A stretch of 64,000 nt of DNA, taken from positions 6,076,001 to 6,140,000 of the forward strand of contig NZ_CP109199.1 of assembly GCF_036250065.1 (NCBI RefSeq), in the 5' to 3' direction. Under the pieces are notes generated by a model, which saw only the letters and a program-made list of their open reading frames with translations, was not told the origin of the DNA and ran no database searches. This document shows, piece by piece, positions 1-64,000 of this stretch (positions are counted from its first letter, which is position 1; each line of letters starts with the position of its first letter). Position numbers and translations under genes: made by a program. The DNA comes from Micromonospora sp. NBC_01699. GTDB taxonomy: Bacteria > Actinomycetota > Actinomycetes > Mycobacteriales > Micromonosporaceae.

Positions 1-1449
1 GATCACCCAGTAGTTCGGGCCGGTCTGCTTCAGCGCCGAGGTGTAGAAGGTGTTGTAGAGGCCCATCCGCTGGGCCGAGCCGTTCGCGTACGCGTACCCG
101 CCGGACTGGTAGGCGCGGCCGGCCTGCACGTGCGCGTAGTTGGTGGCGGTGACGCAGACCGGGGGCGTGGTGCCACCGGTGGTGGTCGCGGAGACCGGGG
201 CGGAACGGGCGCTCTCGGTGCCGGCGGAGTTCACCGCGCTGACCGCGTACGAGTAGGTTGTCCCGGCGGTGAGGCCGGAGTCGGTGTAGCCGGTGCCGCC
301 CAGCGCGGTCGTGGTGACCCGGCTGCCGTTGCGGTAGACGTGGTAGCCGCTCGCCCCGCTCGCCGCGCCCCAGCTCAGCGAGGCCGCGCTGGCCGTGGTG
401 CCGGTGACGGCGAGGCCGGCGGGGGTGGCCGGCGCGCCCGGCTCACCGGGGTTGCCCGGACCGGAGGAGCCGCCGTCGAGGCCGAAGAAGAGCGCGTCCC
501 GGTACGCCGAGCAGATCGTGTCCAGGAAGTACGCGGCGGCGGTGCCGCACTGGTCGGCTCCGGTGCCCGGGTCGACCGGGGTGCCGTGGCCCATGTTCGC
601 GACCTGGTAGAGCCGGACGGCGTCGTTGCCGTACACCTCCATCGTGGTGCCGGCCGGCAGTGACGAGGTGCTGGTCGGGGTCTGCGAGACGCCGGCCACG
701 TTGGTGAACTGGTCGCGTAGTTCGGTGCCGTTGGCCGGTACGACGACCGCGTCGGAGCGACCGTGCCAGATCGACACCCGGGGGCGGGGGCCGGTGTAGC
801 CGGAGTAGCCGGCGCGGACCAGGTCGCCCCACTGCTGCGGGGTCTTGCTGACCGGGCCGTACATGCAGGTGTACGCGTTGACCTGCGAGGTGGCGCAGCG
901 GTACGGCAGCCCGGCGGCGATCGAGCCGGCGGCGAACACGTCGGGGTAGGTGGCGAGCATCGCCGCGCTCATCGCGCCGCCGGCGGACAGGCCGGTGACG
1001 AAGACGCGGGCCGGGTTGGTGCCGTAGTTGGCCACCGAGTAGTCGATCATCTGCTTGATCGAGGCCGGCTCGCCCTGGCCCCGCGCGGTGTCGCCGGTGA
1101 GGAACCAGTTGAAGCAGGCGTTGGCGGCGTTGGCGGCGCTGGTCTGCGGGAAGACGACGGCGAACTTCCACTGGTCGGCGAACTTCTTCCAACCGGAGTT
1201 GGTGTAGTAGCCGTTCGCGTCCTGGGTGCAGCCGTGCAGCGCCACCACCAGGGGCGCGTTCGACGGCAGACCGTCCGGGCGGTAGGCGTACATGGTGAGG
1301 TTGCCGGGGTTGTTGCCGAAGCCGGTGACCTGGGTGAGGCTGGCGGCCTGGGCGGGTGCGGCTGCGGTGAGGACCGCCGCGGCGACGAGCACGGGTACGG
1401 CTGCGGCGCGGACGATCCGGGTGAGTAGCGCTGTTGGGCGGCGGCGCAC
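1..1449 (-). CDS. Secreted PHB depolymerase-family esterase, 3' end missing
   Basis: Extracellular serine esterase of the PHB depolymerase / feruloyl esterase type, expected to hydrolyse polyhydroxyalkanoate or plant-derived esters outside the cell. The reading frame is open to the window edge (483 codons visible). It starts at a GTG preceded by AGGAG. Residues 1-36 form a signal peptide ending in an Ala-rich stretch. The alpha/beta-hydrolase core follows, with HGCTQDANGYY (oxyanion region, about 72-82), the nucleophile elbow GLSAGG (Ser155), HGRSD (Asp233) and NMGHGTPV (His288), so the triad is complete. A fibronectin type III linker spans about 341-424, followed by a C-terminal domain with ANGSAQRMGLYNTFYTSAL, as in extracellular PHB depolymerases. 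Substrate is inferred from family only. Frame and start are confident. Confidence 0.9.
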   Translation of the reverse strand, partial: MRRRPTALLTRIVRAAAVPVLVAAAVLTAAAPAQAASLTQVTGFGNNPGNLTMYAYRPDGLPSNAPLVVALHGCTQDANGYYTNSGWKKFADQWKFAVVFPQTSAANAANACFNWFLTGDTARGQGEPASIKQMIDYSVANYGTNPARVFVTGLSAGGAMSAAMLATYPDVFAAGSIAAGLPYRCATSQVNAYTCMYGPVSKTPQQWGDLVRAGYSGYTGPRPRVSIWHGRSDAVVVPANGTELRDQFTNVAGVSQTPTSTSSLPAGTTMEVYGNDAVRLYQVANMGHGTPVDPGTGADQCGTAAAYFLDTICSAYRDALFFGLDGGSSGPGNPGEPGAPATPAGLAVTGTTASAASLSWGAASGASGYHVYRNGSRVTTTALGGTGYTDSGLTAGTTYSYAVSAVNSAGTESARSAPVSATTTGGTTPPVCVTATNYAHVQAGRAYQSGGYAYANGSAQRMGLYNTFYTSALKQTGPNYWVI

Positions 1450-1635
1450 GGGCGGTCTCCTGACGATGAATTGTGAACTGAGTCACCCCCGAGTTGCCGA
1501 GACGTTACGTCCGCATGACGGCGCCATGACATGGTTGGCAGTCACATATTCACCTATGCCGGCATGTGCCCCTCCCGCCGCCCATCGACCGGAAGGGCCC
1601 CCGGCAGCACCGGCCGGGAGCCCTTCCGTCCATCG

Positions 1636-2028
1636 TCAGCAGTCGCGCAGTTCCGGCGACTGGTTGCGTACCTGGGCCAGCGGCGAGATGAACCGCCGGT
1701 AGGTGTCGCCGCCGACCGCGCCGAGCTTGAACGCGGCCACCCGGTGGCAGTTCTGGAACGCGAGCTTCACTCCGAAGTGGCGCTCCAGCCCACCCCGGAT
1801 GGCGTCGCTGGCCAGGGCGCGCAGCAGTTGACCGCGCTCGGCCTCGCTCGGCGGCGGCACCGCGTGGTCGGCGAACTCGACCGTCGGGTCCGCCGACCGG
1901 GCGGCCACATCCGAGACCACGGTCCAGGCGTACGGCAGCGAGGTACGGACACAGTCGACGAACTCGGCGTCGTCGACCTGACCGGCCTCGGCCCGCTCCA
2001 ACAGCGCGGCGGAAACGTCAAGGGACAT
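1636..2028 (-). CDS. Conserved actinobacterial protein of 130 aa, function unknown
   Basis: ATG start preceded by AAGGAG at 5 nt spacing. The protein is soluble, mostly helical and has no signal peptide. Conserved-looking stretches are FVDCVRTSLPYAW near residue 30, LRALASDAIRGGLERHFG in the middle, and the C-terminal NQSPELRDC. It resembles a family of short actinobacterial proteins with the same C-terminal ending (I recall Streptomyces SCO5389-like proteins, unverified). It lies 45 nt downstream of the CooC-like ATPase on the same strand and is probably in its operon, so it would share the putative Zur control. No catalytic motif was recognised; the two Cys (in VDCV and RDC) could bind metal, but this is speculation. 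Confidence 0.75.
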   Translation of the reverse strand: MSLDVSAALLERAEAGQVDDAEFVDCVRTSLPYAWTVVSDVAARSADPTVEFADHAVPPPSEAERGQLLRALASDAIRGGLERHFGVKLAFQNCHRVAAFKLGAVGGDTYRRFISPLAQVRNQSPELRDC

Positions 2029-2073
2029 GCTTGCTCCTTCTGTAACGGGGTTTTGGTTGTCGGTGCAGAACCG

Positions 2074-3048
2074 TCATCCGGCCCGACCGGCGAGGTCCAC
2101 CGCCGTCGGGCCGAGTACGAAGTCCGGGTCGACCTGGCCGGCGAGGTCCTCGCCGACCCGGTCGTTTGCCCAGGCGGTCGCGTTGCGCAGGTGGAATTCG
2201 ACCGCCTGCCGGGTGTAGGTGGACCAGTCCTTGTCGCCCGTGTCGACCGTGGCCCGCATCAGGTCGAGCGCGTCGCGGTTGGTCGACTCCAGGGCGGTGA
2301 TCGGCATCGGGGTGCCCCGCTCGGCGGCCTTGACGTAGCCGGACCGGCCGATCCAGGTGAGCAGGTCGGCGCCGACGTGTTCGCGGAGGAACTCCACGTC
2401 GGAGGAGTCGTCCACCTTGTTGCCGACCACGTGCACCCGTACGCCGTACTCGCGGGCGTAGCCGACGTACTGGCGGTAGACGCCGATGCTGCGCAGGGTC
2501 GGCTCGCAGACCAGGAACGTGGTGTCGAAGCGGGTGAACAGGCCGGAGGCGAACGAGTCGGCGCCGGCGGTCATGTCCACCACGACGTACTCGCCGGGGC
2601 CGTCGACCAGGTGGTTGAGCAGCAGTTCCACCGCGCCGACCTTCGAGTGGTAGCAGGCGACGCCGAGGTCCTCGGTGGTGAACGGGCCGGTCACCGCGAG
2701 CCGGATGCCGCCGACCTCGCGGATCAGGGTGTCGTACAGCGGGTTGGCCCCGGTGACCGGGAGCAGTCGCGAGCCCCGGCCGGGCGGGGTGGTCTTGACC
2801 ATCGCCGCCGCCGACGTGATGCGCGGATTCTCGCCGCGCAGGTACTCCTTGATCTCGCCGAGGTGGTCGCCGAGCGCCGGCAGGGTGAGCGCCTCGTGTT
2901 CGCTCGCACCGAGGGCGGCGGCCAGGTGCTGGTTGATGTCGGCGTCGACGGCCAGCAGTGACGTGGTCGTGTCGGCGAGGTGGCGGGCGAACAACGCGGC
3001 CAGCGTGGTCTTGCCGCTGCCACCCTTGCCGACAAAAGAAATCTTCAC
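2074..3048 (-). CDS. CooC/ParA-like P-loop ATPase
   Basis: MinD/ParA-superfamily ATPase of the CooC type, a group associated with metal insertion into enzymes or with ATP-driven partner switching. The protein (324 aa) opens with the deviant Walker A GKGGSGKTT (residues 7-15). VDADINQHL follows near residue 35, and YVVVDMTAGAD near 160 is the Walker B/switch region. HVVGNKVDD is a base-recognition-like NKxD segment. I chose the GTG at 3048 because GGAAAGG sits 8 nt upstream and the Walker motif then starts close to the N-terminus; an ATG at 3084 would place that ribosome site inside the gene. No CO dehydrogenase or nickel enzyme gene is visible nearby, so the client is unknown. The upstream region holds a near-perfect Zur box, suggesting a zinc-related role. 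Confidence 0.8.
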   Translation of the reverse strand: MKISFVGKGGSGKTTLAALFARHLADTTTSLLAVDADINQHLAAALGASEHEALTLPALGDHLGEIKEYLRGENPRITSAAAMVKTTPPGRGSRLLPVTGANPLYDTLIREVGGIRLAVTGPFTTEDLGVACYHSKVGAVELLLNHLVDGPGEYVVVDMTAGADSFASGLFTRFDTTFLVCEPTLRSIGVYRQYVGYAREYGVRVHVVGNKVDDSSDVEFLREHVGADLLTWIGRSGYVKAAERGTPMPITALESTNRDALDLMRATVDTGDKDWSTYTRQAVEFHLRNATAWANDRVGEDLAGQVDPDFVLGPTAVDLAGRAG

Positions 3049-3077
3049 GGTACGGACCTTTCCGAGCACGGCACCGG

Positions 3078-3105
3078 CTATCAATAGAATTGATAGTCAT
3101 TTTCA
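3078..3105 (-). promoter_or_regulatory. Zur-like operator overlapping an 8-bp palindrome
   Basis: Read on the plus strand, 3091-3105 is TGATAGTCATTTTCA. The actinobacterial Zur consensus, as I recall it, is TGAAAATCATTTTCA with an A three bases downstream; this site matches 13 of 15 positions and has that A (3108). Immediately adjacent and overlapping is CTATCAAT-AGA-ATTGATAG (3078-3096), a perfect 8-bp inverted repeat. Both lie 30-57 nt upstream of the CooC-like gene start, where a repressor would block its promoter, and 64 nt from the divergent membrane-protein gene. Identification as Zur is by consensus match only. Confidence 0.6.
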
Positions 3106-3155
3106 GTAACCCCGTCAAGGCTAGGCGCAACGCGGGCGTGTCGGACGAAAATTGG

Positions 3156-3161
3156 TAACGT
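3156..3161 (+). promoter_or_regulatory. Leaderless -10 element of the GT-C-like gene
   Basis: TAACGT (TANNNT) ends exactly 7 nt before the GTG start at 3169, and there is no purine-rich ribosome site. This is the usual geometry of leaderless actinobacterial transcripts, where transcription begins at the start codon. Confidence 0.5.
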
Positions 3162-3168
3162 CCGCCCC

Positions 3169-5064
3169 GTGCCGATCTCCTCGTCCCTGGTCGCCGGGCC
3201 GACACCGGCCGGTTCCGACCCGCCGCAGACCCCCGCACCGTCGACCCTGACCAGCCGCGACAGGCGGGTTGACCTGCTCGCCCTCGTCGCCGCCCTGGCG
3301 CTGGCGGTCTGGGTGACCAGCGGCCTGTGGGCCGACCCGAACGGCCGGGCGATCACGGTCAACTCCAGCGACCAGGCCCTCTTCGAGTGGCTGCTCGCCT
3401 ACGGGGCGCACGCGCTCACTCACGGCGCCGACCCGCTCTTCACGTCCCTGCTGAACGTCCCCGACGGGGTCAACCTCGCCGTCAACACCTCGATCACCGT
3501 GTACGCCGTGGTCTTCGCCCCGCTGACGTACCTGATCGGGCCACCGGCGACCTTCCTGGTGGTGCTCACCCTCAACCTGGCCGCCACCGCGCTCGCCTGG
3601 TACTGGCTGCTCTCCCGGCACCTGGTCCGGCACCACGCCGCAGCCCTGCTCGGCGGGCTGTTCATCGGCTTCGCCCCCGGCATGGTGTCGCACGCCAACG
3701 CCCACCTGAACTGGACCGCCGGCTGGCTGGTGCCGCTGCTGCTCTGGCGGGTGCTGCGACTGCACACACCCGGCCGTTGGGTACGCAACGGCGTCATCCT
3801 CGGGGTGCTGGTCGCGGTCGCCTTCTCGATCGCCGCCGAGGGGCTGTTCTTCACCGCCCTGGCCTGCGCGGTCTTCCTCGGCACCTGGTCACTCGACCGG
3901 ACCCGCCGGGAGCGGGCACGTGCCGCGCTGCCCACCTTCCTGCGCGGGCTCGCGGTCGCCGGGGCGGTGGCGTTCGCGCTGCTGTCGTACCCGTTGTGGT
4001 TGCACTTCCTCGGCCCGCAGCGCTACCACGGCACCGGCTTCGACCCCCGGATCCACGCCGAGGACATCCTCGCGTTCGCCGCCTTCCCGGCCCGCTCGCT
4101 GGCCGGGGTGGCCGGACTGGACTCCTCTCTCGCCCCCAACCCGACCGAGGAGAACTCGTTCTTCGGGCTGCCGCTGCTGATCCTCGCCGTGGCCTGCCTC
4201 GTGCTGCTCTGGCGGCACGCCGAACCCGGCCGCCGGGCCACCCTGCGGGCGCTCGCGGTCACCGCCGGTGTCTTCGCCGTGCTCTCCTGGGGACCCCGGA
4301 TCAAGATCGACGGCCACATCCTCGACGTCCCACTGCCGTACGCGCTGCTGGGCAGGCTGCCCGTGTTCAACGCCGCCCTGCCGTCCCGGCTCGCCCTGGT
4401 GGTGGCGCCGATCCTCGGCCTGCTGCTCGCGTACGCGGTGCAGCAGCTGGCGCGGGCGCGACTCGACCGGCGGGCCCGGATCGGCTGGACGGTCGGGTTC
4501 GCGGTCGCCCTGCTGCCGCTGCTGCCGGTGAGCCTGCTGACCATCGAGCGGGAACCGATACCCCGGTTCATCACCTCCGGCGACTGGCGCGGGTACGTCA
4601 GCGAGGGCGGCGTACTCGCCCCGCTGCCGTTCACCCTCGACGTCACCCCGGACGGGCAACGCTGGCAGGCGTACGCGCTCGCCCACCGGCAGGGCGAGTT
4701 CGCCATCCCGTCCGGCTTCTTCCTCGGCCCCGGCGGTCCCGACGGGCGGGGCCGGATCGGCCCGGTGCCCCGACCCACCGACGCCCTGCTGGCCGAGGTC
4801 GCCGAGACCGGTACGGTGCCGCCGATCGACGACGCCGACCGGGCCGCCGCCCGCGCCGACCTGCGCCACTGGCGGGTCGAGGCGGTGGTGCTCGCCGACC
4901 GGGTGCACGGCGCCAAGTTCCCGGTGCACGTCGACGCCCTCCTACAGGCCGCCACCGAACTGTTCGGCCCACCCCAACGCGTCAACGACGTCTACCTCTG
5001 GCACCTCCCCCCCACCGGGGCCGTGAGCGGGCTCACCGGGGTGGGGAGGTGGGGGCGGGATTAG
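3169..5064 (+). CDS. Polytopic GT-C-like membrane protein
   Basis: Integral membrane protein of 631 aa with about ten to twelve hydrophobic segments. An N-terminal Pro/Ser/Thr-rich cytoplasmic stretch comes first, the first membrane segment lies near residues 33-50, and a soluble C-terminal domain follows residue 460. After the first segment it has a loop with [16 protein letters not shown] and NAHLNWTAG, the layout of lipid-phosphosugar-dependent GT-C glycosyltransferases or related YfhO-like proteins with an early acidic loop. The donor and acceptor cannot be told from sequence. The GTG start is set by the leaderless -10 element. Its stop lies 10 nt before the lipB start, inside the lipB promoter, so it is a tight neighbour but not necessarily co-transcribed. 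Confidence 0.8.
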
Positions 5065-5067
5065 TCT
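5062..5067 (+). promoter_or_regulatory. Leaderless -10 element of lipB
   Basis: TAGTCT ends 7 nt before the lipB GTG. The purine run GGAGGGC lies only 2 nt from the GTG, too close to be a normal ribosome site, so leaderless initiation is the better reading. The element overlaps the stop codon of the preceding gene. Confidence 0.5.
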
Positions 5068-5074
5068 GGAGGGC

Positions 5075-5713
5075 GTGACCAGCACTGTTTCCGGCTTGAA
5101 GGCCGTACACCTTGGCGAGATCGACTATCTGGCCGCCTGGGATGAGCAGCGTCGGCTGCACGAGGCGGTGGTCGCCGGTGAGCAGCCGGACACGGTCCTG
5201 CTGCTGGAGCACCCGAGCGTCTACACCGCGGGCAAGCGCACCGAGCCGGCCGACCGGCCGGTCGACGGCACTCCGGTGATCGACGTCGACCGGGGCGGGA
5301 AGCTGACCTGGCACGGGCCGGGGCAGCTCGTCGGCTACCCGATCGTCCGGCTGCCCGACCCGGTGGACGTGGTGGCGTACGTCCGGCGTACCGAGGAGAT
5401 GCTGATGGAGGTCTGCGCCGAGGTGGGGCTGGTCACGACGCAGATCGAGGGGCGCAGCGGGGTCTGGGTGCCGCAGGACGAGCGCGGCCCGGCCCGCAAG
5501 GTCGCCGCGCTCGGCATCCGGGTCGCCCGTGGGGTGACCCTGCACGGGTTCTCGATCAACTGTGACTGCGAGCTGGGCGCCTTCGAGCAGATAGTGCCGT
5601 GCGGCATCCGCGACGCCGGAGTCACCTCGCTCACCGCCGAACTCGGCCGCCGGGTCACCGTCGCCGACGTGCTCCCCCTGGTCGAGCGCCGCCTGCCGAG
5701 CCTGCTCGGCTGA
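5075..5713 (+). CDS. lipB: Octanoyl-[acyl carrier protein]-protein octanoyltransferase
   Basis: First step of protein lipoylation: transfers octanoate from acyl carrier protein to the lipoyl domains of 2-oxoacid dehydrogenases and glycine cleavage H protein. At 212 aa it has normal family length. Motifs in order: [14 protein letters not shown] (residues 42-55), [18 protein letters not shown] (74-91), the catalytic Lys142 in [18 protein letters not shown] (157-164), and the thioester-forming Cys176 in EQIVPCGI. The numbering of Lys142 and Cys176 agrees with the Mycobacterium enzyme as I recall it. LipA, which normally follows directly, lies 1.9 kb further on because an inverted aspS unit intervenes. 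A strong bidirectional terminator follows. Confidence 0.97.
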
Positions 5714-5725
5714 CACCTTCAAGCG

Positions 5726-5808
5726 CGTCGAGAGACGGACGCAGTCCACCACGTCGAGAGACGGACACCGTCACACCACGTCGAGCGTTGGACACCGTCA
5801 CCACGTCG
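5726..5808. repeat. Degenerate 25-27 bp tandem repeat after lipB
   Basis: The core CGTCGAGAGACGGAC recurs at 5726, 5752 and, degraded, 5779, with a partial CGTCGG at 5804, spaced 26, 27 and 25 bp. It occupies the intergenic space between the lipB stop and the terminator hairpin. No coding sense was found in it. Confidence 0.75.
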
Positions 5809-5811
5809 GAA

Positions 5812-5843
5812 ACGGGCCCCGGGTGAGCGCACCCGGGGCCCGT
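5812..5843. terminator. Bidirectional terminator between lipB and aspS
   Basis: Perfect 14-bp stem, ACGGGCCCCGGGTG paired with 5830-5843, with a 4-nt loop AGCG. It sits between two convergent genes and has no clear U-tract, as is common for high-GC actinobacterial terminators. Confidence 0.85.
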
Positions 5844-5859
5844 ACCGTTCGACGCGCGG

Positions 5860-7185
5860 CTACGGGGTCAGCCGGTGCAGGTCGCGGGGGAACGCGGTGA
5901 CCTCCCGGATGTTGGCGGCACCGGTCAGCCGGGCGACGAATCGCTCCAGCCCGATCGCGAAGCCCCCGTGCGGCGGCATCCCGTGCCGGAACGCCGCCAC
6001 GTAGGTCGCGACCGGCTCGACCGGCTCGTTCCGGGCGGCGAGCGCCGCCAGGTAGTCGCCGTGCCGGTGCAGGCGCTGACCGCCGGTGACCAGTTCGACC
6101 CCACGAAAGAGCAGGTCAAAACCGTTCGAGTACGCGGGTTCCCCGGCCCCCGCCAACGCCGGCCGGAACTCGGGGCTGCCCGGTCGGGCCGGGTGGGTGT
6201 AGAACGGGCGCTTGGCCATCGGGTACCCCGTGACGAAGAGGAACTCGCAGCCGTGCTCGGCGCGGGCCCACTCCCCCAGCGTCCGCTCGTGCGCGGGGGC
6301 GAGGTCGGGTTCGTCCGGCGCCGCACCGGCGATCCGCAGCGCCTCGGTGAAGTGCACCGACGGGATCTCGGCCGGCACCGGCGGCAGGTCGATCCCGAGG
6401 GTGTCCAGCGCACCGCCGGCCCGTACGGCGATCGAGTCGAGCATGCCGGCCAGCACCTCGCGCAGCATCGACATCACGTCCCGGTGGTCTTCGACGAAGC
6501 CGAACTCGACGTCCAGTGACGTGTACTGGGCCAGGTGGCGGGCGGTGTCGTGCGGTTCGGCCCGGAACACCGGCCCGACCTCGTACACCCGCTCGAAGAC
6601 GCCGACCATCAGCTGCTTGTAGAACTGCGGCGACTGGGCCAGGTACGCGGGCCGACCGAAATAGTCCAGCTCGAAGACGTTCGCCCCGCTCTCGGTGGCA
6701 CCGGCCACCAGTTTCGGGGTGTGCACCTCGACGAAGTCGCGGGCGTCGAGGGTGGCCCGGAAGCCGGCCACCGCCGCCGCCGAGATCCGCAGCGCGGCCG
6801 ACCGGGTCGGGTGCCGCAGGGCCACCGGCGCATGGTCCAGCTGGGTCGGCAGGGTGGCGGCCAGGGCCGGCCGGTACAGGTCGAACGGGGGCGGTACGGC
6901 GGGTTCGCCGAGCAGGCGTACCGAAGGCTCCACCAGCTCGACCCCGGCGGGCGCGGCGGGGTTCGCGACCACCTCGCCGGTGACCTGGAGCACGGTCTCC
7001 TCGGGCAGCTCGGCCAGCCAGGCCCGCAGCTCCGGGTCGGTGACCACCACCTGGGCCAGCCCGCCGGCGTCACGCAGGATCAGGAACGCCACCGATTTCA
7101 GCAGCCGGCGGCGGTGCAGCCAGCCGGCGATCGTCACCGGGCGGCCGACGTGGGTGGGCAGGGAGGTGGAAAGGACGCGTCGCAT
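5860..7185 (-). CDS. aspS: Archaeal-type aspartyl-tRNA synthetase, probably non-discriminating
   Basis: Class IIb aminoacyl-tRNA synthetase that charges tRNA with Asp. At 441 aa it is the short archaeal/eukaryotic-like form and lacks the GAD insertion of the usual bacterial AspRS of about 590 aa. An OB-fold anticodon-binding domain occupies about residues 1-100, with GWLHRRRLLKSVAFLILRD. The catalytic core contains SPQFYKQLMV, motif 2 around FRAEPHDTARHL, and motif 3 GFAIGLERF near the C-terminus. His24 in GWLHR is at the position where archaeal non-discriminating enzymes have His and Asn-excluding enzymes have Trp, so it may also aspartylate tRNA-Asn (inference). ATG start with GAGGAGGT at 8 nt. 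A T-box leader precedes it. The genome presumably holds a standard AspRS elsewhere, which would make this a second, regulated copy. Confidence 0.92.
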   Translation of the reverse strand: MRRVLSTSLPTHVGRPVTIAGWLHRRRLLKSVAFLILRDAGGLAQVVVTDPELRAWLAELPEETVLQVTGEVVANPAAPAGVELVEPSVRLLGEPAVPPPFDLYRPALAATLPTQLDHAPVALRHPTRSAALRISAAAVAGFRATLDARDFVEVHTPKLVAGATESGANVFELDYFGRPAYLAQSPQFYKQLMVGVFERVYEVGPVFRAEPHDTARHLAQYTSLDVEFGFVEDHRDVMSMLREVLAGMLDSIAVRAGGALDTLGIDLPPVPAEIPSVHFTEALRIAGAAPDEPDLAPAHERTLGEWARAEHGCEFLFVTGYPMAKRPFYTHPARPGSPEFRPALAGAGEPAYSNGFDLLFRGVELVTGGQRLHRHGDYLAALAARNEPVEPVATYVAAFRHGMPPHGGFAIGLERFVARLTGAANIREVTAFPRDLHRLTP

Positions 7186-7192
7186 GTGGTGT

Positions 7193-7480
7193 TACCTCCT
7201 CGTTCATCGCAACGCGATCCCCGGGAGGTGTGGGCGAGCGGGAACCTCGCGGTGCCACCACACCTTCGCCGTCGGGCGGCGAACCGCCGACGGCCTCGTT
7301 CGTCGCCCGTGACGTGGGCCGGTCGGCGGGCTCTACTGGATGCCGCGACCCGTGTGCCCCGGCATCGTTCTTCCCGCAGCTCGGGAGGGTCTTCACGGCT
7401 CGGACGGGGGTCACCTTCGCAGCTACCGGTGACTCTCTCGAAACCCCGCCGGTCGAACCGTTACTCGGCTCCGTCGTCGC
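7193..7480 (-). promoter_or_regulatory. T-box riboswitch (Asp specifier) upstream of aspS
   Basis: Minus-strand leader with the elements of a T-box in order: an AGUA strand of the specifier-loop S-turn (7465-7462), AGAGAG of the distal AG bulge (7438-7433) closed by GUCACC/GGUGAC, then GUGAA followed by the specifier triplet GAC for Asp (7391-7389). The T-box sequence UGGUGGCACCGCG (7260-7248) supplies UGGC to pair with an uncharged GCCA acceptor end, matching tRNA-Asp. Downstream, GGUGUGG (7264-7258) can pair with CCACACC (7233-7227). Alternatively ACACCUCC just there can pair with the ribosome site GAGGAGGU (7201-7194). This gives mutually exclusive antisequestrator and sequestrator helices, so regulation is probably translational. 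A TAGGGT hexamer at 7496-7491 is a possible -10. Confidence 0.85.
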
Positions 7481-7608
7481 TGTTGCGCGAGACCCTAACA
7501 GGGGGCGCTCGGGCCCGACAGCGGATTTCGGCGCACCGGGTGAGTGCGATCACAACCTGCGGTTAGTGAGCCCCGTCGCCTACGCTGCCGCCGACCTCCC
7601 GCTACGCG

Positions 7609-7614
7609 TAGGCT
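7609..7614 (+). promoter_or_regulatory. Leaderless -10 element of lipA
   Basis: TAGGCT ends 7 nt before the lipA GTG start, with no ribosome site between them. It lies in the divergent region shared with the T-box leader. Together with that leader and its possible -10, these elements account for the otherwise gene-free stretch 7186-7621. Confidence 0.5.
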
Positions 7615-7621
7615 CGGATTC

Positions 7622-8653
7622 GTGACCATCGAGCAATCCGGAACGCCGACTGCCGTGCCGCAGCCGGCCGGCAACGTTGCCACCGCTTCGGGCCCTCGGA
7701 CCACCGGACCCGCCGCGCCCGAGGGGCGCCGACTACTCCGCGTCGAGGCGCGCAACGCCGCGACGCCGATCGAGCGGAAGCCGCCGTGGATCAAGGTCAA
7801 GGCGAAGATGGGTCCGGAATACACCCAGCTACGCGGCCTGGTCTCCCGCGAAGGGCTGCACACGGTCTGTCAGGAGGCCGGCTGCCCCAACATCTACGAG
7901 TGTTGGGAGGACCGCGAGGCCACCTTCCTCATCGGCGGTGACCAGTGCACCCGCCGCTGCGACTTCTGCCAGATCGACACCGGTAAGCCGGCCGAGTTCG
8001 ACGCCGACGAACCGCGCCGGGTCGGCGAGTCGGTGGCGGCGATGGGGTTGCGCTACGCGACGGTGACCGGGGTGGCCCGCGACGACCTGCCCGACGGCGG
8101 CGCCTGGCTCTACGCCGAGACGGTCCGCCAGATCCACGCCCTCCAGGGCGGCTGCGGCGTCGAGCTGCTGATCCCCGACTTCAACGGCGACCCACAGCAG
8201 CTGGCCGAGGTGTTCGGCTCCCGGCCGGAGGTGCTCGCGCACAACGTGGAGACGGTGCCGCGGATCTTCAAGCGGATCCGGCCCGGCTTCCGCTACGAAC
8301 GGTCGCTGGACGTCATCACCCAGGCCCGCGCCGCCGGGCTGGTGACCAAGTCGAACCTGATCCTCGGCCTGGGCGAGCAGCGCGAGGAGATCTCGCAGGC
8401 GCTGCGCGACCTGCACGCCGCCGGCTGCGAGCTGATCACCATCACGCAGTACCTGCGGCCGACCCCGCGTCACCACCCGGTGGAGCGGTGGGTGAAGCCG
8501 GAGGAGTTCGTCGAGCTGGCCGCCGAGGCCGAGCAGGTCGGTTTCGCCGGGGTGATGAGCGGGCCGCTGGTGCGCTCGTCGTACCGGGCGGGTCGGCTCT
8601 ACCAGCAGGCGCTCGACGCCCGCCAGGGCAACGTCGCCGCACTCGCCGGCTGA
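7622..8653 (+). CDS. lipA: Lipoyl synthase (radical SAM)
   Basis: Inserts two sulfur atoms into octanoyl-lysine domains made by LipB, completing lipoate synthesis in the cytoplasm. The protein has 343 aa. Residues Cys83, Cys88 and Cys94 ([12 protein letters not shown]) bind the auxiliary sulfur-donating cluster; Cys109, Cys113 and Cys116 (CTRRCDFC) form the radical SAM cluster. [13 protein letters not shown] near the C-terminus contains the conserved RSSY serine that ligates the auxiliary cluster. The N-terminal 45 residues are Pro/Thr-rich and unconserved. The GTG at 7622 is chosen because of the leaderless -10. An in-frame start 78 nt upstream would add a basic low-complexity extension with no support. 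Confidence 0.97.
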
Positions 8654-8969
8654 CCCCTTCCGTACACGCCGAACCGGGGTGTGCGCCCGCCGAACCTGGC
8701 GTGGCTCGCACCCCGGTTCCGTCGTTTCGGACGTGTCGCGCGACCGGGGCGGTAGGCATCACGCCCGGCTTGGGTAAACGGCAAACGGCGCGTTGTGCGG
8801 CTCATTGTCGTGAGAGGCGCAGGCCGCCCGAAACCCGTCACACGTGTTAGATTCCGGCCGTCCAGCCTCAACCCCTGCGGGGCCATGACGGCCGTGCGCC
8901 CATTGACGGGCATTGGTCGGTTTCGGCATCGGGGTTGCCGCCAACGCATCGAAGGTGATGAATAGCATC
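8654..8969. other. Intergenic region between lipA and the flavin oxidoreductase
   Basis: Gene-free stretch of 316 nt. It holds the lipA terminator-like hairpin (8671-8719) and a possible -10 hexamer TAGATT (8848-8853) preceded by GTGT, which may serve the downstream gene. No other structured signal or credible open frame was seen. Confidence 0.5.
8671..8719 (+). terminator. Terminator-like hairpin after lipA
   Basis: GAACCGGGGTG (8671-8681) pairs perfectly with 8709-8719 across a 27-nt loop, 17 nt after the lipA stop. The long loop lowers confidence, but the position is right. Confidence 0.5.
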
Positions 8970-10478
8970 ATGGCGACCACGCCCCACACCGTGATCATCG
9001 GAGCCGGCCCGGCCGGGCTGACCGCGGCGTACGCGCTGACCAAGCGGAACGCCTCGGTGCAGGTCTTCGAGGCAGACGACGTGGTCGGGGGGATCAGCCG
9101 TACGGTGGAGCGCGACGGCTGGCGTTTCGACATCGGCGGGCACCGGTTCTTCACCAAGGTCTCGTCGGTCGAGGCACTGTGGCACGAGATCCTGCCGGAC
9201 TCCGACTTCCTGCTCCGGCCCCGGATGAGCCGGATCTACTACGACGGGAAACTGTTCGACTACCCGCTCAAGGCCGGCAACGCGCTGCGCAACCTGGGCG
9301 TGTTCGAGGCGGTCCTGTGCGTCGGCTCGTACGCGTGGGCGCGGATCAGCCCGCCGAAGGACCAGAGCCACTTCGAGGGCTGGACCTCGGCCCGGTTCGG
9401 CAAGCGGCTCTACACCAAGTTCTTCAAGACGTACACCGAGAAGCTGTGGGGCATGCCCGCCACCGAACTCCAGGCGGCCTGGGCGGCGCAGCGGATCAAG
9501 AACCTCTCGCTGTCCAGTGCGGTGGTCAACGCCCTGATGCCGAAGCGGAACCAGAAGGACATCACCAGCCTGATCGAGGAGTTCCAGTACCCGAAGTTCG
9601 GCCCCGGCATGATGTGGGAGCGGGCGACGGAGCACGTCACCAAGGCCGGTGGCACGGTCACCATGCGGTCGTGGGCGACCGCCGTACACCGGGCCGAGGA
9701 CGGTGGCGCGGTCGCGGTGACCGTGACCGACGCCGACGGGGCGCACCGGCACGACGCGGACCACGTCGTCTCGACCATGCCGCTGTCCCAACTGGTGCAG
9801 ATCATGGACCCGCCGGCCCCGCCGGAGGTGCTGGCCGCGGCCGACGCGCTGCGTTACCGCGACTTCCTCACCATCGCCCTGGTGGTGCCGGCCGAGGCCG
9901 GGTTCCCGGACAACTGGATCTACGTGCACACCCCCGGCGTACGGGTCGGCCGGATCCAGAACTTCGGCTCGTGGTCGCCGTACCTGGTCCGGGACGGGTT
10001 CACCTGTCTGGGTCTGGAGTATTTCGTCAACGAGGGCGACGACCTGTGGGAGATGGCCGACGACGACCTGATCAAGCTCGGCACCGAGGAGTTGGAGCGG
10101 CTGCGGCTGGTCACGCCGGGCGCGGTCAGCATCGGGTACGTGGTCCGGATGCCGAAGGCGTACCCGGTCTACGACGAGGGCTACGAGGACGCGATCGGGA
10201 CCATCCGGGGCTGGTTGGCCGAGGCGGTGCCGAACGTGTACCCGGTCGGGCGCAACGGCATGCACCGGTACAACAACCAGGACCACTCGATGCTCACCGC
10301 GATGCTGACCGCGGAGAACATCCTCGACGGCACCACCCACGACGTGTGGCAGGTCAACGTCGAGGAGGAATACCACGAGGAGAAGGACTCGGGCTCCGGC
10401 AACCACGGGACCGGCCGCTCCGCGCCGGTGCTGCCGAAGCAGCCGAAGGGTTCGCGTACCACCGAACCGACCCGGTAG
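8970..10478 (+). CDS. FAD-dependent oxidoreductase, UDP-galactopyranose mutase-like
   Basis: Flavoprotein of the amine oxidase / UDP-galactopyranose mutase superfamily, 502 aa. The N-terminal Rossmann motif IIGAGPAGLTAAYAL is followed by the flavin-contact segment EADDVVGGISRTV and by DIGGHRFFTK, where mutase-like enzymes have a His near the flavin. The middle contains YPKFGPGMMWE and the C-terminal part GRNGMHRYNNQDHSMLTAM, which completes the FAD site. Related actinobacterial proteins are annotated only as NAD(P)/FAD-dependent oxidoreductases; a role in surface polysaccharide sugar or lipid modification is plausible but unproven. ATG at 8970 chosen with AGGTGA 11 nt upstream; an in-frame ATG at 8958 is the alternative. 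It stands alone between lipA and the DUF4191 gene. Confidence 0.85.
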   Translation: MATTPHTVIIGAGPAGLTAAYALTKRNASVQVFEADDVVGGISRTVERDGWRFDIGGHRFFTKVSSVEALWHEILPDSDFLLRPRMSRIYYDGKLFDYPLKAGNALRNLGVFEAVLCVGSYAWARISPPKDQSHFEGWTSARFGKRLYTKFFKTYTEKLWGMPATELQAAWAAQRIKNLSLSSAVVNALMPKRNQKDITSLIEEFQYPKFGPGMMWERATEHVTKAGGTVTMRSWATAVHRAEDGGAVAVTVTDADGAHRHDADHVVSTMPLSQLVQIMDPPAPPEVLAAADALRYRDFLTIALVVPAEAGFPDNWIYVHTPGVRVGRIQNFGSWSPYLVRDGFTCLGLEYFVNEGDDLWEMADDDLIKLGTEELERLRLVTPGAVSIGYVVRMPKAYPVYDEGYEDAIGTIRGWLAEAVPNVYPVGRNGMHRYNNQDHSMLTAMLTAENILDGTTHDVWQVNVEEEYHEEKDSGSGNHGTGRSAPVLPKQPKGSRTTEPTR

Positions 10479-10536
10479 CCGTCGCCGAGTCGGCCCGGTA
10501 GGCGCCTCCCAGTCGACCCGGTAGCGGCCGGCAGCC
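10468..10536. repeat. 23-bp tandem repeat spanning the stop codon
   Basis: CGACCCGGTAG at 10468, CGGCCCGGTAG at 10491 and CGACCCGGTAG at 10514 are spaced exactly 23 bp. The first copy contains the oxidoreductase stop codon TAG, so the end of the gene has been duplicated into the intergenic region. Confidence 0.8.
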
Positions 10537-10588
10537 GGGCGAGGGCGGGCACCGGTGGCCGCGGGTGAACGGGATCCGCGCCGCCCAC

Positions 10589-10594
10589 TACACT
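10589..10594 (+). promoter_or_regulatory. Leaderless -10 element of the DUF4191 gene
   Basis: TACACT ends 7 nt before the ATG at 10602, and no ribosome site is present. Confidence 0.55.
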
Positions 10595-10601
10595 TTCACG
10601 C

Positions 10602-11291
10602 ATGGCAAAACCCCAGGAGAAGGTGTCGTTCGGCCAGCGGCTGAAGCAGATCGGCATGGTGTTCTCGTTCACCGCCAAACAGGACAAGTGGTTCGTCCCG
10701 TTGGCGGCCGGCGCCGTACTGATCCCGCTCGCGTTGACCGTGGTCGCGGTGTTGGCCTGGGGTTGGCTCTGGCTGCCGATCGGCATCCTGCTGACGGTGC
10801 TCGCCGTGCTGATCGTGCTGAACCTGCGCTCCAACCGGGCGATGATGAACGCCGCCGAGGGGCAGCCGGGCGCCGCGCCGCAGATCCTGGAGAGCATGCG
10901 GGGTGACTGGCGGGTGACCCCGGCGGTCAGCTCGACCACCCAGATGGACATGGTGCACCTGGTGCTCTGCCGGGCCGGTGTGGTCCTGCTCGCCGAGGGC
11001 AACCCGCAGCGGGTGCGCGGCCTGCTCGGGCAGGAGAAGCGGCGGCTGGCGAAGGTGATCGGCAACGCCCCGCTCTACGACTACACCCTCGGTCAGGGTG
11101 AGGGTGAGCTGCCGATCCGCAAGCTGCGGATGACGCTGATGCGGCTGCCGCGCAATCTGAGCGGCAAGGACGTGAACGCGCTCGACCGGCGTCTCAAGGC
11201 GCTCACCGCCCGGCCGCAGATGCCCAAGGGCGCGATCCCGAAGAACATGCGCCCGGCGAAGGGCGCGTTCCGCCAGACCCGGGGCCGCTGA
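10602..11291 (+). CDS. DUF4191 domain membrane protein
   Basis: Conserved actinobacterial membrane protein of 229 aa that regularly sits just downstream of lipA. A basic cytoplasmic N-terminus (about residues 1-30, with FSFTAKQDKWF) precedes two close transmembrane helices at about 33-72, giving a hairpin. The rest is a cytoplasmic domain with HLVLCRAGVVLLAEG, repeated basic segments and a strongly basic tail (KGAIPKNMRPAKGAFRQTRGR). The function of the family is unknown; the position among lipA and glnA is syntenic rather than informative. Start fixed by a leaderless -10. Confidence 0.92.
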   Translation: MAKPQEKVSFGQRLKQIGMVFSFTAKQDKWFVPLAAGAVLIPLALTVVAVLAWGWLWLPIGILLTVLAVLIVLNLRSNRAMMNAAEGQPGAAPQILESMRGDWRVTPAVSSTTQMDMVHLVLCRAGVVLLAEGNPQRVRGLLGQEKRRLAKVIGNAPLYDYTLGQGEGELPIRKLRMTLMRLPRNLSGKDVNALDRRLKALTARPQMPKGAIPKNMRPAKGAFRQTRGR

Positions 11292-11304
11292 CCCCGGACG
11301 GGGC

Positions 11305-11357
11305 GCGTTCAGGGCCGGGACGGGGGCGTTCAGGGCCGGGACGGGCGCGGTCAGGGG
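11305..11357. repeat. 21-bp tandem repeat in a convergent intergenic region
   Basis: GCGTTCAGGGCCGGGACGGG at 11305 and 11326 and a diverged third copy at 11347 (GCGGTCAGGGGCGG), period 21. The third copy overlaps the last codons and stop of the GlxA-type regulator on the minus strand. The repeat lies between the DUF4191 stop and that gene. Confidence 0.75.
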
Positions 11358-12256
11358 CGGGCGCGCAGGCGGCGCAGCATCCGGGCGTCGGCGAACCCGA
11401 CCGTACGGGCGGCCGACTCGACCGTCGCGCCGTGCCCGATCAGGTGCTCGGCCCGCTCCAGCCGGAGCAGTTGCTGGTAGCGCAGCGGGGTCAACCCGGT
11501 CGCCCGGACGAAGATCCGGGTCAGGGTCCGTTCGCTGACCCCGGCGGCTGCCGCCAGCTCCGCCAGCGGCAGCGTGTCGCCGTACCGGGCGTCGATCCGG
11601 TCCTGGGCCCGGTGGACCGCGTCACGGAGGTGGGCCCGGTGCCGCAGCATCGCGCTGGCCTGCTGCTCGTGGCCGTTGCGGCGGGCGTAGACCACCATCG
11701 ACCGGGCGACCCGCCCGGCGGCGCCGGGGCCGTGGCTGGTGGCGACCAGGTGCAACGCCAGGTCGATGCCGCTGGCGATGCCGGCCGAGGTGACCACCCG
11801 GCCGTCGACCACGTACAGCACGTCGCGGACCACGGTCGCCCTCGGGTAGCGCCGGGCGAGTTCGTCCTGCACCTCGTGGTGGGTGGTGCAGCGTCGCCCG
11901 TCGAGCAGCCCGGCCCGGCCGAGGGCGTCCGCACCCGCGCAGACGCTGGCCACCGTGCCACCGGCCGCGTGGTGATCGGCCAACCAGCGCAGCGTGCCGG
12001 CGGTGAGCCGCCCGTTGCGGTCGAGCGTCGGGGCCTGCCATCCGGGTACGACGATCAGGTCCTCCGGTCCGAGTGACGGCCGCTCGACGCCGACCCGTAC
12101 CGGCAGACCCTGCGCGGTCGGGATGTCCTCCTGCTCGCCGAGGTAGTCGAGCCGGTAGTCGTGCCCGAGGTTCGCCGCGGTGGCGAAGACCTGGGCGGGC
12201 CCGGCCAGGTCCAGCAGTTGGACCTGGGGTACGAGCAGGAAGACGACCCGGGACAC
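11351..12256 (-). CDS. GlxA-family transcriptional regulator (DJ-1/PfpI plus AraC HTH)
   Basis: One-component regulator of 301 aa. The N-terminal DJ-1/PfpI-like domain (about residues 1-180) opens with VVFLLVPQVQLLDLAGPAQV and has the elbow ASVCAGADALGRAGLL with a Cys at the usual nucleophile position. In this family the domain senses small molecules rather than acting as an enzyme. The C-terminal AraC-type HTH pair (about 205-301) contains LPLAELAAAAGVSERTLTRIF and ATGLTPLRYQQLLRLERAEHL. It starts 7 nt after the isochorismatase stop, so the two form an operon and the regulator probably controls or responds to that enzyme's substrate. Confidence 0.9.
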   Translation of the reverse strand: MSRVVFLLVPQVQLLDLAGPAQVFATAANLGHDYRLDYLGEQEDIPTAQGLPVRVGVERPSLGPEDLIVVPGWQAPTLDRNGRLTAGTLRWLADHHAAGGTVASVCAGADALGRAGLLDGRRCTTHHEVQDELARRYPRATVVRDVLYVVDGRVVTSAGIASGIDLALHLVATSHGPGAAGRVARSMVVYARRNGHEQQASAMLRHRAHLRDAVHRAQDRIDARYGDTLPLAELAAAAGVSERTLTRIFVRATGLTPLRYQQLLRLERAEHLIGHGATVESAARTVGFADARMLRRLRARP

Positions 12257-12263
12257 GATCCGG

Positions 12264-12869
12264 TCAGCCGATCGGGCCGACGGGAACCGGGCCGGTCAGT
12301 TCGGCCACGGTACGGATGGTGGCGAACCGCCCGGCGAGCGCGTACTCGGTGCGGGCCAGGATGTCGGCGGTGCCGAGCGTACGCGGATCGGCCAGGATCT
12401 CGTCCACCGACAACCCGGCGGCGGCGTCGCGGTGCGGAATCGGGAAGGTGGCGGTGGCGTCGGTCACGAAGGTGACGTCGAAGCCGAGGTCGGCGGCGAG
12501 CCGGGCGGTGGTCTCGCAGCACTGTTCGGTCTGGATGCCGCAGACGACGAGTTCCCGGATGCCCTCGGCGGTGAGGAGTTGGTGCAGGTTGGTGGTGGTG
12601 AAGGCGTTGCGGGAGGTCTTCGTCAGCACCGGCTCGTCGGGCAGCGCGACCAGCGGTTCGATCAGCCGTACGTGACCGCTGGCCGGGTCGAAGACGTTGC
12701 CGGTGCCGGGGTCGCTGTGCAGCACCCAGACAACCCGCTCACCGTCGGTACGGGCGGCGTCGACCAGCCGGGACACCCGGTCGACGAGGTCGGGGTTGGA
12801 ACCGACCCGCCAGATCGGCAACTGCCGGAACGACTCCTGGACGTCGATGACAAGTAGTGCTCTGCTCAT
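12264..12869 (-). CDS. Isochorismatase-family cysteine hydrolase
   Basis: Cytosolic hydrolase of 201 aa acting on amides or vinyl ethers (isochorismatase, nicotinamidase and related). The triad is visible: Asp9 in LLVIDVQESF, a Lys in VLTKTSRNAF, and Cys in GIQTEQCCETTARLAADLG near residue 120. The cis-peptide segment VCGIQTEQ is typical. It is first gene of a two-gene operon with the GlxA-type regulator. ATG start with AGGA 7 nt upstream. A frame extending far upstream through the RDD gene and into glnA is antisense noise. Substrate cannot be assigned. Confidence 0.9.
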   Translation of the reverse strand: MSRALLVIDVQESFRQLPIWRVGSNPDLVDRVSRLVDAARTDGERVVWVLHSDPGTGNVFDPASGHVRLIEPLVALPDEPVLTKTSRNAFTTTNLHQLLTAEGIRELVVCGIQTEQCCETTARLAADLGFDVTFVTDATATFPIPHRDAAAGLSVDEILADPRTLGTADILARTEYALAGRFATIRTVAELTGPVPVGPIG

Positions 12870-12937
12870 GTCTCGATCCTGACCTTCGACGGTCATCGCC
12901 AGAAGACACAATCTTGTCCCGTTGCGGACGGATCCGG

Positions 12938-13003
12938 TCAACCGCCTGCGGCGGGGCGGGCGCTGTCGGCTCAACCGCCTGCGGTGGGGCGGGCGGAATC
13001 GGC
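12938..13003. repeat. 33-bp tandem duplication of the RDD gene 3' end
   Basis: TCAACCGCCTGCGG begins at 12938 and again at 12971, period 33, and both are followed by a similar GGGGCGGGCG block. On the minus strand the 12971 copy encodes the last residues and stop of the RDD protein (RPTAGG-stop). The 12938 copy repeats them, including a stop, downstream of the gene. Confidence 0.8.
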
Positions 13004-13372
13004 CGACACGATGACCGAGCCGACCGCCCGGTCGTGCCAGCCGCGCCGCTTCTCGTTCATGATCAGCACCGGGATCACCAGCGCCACCAGGACGCCGCGC
13101 AGCAGCCCCCGGATCACCCCGATCCGGCCGCCGTCGGCGTACGCGACGCAGCGCAGGCGGGTGACGAACATGCCCGGCGTCTGCGCGAACAGGCCGACGA
13201 AGAAGCCGTACACGCCGATCAGCACCAGGACCGGTGGCCAGCCGTCGCGTACCGGGTCGCCGAAGAAGTTGGCCACCAGCAGGCAGAGCACCCAGTCGAT
13301 GACCAACGCACCGAACCGCCGGGCCAGGCTCGGCGGCACGAAGGCCGGGTCCGTCGCCGGGCTGGTCGCCAT
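12971..13372 (-). CDS. RDD-family membrane protein
   Basis: Small integral membrane protein (133 aa) with an RDD domain. The first helix region begins SLARRFGALVIDWVLCLLVANFF with the conserved Arg and Asp pair. A second helix (VLVLIGVYGFFVGLFAQTPG) is followed by the family motif TPGMFVTRLRCV, and a third helix is VIRGLLRGVLVALVIPVLIM. The C-terminal HDRAVGSVIV is the usual RDD ending and is followed by the duplicated tail. RDD proteins next to glnA are common in actinobacteria; function is unknown, though some related proteins have been linked to ion exchange. ATG at 13372 chosen because CAGGATGG precedes it; a GTG seven codons upstream has no ribosome site. Confidence 0.9.
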   Translation of the reverse strand: MATSPATDPAFVPPSLARRFGALVIDWVLCLLVANFFGDPVRDGWPPVLVLIGVYGFFVGLFAQTPGMFVTRLRCVAYADGGRIGVIRGLLRGVLVALVIPVLIMNEKRRGWHDRAVGSVIVSADSARPTAGG

Positions 13373-13575
13373 GCTTCCATCCTGAATCGCCACGGAGAGT
13401 CAGGGTATCGGGAACCGTCCGGCGGCCCGGCACCGGCCGGCTCCCGCAACGGTGTCGACCGGTTTCGGCCCGCGACACGGAGTCCGGGCACTGCCGCCCA
13501 CGCCCGTCGAGGGGTATCGTCCGAGCGGGGGACCCGACCACGGCCATCCAGTGGGGATCACGCTCCGCAAATGAC

Positions 13576-13613
13576 GTAACACGGCAGAAACATAAGAGAC
13601 ATGCTCGGGCAAC
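13576..13613 (+). promoter_or_regulatory. Tandem GlnR binding sites upstream of glnA
   Basis: GTAAC-6 nt-GAAAC (13576-13591) matches the actinobacterial GlnR half-site pair gTnAC-n6-GaAAC exactly. After 6 nt a weaker pair GACAT-6 nt-GCAAC (13598-13613) follows in the same helical register. The array ends 58 nt before the glnA start. Streptomyces glnA has the same a-b-a-b arrangement. It predicts nitrogen-dependent control of glnA. Confidence 0.75.
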
Positions 13614-13671
13614 CGCATGGTCATAGCGTCCCCACCAGCCTAGCCACCCCGTGGACGTGCCAGGAGGATGT

Positions 13672-15096
<1,425 letters not shown>

Positions 15097-15110
15097 ACCC
15101 GCAACACCTC

Positions 15111-15149
15111 GGCGAGCCGCCGACGCCCTCCGGGCGTCGGCGGCTCGCC
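15111..15149. terminator. glnA terminator
   Basis: Perfect 18-bp stem (15111-15128 with 15132-15149) and a 3-nt loop TCC, beginning 15 nt after the glnA stop. It lies between convergent genes and can serve both. Confidence 0.92.
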
Positions 15150-15243
15150 GCATTTCCCCCCAAGAGATCCCCGCTCACGTGTGGTGTGGGCTCCCCGCCC
15201 GCCCCCGATGTGGCACGGGCGGGGAGTGGCGCAGGGGCGGGGG

Positions 15244-17661
15244 TCAGTTCGGCGGGGGTGGGGTGGGCAGGGTTACGGCGTGGAAGGTGCGGGCGGGTAC
15301 GTCGGTCGCCTGTCGCGGGTCCGCGTCGGTGGCCCGCTGTCGGGCGGCACCGGACGCGGCGACCCTGGACGGAGTGGTGGAGGTGGCGGCGGGGAGGTCG
15401 CTGGCGACGTAGACGCGGCTGGCGTTGTTGATGTTGCGGAACACGATGATCCAGGTCTGGCCGTTGACGTTGGTCAACGGGGCGACGGTCGGATCGGTGG
15501 CGGCCGGGTCGGGGAAGTCGAACACCGGCGCCCACTCGCCGAACACGCCGGTTCCCTGCGCGGTCTCGAAACTGCGGTAGATCGTGTTGTCGGTGCCCCG
15601 GACCACGACCGCGGTACGGCCGAGCACCGGGTCGAGGATCGCGGCGGGTGCACCGGCCGCCGCCAGGGTGCCGACCTGGGTCCAGGCGGCCGGCCAGGTG
15701 CCACCGGTGGCGTCCTGGAGCTTGGTGGCGATGGTGCCGTCCCCCGCTCGGACGAAGACCCGGAGCCGGTAGCCGGGGTAGAGGACCACCGAAGGTGTAC
15801 CGGTGACACCGGAACCGCCGAGGCTGGTCCAGGCCGAAACGGCGCCGTCGGTGGCGTACCTGATCGTCTTGACCGCGCCGGTGGTGTCGACGCCGAAGAC
15901 CTGTACGCCGCCGTTGACGGCCGCCAGTACGGGCGTACCGACCAGGTTCTGGTCACCGAGGTTGCGCCAGTACGGCACCGTCCCGGTCTGCGCGTACGTC
16001 CAGAGTTTGCCGTCCACGTCGACGGCGAAGAGCACCGTCGTGCCGGTGGACAGGCGTGCCATCGCCGGTGCGGAGGCCATCGAGCCGCCCAGGTCGGAGA
16101 AGGACTTCCAGGTGGCGGCGTTGGCCGCGGTCTGGCTGCTCACCCAGACGTTGCTGCCGCTGTGCTGCGCGGCGAGCTGCACCCGGCCGTCGGTGAGCTG
16201 GGTCAGGGCGGGGCTGCCGGTGAGCGCCTCGTTGCCGGAGAGCACCGTCCACTGCACCGAGCCGAAGTTGTCCGGGTCGGTCTGGTGACCCGAGACGACC
16301 CGGCCGATGTTGTCCACGTAGGCGTACTCGACCATGCTGGCGGTGGCGCCGGCCGGCGGTGCGCCCTGGAGGACGGTGGTCGGGGCGTACTGAGCCACCG
16401 GCACCGAGGGGATCGGGTCGGCGAACCAGCCCTGTAGGTCGACGATCAGGTTGGCCGGCTTCTCGCTGGAGTTCCGGATCCGGATCTTGCCGTCGGTGCC
16501 GGGTTTCACGAACGACAGCGCGGACCGGGTGATGCCGGCGGCGCGGTTGGCGAACGAGTTCGGCGCCTCGACGTCGCCGACACCCCACATCTTGAGGAAG
16601 CCGCCCTCGCCGGTGCTGTTCGACTCGACGTCCACCGCCACCGCGGCGACCCCGCGCAGCGGCAGCCCGTTGGTGCCGGCCACCTGCACGTCGACGGTGG
16701 CGTTCGCGCCGACCTGGGTGAAGTTGCGGCTGTCGTACAGCCGGGTGTTGACCGGCCGGAACCCGGCGCCGGCGGTCGGGCTCGCCCCGAAGTACGCCTT
16801 CAGGTCGATGAACACGTCGACCGCACTGGTCCCCTTGTTGCTCAGGGTGACCCGCCCGTCGGCGGCGAGCTTGAACGCGACGCCGCTGTTGGTGGCCGCG
16901 CCGTCCTCGTAGTTCAGCAGGCCGACCCCGGTGGTGGTGCCGGCCGGGGCGGCGGCGAGCCAACCCGCGGTGGTGGCGCCGGCGACGGTGATGGTGCCGT
17001 AGACGGCCTGGGCGCCGGCCGGGATCACCGCGCCGGTGACGGTGAAGGTACGGCTCGACCCGGCCGCCATCTTCCCGGTCGTGGTGCCGATGGCGTTACG
17101 GGTGTCGAAGATCCGGGTCTGCGGGATCGGCACCAGCCCACCGCCGCTGGTGCCGGGGGTGCTGGTGAAGTAGCCCTGCACCTCGACCAGGATGCCGGTG
17201 TTGCCGGCGCTGTTGTAGACGGCGACCCTGCCGTTGGCCCCCACCTTCGTGATGGCGGTGTTGGAGATGTTCTGCCCAGCGGTGATGTTGATGTTCGAGG
17301 TGCCGGGCCGGGTGGTGCCGTCCGGGTAGAGGGTCAGGTAGGACGTGGCGGTCGGGGCGTGCGGTGCCACCCGGACCAGCACCGCGCTCACCCCGGAGGC
17401 GGGGATCGAGTTCACCCCCAGCACCGGGAACGTGGTGGTGCTGGCCGGTCCCCGTACACCGGTCACCCCGCCGATGCCGGTACGGGTGTCGAGCACCGCG
17501 CGGGGCGTGGGGAAGGCCACGTAGTCCCCACCCACCCCGGCGGCGTCGGCCAGCGCCGGGGTTGGTCGTGGTGTCAGCACCACGACCACCGCCGCCAGCA
17601 ACACCGCCAGTACGGCCAGCAGTCGCATCGGTCGTACCCGGACAAAGTCTGTTCTGGACAA
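15244..17661 (-). CDS. Secreted protein with three beta-domain repeats and a lectin-like propeller
   Basis: Exported protein of about 805 aa. A signal peptide lies in MRLLAVLAVLLAAVVVVL to ALADA. Three homologous domains of roughly 115-130 aa follow, each opening with AVLDTRTGIGG, RIFDTRNAIG or RLYDSRNFTQ and ending with an aromatic-Phe strand (VEVQGYF, IDLKAYF, VDLQGWF). This repeat is common on actinobacterial secreted proteins. The C-terminal 370 residues contain six or so blades (GSPALTQLTDGRVQLAA, GTPVLAAVNGGVQVFGVD and alike), consistent with a PLL/tectonin-like beta-propeller that binds sugars. TTG at 17661 is preferred since AGGGAGG lies 5 nt upstream. An ATG at 17679 would overlap the RHS stop by 8 nt. 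Translational linkage to the RHS gene suggests a joint surface function. No immunity-like features. Confidence 0.8.
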   Translation of the reverse strand: MSRTDFVRVRPMRLLAVLAVLLAAVVVVLTPRPTPALADAAGVGGDYVAFPTPRAVLDTRTGIGGVTGVRGPASTTTFPVLGVNSIPASGVSAVLVRVAPHAPTATSYLTLYPDGTTRPGTSNINITAGQNISNTAITKVGANGRVAVYNSAGNTGILVEVQGYFTSTPGTSGGGLVPIPQTRIFDTRNAIGTTTGKMAAGSSRTFTVTGAVIPAGAQAVYGTITVAGATTAGWLAAAPAGTTTGVGLLNYEDGAATNSGVAFKLAADGRVTLSNKGTSAVDVFIDLKAYFGASPTAGAGFRPVNTRLYDSRNFTQVGANATVDVQVAGTNGLPLRGVAAVAVDVESNSTGEGGFLKMWGVGDVEAPNSFANRAAGITRSALSFVKPGTDGKIRIRNSSEKPANLIVDLQGWFADPIPSVPVAQYAPTTVLQGAPPAGATASMVEYAYVDNIGRVVSGHQTDPDNFGSVQWTVLSGNEALTGSPALTQLTDGRVQLAAQHSGSNVWVSSQTAANAATWKSFSDLGGSMASAPAMARLSTGTTVLFAVDVDGKLWTYAQTGTVPYWRNLGDQNLVGTPVLAAVNGGVQVFGVDTTGAVKTIRYATDGAVSAWTSLGGSGVTGTPSVVLYPGYRLRVFVRAGDGTIATKLQDATGGTWPAAWTQVGTLAAAGAPAAILDPVLGRTAVVVRGTDNTIYRSFETAQGTGVFGEWAPVFDFPDPAATDPTVAPLTNVNGQTWIIVFRNINNASRVYVASDLPAATSTTPSRVAASGAARQRATDADPRQATDVPARTFHAVTLPTPPPPN

Positions 17662-17671
17662 GTCAACCTCC

Positions 17672-20600
17672 CTAGTCATTGCCGTGCCTGATCACGCCGC
17701 GCAGGATCTGGAAGGTCCTGTAGAGCGCGAACTTCCCCCTGCTGCCGCTACTCGGCGCGTCCGAGGTGTAGCGGATGATTTCTGGCTGGTTGTGCCGCAG
17801 GTCGTCACGGTTGCCGCCCCGGCTGAACGGTTTCTGCGCATTCGGCATGCCGACAACCTCGCGTGTCTCCTCGGCCCTGACCCGGCCCAACTGGTTGTCG
17901 ATGTCGTCCAGGTTGGTTATCCGGTCCAGGGCGGCCCGCCTCGGGCACTCGTCGTTGTGCACCAGCAGGTCCCGACCGCCGGCGACCACGTAGTACGTGT
18001 GCAGCTCGTCGACGGTGAGGTTGTAGACCCGCTCCCGTTCGGTCCACGTCCGGCTGGCCAGTACGGTCGCGGAGACCCCGTCCGCGGTCTCGATCCGCTG
18101 CCCCGGGACCAGGTCGCCGGCCCTGACCCACTGCTGCTCGCCGGCCACCCAGAACGGGTGCCCGTCGGTGGCGGTGACCGACGCGCGGCTGCCGGCGTCG
18201 TCCACGGTGACCTCGACCAGGAACTTGTCACCGTCGCCGATGATCAGGTCGGTGACCGTACGGGCGCCGCTGACCCCGGTGGTCGGATCGGTCGCGAGCA
18301 CCTGCTCGCCCACCCGGACCTCGCTGATCGGCCTGGTGCTGCCGTCGGCCATCCGGACCCGGGTGTCGGCGGTGAAGCTGTTGACCGGGCAGGAGGCGAG
18401 CTCCTTCACCGCGCCGTCGGACCTGCCGACCCCCTTCGCGCCCTTGGCCGCCTTCACCAGGTCGACCGCCTCGTCGGCGTGCTTGGCCGCAAGCGACCCG
18501 GCCCGCGCGGCCCGTACCGCGCCGCCGCCCACCCCGCCGGCCAGGGTGCCGGCCACCGTCGCGACCGTCCAGGCGCACGCCTCCAGATCGCCCTTGGTGA
18601 CGCAGGCGACCAGGTCGGTCACCCCGACCGCGTCGGCGGCGACCTTCAACCCCGCCCTGAGGTACGGGGCCGCCGCCTGGGCCAGGTCGACCACCGCATC
18701 CGCCGCCCGGGACACGTCCTCGATCACGTTCCCGGCGACCTTCACCGCCGCCTGGTAGATCACCTCAACCGACTTGGCCACGTCGGCGACCACGTCCCGG
18801 GTGACGGCGAGCACCTTCGCCGGCAGGTGTGCGGCCGCCGACACCAGCGTCTTGAGTCCCGAGGCGAGCGGCTTGAGCGCTGCCTTGATCGCCGGCAGCG
18901 GGTTGTGCTTGGCCGCGTACGCGACCGCCGCCTTGGCCACCCTGGTGATCTGCCGGGCCCGTTCCACCGCCGCCCGGCGTACCTCCTCGGCTCGTTGTTT
19001 GGCCCAGCGGGCGGCCGCCGCCCCGGCCGAGGCGACCTTGCTCGCCACCCAGCGCACCCCGGAGGAGACCTTCCTGGCGACGTACTTCACCGCCGCCTTC
19101 GCCTTCTTGTAGACCCATTTCGCCGCCGAGGAGATCGCCGACGCCGCCGACCTGATCGCCGACCAGGTGTAGCTGGCCGCGGTCCGCATCGCCGACCAGG
19201 TGTAACTGGCGGCCGTGCTGATCGCGCGACCGACCGCCTTGGCGCCGGACTTGATAGCGCCGCCGACCTTCTTCGCCGCCTTCTTGCACCAGCCGCAGGA
19301 GGGCCAGTGGCCGTCCGGGTCGGTGAAGCCGAGCGGGTCACCGGCCGCGTAGACGTACCGGTTGGCGAGGATCGAGTCGCCCTCGACGTAGTCGACGCTG
19401 TCGCGGGAGGTGAACCCGCCGGTGCCGGGGTCGTACCAGCGGGCGCCCATGTTGACCTGGCTGGTCACCGGGTCGGTCCAGTCACCCTGGAAGCCCAGGT
19501 TGCCGGTGTCACCGGTACGGGCGGTCAGCACCCCGAACGGGTCGTACGCGGTCGAGTCGCTCACCCCGGTCAGTGCCGTGTTCGCCGGGTCGAACCCGAT
19601 CGTCACGTCACCGTGCTGGTCGCTGAGTGCTAGCTGTTTCTCGCTGCCGATCGCGACGGCCAGCAGCTCGTCCGAGGCACCTCGGGCGTACCGTTCGGTG
19701 CCGTCGGCGACAACCGAGTCATCGAGCCCGGCGTAGGTGAATCCGGTGCCGTTGCGCGACGCCACCCGGTCCAGCCCGTCGTACGCGTAACTCTGCCCGG
19801 CGGCCGAGATGAGCCGGTCGAAGGCGTCGAAGTCGAACGTCTCGGTCAGCCCGGAACTGGTCTTCGACGCCAGGGTGCCGCGCGCGGTGTACGCGTAGCT
19901 GTAGTCGCCGTCGTTGAGCAGCCGGTTGCGGGCGTCAAAACTGCTGGTCTTCGCCCCGGCCCGGATCCGGTTGCCGGCGGCGTCCCAGTCGTAACCGACA
20001 CTGCCGGTCGCGCTGGTCCACTCACGCAGCCGCCCCGCCTGGTCGTACCGGTAGGTGTTGTCCCCGGCGCCGGCCGTACCGGTGGTGGTCTTGCCGGTCG
20101 GCTGGTCGTTGAGGTCGTAGCGGTAGCCGGTCGCGCCGACGGTCTGGGCGGTGGCGTTGCGCAGCGTGTCCGAGGCGACCCGGCCCAGGTCGTCGAAGGT
20201 GTAGGTACGCACCCGACCGGAGCCGTAGTCGATCGAATTCAGCGCACCGGCGGCGTCGTAACCGAGCGTCTGGGTGGTGCCGGTGAGCCCGTCGCGGACC
20301 GTGTCGAGGCGGGCGTTGCGGTAGCCGAAGACCGCCGACCCGGCCGCGTCGGTACGGCTGGCCAGGTTGCCGTCCCGGTCGTAGCCGAAGCTGGCGTTGC
20401 CCGACGGGCCGGCGGCGGTGAGCAGCGCACCCCGGTCGTTGTAGCCGAAGGTGTCGGTGCCGCCGGGGGCGTTGACCGAGGTCAGCCTGCCGATCGGGTC
20501 GTAGCCGAGTTGCCGGGTCGCGGTGCCGGAGTTCGTGCCGTCACCGGTCTCCCGTTCCAGCCGCCCGCCCGCGTCGTAGGACTGGAGCCGGACCACGCCG

Positions 20601-23600
20601 CCAGGCGAGACCATTCGGATCGGGTTGCCGGTGCCGTCGTACGCGACCGTCCAGGTGCGGTCGGTCGGGGCGGGATGGGCCGGGGTGGACGGCTCGATCA
20701 CCGACTCGGGCAGGCCGAGCGAGTTGACGGTGAAGATGGTGCTGTTACCGCGCCCGTCGGTGTAGCGGCTCCGGTTGCCGGCCGCGTCGTAACCGAAGCT
20801 GGTGGTGATCGAGGTGGTCGCGTCGACCGGCTCGATCTGCTGCACGAGCTGGTTCGCGGCGTCGTAGGCGTAGGTGGTGGTGACATTGAGCGGGTCGACG
20901 GAGGCGATCAGGTTGCCGGCCGGGTCGTAGCGGTAGCGCTCGGTCCGCAGCACGGTCCCGTCCGGCTTCAGGTCGGACTCGCTGCTCACCTGGCCCAGCG
21001 CGTCGAAGATCCGCTGTGATGTACGGCCGAGGCTGTCGCTGGTGCGCACCTGCCGGCCGGCGTGGTCGTAGCCGTACAGCACGGCCGTGCCGGTCGGGTC
21101 GGTGCTACGGGTCAGCTCGCCGACCGCGTCGTACCCGAACAGGCTCTTCGCCCCGGTCGGGCTGGTCGCCTCGGTCAGGTTGCCGGAATCGTCGTAGGCG
21201 TACCGGGTGGTCAGCCGGTCCAGCGTCGGACGGCGTTCCACCCGGGTCGCGGTGAGCTGGCGGTCCAGGTCGTCGTAGGTGGACTCGGTCCGGGCACCGG
21301 TCGGGTCGGTCACCGACAGGACCTCACCGGTACGGGTGTACTCGTACCGCCACACCGCGCGCTCACCGTTGGTCTTGACCGGCTCGTCCCGTACGGTCAG
21401 CCGGCCGAGCTGGTCGTAGCCGTAACGGGTGATGCTGCCGCGCGGGTCCACCTCCTCGACCACGTTGCCCAGCGGGTCGTAGCGGGAGGTGACGGTCGGG
21501 GTGATCTCGGCAAGCGTGCCGGGACCGAAGTACCGGGGCGCGGTCAGGCTGGTCTGCCGCCCGACCCGGTCATACGTCGCCCGGCTGACCCGGCCCAGTT
21601 CGTCGGAGGTCGCGACCCGCTCGTCGAAGGTGTTGTAGCCGAACTGCTGGGTCGGGCTGACCGTGGCCGCCACCTGCCCGCCGCTCTCCGCGACCACCGC
21701 CGGCCCCCGGGCGGCGACCTGCCGGCCGAGTTCGTCGTAGCCGTATCTGCTGGTGTAAGCGGCCGGGTCGGCGCCGGTGACGTTGCCGCGCGGGTCGGTC
21801 TCGGCGAGCAGCAGTCCGCGCTGGTCGTAGGCGTACGTGGTGACCTGTGTGGTGGCGCCGGAGGTGGCGCTCTCCCGGATGGCGTTGCCGCTGTCGTCGT
21901 AGGTGTAGTCAACGACCTCGGGGGTGGTCGGCATGATCCAGGGCACGTTCGACGGTTTGCCGGAGGTGCTGGCCCGGAGCACGTTGCCGTTCTGGTCGTA
22001 GCTGTAGGTGGTGGTCCGGTCCAGCCCGCCGGGATCGGAGACGCTGGTCAGCACCTTGCCGACCCGGTCGACGGTCTGCGCGGTGACCACCCGCCCGTTC
22101 CCGGCGACCTGCCGCACCAGGTTGCCGGCGCCGTCGTACGTGTTTTCCTCGACCACGTAGTCGCGGGTGCCGCCGTCCGGGTCGCGGAAGTTCTTCAGCA
22201 CCACCCGGTGCAGCGAGTCGTCGCCGTAGTACCGGTACTCCAGCCGCCGCCCCATCGCGTCGGTGTCGCTGGCGGTCCGCCCGGCGAAGTCGTACGAGTA
22301 CGAGTGCAGCACCAGGTACTCGCCCGTCGGCGGCGCACCGGCCGGGTCGCCGGTGAACGCGCGCAGTCGTACCTCGGCGATGTCGTTGCGGGCGGTGTAC
22401 GCGTAGTCGTAGCGGTTCCCGGCCGGGTCGACCATGGACGTACGGTTGCCGAACCGGTCGTAGGTGTAGGCGGTCTCGTTACCCTCGGCGTCGGTGACCC
22501 GCTCGGGCCGGTTGTGCTCGTCGTAGTCCCAGGTGGTGGAGCGGGCGGTGTCGGTGCCGAGCAGGTCCTGCACGTCGACCCGGGTCACGTTGCCGTCGAC
22601 GTCGTAGGTCTGGAGCGAACGCTGCTGGTGCCGGGCCCCGGTCACCGGGTCGGTGGTCGCCGGCTCGGTGGTGGCCACCGGCCGGGAGAACGGGTCGTAG
22701 GTGTAGCCGGTGGTGACCCCGGCCGGGAAACTGTCCGAGATCTCGGTGTCGGTGATCTTCCGGCCGAGCGGGTCGTAACCGCTGTTCAGGACCAGCCCGG
22801 AGGGCTGGGTGGTCCGGGCCAGGTCACCGTGGGCGGTGTAGCCGTACCTGGTCAGCTTGCCTCGGGCGTCGGTCGAGGTCAGCACCAGCCCGGCCGGCAT
22901 GGTGCCGCCGCCGGCCGCCGGCTCCGACCCGTTGGTGTACGTGTGGCTGACCGAACTGCCGTCCGGGTTCGTCTGCGTCGCGAGCTGCCCCGACGGGTGG
23001 TACGTGAAACTGGTCCGGTACGTGTTGTCGGTGGCGCTCGCCGACCGCCCGTCCCGGCTCTCCAGCGGCAGGTCGTTGCGCGGGTCGAACGGGTTCGTCA
23101 CCGTCGCCGGATACCTGTCGTAGCTGGTGTAGCACTGGGTGCTGGTCCGGCAGGTCTTCCGCGAGGTGACGTTGCCCCGCTTGTCGAAGGTCATCGTCAC
23201 CGAGTCGCCGTTCTCGTTGGTGACGACGTTCTGGAACCCGTTGTCGTCGTACGAGAAGGTGCGGATCGCCATCCCGTCGAGCGGGTGCGACACGAACACC
23301 GGGCCACCCGAGCCGCCGGGAATGATGGTGCAGAACGCCGGGTCCGCCGGGTCCGGCCGGGAGCAGACCTCCTGCGGCGGCGACGGGGTCGGGGTCGGCG
23401 GGGTGGGCCGATCCTCCGGCCGGGTCTCCAACCCGAGCGGGGTGCCGGTACGCAGCAGCCGGCCGGCGAGCGCGTCGTACTCGTACAGGTGGGGGCGGTT
23501 GGCCGGGTCGAGCACCTGCACGCTGCGGCGCAGGTCGTCGTCACCGCCGTAGACCGCCGGGGCGCCGATCTTCCACAGTCCGCCGTGGTTGTCGGTGTAC

Positions 23601-26600
23601 TCGGCGATCCGGTCCAGGTTCACGTCGTAGGCGACGGTGGCGGCGGTCTTGCCGCTGGGCAGGGTGACCGTGGTGAGCTGGTCGGCCTGGTTGAGGCCGT
23701 ACCGGTGGTGGGCGGTGACGGCGGCCGGGCCGAGCGGGCGGGAGTAGAGCGCCACCTCGTCGATCGCCCCGGCGAAGTGCCGCTGAGCGGTCGTTCCCCA
23801 GCCGGGCCAGGATGCCGGGGTGCTGGCGTACGCGGCACCTATCTGGTTGAACGTCAGGGTCGAGTGGTCGAGCACCTTCCCGGTCAGCTCGCCGGCCTTG
23901 ACTCCGTCGAGGTAGAGGGTCTGCACGTCGGACATGGTGGAGAGCACCACGTGGTGCCACCGCCCGTCGTTGACCGGGCCCGCCGAGGCGATCGGGTTCA
24001 CCCCGGCGGCGGTACGGAACTGGCCGCGCAACCGGCCGTCGGTGCCGACATAGAGCAGCGGTACGCCGGCCGTCGACGCGCTGCCCAGGGCCTTGTCCTG
24101 GTAGCCGAGCAGCGGGCCGCCGGTGCCGGTGGTGGTCGACTTGAACCACAGCTCGACCGCACCGTCCCGGCTCTTCTTCAGTGTGCCCTTGGGCAGCTCG
24201 ACCGAGGACGAGGTCCCGTTGAAGGTGGCGGCGGTGCCGGCGCCACCGGCCAGCGCACCCGCCGTGCCGAGCGTGACACTCCGGTACGTGCCCGCGTCCT
24301 TACCCAGGTTCAGCGCCACCTCACTGCCGGCGCCAACCCCCTCGTCCTCCCCCAGCCGCCAGTACGACTCCGGCCGCGAGTCCAGCACCGCGCTGCGGTA
24401 GTGCGAGCCGGCCGCGTACGCGTACCCGGTGCAGACGTTGCCGGGCGCGCAGACCCGCGTCAGCAGGTCCCCCGTGTAGGTGTAGTTCCAGGTCAGCGCC
24501 GTGCCGTCAACCGGGTCCGTACGCACGCTCGCCACGTGAGCGCCGGACCAGGTGAAGTACAGCGCCCGGCCGGCGGTGTTCGTGGTGCTCGTCGCCGCCT
24601 GCGCCTTGGCGAGCCGGCCGTCGGTGCTGTTGTAGGTGAGCACCACCGCGCGCAGGCTGGTGTCGGTGATCCGGCTGAGCCGACCGCTGGTGGCGAACTG
24701 GTAGGTGCTGCCGGCCTTGTCGGCCAGCTTCCAGCCGCTGCTGTCGGCGGTCAGGGTCGCGGTCCGGCCGGACGGTGCCGCGTACGTGCCGTCGGGGTTG
24801 CGGCCGAACCGGACCGCCTGCCCGTCCGGGTACGTGATCACCACGTTGCCGGTGCCGTCGTCGTCGGGGACCAGGCGCATGTCGTACCGTGTGGTCCAGC
24901 CGGCGCCGAACGCGGTGTCGCGGCGCGGGTCGAGGCTGTTGTAGGTGCGGACCAGGTTCAGTTCCGGTCCGACGGTGGTGACCGTGGTGTCCATCGCGGC
25001 GGTGCTGAAGTTGCCGACCTGGGCGTCGAACTCCCGGTCCTGGGTGCCGTAGGGGGCACCGGCGATCCGGGAGACGATCTCCGGCTGCGGCACGTCCGCC
25101 AGCACCGTCGAGTACGGCGAGATGACCTCGGTGGTGGCATCCTTGACGTACGCCCGCCACTGGTAGCTCTCGCTCCACCGCAGTTTGCCCGCCGGCACGG
25201 TCCACGCGGTGCTGGTCAGGTAGCCGGAGTTGAAACACTCGACCGGGTTGCCGGCGGTGTCGCGGCGGCAGACCTCGTACTTGAAGCGCAGGGCGAGTCC
25301 GGGCGGCGCGTCGATGTCCAGCGCCTGGGCCCAGAGCTGCGGCGTCAGCGTCGGCGCCTGATAGCCGTTGGGCGGGTACAGCGCCTGCACCACCGGCGGA
25401 ATGTCGATCACCTTCAACACGATCCGACCCGGCGGCACCTGGTGGTCGGTGAAGACCACCCCACCGGTACGCACCATCGTGAAATCGAGGAAGTAGCTGC
25501 CCGGCGACATCGCCTTGATGGTGGCGTCCAGCGTCACCTTCCCGCCCCGCGCCACCGTCGCGGTCAGGTCGGCGGCCCGCTGCTGCCCGACCGCCGCCCC
25601 GGTGGCCGAGTTGTACGCCCGGTAGGCCAGGTAGTAGGAACCCGGTGCCCACGCGTCGGCGCTGAGGTTGGTGACGGTGACCTTGACCTTGCCGGCCTGG
25701 TTCTGGAGCACCGGCGGCTCCGGCACCGGCTTCGGGATCGCATACTTCGCGTTGTAGGGGCTGTGCGTGACGTACAGCCTCGGCGGGTTCGCGGTGGTGG
25801 AGCCGGCGAACCGCTTCCAGGCCGACGAGTCCGAGGTGGAGGCGCGCAGCGACAGCCCGTTGTTCGCCTGGGTGCCCTTCACCCAGCGCTGCACCAGGTC
25901 CCGACCGGCGACCCCGAGGTCGATCAGCTCGGCGGCGGCCGGGCAGGCCGAGGATGACTGCCCGGTCGCGATGAACCCGTGGGCGAACGACCGGCTGGCC
26001 AGCGCCCCGCCGACCGCCGGTCCCGGGTACGAGTAACCGGAGCCGGCCGTCCAGGCGGCGGTGACCGGGTGCACGCTCACCGAACGCGGCCGGCAGGACC
26101 CGGAGTCGTAGTTGACCACCTGGAGCTGCACGCCGTAGATCGTGTGGTGTTGCAACCGGCTGCTCAGCCCGTTGAACTTGAGGTACGAGGCGGCGTTGCC
26201 GCCGGGTGCCGCGCCAACCCGCAGTTCCGAACCGCCGGAGGCCGAGCCGCCGCCCTGGACGTACATGCTGCTGTCGGTGGTGCCCGGATCGACCGGCAGG
26301 TCCACGCCCTGCGCCCCAATCGGCGCCCAGCTTCCGTCGGCGAGCCGCCTGTTGATCGGGGTGCCGGAGAACTCGCTGGTGGTGGTTCCGTCGGCGTTGA
26401 CGTACGTCCGCTCGAACTCGCCGCGTTCGGCGGGCAACTCCCGGCTGGTGGCCCGGTCGAAGCCGCGCGCGGTCGAGGCCGGCGGCTCGACCACGGAGGC
26501 GGTGTTGGTGCCGGCCGCCGGGGTCTGGTCGAGTTCGCGCAGCGGATAGCGGGAACGCTGCGACGGCGGCAGGTTCCGGTTGACCCGCTCACCGGTCAGG

Positions 26601-26818
26601 TGGCTCTGTCCGCCGGCCGACCGCCACCGCTGCTGCGGGGCGGACTCGGGCCGGGCGGTGTCGGTGCGTCCGGGTCCCGGCTGCGGCGCCGGCAGCGCGG
26701 CGACCGCGTCCCCGGTGCCGGCGAGCAGGGCCGAGGCGAGTACGAACGCGACCAGCGGCGTGACCGTCCTCAGTAGAGGCTTGACGTGCCTGTTTCCGTT
26801 GCGGCGTAAGGCGAACAT
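17672..26818 (-). CDS. Giant secreted RHS/YD-repeat protein with Hint domain and novel C-terminal tip
   Basis: Polymorphic-toxin-type protein of 3048 aa. A basic N-terminus with a hydrophobic export segment (about 12-32) comes first. A DNRLRE-like domain spans about 176-356 (YLKFNGLSSRLQHHTIYGVQ). A DUF6531-like segment lies about 586-653 and a LamG-like jelly-roll about 850-1030 (AVELWFKSTTTG). Dozens of YD repeats (YDxxGN type) run to about 2420, and the RHS core ends near 2503 (NRYVYAAGDPLGFTDPDG). A Lys/Ala-rich helical segment of nearly 300 aa follows. A Hint autoprocessing domain starts at Cys2810 (CPVNSFTADTRV) and ends with VYNLTVDELHTYYVVAGG and VHND. The final 92 residues (17675-17953) are a tip I do not recognise. 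ATG chosen with GGGGA 5 nt upstream. The shell is expected to encapsulate and the Hint to release the tip. No immunity gene is adjacent. Confidence 0.92.
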   Translation of the reverse strand: MFALRRNGNRHVKPLLRTVTPLVAFVLASALLAGTGDAVAALPAPQPGPGRTDTARPESAPQQRWRSAGGQSHLTGERVNRNLPPSQRSRYPLRELDQTPAAGTNTASVVEPPASTARGFDRATSRELPAERGEFERTYVNADGTTTSEFSGTPINRRLADGSWAPIGAQGVDLPVDPGTTDSSMYVQGGGSASGGSELRVGAAPGGNAASYLKFNGLSSRLQHHTIYGVQLQVVNYDSGSCRPRSVSVHPVTAAWTAGSGYSYPGPAVGGALASRSFAHGFIATGQSSSACPAAAELIDLGVAGRDLVQRWVKGTQANNGLSLRASTSDSSAWKRFAGSTTANPPRLYVTHSPYNAKYAIPKPVPEPPVLQNQAGKVKVTVTNLSADAWAPGSYYLAYRAYNSATGAAVGQQRAADLTATVARGGKVTLDATIKAMSPGSYFLDFTMVRTGGVVFTDHQVPPGRIVLKVIDIPPVVQALYPPNGYQAPTLTPQLWAQALDIDAPPGLALRFKYEVCRRDTAGNPVECFNSGYLTSTAWTVPAGKLRWSESYQWRAYVKDATTEVISPYSTVLADVPQPEIVSRIAGAPYGTQDREFDAQVGNFSTAAMDTTVTTVGPELNLVRTYNSLDPRRDTAFGAGWTTRYDMRLVPDDDGTGNVVITYPDGQAVRFGRNPDGTYAAPSGRTATLTADSSGWKLADKAGSTYQFATSGRLSRITDTSLRAVVLTYNSTDGRLAKAQAATSTTNTAGRALYFTWSGAHVASVRTDPVDGTALTWNYTYTGDLLTRVCAPGNVCTGYAYAAGSHYRSAVLDSRPESYWRLGEDEGVGAGSEVALNLGKDAGTYRSVTLGTAGALAGGAGTAATFNGTSSSVELPKGTLKKSRDGAVELWFKSTTTGTGGPLLGYQDKALGSASTAGVPLLYVGTDGRLRGQFRTAAGVNPIASAGPVNDGRWHHVVLSTMSDVQTLYLDGVKAGELTGKVLDHSTLTFNQIGAAYASTPASWPGWGTTAQRHFAGAIDEVALYSRPLGPAAVTAHHRYGLNQADQLTTVTLPSGKTAATVAYDVNLDRIAEYTDNHGGLWKIGAPAVYGGDDDLRRSVQVLDPANRPHLYEYDALAGRLLRTGTPLGLETRPEDRPTPPTPTPSPPQEVCSRPDPADPAFCTIIPGGSGGPVFVSHPLDGMAIRTFSYDDNGFQNVVTNENGDSVTMTFDKRGNVTSRKTCRTSTQCYTSYDRYPATVTNPFDPRNDLPLESRDGRSASATDNTYRTSFTYHPSGQLATQTNPDGSSVSHTYTNGSEPAAGGGTMPAGLVLTSTDARGKLTRYGYTAHGDLARTTQPSGLVLNSGYDPLGRKITDTEISDSFPAGVTTGYTYDPFSRPVATTEPATTDPVTGARHQQRSLQTYDVDGNVTRVDVQDLLGTDTARSTTWDYDEHNRPERVTDAEGNETAYTYDRFGNRTSMVDPAGNRYDYAYTARNDIAEVRLRAFTGDPAGAPPTGEYLVLHSYSYDFAGRTASDTDAMGRRLEYRYYGDDSLHRVVLKNFRDPDGGTRDYVVEENTYDGAGNLVRQVAGNGRVVTAQTVDRVGKVLTSVSDPGGLDRTTTYSYDQNGNVLRASTSGKPSNVPWIMPTTPEVVDYTYDDSGNAIRESATSGATTQVTTYAYDQRGLLLAETDPRGNVTGADPAAYTSRYGYDELGRQVAARGPAVVAESGGQVAATVSPTQQFGYNTFDERVATSDELGRVSRATYDRVGRQTSLTAPRYFGPGTLAEITPTVTSRYDPLGNVVEEVDPRGSITRYGYDQLGRLTVRDEPVKTNGERAVWRYEYTRTGEVLSVTDPTGARTESTYDDLDRQLTATRVERRPTLDRLTTRYAYDDSGNLTEATSPTGAKSLFGYDAVGELTRSTDPTGTAVLYGYDHAGRQVRTSDSLGRTSQRIFDALGQVSSESDLKPDGTVLRTERYRYDPAGNLIASVDPLNVTTTYAYDAANQLVQQIEPVDATTSITTSFGYDAAGNRSRYTDGRGNSTIFTVNSLGLPESVIEPSTPAHPAPTDRTWTVAYDGTGNPIRMVSPGGVVRLQSYDAGGRLERETGDGTNSGTATRQLGYDPIGRLTSVNAPGGTDTFGYNDRGALLTAAGPSGNASFGYDRDGNLASRTDAAGSAVFGYRNARLDTVRDGLTGTTQTLGYDAAGALNSIDYGSGRVRTYTFDDLGRVASDTLRNATAQTVGATGYRYDLNDQPTGKTTTGTAGAGDNTYRYDQAGRLREWTSATGSVGYDWDAAGNRIRAGAKTSSFDARNRLLNDGDYSYAYTARGTLASKTSSGLTETFDFDAFDRLISAAGQSYAYDGLDRVASRNGTGFTYAGLDDSVVADGTERYARGASDELLAVAIGSEKQLALSDQHGDVTIGFDPANTALTGVSDSTAYDPFGVLTARTGDTGNLGFQGDWTDPVTSQVNMGARWYDPGTGGFTSRDSVDYVEGDSILANRYVYAAGDPLGFTDPDGHWPSCGWCKKAAKKVGGAIKSGAKAVGRAISTAASYTWSAMRTAASYTWSAIRSAASAISSAAKWVYKKAKAAVKYVARKVSSGVRWVASKVASAGAAAARWAKQRAEEVRRAAVERARQITRVAKAAVAYAAKHNPLPAIKAALKPLASGLKTLVSAAAHLPAKVLAVTRDVVADVAKSVEVIYQAAVKVAGNVIEDVSRAADAVVDLAQAAAPYLRAGLKVAADAVGVTDLVACVTKGDLEACAWTVATVAGTLAGGVGGGAVRAARAGSLAAKHADEAVDLVKAAKGAKGVGRSDGAVKELASCPVNSFTADTRVRMADGSTRPISEVRVGEQVLATDPTTGVSGARTVTDLIIGDGDKFLVEVTVDDAGSRASVTATDGHPFWVAGEQQWVRAGDLVPGQRIETADGVSATVLASRTWTERERVYNLTVDELHTYYVVAGGRDLLVHNDECPRRAALDRITNLDDIDNQLGRVRAEETREVVGMPNAQKPFSRGGNRDDLRHNQPEIIRYTSDAPSSGSRGKFALYRTFQILRGVIRHGND

Positions 26819-27034
26819 CGACGTCCCCGTGGGCGAAGGAGTGGTTCGACGGCGGGTAGACCGTCGCACGGAGGTCGATGGATCAAGCTCGCCCCGGAAG
26901 GAACTTGAGGATTTCTTGCAGATTCGCTCGGGCGGTGAGCGCGTCCACCCACGCTCCGGAACCGTCGGGCAAATGTTCGGAAAGCGGGCCGGGGAAGCGG
27001 ATGGCGAAGAATTGCGTGGCATGCGAAGGCCAGG

Positions 27035-27715
27035 GTGGTTACGTTGCCCTGCGTGGGCACAATTGTCTCGGTCAATCTGGCGGTGCCGGAACCCAACCCG
27101 GCCAAGGGCGTCGGTGTCACGGGCATCAACAAGCAGCCGGTCGATCATCTCGTCACCGTGCGTGCGCCGGGGCCCAAGACGACCGGGCTGCACAGCGGCC
27201 TGGTCGGTGACCAGATCTTCGACATCGAGAACCACGGTGGCGACGATCAGGCCGTCTACGCGTACGCGCGGGAGGACTACGACTGGTGGCAGGCGCGGCT
27301 GAGTCGCCGGCTGGCCAACGGGCTGTTCGGCGAGAACCTGACGACCGAGGGGATCGACGTCAACGGCGCGGTCATCGGCGAACGGTGGCGCATCGGTCCA
27401 CGGTTGGTCCTCCAGCCAACCTTCGGCCGTATCCCGTGCGTCACGTTCCAGCACAGGATGGGCGAGCCCCGCTGGGTGAAGACCTTCACCCGGGCGAACC
27501 GACCGGGTGCGTACCTGCGCGTGCTGGAGCCGGGCGAGGTGTGGGCCGGCGATCCGGTGACCGTGGAGGACCGTCCGATACACGGGGTGACGATCGGGCA
27601 GGCGTTTCGGGCGTACATGACCGAGCCGGAGCTGCTGCCGGCGCTGGTCGAGATCGACGGGCTGCCCGTCGACCTGCGCGAGACCCTCGCGGAGCGGCTG
27701 CCGCGACAACGGTAG
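27035..27715 (+). CDS. MOSC domain protein, YiiM-like
   Basis: MOSC-fold protein of 226 aa, a molybdenum-cofactor-sulfurase-like domain used in transfer of sulfur or reduction of N-hydroxylated compounds. Family segments: GLVGDQIFDIENHGGDDQAVYAY (first half, with the conserved HGG), FGENLTTEGIDVNGAVIGERWRIG, and RIPCVTFQHRM, whose Cys is the candidate catalytic or cofactor-binding residue. The C-terminal half matches the three-alpha domain of YiiM. GTG at 27035 has GAAGG 5 nt upstream; a GTG at 27053 is possible but lacks spacing. It is divergent from the RHS gene across 216 nt that hold no other gene. Confidence 0.9.
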   Translation: MVTLPCVGTIVSVNLAVPEPNPAKGVGVTGINKQPVDHLVTVRAPGPKTTGLHSGLVGDQIFDIENHGGDDQAVYAYAREDYDWWQARLSRRLANGLFGENLTTEGIDVNGAVIGERWRIGPRLVLQPTFGRIPCVTFQHRMGEPRWVKTFTRANRPGAYLRVLEPGEVWAGDPVTVEDRPIHGVTIGQAFRAYMTEPELLPALVEIDGLPVDLRETLAERLPRQR

Positions 27716-27717
27716 CC

Positions 27718-27804
27718 GTTGGTCGAGTGGCCGGTGTTGTCGATCGGGAACGCCTGGATGTCCTGGGCCGGGTCGAGACCGGCCGCCTGTAGCAGCCGGT
27801 TGCA
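27718..27804 (-). pseudogene. Orphan coding fragment between convergent genes
   Basis: On the minus strand this short stretch reads CNRLLQAAGLDPAQDIQAFP then IDNTGHSTNG with strongly G/C-biased third positions and no start, and it runs into the MOSC gene on the other strand. The codon bias and protein-like composition suggest a decayed remnant of a real gene's 3' region. Parent gene not recognised. Confidence 0.3.
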
Positions 27805-27859
27805 GGCAGACGACGAGCGGCCGCGCCCGATGGTCGGCGTTCCGCCGTCGGGCCGCCGG

Positions 27860-28744
27860 TCAGGTCCGCGTCCGGAACGGGGCGAGGGTGGCACGGATCC
27901 GGTCGGCCGCGCCCCAGTCGTCGTCGAACTGGGCCAGCACGGCGAGGTGTTGCCGTAGCTGAACAATTGGCATGCGGGACCGCCAGTCGCCGTCGAGGGA
28001 GGTCAGCTCCGCGTAGACCTCGAAGAACCGGTTCGCCTCGGGCGGGGGCGAGGTGGACCACACGTGGGCGAGGTCGACCTCGGCCCACATGTAGGACACG
28101 GCCGGGTCGATCAGCGCGGGCTGCCCGTCCGGGGTAGCCAGGACGTTCTGTGCCCACAGGTCGCCGTGCGTCAGGCAGGCCGGCCGGTCCGGCAGCAGAT
28201 CGGGCAGCCGGTGACACAGCCGCTCCAGCGCCACCCGGTCGCCGCGATCGAGTGCCGCGTCAACGCGGGGCTGCCCGAGCCACCGGAGCAGCCGATGCTG
28301 TGCGAAGAATGCAAAACCGTCGTCATCCCAGGTGTTGATCTGCCGGCGGCGGCCCAGCCAGTTGTCGCCGTGCCACCCGAAGCGAGGATGGGTCGTATTC
28401 AGGTGCATGCGGGCGAGCAGGTACGCGAACCGCTCCCAGAACATCTCACTGCGTGGCCTCGGCCGCAGCACCGACAACACGAGCAGTTCCCGGTCCGCCA
28501 GGATCACCTCCGGTGTCGCCACGCCGCCGAGCTCGCGCAGTGCGGCCAGCCCTTCGGCCTCCGCGACGAACAGATCCTCGGCCGCGTCGGCGATTGCCTT
28601 GACGAACACCGACGGTGCGTCCTGCCGGGTGGCTATACCCGCGAGCGCCGCGAGCCCACCCGTCGCCGGCTCCACTGTCACAACATCGCGCATCCCGGCC
28701 CGGAGCAGGCACTCCAGCAGGAACGTCGCCGGGTGCGTCACCAC
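27860..28744 (-). CDS. Fructosamine kinase-family protein
   Basis: Aminoglycoside-phosphotransferase-fold kinase, 294 aa, of the fructosamine-3-kinase / ketosamine kinase family, which phosphorylates sugar adducts on protein amines and so helps reverse glycation. Motifs: a nucleotide-binding Lys in SVFVKAI, HPRFGWHGDNWLG, the catalytic loop LTHGDLWAQNVL and the metal-binding ALIDPAVSYMWAEVDLAHV. Typical members have LTHGDLWGGN and YGGHREAD; here SYMWAEVD replaces the GGHREAD stretch, so substrate may differ. GTG at 28744 with GGAGG 5 nt upstream (next codon GTG 28741 equally possible). Base composition around codons 100-160 is less G/C-biased than in neighbouring housekeeping genes, in keeping with an accessory location. 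Confidence 0.85.
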   Translation of the reverse strand: MVTHPATFLLECLLRAGMRDVVTVEPATGGLAALAGIATRQDAPSVFVKAIADAAEDLFVAEAEGLAALRELGGVATPEVILADRELLVLSVLRPRPRSEMFWERFAYLLARMHLNTTHPRFGWHGDNWLGRRRQINTWDDDGFAFFAQHRLLRWLGQPRVDAALDRGDRVALERLCHRLPDLLPDRPACLTHGDLWAQNVLATPDGQPALIDPAVSYMWAEVDLAHVWSTSPPPEANRFFEVYAELTSLDGDWRSRMPIVQLRQHLAVLAQFDDDWGAADRIRATLAPFRTRT

Positions 28745-28871
28745 AGGCTCCTCCGTGTCCGGTGCTTGTTCGCGATATCTTCTCAACCGACACCTTTGAC
28801 AACCGGGGCGGAACTGGTCGCCGGCCTCGCGGTAATGCTCACCGCCGCGCTCGGCGGTCAGCACAGACAGA

Positions 28872-28901
28872 ACTGGCGCCTCCCGAGCGGGAAGCGCCAG
28901 T
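28872..28901. terminator. Terminator after the DUF397 gene
   Basis: ACTGGCGCCTCCCG pairs with 28888-28901 at 13 of 14 positions around a 2-nt spacer, beginning 12 nt past the DUF397 stop on the minus strand. Confidence 0.75.
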
Positions 28902-28912
28902 GGCTACGTCGA

Positions 28913-29122
28913 TCAGGGGCGCAGGTCCGACCCGTCGCGCAGCGCGGTCACGAAGCCGGACCAGGCCGACCCACCGAAGGCGAGCACCGGCCCACTGCGA
29001 TCCTTGGTGTCGCGTACGTCCACGGCATCACCCACGAACCGCACCTCGACGCAGCTCGCGTTGTTCGAGCTGCGGGAGGATTTGAACCAGCCCCGATCTG
29101 GGGCCGTGTTGCTCGGGATCAC
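28913..29122 (-). CDS. DUF397 protein
   Basis: Short actinobacterial DUF397 protein (69 aa) with the family pattern WFKSSRSSNNASCVEVRF near the N-terminus and DTKDRSGPVLAFGGSAWSGFV in the second half. DUF397 proteins are the usual partners of XRE-DUF5753 regulators, as with the WhiJ/BldB-type pairs of Streptomyces; in several cases they behave as antagonists in toxin-antitoxin-like development switches. The GTG start overlaps the upstream regulator's TGA, with AAGGAG 5 nt before it, so the pair is translationally coupled. Confidence 0.93.
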   Translation of the reverse strand: MIPSNTAPDRGWFKSSRSSNNASCVEVRFVGDAVDVRDTKDRSGPVLAFGGSAWSGFVTALRDGSDLRP

Positions 29123-30027
29123 GTCATCTCCTTGGCGATCCGGCGGATCAGGGCAAGCGAGTCGTCCGAGCTTAACGCGCGTTCCTGCGCCTCGGCGAAG
29201 GTCACCACGTAGTCGGTCACTCGGGTGGATTGATCGATGATGTCGATCGAGGTCAGGATCTCCTGCCAGACCAGATCGGTGAGCCTGGGCGATGGGAAGG
29301 AGAGGATCTGGAACGGGCCACCGAGCGCGGGATGTGCGCCGGCCGTGAACGGCATGACCCGGATGTCGATCTGGTCCGGACGCCTGGTGATGAGCTGCAC
29401 AAGGTGGTCAAGTTGGGCCCGCATCACCGTCGGCCCACCGATCTGCTGACGCAGCGCGCCCTCACCCAACAGCACCGTCAGCCGGATGCGATTGTCGCCA
29501 GCGAGCCGGGCCTGACGTGCCATCCTCGCGGCGACCCGCCGCTCCACCTCGGTAAGACGGATGACCGTGGTACCGCCCCGGATCACCGCTCGGGCATACT
29601 CCTCGGTTTGCAGTAGCCCATGCAGCAATTCGCTGTCGTAGCACCGGATGTGGTCGGCGCCGGATTCGTAGCCGAGGAAGCGGAGAAACTCGGCGGGGAA
29701 GAGCTGTGAGTAGTCGTGCCACCAGCCTCGTCGGGTGGCACCCACCCGTAGCTTCTCCAGCTCGGCGGCGTCGTCGGCCTCCATCTCGTAGACCTCCACG
29801 AGCTGCGCCAGGCGATGTGCCGGCAGTTTGACCCTACCTGCCTCCACTCCCGACACGTACGCCTGGATGATGCCGACCGCACGACCAGCCGCAACCGCGG
29901 TCAAGCCGATCTCCTCGCGGCGCTGGCGCAGGCGCATGCCCAGCTCCCAGGCGTCGACGATGGGCGACGACTCGGCTTTCGACGGCGATCTACGCGACCT
30001 TGATGACCCTGGTGAAGCGACCGGCAC
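29119..30027 (-). CDS. XRE-type regulator with DUF5753 domain
   Basis: Transcription regulator of 302 aa. The N-terminal helix-turn-helix (about residues 25-85) contains LGMRLRQRREEIGLTAVAAG and AYVSGVEAGRVKLP. The C-terminal DUF5753 domain (about 100-290) has FLGYESGADHIRCYDSELLHGLLQTEEYARAVI and DYVVTFAEAQERALS. It is of the WhiJ/AbaA-orfA type that controls antibiotic or developmental genes in Streptomyces, always with a DUF397 partner. The GTG at 30027 has GGAAGG at 8 nt; an ATG at 30048 has AGGAG only 2 nt away and is less likely. It is divergent from the unknown/DUF433 pair and may regulate it. Confidence 0.88.
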   Translation of the reverse strand: MPVASPGSSRSRRSPSKAESSPIVDAWELGMRLRQRREEIGLTAVAAGRAVGIIQAYVSGVEAGRVKLPAHRLAQLVEVYEMEADDAAELEKLRVGATRRGWWHDYSQLFPAEFLRFLGYESGADHIRCYDSELLHGLLQTEEYARAVIRGGTTVIRLTEVERRVAARMARQARLAGDNRIRLTVLLGEGALRQQIGGPTVMRAQLDHLVQLITRRPDQIDIRVMPFTAGAHPALGGPFQILSFPSPRLTDLVWQEILTSIDIIDQSTRVTDYVVTFAEAQERALSSDDSLALIRRIAKEMT

Positions 30028-30158
30028 GACAGCGACCTTCCAGTTCATGGCTCCTGAGCGACACGACGAGTATCTATTGCCGACGGGGTTGATATCAAGC
30101 TTCCTAGGAGCCATTCTGTAGGCGTTGAGCTATTCACATGATCAATTGGGGAGCAGCA

Positions 30159-30509
30159 ATGCTTGGTGGCGGGAAGTGGACCTACCAGGAGCCTGACGTG
30201 CGGCACGCGTTCTCGCTGTGCCGGGTGGTCGAGGCCGGGACAGCCGACGAGCAGTACCACCTGCTCGGCGTGATCGAGGTGAGGCCCGACCGTCGCGAAC
30301 CGGGAAAGCTGGGCGAGCGATTGCGCCCCTGGGCGCTGGCCACCCTCGCGGCGGGCGGATACGGGTTCGGCCGCTACTACGCCGCGTTGGGCACCCTGGA
30401 CGAGAATGGCGAGCCGCACCTTGCCACAGCACACGAAGACATCGACTGGTCCGGCAGTACGGTCCTGGTCCCCGCGTCGGGTCAGCAGACCGCCAGCGAC
30501 GGTGGCTGA
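30159..30509 (+). CDS. Unknown protein of 116 aa coupled to a DUF433 gene
   Basis: Not recognised. It is a soluble protein starting LGGGKWTYQEPDVRHAFS, with a Leu/Ala-rich middle (LRPWALATLAAGGYGFGRYYAAL) and an acidic C-terminal part ending SGSTVLVPASGQQTASDGG. ATG at 30159 chosen for GGGGAG 5 nt upstream. Its TGA overlaps the apparent CTG start of the DUF433 gene, so the two are translated together. The neighbour is of antitoxin type and no toxin follows it; this protein is therefore a candidate partner, toxin or otherwise. This is context inference only. Confidence 0.65.
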   Translation: MLGGGKWTYQEPDVRHAFSLCRVVEAGTADEQYHLLGVIEVRPDRREPGKLGERLRPWALATLAAGGYGFGRYYAALGTLDENGEPHLATAHEDIDWSGSTVLVPASGQQTASDGG

Positions 30510-31159
30510 ACCTGCTCGACCGCGACCTCTACACCGAGGCCGAAGCTGCCCGGCTGCTACGCGTTCGCCAGTCGACCCTGCGCTACTGGCGGGAAGGGGC
30601 CCACTGCCCCAGGAAGAACCACAAATCACACCGAGACCGCACGGTTACCTGGGCAGAGTTTGTCGAGGCAGGCTTACTCCGTGAGTACCGGCGCACCCAC
30701 AAGGTGCCCATGGCTGAGCTACGCAAATTCATCGAGCTACTTCGCGAGCAGTTCGGGGTGCCCTACCCGCTGGCGGACCGACGTCCCTTCGTGTCGGGCA
30801 AGAACCTCGTCTTCGACGCCCAGACCGCAGCGGGCCTCGGCGTGGACTATTGGATGGTCACCGTCGCCGATAACCAACTACTACTCACCACCGCGGCGGA
30901 CTCGTTCATCCGGCGGGTCGAGTGGTCCGACAACGTCGCGGTCAGCTACCGCCCCGATGTCAACCCGGAGTCGCCCGTGCGGGTGCAGCCCGACGTACGT
31001 TTCGGCAAGCCCTCGATCAAGGGCGTGAGCACCGAGGTCATCGGCGAACAGCACGACGCGGGCGAGGACACGGATGCCATCGCGGAAATGTACGCGCTGG
31101 AGCCGAGCGACATTGCCTGGGCGCTGGCGTACGAGTTTTCTGTCGGGCGCGCGTCCTAG
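30506..31159 (+). CDS. MerR-like HTH plus DUF433 protein, antitoxin type
   Basis: Protein of about 217 aa. The N-terminal winged-helix segment YTEAEAARLLRVRQSTLRYW is MerR/excisionase-like and is followed by FVEAGLLREYRRTHKVPMAELRKF. The C-terminal DUF433 domain has RFGKPSIKGVSTEVI and DAIAEMYALEPSDIAWALAYE, the typical helix-turn-helix pattern that reads GxPxIxGTRIPV in most members. This architecture belongs to VapB45-type antitoxins, which normally precede a PIN-like DUF5615 toxin; none is present downstream. No ATG, GTG or TTG suits the N-terminus. A CTG overlapping the upstream TGA (CTGA) is the best start, or translation may enter by frameshift. It ends convergently, overlapping mptB by 4 nt. 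Confidence 0.75.
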   Translation: MNLLDRDLYTEAEAARLLRVRQSTLRYWREGAHCPRKNHKSHRDRTVTWAEFVEAGLLREYRRTHKVPMAELRKFIELLREQFGVPYPLADRRPFVSGKNLVFDAQTAAGLGVDYWMVTVADNQLLLTTAADSFIRRVEWSDNVAVSYRPDVNPESPVRVQPDVRFGKPSIKGVSTEVIGEQHDAGEDTDAIAEMYALEPSDIAWALAYEFSVGRAS

Positions 31160-32598
31160 CGCCCGCTCGGGGCCGTCTCCGCCAGCTCCGGTAGGTCCGG
31201 CTCCACCCGGCGACGCCGTGTCGCACGGACCCCGAGCAGCGCCACGATCAGGACGAACGCGGTCATCGCCAGGGCGCCGGGCAGCTTGCTGAACCGGGCC
31301 AGGTTGGTCCCGTCCGGCAGGGTCAGGAACGAGATCAACAACCCGGGTACGACCAGCCACCGGCCCGCGATCGCGGTCGCCGCCAGAACCGCCAGCGGCC
31401 AGGTCGCGTACCAGGGGTGGAAGACCGGGGCGAGGGCAACCGTGGCGGTCAGCGCCAGTCCCGCCCCGAGCACCGGATCCGCCCGCCGCGCCCGCCACCA
31501 AAGCAACACCAGGAGTACGCCGAGCAGCCCCAACCCCACCAGCCGGGTCACCGGTACGGCGTCGAGATCAACCCCGAACAGCCGCCCGGCATAGTCGACG
31601 GTCAACCCGAAGGCGGTCGGCGGCGAGGTCCACTGCACCGAGTCACCACTGCGGGCCAGCCCGTCGACCCAACCCCAGCCCAGCCCCGACAGCCCGGTCA
31701 CCGCGAGTACGGCGAACGCCGCCCCCGCCGCCACCGGCACCCCGTCGCGCAGCAGCGCCCGGAACCGGTACGGACCGGACAGCGCGGCGAGCATCGCGAA
31801 CGGCACCACCACCCCGGCGGTGACCTTGATCCCGACCGCCAGCCCGAGCAGCACTCCCCCGGCGAACAGCGGCAGCGGCCGACCCCGCCCGACCACGGTG
31901 ACCAGCAGCCCGGCGGTCAGCAGTCCGAGCATCAGTGCGTCGTTGTGCGCCCCGGAGACCAGGTGCACGGCCACGATCGGGCAGCCGAGCAGCAGCCAGA
32001 GCGCCCGTTGCGGCGGCACCCCGCAGCGGCGGGCCAGCGCGGGCAGGCAGGCGGCGGTGAGCGCGACCCCGAGCACGGCGTACAGGCGCAGCACGGCGAG
32101 GGTGCCGGCCAGCGTCCCGCCGATCGCCACCGCCAGCCCGGCGAGCAGCACGAACACCGGCCCGTACGGTGCCGGGCTGTCCTGCCACGTCGGCGAGACC
32201 GAGTCCAACCACGGGCAGCCGAGCCCACGTACGCCACCGGCGTACGGGTTGCCGCCGTCGTGCAGCACCGCCCCCTGGCAGGCGTACGAGTAGACGTCGC
32301 GGCTGCCCAGCGGGGGCGCGGCGAGCAGCGGCAGCAGCCAGAGCCCGGTGGTGACGTAGACCCAGCGGGTCGACGGGACGCCGTCGCGGGCGGCCCACCA
32401 GGCACCGGCGAGCAGTGCGGTGCCGACCAGCCAGCAGCCCAGGATCAGCGGCCCGTGTTCGCTCTGCCAGATACCGACCGGGGTGACGCCGGCCCGCCAC
32501 TGCGGCAGCACCCCGCCGAACCGGGCTCCGACCGCCAGCAGGATCGCCCCGGCCAGGCCGGCGTAGCGGACGACACGGAACCGGGGCACGGCGACCAT
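31156..32598 (-). CDS. mptB: Polyprenol-phosphomannose-dependent alpha-1,6-mannosyltransferase MptB
   Basis: GT-C glycosyltransferase of the plasma membrane, related to MptB, which in mycolata starts the alpha-1,6-mannan core of lipomannan/lipoarabinomannan. The protein has about 480 aa and at least ten transmembrane segments. The first extracytoplasmic loop carries SRDVYSYACQGAVLHDGGNPY, holding the Asp required in this family, and SPTWQDSPAPYGPVF. The later FHPWYATWPLAVL segment is typical of MptA/MptB. Actinobacteria without lipoarabinomannan also carry it for lipomannan-like glycolipids. Start uncertain: the ATG at 32598 directly precedes the first membrane helix but has a poor ribosome site; a GTG at 32628 is the alternative. 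It is downstream of another GT-C gene in the same direction. Confidence 0.85.
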   Translation of the reverse strand: MVAVPRFRVVRYAGLAGAILLAVGARFGGVLPQWRAGVTPVGIWQSEHGPLILGCWLVGTALLAGAWWAARDGVPSTRWVYVTTGLWLLPLLAAPPLGSRDVYSYACQGAVLHDGGNPYAGGVRGLGCPWLDSVSPTWQDSPAPYGPVFVLLAGLAVAIGGTLAGTLAVLRLYAVLGVALTAACLPALARRCGVPPQRALWLLLGCPIVAVHLVSGAHNDALMLGLLTAGLLVTVVGRGRPLPLFAGGVLLGLAVGIKVTAGVVVPFAMLAALSGPYRFRALLRDGVPVAAGAAFAVLAVTGLSGLGWGWVDGLARSGDSVQWTSPPTAFGLTVDYAGRLFGVDLDAVPVTRLVGLGLLGVLLVLLWWRARRADPVLGAGLALTATVALAPVFHPWYATWPLAVLAATAIAGRWLVVPGLLISFLTLPDGTNLARFSKLPGALAMTAFVLIVALLGVRATRRRRVEPDLPELAETAPSGR

Positions 32599-32770
32599 CG
32601 TGTCATGACCGACCGATGCCCTGGTCACCCCCTCGACGCCACCTCCGGGACACGCCGGTGTCCGAGGAGTTCGAAACATGGTCCCGAAGACTTCGGCCGG
32701 CTGTGGCGAGCCGAACCCTCGGGGATCATGAGGCGGCCGAGCGGTTTGAGCAGGCGTGACCGGGGCGGGG

Positions 32771-34561
32771 TCAGCAGTGGGGGCCGGGGTTGAGCAGGTC
32801 GCTGCCGAGGCGGTAGGTGCCGGTGGTGACCCGGACGATCGTCCAGCCGTCGCTGGTGGCCCGCAGGCAGGCGCCTGGCCCGGTCACGCTGAGGAAGCGC
32901 GACCAGTGCACCCGGACCAGCACCTCGCCGGGGGCCTCGGCGACGAACGTCACCTCGGCCGGGCTCGATCCGGTCAGCCGCCCCGCCGCGCCGACCAGGG
33001 GCTCGGGGTCCTGCACGGCGTACAGCCGCCAGGTGGTGTCCCGCCACACCTCGCGCAGCTCCGGCAGGCCGGCGGTGATCAGGGCGGCTTCGTTGCGGGC
33101 GTACCGGTCGGGCACGCTGTCGGGGGCGAGGGCCACGTAACTGACCGCGTTGAGGTGGAGCCAGTTGAGGTACGTCTGCGGGTCGAGGCGGTCGGCGTAG
33201 AACAGCGGGTTGCGGTCGACGTCGACCTGGCGCTCCCAACCACGGGCGAGCGGGACGGTCGGTGCGACGTACGTCGACTCCCAGTGGTCGCGCAGCGGCA
33301 CCACCTCGACCCGGCCGATCGGCCCACGTCGGGCCAGTTCGTCGACCAGCGGCCGGTAGAACTCGGCCCGGCTCTCGGTCGAGCCGGCTCGGCCCAGGTC
33401 GCTGACCATCACCGGGTTCTGCCACCAGACGGCGAGCGCCAGCAGCGGCACCAGCCAGCGCCACCGCAGGTCGGCGAGGGCGGCCAACACCGGCAGTGCG
33501 AACAGCATCGGCAGCCGCAGCGCGTTCGAGCCGACCGGGCTGTCCAGGTAGTAGGCGCCGACCAGCAGCACCACGGTCAGCGCGGCGCCGACCTTGACCG
33601 CCCGCCACCGGCGCGGTACGACCACCAGCACCACCAGCGCCAACACCACGTTCGTACGCATCGACGCAAAGCTGTACGGCTGCACCCCGCCGTTGCCGAA
33701 CAGCAGCGCCATCGGCGCCAACGCGACCGCCGGAGCAACGCAGAGCACCAGTGCCCCGGCCAACTGGTCGCCGAACCGCCACCGAACCGGCCGCCACCGT
33801 CCCGTACGCCGGGCTCCCGGTCGTGGCGGCGGACCCGGACGCACCGGGCGACGCAGATTGACCAGCAGCAGCGCCCCGCCGGCCAGCCCGACGAACAGCC
33901 CCGCCACCGGGCTGGCCCAGGTGCCCAACGCGGCCAGCACCCCGGCCCCCACCAGCCAACCGACCCGCGCCGACCGCGCGGAACCGTTGCCGCCGCCGGC
34001 AACCGCCGGTCCGAAGCCCCGCCCACCGCCGCCCGCCGCCGGTCCGAAGCCCCGCCCACCGTTGGCCGCCGACAATCGCCGTGAACCACCACCGGCCGCT
34101 GCGACGGCGCAGAGGGCGAGCAGGCCGAGCAGCAGGCCGACGGCGAAGGTGATCCGACCGCTGACCAGGTTGCCGACCAGCACCACGGCACCGAGCAGCG
34201 CGCCGAGCAGCGGGCGCCGGGCACCGGCGGCCACCAGCAGCCAGGCGAAGGCCAGCGCCGAGCCGACCGCGGCCACCGCGCCGACCACCCGTACGCCGAA
34301 GGTGGCGCCGAGGGCGGCGGTGAAGAGGCTGTAGCCGAACTGGTTGATGCCCCCGTACCAGCCGAGGTCGATCGGGGCGGCGCCGAACCGGTCGACGAAG
34401 TGCGCGCGGGCCACCTGCGCGGCCAGGTCGGTGCCCATGTTCGGGGCCAGCAGGAAGGCGACCGCCAGCAGCAGCGCCACCACCCCGGCCACGACGACCG
34501 GTCCGCCCGACGGCCACCGCCGGCTACCGAGGGCCACCGCCGGGCGGCGCCGGTCAGGCAT
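32771..34561 (-). CDS. Polytopic membrane protein, GT-C-like, unassigned
   Basis: Integral membrane protein of 596 aa with roughly ten to eleven hydrophobic helices up to about residue 390, then a soluble C-terminal domain of about 200 aa beginning ENPVM/SDLGRAGSTESRAEFYRPL. The first loop (VARAHFVDRFGAAPIDLGWYGGINQFGYS) has the acidic and aromatic residues seen in GT-C lipid-linked glycosyltransferases. A Gly-rich cytoplasmic loop near residues 160-190 carries an 11-residue duplication (GGRGFGPAAGG). The ATG overlaps the glnE stop by 8 nt, so it is translationally coupled to glnE, a position conserved in my recollection of related genomes but functionally unexplained. No sugar specificity can be inferred. 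Confidence 0.82.
   Translation of the reverse strand: MPDRRRPAVALGSRRWPSGGPVVVAGVVALLLAVAFLLAPNMGTDLAAQVARAHFVDRFGAAPIDLGWYGGINQFGYSLFTAALGATFGVRVVGAVAAVGSALAFAWLLVAAGARRPLLGALLGAVVLVGNLVSGRITFAVGLLLGLLALCAVAAAGGGSRRLSAANGGRGFGPAAGGGGRGFGPAVAGGGNGSARSARVGWLVGAGVLAALGTWASPVAGLFVGLAGGALLLVNLRRPVRPGPPPRPGARRTGRWRPVRWRFGDQLAGALVLCVAPAVALAPMALLFGNGGVQPYSFASMRTNVVLALVVLVVVPRRWRAVKVGAALTVVLLVGAYYLDSPVGSNALRLPMLFALPVLAALADLRWRWLVPLLALAVWWQNPVMVSDLGRAGSTESRAEFYRPLVDELARRGPIGRVEVVPLRDHWESTYVAPTVPLARGWERQVDVDRNPLFYADRLDPQTYLNWLHLNAVSYVALAPDSVPDRYARNEAALITAGLPELREVWRDTTWRLYAVQDPEPLVGAAGRLTGSSPAEVTFVAEAPGEVLVRVHWSRFLSVTGPGACLRATSDGWTIVRVTTGTYRLGSDLLNPGPHC
34008..34067. repeat. 33-bp in-frame tandem duplication
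   Basis: GGTCCGAAGCCCCGCCCACCG at 34008 recurs at 34041, period 33, inside the membrane-protein gene. Being 11 codons, it duplicates GGRGFGPAAGG in a cytoplasmic loop without shifting the frame. Confidence 0.75.
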
Positions 34562-37500
34562 CGAGTACGCGCTCCACGGCGGCCCGCGACCGTCGCGCGG
34601 TACGCAGGTAGTGGTCGAGAAACTCGCCCGGATCGTGGCCGCCGAGCAGCCGCACGACGCCCGCCAACTCCACCCCGTGCCGGGGCAACTGGTCGCCGGC
34701 CCGGCCCCGGACCAGCATCAGCGCGTTGCGTACGCGGGCGGCCAGGGTCCAGCCGGCGGCCATCACGACGGCATCGGTCGGGTCGATCAGCTTGGCGTCG
34801 CGGGCCGCCCCGAGCGCGTCGAGGGTACGCGTGCCGCGCAGTTCGGGCACCGTGCCGGCGTGCCGGAGCTGGACGAGCTGCACCGCCCACTCGACGTCGG
34901 CGAGTCCGCCCCGGCCAAGTTTGGTGTGGGTGGCCGGGTCGGCGCCCCGGGGCAGCCGCTCGGTCTCCACCCGCGCCTTGATCCGCCGGATCTCGGTCAC
35001 CTCGGTACGGTTCAGCCCGAGCTCCGGGTAACGCACCGGGTCGACCATCAGCTCGAACTCCCGGCCCAGGTCGGCGTCGCCGCAGACGAACCGGGCGCGC
35101 AGCAGCGCCTGCGCCTCCCACACCTTCGACCAGCGGGCGTAGTACTGGGCGTAGGCGGCGATGCTGCGTACCAGTGGTCCCTGCCGGCCCTCGGGGCGCA
35201 GGTCGGCGTCGACGCCGAGCGGCGGGTCGGCCGTCGGCGTGCCGAGTAGCCGGCGCAGTTCCTCGGCGATGGCGTGCGCGGCGGCGCTGGCCGTGCTCTC
35301 GGCCACCCCCGGCGGCGGGTCGTAGACGAACAGCACGTCGGCGTCGGAGAAGTAGTTCTGCTCGTAGCCGCCGAGCCGGCCCATGCCGATCACGGCGAAC
35401 CGCAGTCCGGGCAGCTCCGGTACGGCCGCGCGGGCGACCTGGAGAGCGGCGGCCAGGGTCACGTCGGTGACCGCGCTGAGCGCCGCCCCGGTGCCGGTGA
35501 TGTCGGACTCGGCGGCCACCGCCGGCCCGAGCGCCGCCTCGGTGTCCGGCACCGGCGGGGCCAGCGAACCGGCCGAGTGCAGCACGTCGGCGCAGGCGAG
35601 CCGGATCAGTTCACGGCGGCGCAGCGCCCGTACGGCGCTGATCGCGGCGGTCGGATCGGCCGGGTTGGGGCCCCGTCCGGGCAGGTGCCGGCTGGCGGCG
35701 GCGGTGAACCCGTCGCGCAACACGGCCGGATCGCGCGGCACCAGCTCGGTGTCGTCGGCGAGCAGCCGCAGCGACTCCGGGTCACGGGCGAGCAGGTCGG
35801 CGACATACCGGGACAGGGCCAGGGTACGGGCGAGCCGCCGGGCGACCGGCCCCTCGTCGCGGAGCAGGCGCAGATACCACGGGGTGCTGCCGAGCTTGTC
35901 CGAGACCTGGCGGTAGTTGAGCAACCCCCGGTCCGGCTCGGGCGCGTCGGCGAACTCCTGGAGCAGCACCGGCAGCAGGGTGCGCTGGATCGCGGCGGTC
36001 CGGGTCACCCCGCCGGTGAGCGCCTGGAGGTGCTGCAACGCCCTGGTCGGGTCGCCGAAGCCGAGGATCTCCAGCCGGTGCTTGGCCGCCTCCGGGGTCA
36101 GCCGCAGCCCGTCGGTGGACACCCGGGCGACCGCCTCCAGCAACGGCCGGTAGAAGATCTTGACGTGCAGCCGGCGTACCTCGGTGGCGTGGGTGACCCA
36201 CTCGGCGCGGAACGCCTCGACCGCGTCCCGCTCCGGGGTGGCGGTGTAGCCGAGCGCGTGCGCCAACCAACGCAACGCCTGCGGCTCGGTCGGCACGGTG
36301 TGCGTACGCCGCAGGCCCTGTAGTTGCAGCCGGTGCTCGACCGTACGCAGGAAGCGGTAGCCGCGCAGCAGCGACTCACCGTCGGCCCGGCCGACGTACC
36401 CACCGGCGACCAGTGCCCGCAGGGCCGGGATGGTGCCGCAGGCGCGCAGCGACTCGTCGCCGCGCCCGTGCACGAGTTGCAGCAGCTGGATGGCGAACTC
36501 GATGTCGCGCAGCCCGCCCGGCCCGCGCTTGATCTCGCGTTCCAGCTCGCGGGGCGGGATGTTGTCGATGATCCGCCGACGCATCGCCCGTACGTCCTCG
36601 ACCGCCTCCGGCCGCTCCGCCGCGGTCCAGACCAGCGGTGCGAGCGCGTCGATCCACTCGCTCGCCAGGTCCAGGTCACCGGCGGCCGGGCGGGCCTTGA
36701 GCAGCGCCTGGAACTCCCAGGTGCGGGCCCAGCGGCGGTAGTAGGCGAGGTGGCTGGCCAGGGTCCGGACCAGCGGACCCCGGTTGCCCTCGGGACGCAG
36801 CGCGGCGTCGACCGGCCAGGCCACCAGCCCACAGATGTGGATCAGCCGGGTGGCGATCGTGGTCGCGGCGGTCAGGTCGTCGTCGGTCGCGGCGACGAAG
36901 ATGACATCGACGTCGGAGACGTAGTTAAGTTCCTCGCCGCCGCACTTGCCCATCGCCACCACGGCCAGCCGGGGCAGTGCCGTACCGGGCGGCAGTTCGG
37001 CGACGGCGATGTCGTACGCGGCGGTCAGGGTGGCGTCGGCCAGCCCGGACAGCGCCGACATGGTCTGCTCCAGGCCCTGTCCGCCGGTCAGGTCGGCCGC
37101 CGCGATCCGCAGCAAACTCAACCGGTACGCCCGCCGCAGCGCGGCCACCACCGGCAGCGGCGGCAGGTCGACGCCGGGCAGGGTGCCGTCGTACAGCATG
37201 CCGTCGGCGCGCGGGGCGAGCCCGTCGGCACCGGTGACCAGCACCCGCCACTGGTCCGGGTTGGCCACCAGGTGGTCGCCGAACGCCGACGACGCCCCGA
37301 GTACGGCGACCAGCCGGCGGCGCAGCCCCGGATCGACGGCCATCGCGCCCAGCAGGGCCGATTCCGCGTCGTTCGCGCGCCGCTCCGCCTCCACCAGGCG
37401 GTGCAGCTGACGCAGGGCCAGGTCGGCGTCGGCGGACCGGGACAGGGCGGTGATCAAATCGGCGGCGGAGCTGTCCACCGGCTCCTGCGCGGTGTCGTCC

Positions 37501-37616
37501 CAGAGCCCGAGCCCGGTCGGACCGAGCAGGTCGGCGGCGCGGGAGCCGTGGTCGCCGTCGGCGGTGCCGAAGCCGTACCGGGCGAGCCGCCCGTGTGCGC
37601 TGGTCGGTCTGGTCAC
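34554..37616 (-). CDS. glnE: Glutamine synthetase adenylyltransferase/adenylyl-removing enzyme
   Basis: Bifunctional nucleotidyltransferase that adenylylates GlnA on its regulatory tyrosine and removes the AMP when nitrogen is short. It has 1020 aa with two homologous catalytic domains. The N-terminal one (adenylyl-removing) has MGKCGGEELNYVSDVDVIFV near residue 233; the C-terminal one (adenylyltransferase) has MGRLGGYEQNYFSDADVLFV near residue 754. Both keep the G-xx-DxD metal-binding pattern, and both are followed by DxxLRPEGxxGPLVR. REIKRGPGGLRDIEFAIQLLQ and TKLGRGGLADVEWAVQL are the matching linkers. GTG at 37616 overlaps the upstream amidotransferase TGA (GTGA) and fixes the start. Its substrate GlnA is encoded at 13.7 kb. 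Confidence 0.96.
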   Translation of the reverse strand: MTRPTSAHGRLARYGFGTADGDHGSRAADLLGPTGLGLWDDTAQEPVDSSAADLITALSRSADADLALRQLHRLVEAERRANDAESALLGAMAVDPGLRRRLVAVLGASSAFGDHLVANPDQWRVLVTGADGLAPRADGMLYDGTLPGVDLPPLPVVAALRRAYRLSLLRIAAADLTGGQGLEQTMSALSGLADATLTAAYDIAVAELPPGTALPRLAVVAMGKCGGEELNYVSDVDVIFVAATDDDLTAATTIATRLIHICGLVAWPVDAALRPEGNRGPLVRTLASHLAYYRRWARTWEFQALLKARPAAGDLDLASEWIDALAPLVWTAAERPEAVEDVRAMRRRIIDNIPPRELEREIKRGPGGLRDIEFAIQLLQLVHGRGDESLRACGTIPALRALVAGGYVGRADGESLLRGYRFLRTVEHRLQLQGLRRTHTVPTEPQALRWLAHALGYTATPERDAVEAFRAEWVTHATEVRRLHVKIFYRPLLEAVARVSTDGLRLTPEAAKHRLEILGFGDPTRALQHLQALTGGVTRTAAIQRTLLPVLLQEFADAPEPDRGLLNYRQVSDKLGSTPWYLRLLRDEGPVARRLARTLALSRYVADLLARDPESLRLLADDTELVPRDPAVLRDGFTAAASRHLPGRGPNPADPTAAISAVRALRRRELIRLACADVLHSAGSLAPPVPDTEAALGPAVAAESDITGTGAALSAVTDVTLAAALQVARAAVPELPGLRFAVIGMGRLGGYEQNYFSDADVLFVYDPPPGVAESTASAAAHAIAEELRRLLGTPTADPPLGVDADLRPEGRQGPLVRSIAAYAQYYARWSKVWEAQALLRARFVCGDADLGREFELMVDPVRYPELGLNRTEVTEIRRIKARVETERLPRGADPATHTKLGRGGLADVEWAVQLVQLRHAGTVPELRGTRTLDALGAARDAKLIDPTDAVVMAAGWTLAARVRNALMLVRGRAGDQLPRHGVELAGVVRLLGGHDPGEFLDHYLRTARRSRAAVERVLDA

Positions 37617-38392
37617 CGCGGCTCCTGCGGCCGGAGCAGCGGCAGGTCGAGCCGGGACGCCGGCAGGTCCAGCTCGCCCCGGGCAAGGGCGGCGAAGCGT
37701 ACGGCGAACGGCTGCCAGACCTCCTCCACGTCGGCCATCACCGCGTCCGAGGCGGCGATGACGGCGTCCCGGTCGTAGCCCAGCTCGGCCAGGATCGCCG
37801 AGTCGGCGGCCCAGTTCGCGATCGTGTCGGTGTCGGCCTCGATGTGGAACTGGAGTCCCCAGGCCCGGTCGCCGAGGCGGAACGCCTGGTGTGGGTAGCG
37901 GGTCGAGGCGGCGAGCAGCACCGCGCCGCGCGGCAGTTCGGTAACCTCGTCCCGGTGCCACTGGAGCACGTCGGGGATCAGCGGCACCCACTTGAACAGC
38001 GGGTCGCCGTCGGCGGCGTCGCGCTTGCCGACCACGCCCGGACCGACCTCCGGCCCGGCCTCGCTGCGCGCGACGGTGCCGGCGTGCGCGGTCGCCAGCA
38101 GTTGCGCGCCGAGGCAGATCGCCAGCGTGGGCACCTTGAACCGGACCGCCTTGCGCAGCAGGCCCTCCAACTGCGGGAACCAGGGTGCGTCCGGGCTGCC
38201 GTCGGGTAGCGGGTACGCCTGCTGGTGCCCGCCGAGCACCACCAGCGCCTCGAAGCCGGCCAGGTCCTCGGGCAGGGCGTCGCCGGCGTACGGGCGGAGC
38301 ACGTGCAGGTCGAGGTCGGCCTCGGTCAGCCACTCCCCCAGCCGACGGAGCTCGTCCGACGGGTCATTCTCGATCACCAGAGCGGTTGCCAC
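37613..38392 (-). CDS. Class I glutamine amidotransferase-like protein
   Basis: Stand-alone GATase1 domain protein, 259 aa, like the GuaA N-terminal domain; it would release ammonia from glutamine. The nucleophile elbow VPTLAICLGAQLLATAHAG carries the catalytic Cys near residue 95, and WGLQFHIEAD carries the His and Glu of the triad near 185. VVLGGHQQAYP is the oxyanion-strand region. The C-terminal 50 residues (WQPFAVRFAALARGELD) are an added helical tail. It is the first gene of an operon with glnE and the membrane protein. GTG at 38392 is preceded by TAGCCT and a 7-nt gap, so it is probably leaderless. Acceptor partner unknown; placement with glnE suggests glutamine metabolism. Confidence 0.88.
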   Translation of the reverse strand: MATALVIENDPSDELRRLGEWLTEADLDLHVLRPYAGDALPEDLAGFEALVVLGGHQQAYPLPDGSPDAPWFPQLEGLLRKAVRFKVPTLAICLGAQLLATAHAGTVARSEAGPEVGPGVVGKRDAADGDPLFKWVPLIPDVLQWHRDEVTELPRGAVLLAASTRYPHQAFRLGDRAWGLQFHIEADTDTIANWAADSAILAELGYDRDAVIAASDAVMADVEEVWQPFAVRFAALARGELDLPASRLDLPLLRPQEPR

Positions 38393-38399
38393 GACGTCG

Positions 38400-38435
38400 A
38401 GGCTATCCGGTGGCCCAACCCGATCCGGATAGGCT
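38400..38435. promoter_or_regulatory. Divergent leaderless promoters, amidotransferase and LD-carboxypeptidase
   Basis: On the minus strand TAGCCT (38405-38400) lies 7 nt before the GTG at 38392. On the plus strand TAGGCT (38430-38435) lies 8 nt before the ATG at 38444. The two -10 hexamers are 24 bp apart, so each promoter's polymerase footprint covers the other and their firing should be mutually exclusive. Confidence 0.5.
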
Positions 38436-38443
38436 GGCACCCC

Positions 38444-39406
38444 ATGACCGAAGTCCGACCCGTCACCGCCGTCCCGCTGGCCGGCGCGCAGCCCGTACGC
38501 CCGGCCGCGCTGCGTCCCGGCGACCGGGTGATGCTGGTCTCACCGTCCGGGCCGACCAGGCCGGAGCGGGTCGCCCGAGGGCTGGAACTGCTCACCGCCT
38601 GGGGTCTGCGCCCCGTGCTGGCATCCCACGCGTACGCCCGGCACGGCTACCTGGCCGGCTCCGACGAACTGCGCGCGGCCGACGTCAACGCCGCGTTCGC
38701 CGACCCTGACGTACGCGGCATCCTCTGCACCCGTGGTGGCTACGGCGCCCAGCGGATGGTCGACGCGGTCGACATGGCGGCGGTACGCGCCGACCCGAAG
38801 GTGGTGGCCGGCTTCTCCGACATCACCGCTTTGCAGTTCGCGCTCTGGCGCGGCGCTCGGCTCGCCACCGTGCACGGTCCCGGTGCATCCTGGCTGGACC
38901 AGCGCACCCCGCCGGAGTCGGCCGAGTCGCTGCGCCGGGCGCTGATGACCACCGAGCCGGCCACGGTCACCCGGCTGGAAACCGAGGAGACCGCCCCGGT
39001 GCTGGTGCCAGGTACGGCCAGCGGCCCGCTGATCGGCGGCAACCTGTGCCTGGTCGTGTCGTCGCTCGGCACCCCCGACATGCCCGACCTGACCGGGGCG
39101 ATCCTGCTGATCGAGGAGGTGGAGGAGCCGCCGTACAAGGTGGATCGGATGCTCACCCAGCTGCGTCGGTCCGGGGTGCTGGCCGGGGTGGCCGGGGTGG
39201 CGGTGGGCCAGTTCACCAACTGCGCCGACGACTGGGCGGTCAGTGTCGCCGACGTGATCGCCGAACGCCTCGGCGACCTGGGCGTTCCCGTGCTCGGCGG
39301 GCTGCCGATCGGGCACGGCCACGGCCAACTCACCGTCCCCGTCGGTACGCCCGCCACGCTCGACACCACCGCCGGCACCCTGACCGTCTCTCCTGCGGTC
39401 AGTTAA
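38444..39406 (+). CDS. LD-carboxypeptidase (peptidase S66)
   Basis: Serine peptidase that cleaves the L-Lys/Dap to D-Ala bond of muropeptides, used in peptidoglycan recycling, or a self-immunity relative (MccF-like). It has 320 aa. LRPGDRVMLVSPSGPT opens the N-terminal domain, and TRGGYGAQRMVDAVD precedes the nucleophile motif VAGFSDITALQFA (Ser). The catalytic Glu is in LLIEEVEEPPYKVDRML and the His in GLPIGHGHGQLTVP, so the Ser-Glu-His triad is complete. There is no signal peptide, so it acts in the cytoplasm. The N-terminal 20 residues are a non-conserved Val/Ala/Pro extension. Start supported by the leaderless -10 element. Confidence 0.92.
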   Translation: MTEVRPVTAVPLAGAQPVRPAALRPGDRVMLVSPSGPTRPERVARGLELLTAWGLRPVLASHAYARHGYLAGSDELRAADVNAAFADPDVRGILCTRGGYGAQRMVDAVDMAAVRADPKVVAGFSDITALQFALWRGARLATVHGPGASWLDQRTPPESAESLRRALMTTEPATVTRLETEETAPVLVPGTASGPLIGGNLCLVVSSLGTPDMPDLTGAILLIEEVEEPPYKVDRMLTQLRRSGVLAGVAGVAVGQFTNCADDWAVSVADVIAERLGDLGVPVLGGLPIGHGHGQLTVPVGTPATLDTTAGTLTVSPAVS

Positions 39407-39552
39407 CTGACTTTTACTCCGTTTTGTACCGGCGATTCGGGTTCTTTCGCCCTGTTCACAGGTGGCGCATAGGTTCGGCACGGCCTCTGTCCAGGTCCGT
39501 CCGCCACCGTGGTCGGGTCATGCACCGAAAGACCGACCATGGGGGTTCGTTG

Positions 39553-40044
39553 ATGTTCAGGACCATTTCCAGGAAGACCGCGCTCGGCGGGCTCGCCGCT
39601 GCCGGCGTACTCGCGGTGGGGATCGCCGTACCGACCGTCGCGTTCGCCGAGGACCCGACCCCGGCGCCGTCGAGTTCGTCGACCTCCGCACCGGACAAGG
39701 CTCCCGGCGGGAAGGGCGACCAGCAGGGGCGACCCGAGCGCTCGGCCGCGTTCGCCGACGCGCTGGCAAAGGAGTTGGGCATCCCCACCGACAAGGTCAC
39801 CGCAGCCCTGGAGAAGGTACGCGAGCAGCAGAAGCCGGAGGGGAAGCCGAGGGGCGAGCACCGCCAGGGCGACCCGACGGTCGACTGGCAGGCCAAGGCC
39901 AAGGAACGGCTGGCCCAGGCGGTCAAGGACGGCAAACTGACCCAGGAACAGGCGGACGCGATCACGACGGCGCTCGACGCTGGCGTACTGCCCGGCGGGT
40001 TCGGCGGCCACATGCGCGGCGGCCCCGACGCCCAACCGAAGTAA
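39553..40044 (+). CDS. Small secreted Gln/Lys-rich protein
   Basis: Exported protein of 163 aa with a clear signal peptide: basic MFRTISRKTALGG, hydrophobic core LAAAGVLAVGIAVPTVAFA, cleavage near residue 32. The mature part begins with a Pro/Ser linker and contains two helical units, one around ADALAKELGIPTDKVTAAL and one around AKERLAQAVKDGKLTQEQADAI, resembling the YckD/DUF2680-like or small EF-hand-free repeats of other secreted proteins. It ends in a Gly-rich tail. No catalytic residues. ATG chosen with GGGGG 7-8 nt upstream; an ATG 12 codons earlier is less likely. Function unknown. Confidence 0.8.
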   Translation: MFRTISRKTALGGLAAAGVLAVGIAVPTVAFAEDPTPAPSSSSTSAPDKAPGGKGDQQGRPERSAAFADALAKELGIPTDKVTAALEKVREQQKPEGKPRGEHRQGDPTVDWQAKAKERLAQAVKDGKLTQEQADAITTALDAGVLPGGFGGHMRGGPDAQPK

Positions 40045-40052
40045 CGCGGCTC

Positions 40053-40095
40053 CGGCGCTCGGCCCAGGTTCCTACGTCCTCTGGGTCGGGCGCCG
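40053..40095. terminator. Terminator between convergent genes
   Basis: CGGCGCTCGGCCCAG (40053-40067) pairs with 40081-40095 with two G-U pairs in RNA and a 13-nt loop, starting 8 nt after the stop of the small secreted protein. Confidence 0.65.
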
Positions 40096-40175
40096 CAGTT
40101 CGTCCGGTCGATGAACCATTTCGGGTCAACCTCCGGGCTTCCCGCCGGCTTGGCACGCCGAAGCACTTGTCGAAA

Positions 40176-40742
40176 TCAGTCCAGCTGCGGCGACATGTAT
40201 TTCTCCACGCCCGAGAGAAGCGATGCCGGCAGACCTCGCTCGGAGAGCCCGTCATCGCGCAGCAGGATGAGCTTGACTAGGAACCTATCGTATCTGAGCC
40301 AGTACTCGATCATCCAGCAATCCGCCGCTTCGGTGTGGACACAGACGGACTTAGCCGAATCAGCCGTCGACAGCGACAAATCGGTGGCCGTCACCGACGG
40401 GAATTTGCCCCGATACGTGGGCTCCGGATCCTCTACGTAGTACCGCAGCCTGGCCGAATTACCATTCCGAGACCTGAAAACCTCTTGCCGAACCGCTGTT
40501 TCCGTCTTGGAGTCAGTCCATCTACGAATCTTGATCGGCCCACCATCTTTGGGTAGATCGAACCGCTCATTTTTCTGAATCTCGACCTCGGGAGCCACTT
40601 CCAGCCAAACAGCATCAGGAACAAGTAGTTGCTCGACATCTAGATCATCTCGCGCCCCCGGCCAGAACAGAACGCCGACTCCCAGGGACACGACGATCAC
40701 CAAAGCACCAGCAATCGCTACCAGCACCCGGCGATAGTTCAC
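40176..40742 (-). CDS. Membrane-anchored protein of unknown function in the RHS2 region
   Basis: Protein of 188 aa. A short basic N-terminus and one transmembrane helix (VLVAIAGALVIVVSLGVGVLF, about residues 6-26) are followed by an extracytoplasmic domain of about 160 aa with a Cys pair (SVCVHTEAADCW) and the ending SGVEKYMSPQLD. The GTG at 40742 has GAGG 6 nt upstream; an upstream extension is basic low-complexity sequence. Codon use is clearly less G/C-biased than in flanking housekeeping genes, as in the rest of 40.1-42.7 kb. A membrane-tethered immunity role for an RHS effector is possible but only by position. Not recognised as any family. Confidence 0.65.
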   Translation of the reverse strand: MNYRRVLVAIAGALVIVVSLGVGVLFWPGARDDLDVEQLLVPDAVWLEVAPEVEIQKNERFDLPKDGGPIKIRRWTDSKTETAVRQEVFRSRNGNSARLRYYVEDPEPTYRGKFPSVTATDLSLSTADSAKSVCVHTEAADCWMIEYWLRYDRFLVKLILLRDDGLSERGLPASLLSGVEKYMSPQLD

Positions 40743-40884
40743 TTCATGCCTCGCACGGTGACCGGTTAGGACATCAAATTTCTGGCCGATTGCTCTTATC
40801 GCGCGCCTCCGCTCACATCGGCTCGAACTCCCGCCCACCTCATGAGCATCACCCTCACGGTGATAGATGGGAAACGCTGCCGAC

Positions 40885-41388
40885 TCACTCCCTACTCTCA
40901 AGATATCCAGTCCCCCAGGTGGCCTGTTTTTGCACTCGGGGATCACTCTCATTTAGCGCAGCTTCAAGTACTGGCCTAACACTCCGGTCACCAAGCAGCG
41001 CCAATGATTGCAGGAGCGTACTCCGCACGGAAGGTGCACTCTCTTCCGCGAGCCTCGCCACCATCTCAGCGAACACCTTCGGGCGTTGCCCAGTCGGCGG
41101 CGAGTCGACATACCCGAATATCTTACCAATAGCGTCAGCGGCAGCCACCCGCACCGAACTTGACGGATCCACCAGGCATTCAAGGAGTGTGTCTAGGGCA
41201 ACTGGGTTACGCAACCGCGCCAAGAGATCACAGATCAGTTGCCGCAGAAAAGGCGTTTCCGCCTGGCGAAGTGCCTGTACCAACTCCGGAGCTTCAGCTT
41301 TCGTCACCAGCTCCCTCATCAGGGATCGCCGATCGCTGCACTCGCCACTCAGGGCAAGCACGATCTCATTTGCACTGAGTCCACTCAT
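40885..41388 (-). CDS. HEAT-repeat protein
   Basis: Soluble alpha-solenoid protein of 167 aa with about four HEAT-type helix pairs, including LICDLLARLRNPVALDTLLE, VDPSSSVRVAAADAIGKIF, EESAPSVRSTLLQSLALLGD and ESDPRVQKQATWGTGYLE. Each unit has the usual Asp/Ser-x-x-Val-Arg turn. GAAGGA lies 6 nt before the ATG. Small HEAT or armadillo-like proteins downstream of polymorphic toxins are known as immunity proteins, which fits the place downstream of an RHS-HNH toxin gene, but the link is by position. Base composition is lower in GC than the core genome here. Confidence 0.75.
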   Translation of the reverse strand: MSGLSANEIVLALSGECSDRRSLMRELVTKAEAPELVQALRQAETPFLRQLICDLLARLRNPVALDTLLECLVDPSSSVRVAAADAIGKIFGYVDSPPTGQRPKVFAEMVARLAEESAPSVRSTLLQSLALLGDRSVRPVLEAALNESDPRVQKQATWGTGYLESRE

Positions 41389-41811
41389 CGTGATTCCTTC
41401 GACGACCTACGCCACAGTTCAGCACACAAGGAACCCGATTGCCAAAGCCGGACCGAACAAGCCAAAAAAAGCGCAGACGACAGCAACGGTGTCGGCCACT
41501 AACCTCGGTCTCTAATTTAGTCGGCCATCCATAGCTGTTCTTCGAAGAATCTGCCTCGGAACTCGCGCAGCCGCTTCACCGGCATGCTGACGACCCGGCG
41601 CTGGGCCGAGTTCCCCCGTTGCCACTACAACCGACAAGCCTTCATCGAAGTACTGGACTCACAGCCGCCTCGAAACCCAAGCGCGGTCCGCCTGATCGAA
41701 GTTGTCGTAGATGGCGATCGTCACCATCCACGAGCACGCACACTTCGCAGTGCCTCTGATGCGAAACGCAGGCGCCAAGTCGGATGACCCGATCCCCATC
41801 AACACCTCTTG
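41389..41811 (-). pseudogene. Decayed coding remnant between immunity-type genes
   Basis: No intact gene in 423 nt. On the minus strand several frames hold short protein-like pieces that do not join. One is MVTIAIYDNFDQADRAWVSR (upstream part). Another frame reads NSAQRRVVSMPVKRLREFRG and ends FFEEQLWMAD at a TAA (41519-41517). The pattern fits a gene broken by small indels, such as a discarded toxin tip or immunity gene, which accumulate at RHS loci. The order and the join are inferred by eye. Confidence 0.35.
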
Positions 41812-42324
41812 TCATCGACGAAACGGCTCCACATCGCCCCATTCCCAGTAAATTTTCTCTTCCGCAGCAAGGAGTTCAATGGCAGCCCAAACACGAGCAA
41901 CCTCGCAACCGATCGGCACGTCGATGGCAACATGTCGATCGCCGCTCCACTCAGCTTCCAGAACATCATCGATGATCGCACGGGTAATAGAATTCTGCAC
42001 TTCGCTCGACTCAGGAACAGACAGCGCAGGCGCCAGAAAAATGCGGAAAACGCGATGACCTGAGGACCTGAGCAATCCCGTTATCCGCTTGCCATCAGAG
42101 TCGAGCTCCACCACATCATTGAGCGCTAACCCGTAAACCCGGAATGGAATACACGAAACCTCGTAAGCCTTGCCATCAAGGGGCCTTAACCAAATCTGCT
42201 CCAGCGAATTAGCGAAGCCGTAGGGCTCAAGATCCACCATCGCTAGATAGTTTGAGCCGGTACGTCCTACGGGAGACTCATGAACAATGTACTTCGCGAC
42301 GGACACGCCGTGACCCACTCTCAC
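41812..42324 (-). CDS. DUF4265 protein, candidate immunity to the RHS2 HNH toxin
   Basis: Protein of about 170 aa with DUF4265 features: QIWLRPLDGKAYEVSCIPF, VYGLALNDVVELDSDGKRI and LLRSSGHRVFRIFL, then a helical C-terminal half ending YWEWGDVEPFRR. DUF4265 genes often follow polymorphic toxins and are viewed as immunity or accessory proteins. It is the first gene after the RHS-HNH gene on the same strand. The frame is open into the toxin gene (TTG at 42411 overlapping its stop). The GTG at 42324, with GGGAG 10 nt upstream, gives a better N-terminus, VRVGHGVSVAKYIVHESPVG. AT-richer than surrounding core genes. Confidence 0.75.
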   Translation of the reverse strand: MRVGHGVSVAKYIVHESPVGRTGSNYLAMVDLEPYGFANSLEQIWLRPLDGKAYEVSCIPFRVYGLALNDVVELDSDGKRITGLLRSSGHRVFRIFLAPALSVPESSEVQNSITRAIIDDVLEAEWSGDRHVAIDVPIGCEVARVWAAIELLAAEEKIYWEWGDVEPFRR

Positions 42325-42401
42325 CAAAAGCTGGCTCCCGACGCCGAGCACTTGAACGTCGGGAACACAGCCGCTAAGGAGCCTCCAGGCTACCGCACCA
42401 G

Positions 42402-45400
42402 CTACCACCAAGGCGGCGGGAACGGACCGGTGTAATTCGGAGGCGGATTGACCGGCTCCCCCCGAGCACCCTTCGAACTATTACAGAAGGTACACGCTGG
42501 CGTAGTATTTGCGTCGGTTAGATCCCCACCACGGGATCGTGGTTCAACGTGATCAACACTCGTAGCTGGGTTGGCCCGACAGTAGGAACAAAGGGGCGTC
42601 GGCAGACTCGGATCAGCATTAACGCCAATATTGTAGTTTTCCAACATCCCGGGTGGAATACGCCGCCCGGCCCCAGGGCCACCACTGGAACCGGCCGGAA
42701 TGTCGTAAATTGGCACACCGCCGGGACCACAGCCAATTGGAGTATTCGTATTGTGCACCAGCACTGGCGTGTCACCGACGACTACATAGTACGTGTGGAC
42801 AGTGCTGACGGTGAGGTCGTACATGACCTCAGAGCCGATGTAGGAGTGGTTGCGGGTGATGGTTGCGGGCGTTTGGTCCAGGGTAAGGAGCTGTTCATCA
42901 GGCTGAAGATCGACTGCGTCGATCCACGAGCTGCGGGTCTGGCTCCAGAAGGGGTGGTGCTGGGTGGTCTTGATGACCTCGGTACGTCCGTCACCGAAGG
43001 TGACCGTGAGGTCGGCAAGATCCGTGTCGAGGTTGATGTGAGTGTCGGTGACTTCGCGCGCTCTGGTCTCCCCGGTCTCGGGGTCCGTAGCCAGGACTTG
43101 ATCGCCTTCGCCAAGATCTTCGATCGATTTGGTGTCGCCGCCCGCGAGCACGACCTTCGTACCCGGAGCAAAACTGTGGCAACTGCCGAGTACCTTCTTG
43201 GCCCAGGCGGTCGACTCGCCCCATTTCTTGGCGGCGGTCCCTACGGCCTTCAGTTGATTGATAAGCGCCTTCGACTTGAACGCGGCACGGAGCACCTTAC
43301 CCGGGGGCAGTATGTTGATCAGCGCCATGGCGCAGGATAGAAGATTGCCGCCGAGGCACCCCATAATGTCCGGAATTCCCAGAAATTCCAGCAACACATC
43401 TCCGGCAGCCTCGATCACGACCTTCACGAGGCTGGTTTCCATGATCTTCTTGGCCTTGGCGCTGTCCTCAGCACTGGAGCCGCCACTCGGCTTGACGGGA
43501 CCCGGCGCCTTCGGCGGCTTGGGCTTTGCGCCAGTGCTCGAATTCGATTGCGTGCTCTTGCTGCCGGCAACGTTCCACTTGCCCTGTCCATTGGCCTTGG
43601 GCACGCTGTTGCTGCACGAATAGCTTCCGGTGCCACCACCACACTCGGGCTTCAATCCACTCGGATCGCTTGCCGTTACCGGCGTGTTGTTGGCGTACGC
43701 GTACGCGCTCCACTGCTGGGGATCGGCGAGATCCATGACCGGGTCGACGCTGATGAAGCGGCCGGTGACGGGGTCGTACTCGCGGGCGCCGAGGTGGGTG
43801 AGGCCGGTGGGGTCCTGGGTGCCGCCGACAAAGCCCTTGTCGCTGGGCCAGCCGCCCGGTTGGGTGCCCCGAGGCTCACCGAAGGGCAGGCTGCGCCGAC
43901 GGGTGACGTTCAGGCTGCTCGGGTCGACCGTGAGCTGGCTGGTGCCATGGTGATCGGCGGCGAGCCAGGTCAGACCCGTGACACCGCGTACGGCGACGGT
44001 GCTGCCGTTGTGACTGTAGTAACGGGTGCCGTCAACCTGCCCACTGCCGTTGAGCCGCAACTCTGTGCCACCCAGGTAAAGGGTGGCACCGCCGCTGTCC
44101 CGGCGCAGCAGCCGGTTGCCGGCGGCGTCGTACACGTAGCTCGTGTTCTGGCCGGTCTGGCTGGTGGTCGCCAAATGCCCCTCGGGATCCCAGGTGAGGG
44201 TCTGGTTGACACCGCTGACCGGACGGGTGGTGGTGTTACCGGCGTTGTCGTAGACGTACGAGTCGGTGCGGGTGGTCTGCCCGGTGTAGGCGACCTGGCT
44301 GACGGCGTGCGGCTGGTTACCACCCGCCACGGGGTAGCTGGACGTGGCGATGGTGCTGCCGGTCGCACTCCAGCTCGTCTGGGTCTTCCGGTTACCGGTG
44401 ACGTCATAGGTCCAGGCCAACCGGTACGGATCCGCGCCCGCACGCTGCGGCGTGGTGCAACCCGTGCTCGCCTGGGACCAGGCGTCGGTCAGGCGACGCT
44501 GGTAGTCGTACCGGAAGCACTCGACCTGGTCCCCGACGCCGTCGGTGTCCCCGGCGATGCTGGTCACGTTGCCGGTCTGGTCGTAGGAGTAACCGGCACC
44601 GGCGCGGTCGACCCAGGTCCCCGGCGTGGTCTGGTTCTCGGTCTTCACCCGGATCCCGGTAAGCCGCCGGGTCGCCTCGTCCAGGCCGTAACCGAGCGAC
44701 ACCCGCTTCCCGGCCGCGCCGAGAAGCTGCTCCTGGAGTTGCCCCTGCCAGTAGTGGCTGGTGGAGGCGACATAGGTGGTGCTCGCCGAGGCCATGGTGG
44801 TGGCCAGGCCGGACTGGCTGTAGCCGTAGGTGAGGGTTTCCGCCGGCAGGCCGCCGGTGGCGGGAAGCGTGCTGGTGGCGGGTGCGCCGTTGGCCAGGTA
44901 GGTGGAACCGCTGGTGTACGTGCCGGCGAGGTTGCCCTCCGCTGCCGGGATGGTGACGGTGCTGCCGGTGGGCTGGTAGCGGTCGTTGTACCCGGTGACG
45001 GCGCTGACGTACGCGGCGGCGCCCACGTGCCGGGTGGACGAGGTGAGCTGACCCGCGGCCAGGGTGTCGTAGACGAACGAGGTGCGCAGGGCACCGGTGG
45101 TGGTGTCGTCCCGAATCTCCTTGACCCGGCCGATTCCGTCGTAGACCCGGGCGAGGGTTTCGCCCCGGCTGTCGGTCGTGGTCAGCAGTTGACCGGCCAC
45201 GTCGTAGGTCGACGTCGACTCGCCCGCGTCGGGGTCGGTCTTGGCGACCTGCCGGCCGCGCAGGTCGTACTCGTAGATCCAGTCGTTGCCGGCCGGGTCG
45301 GTGACCGTGGTGAGCTGGTCGGACAGGTCGTACTGGTAGGTGGTTTCGTCGTACGTGCCGGAGATCGCCCCGCCCTGGTACTGGCGCAATGCGGTGGTCC

Positions 45401-48400
45401 GGCCACGGGCGTCGTCGATCGTCGTAGTCGCGACGCCGCCGTCGGGTGGGTCGATATTCGTACGGTCGCCGCCGTAGCTGGTGCTGGTCTGCCACTTGAA
45501 GACGTTGTCGGACCAGAGCGCGTCGACCACTATGCGGCCGGGGCCGTCATAGGTGGACCGGTTCTGGGTGTGGACGTCGGTGTCGGCGAACGAGACGAGG
45601 GTGCCGGTCGGGCCGGAGGCGTTGTTGTAGAGGCTGGAGACCTTCGCCGACAGGCCCCGGTTGTCGTACTGGGTGTCGGTGATGGCGCGTTTGCCGTCGG
45701 GGGCGGTGGACTGCGCCTGCCGGGGGCGGAGCAGCCCGTCAAAGATCTCGTACGCGTCGATCTGGTTGCCGTTCGGGCCCAGGACCCGGCTCCGTACGTT
45801 GCTCGGGGCGGTCTTGCTGACCGTGTACGCGTACTCCTCGTCGGGGGTGCCGGCGGTACTGCGTCCGGCGTGCCACAGCTTCGTCAGGCGCCCGAGTGCG
45901 TCGTACTGACCGGTGCTGACCTTGTCGTTGAGGTCGCTGGTGGTGGTCGGCACACCCCGGCGGGGGTCGAGGTTCGTGGTGGCGTCCTGCCCGAGCGGGT
46001 TGGTCACCTTGACGCTGGTGGTCGGGCCGCCGGTCGTCGGGGTGTACTCGGTCGTGCTGGTCCGGTTGAGGGCGTCCTTCGAGGTCAGGACCCGGCCGTG
46101 CGCGTCGTAGGTGAGGGTCCCGGTGGTGGCGTACGTCGGCGCGGTGCCGCTGTGCGCGGACACTTCCTCGGTCCTGGTGACCAGACCCCGGGTCGGCGTC
46201 GCGCCCCAGGTGGCCGAGCCGTCGTGGTAGTAGCGCTCGTCGGCGAGCAGGTCGCCCGGGTACGACACCGCCGACGCACACGGCTTGGCGACGATCTCGG
46301 ACCGGGACACGGTGTCGATCAGCCACGGCGCGCCGGTGTTGCGGGCGTACGTGTAGCGGGTGCAGGTGTTGTCCGTGGCGTTGGCGATGTCGCCCTGGTC
46401 GTCGGTGGAGACGAGGGTGCCGTAGGTGGCGTCCCAGGCGTCGACGCTCCTGGTCTGTCGCCAGGTGCTGCTGCCGGTGAGCCAGGTGTAGCCGTCGGTG
46501 GTGTCGACCTGGGCGAGGACCGACTGCGAGTTCGGCGGCTGGGCGTGGATCGGGTTCTCGTTGCGAGCCGAGGTCTGCGCGCCCCACACGTTCTGGATCG
46601 TGCGGGTCAGCGCCTGCCCGCCCGGGGAGGCGTAGGTCGTCTCCTCGTGCACGATCCCGGCCCGCCAGTTGTAGTCACCGTGGACCGCGCCGTCGGAGCC
46701 GGTGATGGTCACCCGCCGGGTCTCGTGCCCGGCGTCGGTGCGGTCGTAGTCCATGCCCCGGAAGAAGAGGTACTTCGTCTGGGTCTGCGCCCCGCTGGTC
46801 GTACCGGTGGTCACCGTGACGGTGGGCCAGCCACGGAAGTCCGACCAGGTACGCAGCGGCAACGACCTCGCCCACACGTCGGCGTCGTTGTGGTGCCACA
46901 GCACCGTCGAGGAGGCACCGGCGGTGGAGTACGCGTACGCGTGGGTGACCGCCGGGGAACCGCCGACCAGGTCCCGCTCCACCACCTGCGTCACCCGGTA
47001 CTTGTTCCACCACGACCACCCGGCCGGTGAGCCCGCCGGTTTGTAGTACTGGGGGAAGCACCGCTTCGAGTTGTTGTCCGGGTCCGCCTGCGAGGTCGTC
47101 GTGCAGTCCGAACCCTCGTAGGTCACCTCGATCTGGCCACCGGTCTCGGTGTTGACCTGGGTGACCCGGTACTTGTTCGTCACCGGGACCGCCGCCGCCA
47201 CGTTGTAGTCGGTCCGGTTGGCGTACCGGGTGCCGCCGAACGTCACCTCCGGCAGGGCCTGCGACCCACCCGCACCGTCGTAACCGGTGTGCGTGATCCC
47301 GGTCAGCCACAACGACGGCGGATTCAGTGCGGTGCTCTCGGTGGTGGTCGGGAAGCTGTGCCCCAGATTCCACCGGTCGACGTCCTGGTACGCGCCGCCG
47401 ACCCGCACCTGCGTGGTCACCGACGTCAACCGCTTCGTCGTGAAGTACGACGGACCGATGTTGTTGTTGCACGGCACCGCGTCACACTGGATGTCCCACG
47501 GGGTGTCCGGCCAGTTCGCCGCCACCGGCGTCGTACCCGACCAGCACGACGTCAGGCACCGGTCCGAGGTACCGAACAGCACCTGCATCGGCGGGGTCAC
47601 GGTGTCCGCCTCCGTACCGGCACGGGTGCCGTACTCGATCCGCTCCAGGATGCTGCCCCGGTCGTACTGCACCTGGTACTGACCGACACCGGTGATACCA
47701 GCCCGGTTCATCTCCCGCGCGTACCAGTACGACAGCGAGTTCCCGTGCGCGTCCACGACGTAGTCGAGGTTCCACCGGTACGCCATGAAGCACCGCGACA
47801 CGTAGAAGCTCGTCGCCGAGTAACACGGCTCGTTGGTGTGGTTGGCGAACACCGCCTGTGCCATCACCGAGTTCGTCTCCCGGTCCCCGGTGTTCCAGCC
47901 CGGCAACCGCTGCCGCCCGAAGTAGAACTGGGTCCCGTCGGTCGTGGTCAACCGCCACGCCTCACCGTTCTGGGACCATCCGTGCTGACCGGTCAGCAAC
48001 TCGATCCGCGAACCGTCATCATCGGCCAGACGCCACTTGCCGTCCGTGTCACTGACCACGATCTCGGTCGACTTCCCCTGCCACACCAGCTTCGCGTTCG
48101 ACTCCCGGTAACACGGATCCGGCGTCGCCGCCCCGTGCGCCGGCGGGAAACCATCCCCATCGTCCGAACACGTCCGGTAGGCCCGCTCGATGTAACCCGG
48201 GTGGTAGTCCCAGCCCTCACCGAGCCACGACGGCTGGGTGTTCTCCCCGTTCGTCCGCCCGTCGACCGCCGCCGACGAGTAACCGAACGACACGTCCGGC
48301 TCCAGGCCGCCCGGCGCCGGCGGCACCGACAACGGGTACGCCCACGAGAACCCGCCACCGGACTGACCCGCCTGCCACGTGGCCGACGCCGCCAACGTCG

Positions 48401-49214
48401 TACGGCTGAACGACCCCGTCTCGCCCGCCGCACCGGCCAGCAGAGCCACCACCGTCCCACCACCAACCGCCGCGACCGAGGCCCCCCGCGCCCGCGACGC
48501 CGACCCGTCGGACAACTCCACGTCCACCGCGATCCGCCCCGCCACCGGGTCATTCGACGCATCCAGACCCGCCGGCCCCCCGCACTCCGGGTCCTCCACC
48601 GCCAGCAGCGCGCACTCCGGCATCTCGGCCATCCGCAACCGCGACGCCCACCCCGCCCCGTACGCCTCCTGGAAACCCGAGTAGTCCACCTCCACCCGCA
48701 CACCACTACTCGGCGCCACCTCGTCCACCGCCGCGACCCGCAACAACAACGCCGCCCCGGCCGCCGACGCCTCCTCCCGACCCGCGACCTCAAGCCGCAC
48801 CTGATCCGGCACGTCCGACGTCTCGGCCAGATCGGCCAACAACCGCCCCGACAACACGTCACCCCGCACCACCGGTGGCGACAGCCGGACCGGCAGACCA
48901 CCGACCTCGACCGACACCGGCCCGTCGGACAGGTCCGCCACCACCGAACCGGCCTCCGGCCACACCGGCTCCTCGGCCGGCGCGGGCGACACCGACTGCG
49001 CCGACTGCGCCACCGCCGGCTTCGCCACCGGCACCCGGCCCACCGCGACCGACCGGTCCGGCACCGCCGGCCCCGCCGACGGCTTCGGCGCCGCCTGCGC
49101 CGGCACGAACGCCAACAGCGACACCACCAACGCCACGACCATCGGGAACACCCCACGCCGTGTCACCCGGAACACCCACGGGAACACGCGCGACGATCCC
49201 AGCATCTTGACCAC
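42402..49214 (-). CDS. Secreted RHS protein with Hint domain and HNH nuclease tip
   Basis: Polymorphic toxin of 2270 aa. The signal peptide is around residues 15-42 (VFPMVVALVVSLLAFVPAQA). A Val/Asp-rich N-terminal module of about 250 aa precedes the SpvB/RHS entry segment GYSSAAVDGRTNG and GEGWDYHPGYIERAY. YD repeats run to about 1800, and the RHS core contains LGAREYDPVTGRFISVDPV. A Pro/Ser/Lys linker and helical segment are followed by a Hint domain at Cys2012 (CHSFAPGTKVVLAGGD to VHTYYVVVGDTPVLVHN, end about 2155). The 115-residue tip (42405-42749) is an HNH endonuclease with CSYC (2209-2212), DHVEPRSRGG (2221-2230) and CTFCNSSKGAR (from 2241). GTG at 49214 is set by GGGAG at 6 nt. GC falls within the tip, marking the recombination junction. 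The DUF4265 gene follows. Confidence 0.93.
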   Translation of the reverse strand: MVKMLGSSRVFPWVFRVTRRGVFPMVVALVVSLLAFVPAQAAPKPSAGPAVPDRSVAVGRVPVAKPAVAQSAQSVSPAPAEEPVWPEAGSVVADLSDGPVSVEVGGLPVRLSPPVVRGDVLSGRLLADLAETSDVPDQVRLEVAGREEASAAGAALLLRVAAVDEVAPSSGVRVEVDYSGFQEAYGAGWASRLRMAEMPECALLAVEDPECGGPAGLDASNDPVAGRIAVDVELSDGSASRARGASVAAVGGGTVVALLAGAAGETGSFSRTTLAASATWQAGQSGGGFSWAYPLSVPPAPGGLEPDVSFGYSSAAVDGRTNGENTQPSWLGEGWDYHPGYIERAYRTCSDDGDGFPPAHGAATPDPCYRESNAKLVWQGKSTEIVVSDTDGKWRLADDDGSRIELLTGQHGWSQNGEAWRLTTTDGTQFYFGRQRLPGWNTGDRETNSVMAQAVFANHTNEPCYSATSFYVSRCFMAYRWNLDYVVDAHGNSLSYWYAREMNRAGITGVGQYQVQYDRGSILERIEYGTRAGTEADTVTPPMQVLFGTSDRCLTSCWSGTTPVAANWPDTPWDIQCDAVPCNNNIGPSYFTTKRLTSVTTQVRVGGAYQDVDRWNLGHSFPTTTESTALNPPSLWLTGITHTGYDGAGGSQALPEVTFGGTRYANRTDYNVAAAVPVTNKYRVTQVNTETGGQIEVTYEGSDCTTTSQADPDNNSKRCFPQYYKPAGSPAGWSWWNKYRVTQVVERDLVGGSPAVTHAYAYSTAGASSTVLWHHNDADVWARSLPLRTWSDFRGWPTVTVTTGTTSGAQTQTKYLFFRGMDYDRTDAGHETRRVTITGSDGAVHGDYNWRAGIVHEETTYASPGGQALTRTIQNVWGAQTSARNENPIHAQPPNSQSVLAQVDTTDGYTWLTGSSTWRQTRSVDAWDATYGTLVSTDDQGDIANATDNTCTRYTYARNTGAPWLIDTVSRSEIVAKPCASAVSYPGDLLADERYYHDGSATWGATPTRGLVTRTEEVSAHSGTAPTYATTGTLTYDAHGRVLTSKDALNRTSTTEYTPTTGGPTTSVKVTNPLGQDATTNLDPRRGVPTTTSDLNDKVSTGQYDALGRLTKLWHAGRSTAGTPDEEYAYTVSKTAPSNVRSRVLGPNGNQIDAYEIFDGLLRPRQAQSTAPDGKRAITDTQYDNRGLSAKVSSLYNNASGPTGTLVSFADTDVHTQNRSTYDGPGRIVVDALWSDNVFKWQTSTSYGGDRTNIDPPDGGVATTTIDDARGRTTALRQYQGGAISGTYDETTYQYDLSDQLTTVTDPAGNDWIYEYDLRGRQVAKTDPDAGESTSTYDVAGQLLTTTDSRGETLARVYDGIGRVKEIRDDTTTGALRTSFVYDTLAAGQLTSSTRHVGAAAYVSAVTGYNDRYQPTGSTVTIPAAEGNLAGTYTSGSTYLANGAPATSTLPATGGLPAETLTYGYSQSGLATTMASASTTYVASTSHYWQGQLQEQLLGAAGKRVSLGYGLDEATRRLTGIRVKTENQTTPGTWVDRAGAGYSYDQTGNVTSIAGDTDGVGDQVECFRYDYQRRLTDAWSQASTGCTTPQRAGADPYRLAWTYDVTGNRKTQTSWSATGSTIATSSYPVAGGNQPHAVSQVAYTGQTTRTDSYVYDNAGNTTTRPVSGVNQTLTWDPEGHLATTSQTGQNTSYVYDAAGNRLLRRDSGGATLYLGGTELRLNGSGQVDGTRYYSHNGSTVAVRGVTGLTWLAADHHGTSQLTVDPSSLNVTRRRSLPFGEPRGTQPGGWPSDKGFVGGTQDPTGLTHLGAREYDPVTGRFISVDPVMDLADPQQWSAYAYANNTPVTASDPSGLKPECGGGTGSYSCSNSVPKANGQGKWNVAGSKSTQSNSSTGAKPKPPKAPGPVKPSGGSSAEDSAKAKKIMETSLVKVVIEAAGDVLLEFLGIPDIMGCLGGNLLSCAMALINILPPGKVLRAAFKSKALINQLKAVGTAAKKWGESTAWAKKVLGSCHSFAPGTKVVLAGGDTKSIEDLGEGDQVLATDPETGETRAREVTDTHINLDTDLADLTVTFGDGRTEVIKTTQHHPFWSQTRSSWIDAVDLQPDEQLLTLDQTPATITRNHSYIGSEVMYDLTVSTVHTYYVVVGDTPVLVHNTNTPIGCGPGGVPIYDIPAGSSGGPGAGRRIPPGMLENYNIGVNADPSLPTPLCSYCRANPATSVDHVEPRSRGGDLTDANTTPACTFCNSSKGARGEPVNPPPNYTGPFPPPWW

Positions 49215-49268
49215 GACACACTCCCGTTGGCGGTACCGGTACAGGCGACCACGAACGGTAGAGATCAA

Positions 49269-49288
49269 GATCTTGGATCGTCAAGATC
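49269..49288. promoter_or_regulatory. Inverted repeat upstream of the RHS2 gene
   Basis: GATCTTG-6 nt-CAAGATC, a perfect 7-bp inverted repeat, flanked by a further GATCAAGATC. It begins 55 nt upstream of the RHS2 start in an unusually AT-rich patch. A TTGACG on the minus strand overlaps it and could be a -35. A regulator binding here could silence the toxin gene; the regulator is unknown. Confidence 0.4.
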
Positions 49289-49391
49289 CATTCACAACTG
49301 ACGATCACAAAAGCGCACGTCAAGGGACAGATGGAGACCCGTCACGACGTACGGCAGGCAGCCCGGCCGGGGCGTAAACCAGGACAGATGG

Positions 49392-49817
49392 TCAGGGCAG
49401 CTGGACCGGGTACGCACCCGGGGCATACGGCATCGAACTGGACTGCGGCGGCGGAAAATCACGCCGTTCGGTCTGCGCGAAACCGGCGGACCGGGTCTGC
49501 TCCCGAGGCCAACCACCGGCCTCGTGGAACAGCCGCAGCGCGGTGTCCACCACCTCGGCGAGCGGCTCATGGGCCTCGATGTCGATGGAGGCGCCGGGCG
49601 TCTCGATCCGTACCTTCGTCGGACCGGGGCGGGCGGTGACGGCCACCGTTGGCGAATCGGTGGATATCGCCACCGTGGGGGTGGCGTCGGCGTCGACGCT
49701 GACCGCCACCACGGGAGCCTCGGCGGTGGTGACCACCGTACCGGTGGTCGTGGTGACCACCGTCGATGTCTCACCACTCACGGTGGGTGGGGTCGGCTGC
49801 GCGGGGACGCTCGTCAC
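49392..49817 (-). CDS. Hypothetical protein of 141 aa
   Basis: Not recognised. The N-terminal 75 residues are Thr/Val-rich low complexity (STVVTTTTGTVVTTAEAPVV). A compact segment KVRIETPGASIDIEA and PLAEVVDTALRLFHEAGGW follows, then a Pro/Ser-rich tail with PPPQSSSMPYAP. The folded segment has the look of a short conserved helix-strand motif. It is oriented like glnA2 and lies downstream of it with 55 nt between. GTG at 49817 gives VTSVPAQP; an upstream start adds only basic residues. Confidence 0.55.
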   Translation of the reverse strand: MTSVPAQPTPPTVSGETSTVVTTTTGTVVTTAEAPVVAVSVDADATPTVAISTDSPTVAVTARPGPTKVRIETPGASIDIEAHEPLAEVVDTALRLFHEAGGWPREQTRSAGFAQTERRDFPPPQSSSMPYAPGAYPVQLP

Positions 49818-49872
49818 GGCACCATTCTCACGCCGCCGCACCCCGACGCGCCACCTCCGGGCGCCGACCGGG

Positions 49873-51225
49873 TCACAGCGCCCCGAGATAACGCTGGCGC
49901 TCGTACGGGGTGACCTCGCGGCGGTACTGCTCCCACTCGGCCCGCTTGTTGCGCAGGAAGAAGTCGAAGACGTGCTCGCCGAGCACCTCGGCGACCAGTT
50001 CCGAGCCGGCCATCACGTCGATCGCCTCGGACAGGTTCTCCGGCAGGGCCTCGTACCCCATCGCCTTGCGCTCGGCGTTGGACAGCGCCCAGACGTCGTC
50101 CTCGGCCCCCGGCGGCAGCTCGTAGCCCTCCTCGATGCCCTTGAGGCCGGCACCGAGCAGCACCGCGAAGGCGAGGTACGGATTGGTCGCCGAGTCCAGC
50201 GAGCGCACCTCCACCCGGGCCGAGTTCGGCTTGCCGTACGCCGGCACCCGGACCAGCGCGGACCGGTTCAGGTGCCCCCAGCAGACGTACGCCGGGGACT
50301 CGGTGATCCGGTCCGGCAGGGCCTGCGGGAAGAGTCGCTTGTACGAGTTGACCCACTGGTTGGTGACCGCGGTGTACTCGCGGGCGTGCACCAGCAGGCC
50401 GGCGATGAACGCGCGGGCCACCTTGGACAGTTTCGACGGGTCACCGCCGTCGTGGAAGGCGTTGCGCTCGCCCTCGAACAGCGACAGGTGAGTGTGCATG
50501 CCGCTGCCCGGCTGGTCGGTGAAGGGCTTGGGCATGAAGCTGGCCTGGACCCCGGTGGAGAGCGCCACCTCTTTGATCACGTGCCGGAAGGTCATGATGT
50601 TGTCGGCGGTGGTGAGGGCGTCGGCGTAGCGCAGGTCGATCTCCTGCTGCCCGGGGGCGACCTCGTGGTGGCTGAACTCGACCGAGATGCCGATCCGCTC
50701 CAGCGACAGCACCGCCTGGCGGCGGAAGTCGCGGGCGATGGCGTGGGTGGTGTGCTCGAAGTAGCCGCCGGCGTCGACCGGGATCGGGACCGAGCCGTCG
50801 TTGGGGCCGTTTTCGAGCAGGAAGAACTCGATCTCGGGGTGGGTGTAGAAGGTGAAGCCCTTCTCGGCGGCGCGGGACAGCGCGCGGCGCAGCACGTGCC
50901 GAGGGTCGGCCCAGGACGGGGTGCCGTCGGGCAGCAGGATGTCGCAGAACATCCGGGCGCTCTCGCCGCTGACCCCGCCCTCGAACGGGAAGACCTGGAA
51001 GGTGGTCGGATCGGGCATGGCGACCATGTCGGATTCGAAGACCCGGGCGAAGCCCTCGATGGCGGAGCCGTCGAAGCCGATGCCCTCCTCGAAGGCGGCT
51101 TCGAGCTCGGCCGGCGCGACCGAGACGCTCTTCAGCGTGCCGAGTACGTCGGTGAACCACAACCGGACGAAACGGATGTCGCGCTCTTCCAGGGTGCGGA
51201 GCACAAACTCCTGCTGACGGTCCAC
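49873..51225 (-). CDS. glnA2: Glutamine synthetase-like GlnA2
   Basis: Second type I glutamine synthetase-fold enzyme, 450 aa. The order relative to glnE and nadE corresponds to Streptomyces SCO2241 (GlnA2), reported as a gamma-glutamylpolyamine synthetase, so its substrate may be a polyamine rather than ammonium. Signatures: FDGSAIEGFARVFESDM, EIEFFLLENG, HHEVAPGQQEIDLRY, ATP-site FMPKPFTDQPGSGMHTHLSLF and NRSALVRVP. The region aligned with the adenylylation loop reads DDVWALSNAERK: Trp stands where GlnA has Tyr402, so GlnE should not modify it. GTG at 51225 is set by GAGGGG at 6 nt and yields the family N-terminus DRQQEFVLRTLEERDIRFVR. Confidence 0.93.
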   Translation of the reverse strand: MDRQQEFVLRTLEERDIRFVRLWFTDVLGTLKSVSVAPAELEAAFEEGIGFDGSAIEGFARVFESDMVAMPDPTTFQVFPFEGGVSGESARMFCDILLPDGTPSWADPRHVLRRALSRAAEKGFTFYTHPEIEFFLLENGPNDGSVPIPVDAGGYFEHTTHAIARDFRRQAVLSLERIGISVEFSHHEVAPGQQEIDLRYADALTTADNIMTFRHVIKEVALSTGVQASFMPKPFTDQPGSGMHTHLSLFEGERNAFHDGGDPSKLSKVARAFIAGLLVHAREYTAVTNQWVNSYKRLFPQALPDRITESPAYVCWGHLNRSALVRVPAYGKPNSARVEVRSLDSATNPYLAFAVLLGAGLKGIEEGYELPPGAEDDVWALSNAERKAMGYEALPENLSEAIDVMAGSELVAEVLGEHVFDFFLRNKRAEWEQYRREVTPYERQRYLGAL

Positions 51226-51537
51226 TTCAACCCCTCGTGACACTCCTGCTTGACCTGGCCAGCCGACCCCCGACCTAGCGGACCAGTCTTACCCGACGTC
51301 GTTACGCCGACGTTACGTGATCTCTGTCGCGGGCGGTACGGCGGGACGGCCGACTGTCCCGTTCATGGTCTTCCATCCCAAAGATACGAGGACAAGCGTT
51401 TTCCAGTAGCCCCGGTACGCAAACCCGCCCGCCCGAACCACCCCTAATGTCCGCAGGAACCCCTTCCCGCGCCGAATGAGAGGACAGTTCCACCCCCGGC
51501 CCGCGCGTACGGGACGGCGGCGCGGCAAGATGAGGGC
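51226..51537. other. Divergent intergenic region glnA2/nadE
   Basis: Gene-free stretch of 312 nt between divergent genes. It must hold both promoters, but no clear -35/-10 pair, GlnR site or structured leader was seen. Short open frames here lack coding bias. Confidence 0.5.
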
Positions 51538-53427
51538 ATGCCCACCCTGCGCCTCGCTCTCGCCCAGGTGAATCCCACCGTCGGAGACCTCGCCGGCAAC
51601 GCCGAGACGGTACGCCGGAACAGCCGTACCGCCGTGGCCGCCGGCGCGCAGCTCGTCGTCTTCCCGGAGATGATGCTGACCGGCTACCCGGTCGAGGACC
51701 TGGTGTTCCGCAGGTCGTTCGTGACCGCCTCGCGGGCCGCCCTGCGGCAGCTCGCCGCCGACCTCGACGCCGACGGCCTCGGTGCCGTACCGGTGCTGCT
51801 CGGCTACCTCGACTCGGACGAGTTCGGCCACACGGCCGACGGACCTACCGGGGAGAACGGGGTCGAGGACGAGCCGGCCGGCACGGGCACCGGACCGCAC
51901 CGGAGCCGGGGGCCGCGCAACGCCCTCGCCGTCCTGCACGGCGGGACGGTGGCCGCCACCTACTTCAAACACCACCTGCCCAACTACGGCGTCTTCGACG
52001 AGGACCGCTACTTCGTACCCGGCGACACCCTCACCGTGGTCCGGGTCGGCGGGGTCGACGTCGGGCTCACCATCTGCGAGGACCTGTGGCAGGCCGGGGG
52101 GCCGTTCGCGGTTGCCCGCCGGGCCGGGGTCGGCCTGGTCGTGAACATCAACGGCTCGCCGTACGAGCGGAACAAGGACGACGTACGGCTGCCGCTGGTC
52201 CGCCGCCGGGCCGCCGAGGCGGGCGCCGCGGTGGCGTACGTCAACATGGTCGGCGGCCAGGACGAGCTGGTCTTCGACGGCGACTCGATGGTCGTCGGCG
52301 CCGATGGCACCCTGCTGACCCGCGCCCCGCAGTTCGTCGAGCACCTGCTCGTGCACGACGTGGACCTGCCGGCGGCGACCGCCGACCGGGCCGCCGAGGC
52401 GACGGTCACGGCCACCGGGACCACCGACGAGGTGGCCGCCGGGACCAGGTACGCCGCCAGCGGCGACCGGACCACCATGCGGATCGCCCGGGTGACGGTC
52501 GCCGGCACCCTGCCCGCACCGGCGGGGCCGCCCGCCGACGGTGGCATCGCCCGGCCGCTGGACGACGAGGCGGAGGTCTGGTCCGCGCTGGTGCTGGGGC
52601 TGCGCGACTACGTCGACAAGAACGGCTTCCCGTCGATCGTGCTCGGGCTCTCCGGCGGCATCGACTCGGCCGTGGTCGCGGCGATCGCGGTCGACGCGCT
52701 CGGTCCGGACCGGGTGGTCGGGGTGTCGCTGCCCAGCCAGCACTCCTCCGAACACTCCCGCGAGGACGCCGCCGACCTGGCCAAGCGGACCGGGCTGGAC
52801 TTCCGGGTGGAGCCGATCCAGCCGATGGTCGACGGCTTCCTGGCCAACATGTCGCTGTCCGGCCTGGCGGTGGAGAACCTCCAGGCACGCGTACGCGGGG
52901 TGGTGCTGATGGCGCTGTCGAACCAGGAGGGGCACCTCGTCCTCACCACCGGCAACAAGAGCGAGCTGGCGGTCGGCTACTCCACCCTCTACGGCGACTC
53001 GGTCGGCGGCTACAACCCGCTCAAGGACGTGTGGAAGTCGCTGGTCTGGAAGCTGGCCAACTGGCGCAACGCGGACGCGGTCGCCCGCGGCGAACAGCCG
53101 CCGATCCCGGAGAACTCGATCCGGAAACCGCCGAGCGCGGAACTGAGCCCGGGACAGCTCGACAGCGACTCGCTGCCCGACTATTCGGTGCTCGACCCGA
53201 TCCTGGTCGGTTACGTCGACGGGGACCGGGGCCGTGAGGACCTGGTCGCGGCCGGACACGACCCGGCGATGCTCGACCGGGTGCTGCGAATGGTGGATAC
53301 CGCCGAGTACAAGCGCCGGCAGTCGGCGCCCGGCACCAAAATCACGATCAAGGCGTTCGGCCGGGACCGCCGGCTGCCGATCACCAACCGGTGGCGCGAG
53401 CGCGGCGCAATCGCCCGAGGGGTGTGA
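51538..53427 (+). CDS. nadE: Glutamine-dependent NAD+ synthetase
   Basis: Last step of NAD synthesis: ATP-dependent amidation of nicotinic acid adenine dinucleotide using glutamine. It has 629 aa. The N-terminal nitrilase-type glutaminase (about 1-270) has its Glu44 in VFPEMMLTGYP, a Lys in ATYFKHHLPNYGVF and Cys in GLTICEDLWQAGG. The C-terminal synthetase (about 340-629) has the PP-loop GLSGGIDSAVVAAIAVDALG, SLPSQHSSEHSREDA and TTGNKSELAVGYSTLYGD. An acidic insertion in the glutaminase part (about residues 100-125) is family-variable. Conserved actinobacterial neighbour of glnA2. ATG at 51538 is the first sensible start, without a strong ribosome site. Confidence 0.96.
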   Translation: MPTLRLALAQVNPTVGDLAGNAETVRRNSRTAVAAGAQLVVFPEMMLTGYPVEDLVFRRSFVTASRAALRQLAADLDADGLGAVPVLLGYLDSDEFGHTADGPTGENGVEDEPAGTGTGPHRSRGPRNALAVLHGGTVAATYFKHHLPNYGVFDEDRYFVPGDTLTVVRVGGVDVGLTICEDLWQAGGPFAVARRAGVGLVVNINGSPYERNKDDVRLPLVRRRAAEAGAAVAYVNMVGGQDELVFDGDSMVVGADGTLLTRAPQFVEHLLVHDVDLPAATADRAAEATVTATGTTDEVAAGTRYAASGDRTTMRIARVTVAGTLPAPAGPPADGGIARPLDDEAEVWSALVLGLRDYVDKNGFPSIVLGLSGGIDSAVVAAIAVDALGPDRVVGVSLPSQHSSEHSREDAADLAKRTGLDFRVEPIQPMVDGFLANMSLSGLAVENLQARVRGVVLMALSNQEGHLVLTTGNKSELAVGYSTLYGDSVGGYNPLKDVWKSLVWKLANWRNADAVARGEQPPIPENSIRKPPSAELSPGQLDSDSLPDYSVLDPILVGYVDGDRGREDLVAAGHDPAMLDRVLRMVDTAEYKRRQSAPGTKITIKAFGRDRRLPITNRWRERGAIARGV

Positions 53428-53525
53428 AATCCTCCACTGAACTCTGACCCGGTCCGGCGCGGCGGTGCGACGATCGATTCGAACCCGGGGACCGCGAACG
53501 CGGCCTTGAGGTGGAAGGAGTCGTG

Positions 53526-54404
53526 ATGTCCGAACACGGTAACAACCCCGCGACGGCGGGGACCGACCCGGCGGAGCCCGAGGTGACGGCGCTGTACGGC
53601 GGGCCGGCGAGCCGGCGGATCCGTACCCGTGACCTGGCCCTCGCCCGCGAACGCGGCGACCGGTGGGCGATGCTCACCTCGTACGACCAGTACACCGCGT
53701 CGATCTTCGACCAGGCCGGCATCCCGGTGCTGCTGGTCGGCGACTCGGCGGCGAACAACGTCTTCGGCTACGAGACCACCGTCCCGGTGACCGTGGACGA
53801 GTTGCTCCCGCTGGTCCGGGCGGTGGTCCGGGCGACCCGGTACGCGCTCGTCGTCGCCGACCTGCCGTTCGGCTCCTACGAGGAGGGGCCGACCCAGGCG
53901 CTGCGTACGGCGGTGCGGTTCATGAAGGAGGGCGGCTGCCACGCGGTGAAGCTGGAGGGTGGCCGGCGGGTCGCCGCCCAGATCGCCGCGCTGACCACCG
54001 CCGGCATCCCGGTGATGGGACACGTCGGCTTCACCCCGCAGAGCGAGCACACCATCGGCGGCTACCGGGTGCAGGGCCGTGGCGACGCGGCCGACGAGGT
54101 GCTGGCCGACGCCCGCGCGGTCGCCGACGCGGGCGCGTTCTCGGTGGTGCTGGAGATGGTGCCGGGCGAGGTGGCGAAGCAGGTCACCGCCGAGGTGGGG
54201 ATCCCGACCATCGGCATCGGCGCCGGCCCCGACACCGACGCCCAGGTGCTGGTCTGGCAGGACATGGCCGGCCTGCGTACGGGAAAGGCGCCCCGTTTCG
54301 TCAAGCGGTACGCCGACCTGTCCGGGGTGCTCACCGACGCGACCCGGCGGTTCGCCACCGAGGTACGCGACGGCGGCTTCCCGAGCGCCGAGCACACGTT
54401 CTAG
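53526..54404 (+). CDS. panB: Ketopantoate hydroxymethyltransferase
   Basis: First committed step of pantothenate and CoA synthesis: transfers a hydroxymethyl group from methylene-tetrahydrofolate to 2-oxoisovalerate. It has 292 aa, including a 30-residue non-conserved N-terminal extension common in actinobacteria. Motifs: [34 protein letters not shown] (Mg-binding Asp), [36 protein letters not shown] and the catalytic Glu in VVLEMVP. ATG at 53526 has AAGGAG 6 nt upstream. It follows nadE by 98 nt, perhaps a shared cofactor unit. Confidence 0.97.
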
Positions 54405-54412
54405 CGTGAGCG

Positions 54413-54445
54413 GTGACCGGGCGCGCAGAACCCGCGCCCGGTCAC
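54413..54445. terminator. Bidirectional terminator between panB and npdG
   Basis: Perfect 13-bp stem, GTGACCGGGCGCG (54413-54425) with 54433-54445, loop of 7 nt. It fills the gap between the two convergent genes. Confidence 0.88.
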
Positions 54446-54448
54446 GGC

Positions 54449-55147
54449 TCAGACGTCGGTGACCCGGATGCCGGCGTGCGCCCGGTACCGCTTGTTGATC
54501 GCGATCAGGTTCGCGGTGAACGCCTCGACCTGGTGGGCGTTGCGCAGCCGGCCGGCGTAGATCCCGCGCATGCCGGGGATCCGGGCGGCGAGGGCGGCGA
54601 CGATGCCGACCAGTTCCCGCTCCTCGGTGCAGATCAGCACGTCCAGGTCGATCCGCTCGATCGCCGGGTCGGCCAGCAGCGGCGCGCTGACGTGGTTGAA
54701 CGCGGCGCAGACCCGCGACTCGGGCAGCAGCGCGGCGGCCTGCTGCACGGCGCTGCCCTCTTCTACCCGCAGCGCGTACGGGCCCTGCTTGTCGAAGCCG
54801 AGCGGGTTGACGCAGTCGATGACGATCTTGCCGACCAGTGGCTCGCGGAGCGCGGCGACCGTGTCGTGGTGCCCGTCCCACGGCACGGCGATGACCACCA
54901 CGTCGGATCCGGCGCACACGGTGGCGTTGTCCGCGCCGCTCACCTCGGCACCGGCGGGTACGCCGGACAGGGCGGCGATCTCCTTCGCCGACTGTTCGGC
55001 CCGCTCCGCCGACCGGGAGCCGATCAGGACCCGCTGCCCGGCGCGGGCGAACCGGTAGGCCAGCCCCCGTCCCTGGTCACCGGTGCCGCCGATGATGCCG
55101 ACGGTGAGCCCGGAAACGTCGGGCAGTTCGCTCGCCTCGTATGCCAT
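54449..55147 (-). CDS. npdG: NADPH-dependent F420 reductase
   Basis: Oxidoreductase that moves hydride between NADPH and coenzyme F420, supplying reduced F420 to the deazaflavin enzymes of actinobacteria. It has 232 aa. The Rossmann motif TVGIIGGTGDQGRGLAYRFA is followed by the NADP phosphate-binding LIGSRSAERAEQ. VVIAVPWDGHHDTV, KIVIDCVNPLGFDKQGPYAL and AFNHVSAPLLAD are the family blocks that shape the F420 pocket. The first 14 residues are an extension. ATG at 55147. No F420 synthesis genes are in the window. Confidence 0.92.
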   Translation of the reverse strand: MAYEASELPDVSGLTVGIIGGTGDQGRGLAYRFARAGQRVLIGSRSAERAEQSAKEIAALSGVPAGAEVSGADNATVCAGSDVVVIAVPWDGHHDTVAALREPLVGKIVIDCVNPLGFDKQGPYALRVEEGSAVQQAAALLPESRVCAAFNHVSAPLLADPAIERIDLDVLICTEERELVGIVAALAARIPGMRGIYAGRLRNAHQVEAFTANLIAINKRYRAHAGIRVTDV

Positions 55148-55215
55148 ACCCGCATCCTGCCAAACGGCCCGCATCGACCGCCCGACATGGTCGGCGGTGT
55201 GTACCGGCGGCCCGG

Positions 55216-56694
55216 TCAGTCGAGGGCGAAGAGGACCTTGCGGGCCACCGGGTCGGCGGTGACCAGGCGGACCCGTACCCGCTCGCCGAGCGGCAGGTCG
55301 CCCTCGCAGCGGGCCCGTACCGGCGGCTCGTCGACCGCGACGGTCCCGCCCGCCCGCCGCGCCGACCGGCCCGACTGCCGGCTCGCGGGTGCCGGCACGG
55401 GAGCGTCGGCGGCCACCGGAGCCGTCGGGGGGCGGTCGACGTCGAGCACCGCCGCCTCGAAGCTCTCGCCGACCCGGTGTGCGAGCAGCACCGCCTCGGT
55501 CAGGTCGACCGCGGCACGGGTCGCGGCCGAGGCGACCCTGTCCGTGCCGGCCATCACCGAGGGCAGCTTCGGCAGCGCCGTACGGGCCCACTCGGGCACC
55601 GGCGTACCGGCGTGCAGGGCCAGGCACACCTCGGTGGCGTAGCGGTCGGCGAGCCGGCGCAGTGGCGCGGTCACGTGCGCGTACGCCGCGCCGACGGCAC
55701 CGTGGCGGGGATCGGCCGGCGGTTCCCCGTCGAACGCGGTGTAACCGGCGCCGCGCATCAGCTCGGCGGCGTGGTCGAGGAACGCGGCGGCTCTCGGCTG
55801 CGCCGGGTCGATGGTGGTGAGCACCTGTCCGACGCTCGCGCCGTCCGGCCAGTCGATGTCGAGCCCGCCCGCGGCCGTACGCAGTCGCGCCACCGCCTCC
55901 GGTTTCGGGGTCGGCATCGTACGCAGCAGCCCGATCCCGCCGGCGAGCATCAGGTCGGCGGCGGCCATCCCGGTCAGCAGGGAGATCTGGGCGTTGTAGT
56001 CCTCCATCGGCGCGGGTGCCCGGAGCACCAGCCGCCAGCCGTCGTCGTCGGGCTCGACGTCCTGCTCCGGCAGCGGCAGGTTGATCGCACCCCGGTCCAG
56101 CCCACGGGCGATCAGCAGCTTGCCGAGTTCGGGCAGCAGGGCGATGGGTTCGGCCAGCCGACCGGCGTCCGCGTCGGCCTGCACACCGAGGTAGTCGAGC
56201 TTGGCGCGGCTGCGGACCCGCGCGCGTTCCAACCCGACCGCGACGGTCTCACCGTCGGCGGCCAGGTCGATGGTCCAGACGACCGCCGCCCGTTCGACGT
56301 CGGGCAGCAGGCTCGCCGCGCCCTCGCTGAGCGTCGACGGGTGCAGCGGGATGTTGCCGTCGGGCAGGTAGATGGTCTGCCCGCGGCGCCAGGTCTCGGC
56401 CTCCAGGTCACCGCCGGGGCGGACGTGGGCGGCCACGTCGGCGATCGCATAGTGCACCCGGTAGCCGCCGCCGGTGCGTCGGGTCAGGCACATCGCCTGG
56501 TCCAGGTCGCGTGAGCTGGCCGGGTCGATGGTGACGAACGGGATGTCGGTCCGGTCGGCGGCGGGCCCCGGTGGGGCGGCCGCCGCCTCGTCGGCCTCGC
56601 GTTGCGCCGCGACCGGGAACCGCGTGGGCAGTTCCAGTTCGCGGCGCAACGCGCTGAAGTCGATGCGGGGCGCCACTACGCGTCTGATCACCAC
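55216..56694 (-). CDS. RNB-domain ribonuclease
   Basis: Exoribonuclease-type protein of the RNase II/R family, 492 aa. The catalytic RNB domain has the metal-binding aspartates in TIDPASSRDLDQAM (about residues 57-70), YAIADVAAHV, LPDGNIPLHPSTLSEGAASL and ITAPLRRLADRYA (here VTAPLRRLADRYA) late in the domain. Unlike E. coli RNase II/R it lacks clear N-terminal cold-shock domains and has only a short beta-rich tail, divided by a Pro/Ser/Arg linker near residue 440. This short form is common in actinobacteria. It should degrade RNA 3' to 5' in the cytoplasm. GTG start without a strong ribosome site. Confidence 0.93.
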   Translation of the reverse strand: MVIRRVVAPRIDFSALRRELELPTRFPVAAQREADEAAAAPPGPAADRTDIPFVTIDPASSRDLDQAMCLTRRTGGGYRVHYAIADVAAHVRPGGDLEAETWRRGQTIYLPDGNIPLHPSTLSEGAASLLPDVERAAVVWTIDLAADGETVAVGLERARVRSRAKLDYLGVQADADAGRLAEPIALLPELGKLLIARGLDRGAINLPLPEQDVEPDDDGWRLVLRAPAPMEDYNAQISLLTGMAAADLMLAGGIGLLRTMPTPKPEAVARLRTAAGGLDIDWPDGASVGQVLTTIDPAQPRAAAFLDHAAELMRGAGYTAFDGEPPADPRHGAVGAAYAHVTAPLRRLADRYATEVCLALHAGTPVPEWARTALPKLPSVMAGTDRVASAATRAAVDLTEAVLLAHRVGESFEAAVLDVDRPPTAPVAADAPVPAPASRQSGRSARRAGGTVAVDEPPVRARCEGDLPLGERVRVRLVTADPVARKVLFALD

Positions 56695-56750
56695 GGGTCA
56701 TTCTTATCAGCGCGACGCGAGGACATGCCGGAGCGCCCGGCACCGGTTTG

Positions 56751-57545
56751 TCAGCCGGCCGCCTTGCGTACGGTCGCCCGGGTCGACTTCTTCGCCGGCG
56801 CCTGCCGCGCGGCGACCTTCTTGGCCGGCGCCTTGCGCGCGGTGATCTTCTTCGCGGGCGTACGCGTGGCGGTCGCCGTACGCGTGCCCGTCGCCTTGGC
56901 CGGGGCCTTCTTGGCCGCGCCCACGGTGGTCTTGCGGGCGCCGGTGGCCGCGCGCGAGGTGGTCGACTTCGCGGTGGTGGCCTTCTTGGCCGGTGCCTTC
57001 TTGGCGGTGGCGCGGGTGCCCGGTGCGGTCGACCGGGTGGCGGTGGCCTTCTTCGCCGGTGCCTTCTTCGCCGTGGAATTCGCTCCCACGGTCTTCTTCA
57101 CCGCGGACTTCGCCGCCGTCGACCGGGTAGTGGTCGACTTGGCCGGCGTGGACTTGGCCGGCGTGGCCCGCTTCGCGGGTGCTTTCTTGGCCGCGGTCTT
57201 CTTCACCGCACCGGCGGCCCGGGTCGCTGCCGTGGTCGCCTTCTTCCGGACGGTCGCGGCCTTCGACGCCACGGTCTTCTTCGCCGTCGTCGCCGTTGCC
57301 GTGGCCTTCTTCGCCGGCGCCTTCTTGGCCGGTGCCTTCTTGGCCGTCGCGGGCCGGGTCGCGGTCGCCCGGGTGGCCGCGGTGCGGGTCCCGGTCGCTC
57401 GGGCCGGCGACGTCTTCGTGGTCGCGCCGGTCGTCTTGCGTGCGGCCGTGGTCTTGCTCGCGCCGGTGGTGCTACGGGCCGACGTGGTCTTCGCGCCGGT
57501 ACGTTTGGCAGCCGGGCGGCTGGTGGCCTTTACTGCTTCGGCCAT
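56751..57545 (-). CDS. Histone H1-like Lys/Ala/Thr-rich protein
   Basis: Very basic low-complexity protein of 264 aa built from dozens of KKAPAKKA, TTAKST and TRTA units, almost entirely Lys, Ala, Thr, Arg, Pro and Ser with no acidic residue after the first three codons. It resembles the C-terminal tails of mycobacterial HupB and Streptomyces HupS and eukaryotic H1, but has no HU fold in front. It is expected to coat DNA or RNA non-specifically. AAGGAGG lies 6 nt before the ATG, so expression may be high. The repeats in DNA are imperfect, arguing for long maintenance rather than recent slippage. Confidence 0.88.
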   Translation of the reverse strand: MAEAVKATSRPAAKRTGAKTTSARSTTGASKTTAARKTTGATTKTSPARATGTRTAATRATATRPATAKKAPAKKAPAKKATATATTAKKTVASKAATVRKKATTAATRAAGAVKKTAAKKAPAKRATPAKSTPAKSTTTRSTAAKSAVKKTVGANSTAKKAPAKKATATRSTAPGTRATAKKAPAKKATTAKSTTSRAATGARKTTVGAAKKAPAKATGTRTATATRTPAKKITARKAPAKKVAARQAPAKKSTRATVRKAAG

Positions 57546-57632
57546 CTGGGTCCTCCTTGCGGGACATGCTCTCGGGGGTCTCCTGGTGGAGACCGCGGAG
57601 TACTTCGACGACGCGGGCTCTGCGCCGCGCCG

Positions 57633-57836
57633 CTACCTCTCCTCCCCGGCCCAACGGGCATCCTCGGCGTCCCACTCCTCGTTGCGTTGCCGGACCTTCT
57701 CCAGCGCGTGCTCCGCGTCGTGGGCCGAGGCGTACGGACCGAGGACGTAGCGCGCCGCACACACGTCGGCATCCGTCTCGATCCGGTGGTGTCGAAGGCA
57801 CCAGAAGTACCGCTCACCACTTCCGCTGTCGCTCAT
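57633..57836 (-). CDS. Conserved small protein, SPOR-like
   Basis: Protein of 67 aa reading SDSGSGERYFWCLRHHRIET, a CAARYVLGPYASAHDAEHAL stretch and an acidic tail. The conserved WCLRHHR with a second Cys suggests a small metal-binding knuckle, and LGPYxSxxDAExAL is the pattern of SPOR-type alpha/beta units. This is recognisable as a recurring actinobacterial small protein, but the function is unknown. ATG at 57836 chosen over an upstream ATG; the ribosome site is weak. Confidence 0.75.
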   Translation of the reverse strand: MSDSGSGERYFWCLRHHRIETDADVCAARYVLGPYASAHDAEHALEKVRQRNEEWDAEDARWAGEER

Positions 57837-57991
57837 GTGATAACTGTGCACCGCAAAGTAACTGGAGCGCTACCTTTTCGCACAAAAAGTCGGAGTCTTC
57901 TCCACAGTAGATAACTTCCGTTTCCGCAGGTGGGGAATCCGCGGACTCGGCCGCTATCCGGGAAATGCTTGCCATTAAAGGCAATCGCGCG

Positions 57992-58276
57992 ATGTCCGCT
58001 TCCCGAGGCGCGCGTCCGCGACCGATCCGGGCCCGGAAAAAAATATCCACCACCGGTACGCCCGCAGCCGCTCCCACCGGCCCGCGCCGCCCGACGTCCC
58101 GTCCGGACCGGGCTGTGGTGGTTACCGCCCTGGCCCGTCGCGGCGAGCACGAGGACGAGGACGAGTTCACGGCGGTCGGCCTGGGGCGGCACCGCGAGTC
58201 GGAGGACTGGCTCGAAGCCGACGTGGACCCGGACGGACCGATCGGCGGCGGCGGTGCGGGTCGGCTGGTCGGCTGA
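57992..58276 (+). CDS. Possible small basic-to-acidic protein
   Basis: Open frame of 94 aa: a basic N-terminal half (SRGARPRPIRARKK) and an acidic C-terminal half (RRGEHEDEDEFTAVGLG and LEADVDPDGP). Its TGA overlaps the ATG of the next gene (TGATG), which supports reality by coupling. There is no recognised family, the ribosome site is poor, and the G/C codon bias is moderate. An ATG at 57965 is an alternative start. Confidence 0.4.
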   Translation: MSASRGARPRPIRARKKISTTGTPAAAPTGPRRPTSRPDRAVVVTALARRGEHEDEDEFTAVGLGRHRESEDWLEADVDPDGPIGGGGAGRLVG

Positions 58277-58530
58277 TGGCCGAGGTCGTCACCCGGTCAG
58301 ATCATCGGAGGATGTCTCGCTACGAGTACGCCGAAATTGTCGCCCAGTGCGCGCTTCACGGCCCGGCGGTCGTACGGGAGTGGGTCGACTCGAACGGGCA
58401 GACGCACCAGCTCGGTGGGATCCATCCGGTCGCCCTGCTCACCGCCTGGTCGACCGAGGGTTGGGACCTGGTCACCGCCACCACCTACGGCAACCTCCGC
58501 GTCTACACCGTGCGCCGCCCGGTCGACTGA
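58276..58530 (+). CDS. Conserved small protein of 84 aa
   Basis: Soluble protein with SRYEYAEIVAQCALHGPAVV, REWVDSNGQTHQLGG and LLTAWSTEGWDLVTATTYGN. It looks like a compact alpha/beta fold, and its strong third-position G/C bias supports coding. The Gly-Trp-Asp-Leu-Val pattern recurs in short DUF4177-like actinobacterial proteins, whose role is unknown. The ATG overlaps the preceding stop; a second ATG at 58312 directly after GGAGG is too close to that site. Confidence 0.7.
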   Translation: MAEVVTRSDHRRMSRYEYAEIVAQCALHGPAVVREWVDSNGQTHQLGGIHPVALLTAWSTEGWDLVTATTYGNLRVYTVRRPVD

Positions 58531-58645
58531 GCACCGGACCCGGCCGATCCGGGTTTGACCGGATCGACGACGGGAACCATCGGGTTTTCCCGCCGTGGCG
58601 GGCCGTTGCCGTAGGGGGTCGGGTGTCCGGTCGGGGCGGAAGCCG

Positions 58646-59671
58646 GTGAGACTGCCGACGGCCCGGGGCCCGGCCTCGGCACTGCTGGTCGAGGCGCTGT
58701 CCGGCATCCCGGACGGACTGCCGGACGACGCCGACCACTGGTGGCCCGAGGCCGACGGTACGGCAGACGGCACCGATCCGATCCGGGACGAGGACCTGCA
58801 CCTGTTCCTCCACGTCTGTTACGAGCTGCACTACCGGGGCTTCGACGGCGTGGACGAGCGGTGGGAGTGGGACCCGTCGCTGCTCGCCGTACGGGCGGCG
58901 GCGGAACGCCGGTTCGAGGCGGCGTTGCACCGTACGGTGGGACCGCTGCCGGTGGTCGAGCCGGTTGCCGTACCCGAGGCACTGACCTCGCTGGTGGCGG
59001 CCGACGACGGCCCGTCGCTCGCCGCCGCACTGCACCGGGAGGCGGACCTGGCCCGGTTCCGCGAGTTCGTCACCCAGCGCTCGGTCTATCACCTGAGGGA
59101 GGCGGATCCGCACACCTGGGGTATCCCCCGGCTCGGTGGGCCGGCCAAGGCCGCCCTGGTCGAGATCCAGATGGACGAGTACGGCCGCGGCCAGCTGCCC
59201 AGGATGCACGCCGAACTGTTCCGCGACACGATGGACTGGCTCGGGCTGGACACCGGCTACGGCGCGTACGTCGACTCGGTGCCGGCGGTGACGCTGGCCA
59301 CGAACAACCTCATCTCCCTGTTCGGTCTGCACCGGCGCTGGCGGGGCGCGCTGCTCGGTCATCTCGCCGCGTTCGAGATGACCTCCTCGCTGCCGAACCG
59401 CCGCTACGGCGACACGCTGCGCCGGCTCGGCGGCACACCCGAGGCCACCCGCTTCTACGACGAGCACGTCGAGGCCGACGCGGTGCACGAGCAGATCGCC
59501 GCGTACGACCTGTGCGGGTCGTTCGCGCTCGACGAACCGGCGCGGGCGGGTGACGTACTGTTCGGTGCCGCCTGTTGCCTCGCCCTCGACCGGCTCGTCG
59601 CCGAGCACACGCTGGGCTCTTGGGCGGCCGGCCGATCGTCGCTGCGGCTGCCGCTGGCGGCCGGCCATTGA
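58646..59671 (+). CDS. Iron-containing redox enzyme family protein (heme-oxygenase-like fold)
   Basis: All-helical protein of 341 aa of the iron-containing redox enzyme family, with the heme-oxygenase-like diiron (HDO) fold. The core segment VEIQMDEYGRGQLPRMHAEL supplies Glu, Asp and His ligands, and FEMTSSLPNRRYGDTLRRLG and FYDEHVEADAVHEQIAAYDL supply the remaining His/Glu/Asp set, so the metal site seems complete. Relatives oxidise fatty acids or amino acids (UndA, SznF); the substrate here is unknown. GTG at 58646 after GCGGAAG. It is translationally coupled (4-nt overlap TTGA) to a glycosyltransferase gene and near a CDGSH protein gene. Confidence 0.87.
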   Translation: MRLPTARGPASALLVEALSGIPDGLPDDADHWWPEADGTADGTDPIRDEDLHLFLHVCYELHYRGFDGVDERWEWDPSLLAVRAAAERRFEAALHRTVGPLPVVEPVAVPEALTSLVAADDGPSLAAALHREADLARFREFVTQRSVYHLREADPHTWGIPRLGGPAKAALVEIQMDEYGRGQLPRMHAELFRDTMDWLGLDTGYGAYVDSVPAVTLATNNLISLFGLHRRWRGALLGHLAAFEMTSSLPNRRYGDTLRRLGGTPEATRFYDEHVEADAVHEQIAAYDLCGSFALDEPARAGDVLFGAACCLALDRLVAEHTLGSWAAGRSSLRLPLAAGH

Positions 59672-60735
59672 CCACCGCCCGGCCCAGCGCCCGCCCGATC
59701 GTCGGTCCCGCCGCCTGGCCGATCGCAGGTGCCGTCGTCGGTCCCGCAGCCGGTTCCGCCGTCGCCGTCCGGCTGTCGGTGGAGTACGTGCTGCCGCTGC
59801 GCTGGTCCGACGACGACGGCTGCGCGGAGCTGACCGACTACCTGCGCTGGTTGTCCGGGCGGGTGGCGGTGACCGTGGTCGACGGCTCGCCGCCGGAGCT
59901 GTTCGACCGGCACACCGACCGCTGGTCCGCCCTGGTCCGGCACCTCGCCCCGGACCCGGCGCTGCGCTACCGCAACGGCAAGGTCAACGGTGTGCTGACC
60001 GGGATCCGGCTGGCCCGGCACGAGCGAATGGTGGTCGCCGACGACGACGTCCGCTACGACGACGCCGCTCTGCGCGAGGTGTTCCGACTGCTCGCCGCCG
60101 CCGACCTGGTACGCCCGCAGAACTACTTCGACCCGCTGCCCTGGCACGCCTGCTGGGACACCGGCCGTATGCTGCTCAACCGCGCGGTCGGCGACGACTA
60201 TCCGGGCACCTTCGGGCTGCGCCGGTCGACGATGCTGGCGATGGGCGGCTACGACGGGGATGTGCTGTTCGAGAACCTCGAACTGCTCCGGACCGTACGC
60301 GCCTTCGGTGGTGTCGAGGCGTGCCCGCCGGGGCTTTACGTCCGCCGCCTGCCGCCGACCGCGCGCCAATTCTGGTCCCAACGGGTACGCCAGGCGTACG
60401 ACGACCTCGCGATGCCGCCCCGGATGGCACTGTTCCTGGCCGTGCTGCCGACGGCGGTCGCGCTGGCCCGGCTCGACCGGCGGATGTTGCCGGTGGCGAT
60501 GGCGGGCATGCTGGCGGGCGTGGTGGTGTTGGCCGAACTCGGTCGGCGCAGGTCCGGCGGTCGGGCGGTCTTCCCAGTCCGCGCGTCGCTGCTTGCCCCG
60601 CTCTGGGTGCTGGAGCGGGCGGTGTGCAGTTGGGCGGCGCTGGGCCTGCGCTTCGGTCGGGGCGGCATCCCGTACGCGGGCCGCCGGATCCGGACCGCCG
60701 CGCACAGCCAGCGGTGGTTACGGGCCGCCCGCTGA
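59668..60735 (+). CDS. GT2-type glycosyltransferase with C-terminal membrane segment
   Basis: Protein of 355 aa with a GT-A fold. The DxD-like motif is MVVADDDVRYDDAALREVF near residue 117, preceded by LRYRNGKVNGVLTGIRLA (nucleotide-sugar binding) and followed by FGLRRSTMLAMGGYDGDVLFENLEL, the acceptor/catalytic region of GT2 enzymes. One or two hydrophobic helices lie at about 260-300 (MALFLAVLPTAVALARL and AMAGMLAGVVVLAEL). TTG start overlapping the upstream TGA. The 3' end overlaps the convergent CDGSH gene by 18 nt. Acceptor unknown; the coupling to the iron enzyme suggests one pathway. Confidence 0.85.
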   Translation: MTTARPSARPIVGPAAWPIAGAVVGPAAGSAVAVRLSVEYVLPLRWSDDDGCAELTDYLRWLSGRVAVTVVDGSPPELFDRHTDRWSALVRHLAPDPALRYRNGKVNGVLTGIRLARHERMVVADDDVRYDDAALREVFRLLAAADLVRPQNYFDPLPWHACWDTGRMLLNRAVGDDYPGTFGLRRSTMLAMGGYDGDVLFENLELLRTVRAFGGVEACPPGLYVRRLPPTARQFWSQRVRQAYDDLAMPPRMALFLAVLPTAVALARLDRRMLPVAMAGMLAGVVVLAELGRRRSGGRAVFPVRASLLAPLWVLERAVCSWAALGLRFGRGGIPYAGRRIRTAAHSQRWLRAAR

Positions 60736-61056
60736 GTCGTCGTCCGCTCCGGTGAGTCCTTCTCTCGCACCGGGCTCTGCTTCGGCACCCGGCCTCGGAT
60801 CGGGGTCGGCGCCGGCCCGGAAGCCGATCGCCTTGTGTGTGCCGTCGCAGAACGGCTTGATCGAGGACTTGCCGCACCGGCAGAGCGCGATCGTGTCCCG
60901 GCCGAGGTCGACCGTCCCGCCCAACGCCGTACGCAGGATGAACTCGCCCCGGACCAGCAGCGGACCGTCCTCGTAGACGGTGACACTGGCGGCGTGGTCG
61001 GTCCGTTCGTCCGGCGTGGCGCCTGCCCGCCCGGTGATCGTCGCATCGTCCGGCAT
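60718..61056 (-). CDS. CDGSH iron-sulfur domain protein
   Basis: Small 2Fe-2S protein of 112 aa. The CDGSH motif is CRCGKSSIKPFCDGTHKAIGF, cut here as CRCGKSSIKPFCDGTH plus KAIGF, giving the three-Cys one-His ligand set. LLVRGEFILRTALGGTV before it is the usual beta cap. Redox or cluster-transfer role. The C-terminal 35 residues are an acidic, Ala/Gly/Pro-rich tail. ATG at 61056 within a GGCAGGCAGGCGG context. It is convergent with the GT2 gene; bacterial CDGSH genes near iron-redox-enzyme genes recur in actinobacteria, suggesting electron delivery (inference). Confidence 0.92.
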   Translation of the reverse strand: MPDDATITGRAGATPDERTDHAASVTVYEDGPLLVRGEFILRTALGGTVDLGRDTIALCRCGKSSIKPFCDGTHKAIGFRAGADPDPRPGAEAEPGAREGLTGADDDSAGGP

Positions 61057-61172
61057 GCCGCCTGCCTGCCCGGTGCCCGCCGCACGAAACCGCCGACGCA
61101 CGGGCGGGTTTCGGCGGGCGGTGGACGGGTAGCTCCGGCCGGGACCGGACGGTGCCCACGAGAGGGGGCCCG

Positions 61173-61634
61173 GTGGACGCCAGGCGGCAAGCTCGGCAGG
61201 TGGCGGACACCATGGCGCGGGCGGCGGCCCGCGGTGCGATCGCCGCGATGGCGATGTCCGGCGTACGGCAGGCCACCACCTCGCTCGGACTGGTCGAGCA
61301 GACCCCGCCGGAGGAGTTGCTCAAGCACGCCGCGCCCGCGCTGTTCTCCCGGATACCGGTGAACCGGCGACCGGCCGTGGTCGAGTTCATCCACTGGGGC
61401 GTCGGTGCGGTCGGCGGTGCGTTCTTCGGCCTGCTCCCCCGGCCGGTACGTCGACGGGGATGGGTCGGGCCGGCGTACGGTTTTGTCTTCTGGGCCGCCT
61501 TCGAGACGCTCGCCGCGCCGAAGCTCGGCATCGACCGGAAGCCGCAGCGGCTCGGCGAGATGGCGGCGCTCCTGGTCGACCACACCCTCTACGGCGTGGT
61601 GGTCGGTTCCTCCCCCTGGCCGAACGCCGACTGA
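61173..61634 (+). CDS. Conserved membrane-associated protein of 153 aa
   Basis: Protein with an amphipathic N-terminus (ARQVADTMARAAARGAIAAM), a middle LVEQTPPEELLKHAAPALF, and two hydrophobic helices around VEFIHWGVGAVGGAFFGLLP and GPAYGFVFWAAFETLAAPKLG, ending LLVDHTLYGVVVGSSPW. The pattern resembles DUF1440/YagU-like small membrane proteins. GTG at 61173 after GAGAGGGGG; an ATG at 61152 is possible. Function unknown. Confidence 0.75.
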   Translation: MDARRQARQVADTMARAAARGAIAAMAMSGVRQATTSLGLVEQTPPEELLKHAAPALFSRIPVNRRPAVVEFIHWGVGAVGGAFFGLLPRPVRRRGWVGPAYGFVFWAAFETLAAPKLGIDRKPQRLGEMAALLVDHTLYGVVVGSSPWPNAD

Positions 61635-61735
61635 CCCTATTTCTCCATACGACTCACCGGCAACACGCTGAGCTGCGCGTTTCCTCCTCGACCCGGCTGG
61701 GAAGGAGGGTCGTCGTTCGGTGAAGGGAGCCGGAG

Positions 61736-62395
61736 ATGAAACGCTGGCTACGGAGCAACGCGCTCTCGGTGACGATGTTCGGGGCCTTCCTGCTCTTTCT
61801 CGTCCTGCAAAGCGTCTTCGGGTGGCAGACCCGCAACGAGGAGCTCATCCAGTACGGTCTCGCCCCCGAGGGCTACCTCGCCTATCTCGGTACGGGTCAC
61901 TTCGCCGAGGCGGTGTTCGAGAACTGGGAGTCGGAGTTCCTCCAGATGGGCGGTTATGTGCTGCTCACCGCGTACCTGGTGCAGCGCGGCTCGTCGGAGT
62001 CGAAGCCCGAGCAGAACTCCGACCGACCGGACGACTACGCCGACCACGCCAAGCCCGACTCCCCGTGGCCGGTGCACGTACGCGGGGCGGCGCTGGTGGT
62101 CTACCGCAACAGCCTCTCCATCGCCCTGCTGCTGCTCTTCGCCGGCTCGTTCGTCGGGCACCTGCTCGGCGGCACCGCCGAGTACAACGAGCAGCAGGCG
62201 TTGAGCAGCGGCGCGGCGCCGGTCGGGGCGTGGCAGTTCGCGCAGACCAGTGACTTCTGGTTCCAGTCGATGCAGAACTGGCAGAGCGAGTTCCTCGCCG
62301 TCGGGGTGCTGGTCGTACTCAGCATCTTCCTGCGGCAGCACGGGTCACCGGAGTCGAAACCGGTGACCGCCCCGCACGCGACAACCGGCAACTAG
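61736..62395 (+). CDS. DUF6766 membrane protein
   Basis: Membrane protein of 219 aa with four hydrophobic helices arranged as two similar halves. Each half has a helix, an amphipathic FENWESEFLQMG or MQNWQSEFLAVG segment and a second helix (GYVLLTAYLVQRG and VLVVLSIFLRQHGS), both ending in a Ser-Glu/Pro-rich turn. The internal duplication is clear from NWxSEFLxxG. DUF6766 function is unknown. GGGAGCCGGAG precedes the ATG. Confidence 0.9.
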   Translation: MKRWLRSNALSVTMFGAFLLFLVLQSVFGWQTRNEELIQYGLAPEGYLAYLGTGHFAEAVFENWESEFLQMGGYVLLTAYLVQRGSSESKPEQNSDRPDDYADHAKPDSPWPVHVRGAALVVYRNSLSIALLLLFAGSFVGHLLGGTAEYNEQQALSSGAAPVGAWQFAQTSDFWFQSMQNWQSEFLAVGVLVVLSIFLRQHGSPESKPVTAPHATTGN

Positions 62396-62412
62396 CCGGC
62401 CGCCGGGGTCAC

Positions 62413-63102
62413 TCAGCGCTGCCGTACGTCCTGCGCCGTCTGCTGGGCCTGCCCGCGCAGGTTCTGCCCGGTCGACTGGGCCTGGTCACGCAGATTCCCG
62501 GCGTTCTGGCCGGCCTTCGACTTCACCGACTCGGCGGCCTGCTGCGCCGGCCCGCGCAGGTTGTCCTGGGCCTGCCGGGCCATGCCGGTAGCCTGCTGCC
62601 TGAGGTCGCCGGAGTGCTCGGACGCCTTGTCGCGCAGTTGGCCGGCCATCCGGCGCTCCGGCTCGCTCGGCGGGATCAGCGCCGAGGCGAGGACGCCGAG
62701 CCCGAAGGCGACCAGGCCGGCGGCGAGCGGGTGCCCCTGCGTCTGCTGCTGGGCGTTCTGTCCCATTCCGTGCATCCGGTCGCTGGCCGTGTGGCCCATA
62801 TCCTGCATCCTGGCACTGGTCGCGTGGCTCATGTCCTGCGCCCGGCCACTCGCGTTGGAGGATGCCGCCGAGAGTCGGGACTCCGAGGTGTCGATGGCGT
62901 GCATGGACGCGTCGCGCGCGTGCGAGGCCGTACCCATAACGTTCTCCTTCACCTTCTGCCAGGTGCCCCGGGCCCGGTCGACCTGCTGCCGGGCCTGATA
63001 GCGCGGGTTCACCTTGTCGCCGAGGGCGTTCACGTTGCGTCCCAGGTCGTCCTGGGTGTCCTCGATGTTGGCTCGGATCTGATCCGGATCCATGCTGCTC
63101 AC
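62413..63102 (-). CDS. DUF3618 membrane-anchored helical protein
   Basis: Protein of 229 aa. The DUF3618 segment DPDQIRANIEDTQDDLGRNVNAL lies at the N-terminus. A long Met/Gln/His-rich amphipathic helix region (RMQDMGHTASDRMHGMGQ) follows, then one transmembrane helix (LAAGLVAFGLGVLASALIP, about residues 126-146). The C-terminal 80 residues are coiled-coil repeats of the type QAQDNLRGPAQQAAESVKS. It resembles LEA/apolipoprotein-like envelope or stress proteins. GTG overlaps the upstream stop (GTGA). Last gene of a three-gene operon. Confidence 0.9.
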   Translation of the reverse strand: MSSMDPDQIRANIEDTQDDLGRNVNALGDKVNPRYQARQQVDRARGTWQKVKENVMGTASHARDASMHAIDTSESRLSAASSNASGRAQDMSHATSARMQDMGHTASDRMHGMGQNAQQQTQGHPLAAGLVAFGLGVLASALIPPSEPERRMAGQLRDKASEHSGDLRQQATGMARQAQDNLRGPAQQAAESVKSKAGQNAGNLRDQAQSTGQNLRGQAQQTAQDVRQR

Positions 63103-63548
63103 TGGTGTCCCCCCGTTCGATGGTCTCCCTGGCTCTTGACCGCTTCCGGTATCCGCCGGACCGTCCCCTGGGTCTGCGGCAGGGCCTTGAGGCCGCGCAT
63201 CCGCTGCCGGGCGGTGCCGACCAGGACGGCCGCGATCACCGCCCAGACCGCCGCCACGATCAGCGCGGACCAGCCCTGGTCGATGAGGTTCGACAGACCC
63301 CACCACATCGCGTACGACAGGAACAGCAGCACCATGAACCCGCCGAGAGCGGCGCCGCCGAACATGCCCGCTACCTTGGCGGCGTTGCGTACCTCCGTGC
63401 GCGCCTCCGCCTTCGCCAGCTCGATCTCCTGGCGGACCAGCGTCGAGGTGTCCCGGGTGATCGCCCCGAGCAGGTCGCCGATCGACGCCTTCCCCGGATC
63501 ACGTTCCCGCTCCTGAGCGGCTCTCGGGCCGCCGGCCGCGCTGCTCAC
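63099..63548 (-). CDS. Phage holin-family (Actinobacterial holin-X) membrane protein
   Basis: Protein of 149 aa with IGDLLGAITRDTSTLVRQEIELAKAEARTEV, the conserved amphipathic helix of the actinobacterial holin-X family. Two transmembrane helices follow, MFGGAALGGFMVLLFLSYAMWW and ALIVAAVWAVIAAVLVG, and a basic tail. In spite of the name these are housekeeping envelope proteins, not phage genes; no other phage gene is nearby. GTG overlaps the preceding TGA by 4 nt, so it is coupled on both sides. Confidence 0.92.
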   Translation of the reverse strand: MSSAAGGPRAAQERERDPGKASIGDLLGAITRDTSTLVRQEIELAKAEARTEVRNAAKVAGMFGGAALGGFMVLLFLSYAMWWGLSNLIDQGWSALIVAAVWAVIAAVLVGTARQRMRGLKALPQTQGTVRRIPEAVKSQGDHRTGGHQ

Positions 63549-63988
63549 AGCCGTGCTCCACCGGGTCGCGAGTCTGCGGCCGGTACGCCGGGGTCCGCCT
63601 CCTCGTCGACGTTCCCGCTGCCGCTGTCGATGTACGACGCGCCGGGCGCGGTCGACTCGGTCGGCCGGAACGGGGGCATGGCACCGGGCTGGCCCTGACC
63701 ATGTCCGTCACCGCGATGTCCATCACCGCGATGTCCGTCACCGTGCTCGGGCATGCCGCCGCCGCCCTGCATCGCCTTCATGCTGCGCCCCAGCCGACCG
63801 GCGAGCACTCCGGCAACCGCCGCACCGGCCAGGAACATGCCGGGATTGCGCCGGGCGTAGTCGCGTACCTCGTTCACCACCGTGCCCGGTTCCCGCTGGT
63901 CGAGCCACTGCGCGGCCTGGTGGGCCCGGTCGGCCGCATGCCGTACGAGATCGGTGGCGACGCCCGGCTGGTCGGTCCGCTCGGACAT
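63545..63988 (-). CDS. First gene of the holin-X/DUF3618 operon, single-helix protein
   Basis: Protein of 147 aa. The amphipathic N-terminal helix (DLVRHAADRAHQAAQWLDQ) and VVNEVRDYARRNPGMFL lead into one transmembrane helix (AGAAVAGVLAGRLGRSM), the same layout as ElaB/YqjD-type ribosome- or membrane-associated proteins. A His/Asp/Gly stretch with three GDGHR units, then a Pro/Asp-rich tail. ATG with only 12 nt of upstream sequence in the window, so promoter and any further operon member are cut off. Confidence 0.8.
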   Translation of the reverse strand: MSERTDQPGVATDLVRHAADRAHQAAQWLDQREPGTVVNEVRDYARRNPGMFLAGAAVAGVLAGRLGRSMKAMQGGGGMPEHGDGHRGDGHRGDGHGQGQPGAMPPFRPTESTAPGASYIDSGSGNVDEEADPGVPAADSRPGGARL

Positions 63989-64000
63989 CGTCTGGAGTTC

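Follow-up and report, generated by a model that had tools for sequence, protein, structure and literature searches.

The leader of the aspS2 gene, on the minus strand of the window (the whole stretch of 64,000 nucleotides of Micromonospora sp. NBC_01699 DNA analysed here), is with high probability, judged from its sequence, a T-box riboswitch of class I architecture and translational output which senses uncharged tRNA-Asp. The structural elements, their complementarity to tRNA-Asp, their conservation among relatives and the covariation of several helices are seen in the compared leaders, and the regulated gene codes for a second, archaeal-type aspartyl-tRNA synthetase (AspRS).

Identification of the T-box element

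The preliminary description had placed a T-box with an Asp specifier at 7193-7480 and had proposed a covariance-model search as a check. In a 701-nt search the RF00230 model gave a match at positions 7227-7486 (-), covering the full model (1-219) with 48.8 bits and an E value of 1.3e-9. In the complete genome of 8,280,328 bases it was the only RF00230 match with E <= 0.001 (E 3.6e-9). All the landmarks that had been named were found on the minus strand at their positions, and the location was right, with end points a few bases off the coordinates of the element. The default Rfam scan of the window listed nothing; the score of 48.8 bits is below the RF00230 gathering score of 93. Such a low score is usual for the class, since the 93-bit cut-off was passed by 0 of the 394 genomes of the class sample while a match at E <= 0.001 was present in 202 of them, a count scored with stricter filters by which weak matches are lost. 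Annotation at the Rfam cut-off would thus overlook actinomycete T-boxes. Another Rfam match, of v-snoRNA-1 inside the aspS2 coding region, reached 24.2 bits against a cut-off of 75 and was dismissed as chance.

The stability of the 301-nt leader is modest in the unconstrained fold (z -2.2 versus shuffles, with 3 of the 100 shuffles equally stable). In the minimum-energy structure the Shine-Dalgarno (SD) sequence is paired and the T-box helices as drawn are absent.

Anatomy of the leader

All the features of the leader lie on the minus strand. A -10-like hexamer TAGGGT (7492..7497) is found in the sequence just upstream of Stem I. Stem I itself (7378-7481) is of the long form with a K-turn, specifier loop, AG bulge and distal loop, as assigned by the RF00230 alignment and by covariation in 34 leaders. 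Its proximal helix GGAG/CUCC lies above the K-turn base and the specifier loop is made of the strands CCGAGUAA/UGAAGACC, with the Asp codon GAC at 7389-7391 identified by the RF00230 alignment and by the stem-geometry reading described below. The same alignment places the AG bulge AGAGAG at 7433-7438 and the distal loop GGUAGCUGCGAA at 7416-7427; from its role in the family, the latter is predicted to be a double T-loop binding the tRNA elbow. Stem II (7326-7377) carries the S-turn strands AAGAAC / CAGUAGAG and was drawn from the RF00230 alignment and pairing in the 34 leaders. It is followed by Stem IIA/B (7301-7319), a candidate H-type pseudoknot (GCCC/GGGC and CGU/ACG) from a pseudoknot search in 33 leaders, and by Stem III (7268-7294).

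The antisequestrator (7227-7264) consists of helix A1 (GGUGUGG/CCACACC), the T-box bulge and helix A2 (GCGAG/CUCGC); like Stem III, it was assigned by pairing in the 34 leaders. The T-box bulge UGGCACC (7251-7257) was located by the RF00230 alignment. The anti-SD sequence ACCUCC (7224-7229), taken from two-state folds and a conservation test, overlaps the 3' strand of A1 and is the exact complement of the SD sequence GGAGGU (7194-7199). The start codon AUG is at 7183-7185, and 41 nt separate the end of the RF00230 match from the start of aspS2.

A simple sigma-70 scan gave no promoter. The motif TANNNT was found 28-31 nt upstream of the specifier-loop AGT with 83 hits over 84 anchored long leaders, in a bin chosen after the peak had been seen (the preset bin of 30-46 nt had 31 hits). 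Due to this spacing the transcript probably starts near the base of the T-box, at Stem I. The aspS2 gene lies between lipB (5075-5713, +) and the divergent lipA (ORF listed at 7544-8653, +, and searched from 7622), and the T-box leader therefore occupies most of the gap before lipA.

The regulated gene

The gene under the leader (5860-7185, -) encodes a 441-aa archaeal-type AspRS, as assigned from the ORF and from NCBIfam, Pfam and PDB sequence matches. The protein scored 512.6 bits with NCBIfam NF003483, 'aspartate--tRNA(Asn) ligase' (cut-off 353), and 329.2 bits with TIGR00458, aspS_nondisc, which is under the cut-off of 368.4. The AspRS target of the preliminary description is thus an AspRS gene, and specifically the second, archaeal-type enzyme, not the ordinary one. 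The best PDB sequence match was 1n9w (E 1.6e-105), a non-discriminating archaeal-type AspRS 2 which we take to be the T. thermophilus enzyme. The aligned residues are His and Pro as in 1n9w, whereas 1b8a (T. kodakarensis AspRS) has Trp and Lys; His and Pro at those positions would be a mark of non-discrimination. The genome also encodes a complete bacterial AspRS (NF001750, 827.6 bits) and GatB. Its PF00152 proteins are three, AspRS, LysRS and AspRS2; with no fourth protein from PF00152, no AsnRS was seen in the genome.

The presence of the complete bacterial enzyme raises the question of purpose. AspRS2 could be an inducible spare or self-resistance enzyme which is called upon when the ordinary AspRS is inhibited, and not a response to aspartate starvation. 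This is a possible but somewhat doubtful purpose, and it is compatible with T-box control by tRNA-Asp. It has a precedent in IleRS2, which offsets the mupirocin sensitivity of IleRS1 (PMC9437257), and among synthetase duplicates of Firmicutes a single copy is reported to carry a T-box in 58% of cases (excerpt of PMC2494555). The position of aspS2 between lipB and lipA speaks against it.

Specifier and tRNA-Asp

The genome also contains a tRNA-Asp gene with the anticodon GTC and an encoded 3' end ...CAGGACC-G-CCA; the search pattern was not exhaustive and further copies may exist. The anticodon GUC and the 3' GCCA are complementary to the specifier GAC and to UGGC of the T-box bulge, respectively. 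As the sorting of leaders into long and short forms uses GAAGAC itself, the specifier was read again from stem geometry. In this reading GAC was obtained in the window and in 52 of the 53 aspS2 leaders that could be resolved (123 tried), and the single other reading came from a short leader where the geometry rule seems to misfire. The same approach on ileS leaders as control gave AUC in 21 of 23 resolved leaders (33 tried). The rule was written after the alignments had been seen, with a preferred spacing that differs between aspS2 and ileS, so these counts are a test of consistency and not a blind one. The Asn specifier AAC, considered as a candidate, was absent among the triplets read from the 53 resolved leaders.

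The variable base of UGGN in 123 aspS2 leaders was C in 103 and U in 20, the window adding one more C, and it was U in all 33 ileS leaders. This difference is expected for the discriminator bases of the two tRNAs: G73 was observed in the tRNA-Asp of this genome, and tRNA-Ile has A73. The base after the specifier is C in the window and A in nearly all ileS leaders; among the 52 GAC leaders it was C in 47 and A in 5. For the 37 short leaders, GAC followed by a purine was found in a hairpin loop in 33, making it the commonest of the 64 triplets (50 shuffles of the same leaders gave a mean of 8.0 and a maximum of 12); the figure counts leaders with some such hairpin, and in some cases (e.g. L130, L135, L138, L192 and L205) a hairpin other than the Stem I loop scores best. 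The runner-up was GTG with 25 of 37, probably through overlap with GUGAC.

The nature of the enzyme brings in another ligand. Uncharged tRNA-Asn (GUU) might be sensed also, or mainly, by means of a G-U pair with the first base of the specifier. AspRS2 looks non-discriminating by its model name and by the His and Pro residues shared with T. thermophilus AspRS-2, AsnRS is missing from the PF00152 proteins and GatB is present. There is also the LysRS1 T-box of B. cereus, which responds to both tRNA-Lys and tRNA-Asn (PMC2916919, in excerpt). Still, we consider sensing of tRNA-Asn improbable: the codon in all but one of the resolved leaders is GAC and not AAC, and T-boxes tend to strict Watson-Crick pairing at the specifier according to the part of PMC7778990 consulted.

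Predicted sequestration of the ribosome binding site

For the 82-nt 3' part of the leader, the sequestered fold is the minimum at -37.0 kcal/mol and the antisequestrator fold has -30.7 kcal/mol, i.e. 6.3 kcal/mol costlier. In this energy model the order of the two folds is as would be expected for a switch that is off by default. In the window, pairing in the sequestered fold extends to the bases directly ahead of the start codon and into the codon itself. Of 109 leaders that could be tested, 86 have the SD sequence paired with the 3' strand of A1 or with the 8 nt that follow it; in five controls, where everything between this strand and the SD sequence was shuffled together with the strand, the count fell to 26, 32, 32, 35 and 28. 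The other 15 of the 124 T-box leaders were excluded, having no start codon with an SD sequence by the rule used. No terminator-like hairpin with a T run was found in the leader.

Control is most likely translational, because no terminator was seen and the anti-SD sequence overlaps the antisequestrator. Termination, rather than ribosome access, would be the controlled step in a transcriptional T-box, and such an arrangement is conceivable since class I and class II T-boxes generally regulate termination (PMC10482949, in excerpt) and since a Corynebacterium his element that can sequester its SD sequence is nevertheless reported to affect transcription (excerpt of PMC3896937). With the SD pairing above that of shuffles and with no terminator-like site in the leader, we regard transcriptional control as very unlikely and rejected it.

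For the T-box reading with translational output, we infer the following course of tRNA binding, sensing of aminoacylation and switching. Uncharged tRNA-Asp would pair its anticodon GUC with the specifier GAC, its elbow would dock on the tip of Stem I, and its free 3' GCCA would pair with UGGC of the T-box bulge. The bound 3' end would stabilise the antisequestrator, leaving the SD sequence GGAGGU and the start codon free, and translation of AspRS2 would be turned on. In case of charged tRNA-Asp, the 3' end could not insert, ACCUCC would stay paired with GGAGGU and aspS2 would remain off. As features of the sequence, the Asp specifier, the AspRS target and the mutually exclusive helices round the ribosome site all hold as first described.

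Helix conservation and covariation

The structure was compared in 34 leaders, the window included, which had been picked from 82 long ones by the S-turn motif and spacing. As control for each helix the partner strands were slid by 1-3 positions, and the figures below are the percentage of paired positions and the number of two-sided changes. Judged by these comparisons, most helices hold up. The middle helix of Stem I was 88% paired with 44 two-sided changes (slid, 31-48% and 2-19), its distal helix 95% with 18 (slid, 23-67% and 0-1) and its base 95% with 9 (slid, 3-70% and 0). The proximal helix of Stem I (100%, 0 changes) and the lower helix of Stem II (96%, 0) are nearly invariant, and the upper helix of Stem II had 86% with 28 changes (slid, 28-50% and 3-20). 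For the helix below the AG bulge, the pairing of 62% was weak and did not beat sliding (70% when slid by -1).

Stem III was 84% paired with 39 two-sided changes (slid, 39-60% and 2-39), and sliding by -2 also gave 39 such changes. Helices A1 (100%, 4 changes; slid, at most 69% paired) and A2 (100%, 5 changes; slid, at most 58%) are well paired with few two-sided changes, and the sequestrator helix had 83% with 1 change (slid, 40-65% and 1-6). The IIA helix (90%, 0 changes) is nearly invariant, and the second pseudoknot helix was 58% paired against 69% when slid by -3. The complete H-type pseudoknot of Stem IIA/B could be formed in 14 of 33 leaders, compared to a mean of 2.6 and a maximum of 8 in 50 shuffles.

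Distribution of aspS2 leaders

The aspS2 gene, called at E <= 1e-110 so that more distant relatives are uncounted, was present in 36 of 394 class-sample genomes and in 108 of 150 family-sample genomes, with 3 genomes common to both. The set of 140 aspS2 leaders comprises 139 fetched ones and that of the window; a partial gene of G397 was dropped, and for G491 400 upstream bases were taken instead of 1000. Presence of a T-box was scored by the bulge motif TGGNACCG[CG]G and not by a covariance model on each leader. On this basis 124 of the 140 have a T-box, 87 with a long and 37 with a short Stem I. By group the counts were 106/107 in f1, 7/7 in f19, 4/4 in f29, 2/2 in f11, 1/1 each in f2, f3, f17 and f21, 1/15 in f39 and 0/1 in f10; the 16 leaders without the bulge thus belong to 14 of the 15 f39 genes, one f10 gene and one f1 gene. 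The expectation that an Asp T-box would widen the actinobacterial set stands as to its Asp specifier, and the case is not an isolated one.

This breadth also bears on whether the element is a chance or decayed T-box. The score under the gathering cut-off and the weak z-score of the whole-leader fold are what such an explanation could draw on; the genome-wide E value, the covariation in Stem I and Stem II and the near-constant bulge in f1 oppose it. A decayed element is exceedingly improbable, and a chance match is ruled out by the E value, covariation and conservation.

Among named relatives, in the best 80 of 357 loci (presumably all from genera of Micromonosporaceae), the bulge sequence was found in 79. 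The single locus without it is that of Micromonospora sonchi (L017), whose leader has apparently been deprived of its 3' part. A GC-rich palindromic repeat (GGGCCCC...TTAAC) seemingly lies inside three Micromonospora leaders (L017, L012 and L077); L012 and L077 keep the bulge motif and have no long Stem I with GAAGAC.

Some loci depart from the usual arrangement. In L142 (G182, f21) and L262 (G433, f1), Asp T-boxes stand before another type of AspRS. The L142 enzyme has 54% identity to an f39-type AspRS whose gene has no T-box, 37% to the enzyme of the window and 78% to that of L262. Either the T-box has moved or it has been lost in f39. A doubtful branch of 4.67 in the quick aspS2 tree leads to L142 and L262 and is explained by their being closer to the f39-type AspRS. 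On contig C895 of G007 (f10), aspS2 (3699-4739, +) is preceded at a distance of about 3.4 kb by a T-box match (55-242, +), and no bulge motif was found within 1 kb of this gene. The locus L104 (G225, f21), on the minus strand, has another T-box with its bulge at 1717 of the reverse complement, the triplet UCC (Ser) in the place of the specifier and UGGC; the ORF downstream starts MLDVTLIRNHPDHV and by eye resembles the N-terminus of SerRS.

Reduced forms of the leader

Four forms of the aspS2 leader were observed among relatives, and that of the window is the long Stem I with Stem II. The second form, seen in 27 of 123 leaders, has a long Stem I but leaves no space for Stem II, with 48-66 nt from specifier to bulge; named examples are Amorphoplanes nipponensis (L068), Actinoplanes aureus (L073) and Phytohabitans flavus (L075). 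In the third, a short Stem I is combined with a middle part of greater length (e.g. Catellatospora), and the fourth (short Stem I, 55 nt, no Stem II) is found in G530 and G533. The leaders of these two genomes (L231 and L240) consist of a K-turned hairpin with the loop AGUGACG (7-8 nt), a short linker, Stem III and the antisequestrator, and have neither an elbow-binding tip nor Stem II. Their 28-base minimal Stem I is identical, whereas the two Stem III sequences differ by changes that look compensatory by eye. At <=3 mismatches this minimal Stem I occurs in 2 of 354 family genomes, both of genus code g165. Leaders of the short class vary among themselves, L175, L222, L230, L233 and L248 looking intermediate by eye; L250, L256 and L260, also short, have 53-66 nt to the T-box, and the minimal forms may exceed two.

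In a quick tree the long or short state requires 8 changes among the T-box bearers, and for the short group well-supported branches force at least 4. According to the consulted part of PMC10482949, which sets out four T-box classes, binding is strengthened by the tip of Stem I, by the S-turn of Stem II, or by the two together. In actinomycetes the aspS2 leaders may constitute one T-box family with one specifier, with separate and repeated losses of Stem II and of upper Stem I; with both gone, the G530 and G533 leaders would fit none of these classes and tRNA would be recognised by the specifier and the 3' end alone. This proposal is quite conceivable, though we lean slightly against it. Its odds are lowered by the disputed reduced Corynebacterium element (PMC3896937, in excerpt), and in the two genomes that carry it the minimal form may be functional or decayed.

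The aspS2 family offers a natural deletion series, since the specifier of this orthologous gene stays the same and parts of Stem I and Stem II are present in some leaders and absent from others. The contacts needed by a translational T-box can hence be tested across close relatives, e.g. G466 (long Stem I, no Stem II) versus G533 (short Stem I, no Stem II), which are of the same genus.

Comparison with known T-boxes

The publications compared here are used in excerpt, and the likenesses and differences given are those found in the consulted parts. In a 2005 survey, actinobacterial translational T-boxes were upstream of ileS genes only (PMC1262725), and structures of the N. farcinica and M. tuberculosis ileS T-boxes are cited in PMC7583486. 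In common with them, the aspS2 leader lies upstream of a synthetase gene and has an SD-sequestering hairpin without a terminator, together with the S-turn, Stem III and antisequestrator plan. It reads GAC with UGGC whereas the ileS T-boxes have AUC and UGGU, and unlike them it has a long Stem I with a predicted elbow-binding tip and a second AspRS as its target. The statement that actinobacterial T-boxes are known mainly for ileS leaves out the disputed Corynebacterium His T-box (PMC3896937) and the various synthetases which T-boxes control in Actinobacteria (PMC9413887).

In comparison to class I (B. subtilis tyrS type, PMC10482949), the leader of the window shares the long Stem I, the specifier in an internal loop, the distal loop and the Stem II S-turn. 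Class I generally acts on termination whereas the aspS2 leader has an SD sequestrator. A few translational T-boxes with a long Stem I are already known (PMC7583486), so this combination in the window is known but uncommon. With class II (B. subtilis glyQS, PMC10482949), it is not the leader of the window but the 27 of its relatives that share a long Stem I lacking Stem II; T-boxes of class II are said to be specific for glycine, whereas these 27 read GAC and look translational. With class III (N. farcinica ileS, PMC10482949), the short aspS2 leaders of relatives share a specifier in a hairpin loop. They differ in reading GAC in loops of about 7-10 nt, against AUC and 5-6 nt, and Stem II, which class III is said to need, is missing in two of the aspS2-leader genomes.

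The nearest precedent for the reduced form is the C. glutamicum hisD leader (PMC3896937), which is very short, can sequester the SD sequence and is said to have neither Stem II nor Stem III. Its His specifier lies in a bulge, its T-box sequence is weakly conserved and its authors doubt its status as a T-box, whereas in the minimal aspS2 leaders both Stem III and the complete T-box sequence are retained. The B. cereus lysK T-box (PMC2916919) likewise serves a second synthetase, of archaeal type, in addition to the ordinary one; it differs in amino acid and phylum.

In the literature searched, an Asp T-box of actinomycetes is nowhere reported, and TBDB, whose own model was run on Actinobacteria, may already list some. 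To the actinomycete T-boxes found in print our study adds an amino acid (Asp) and a target (aspS2). A T-box of C. acetobutylicum, the subject of reports by Saad of 2012 and 2013, is said to control a non-discriminating AspRS in a tRNA-dependent amidation operon with gatCAB; it is reportedly transcriptional and reads Asn/Glu codons. Unlike that element, the aspS2 T-box reads GAC and stands upstream of aspS2. Beside these systems, the present one draws its main interest from the breadth of the aspS2 family, the possible control of a spare enzyme and the natural series of reduced forms.
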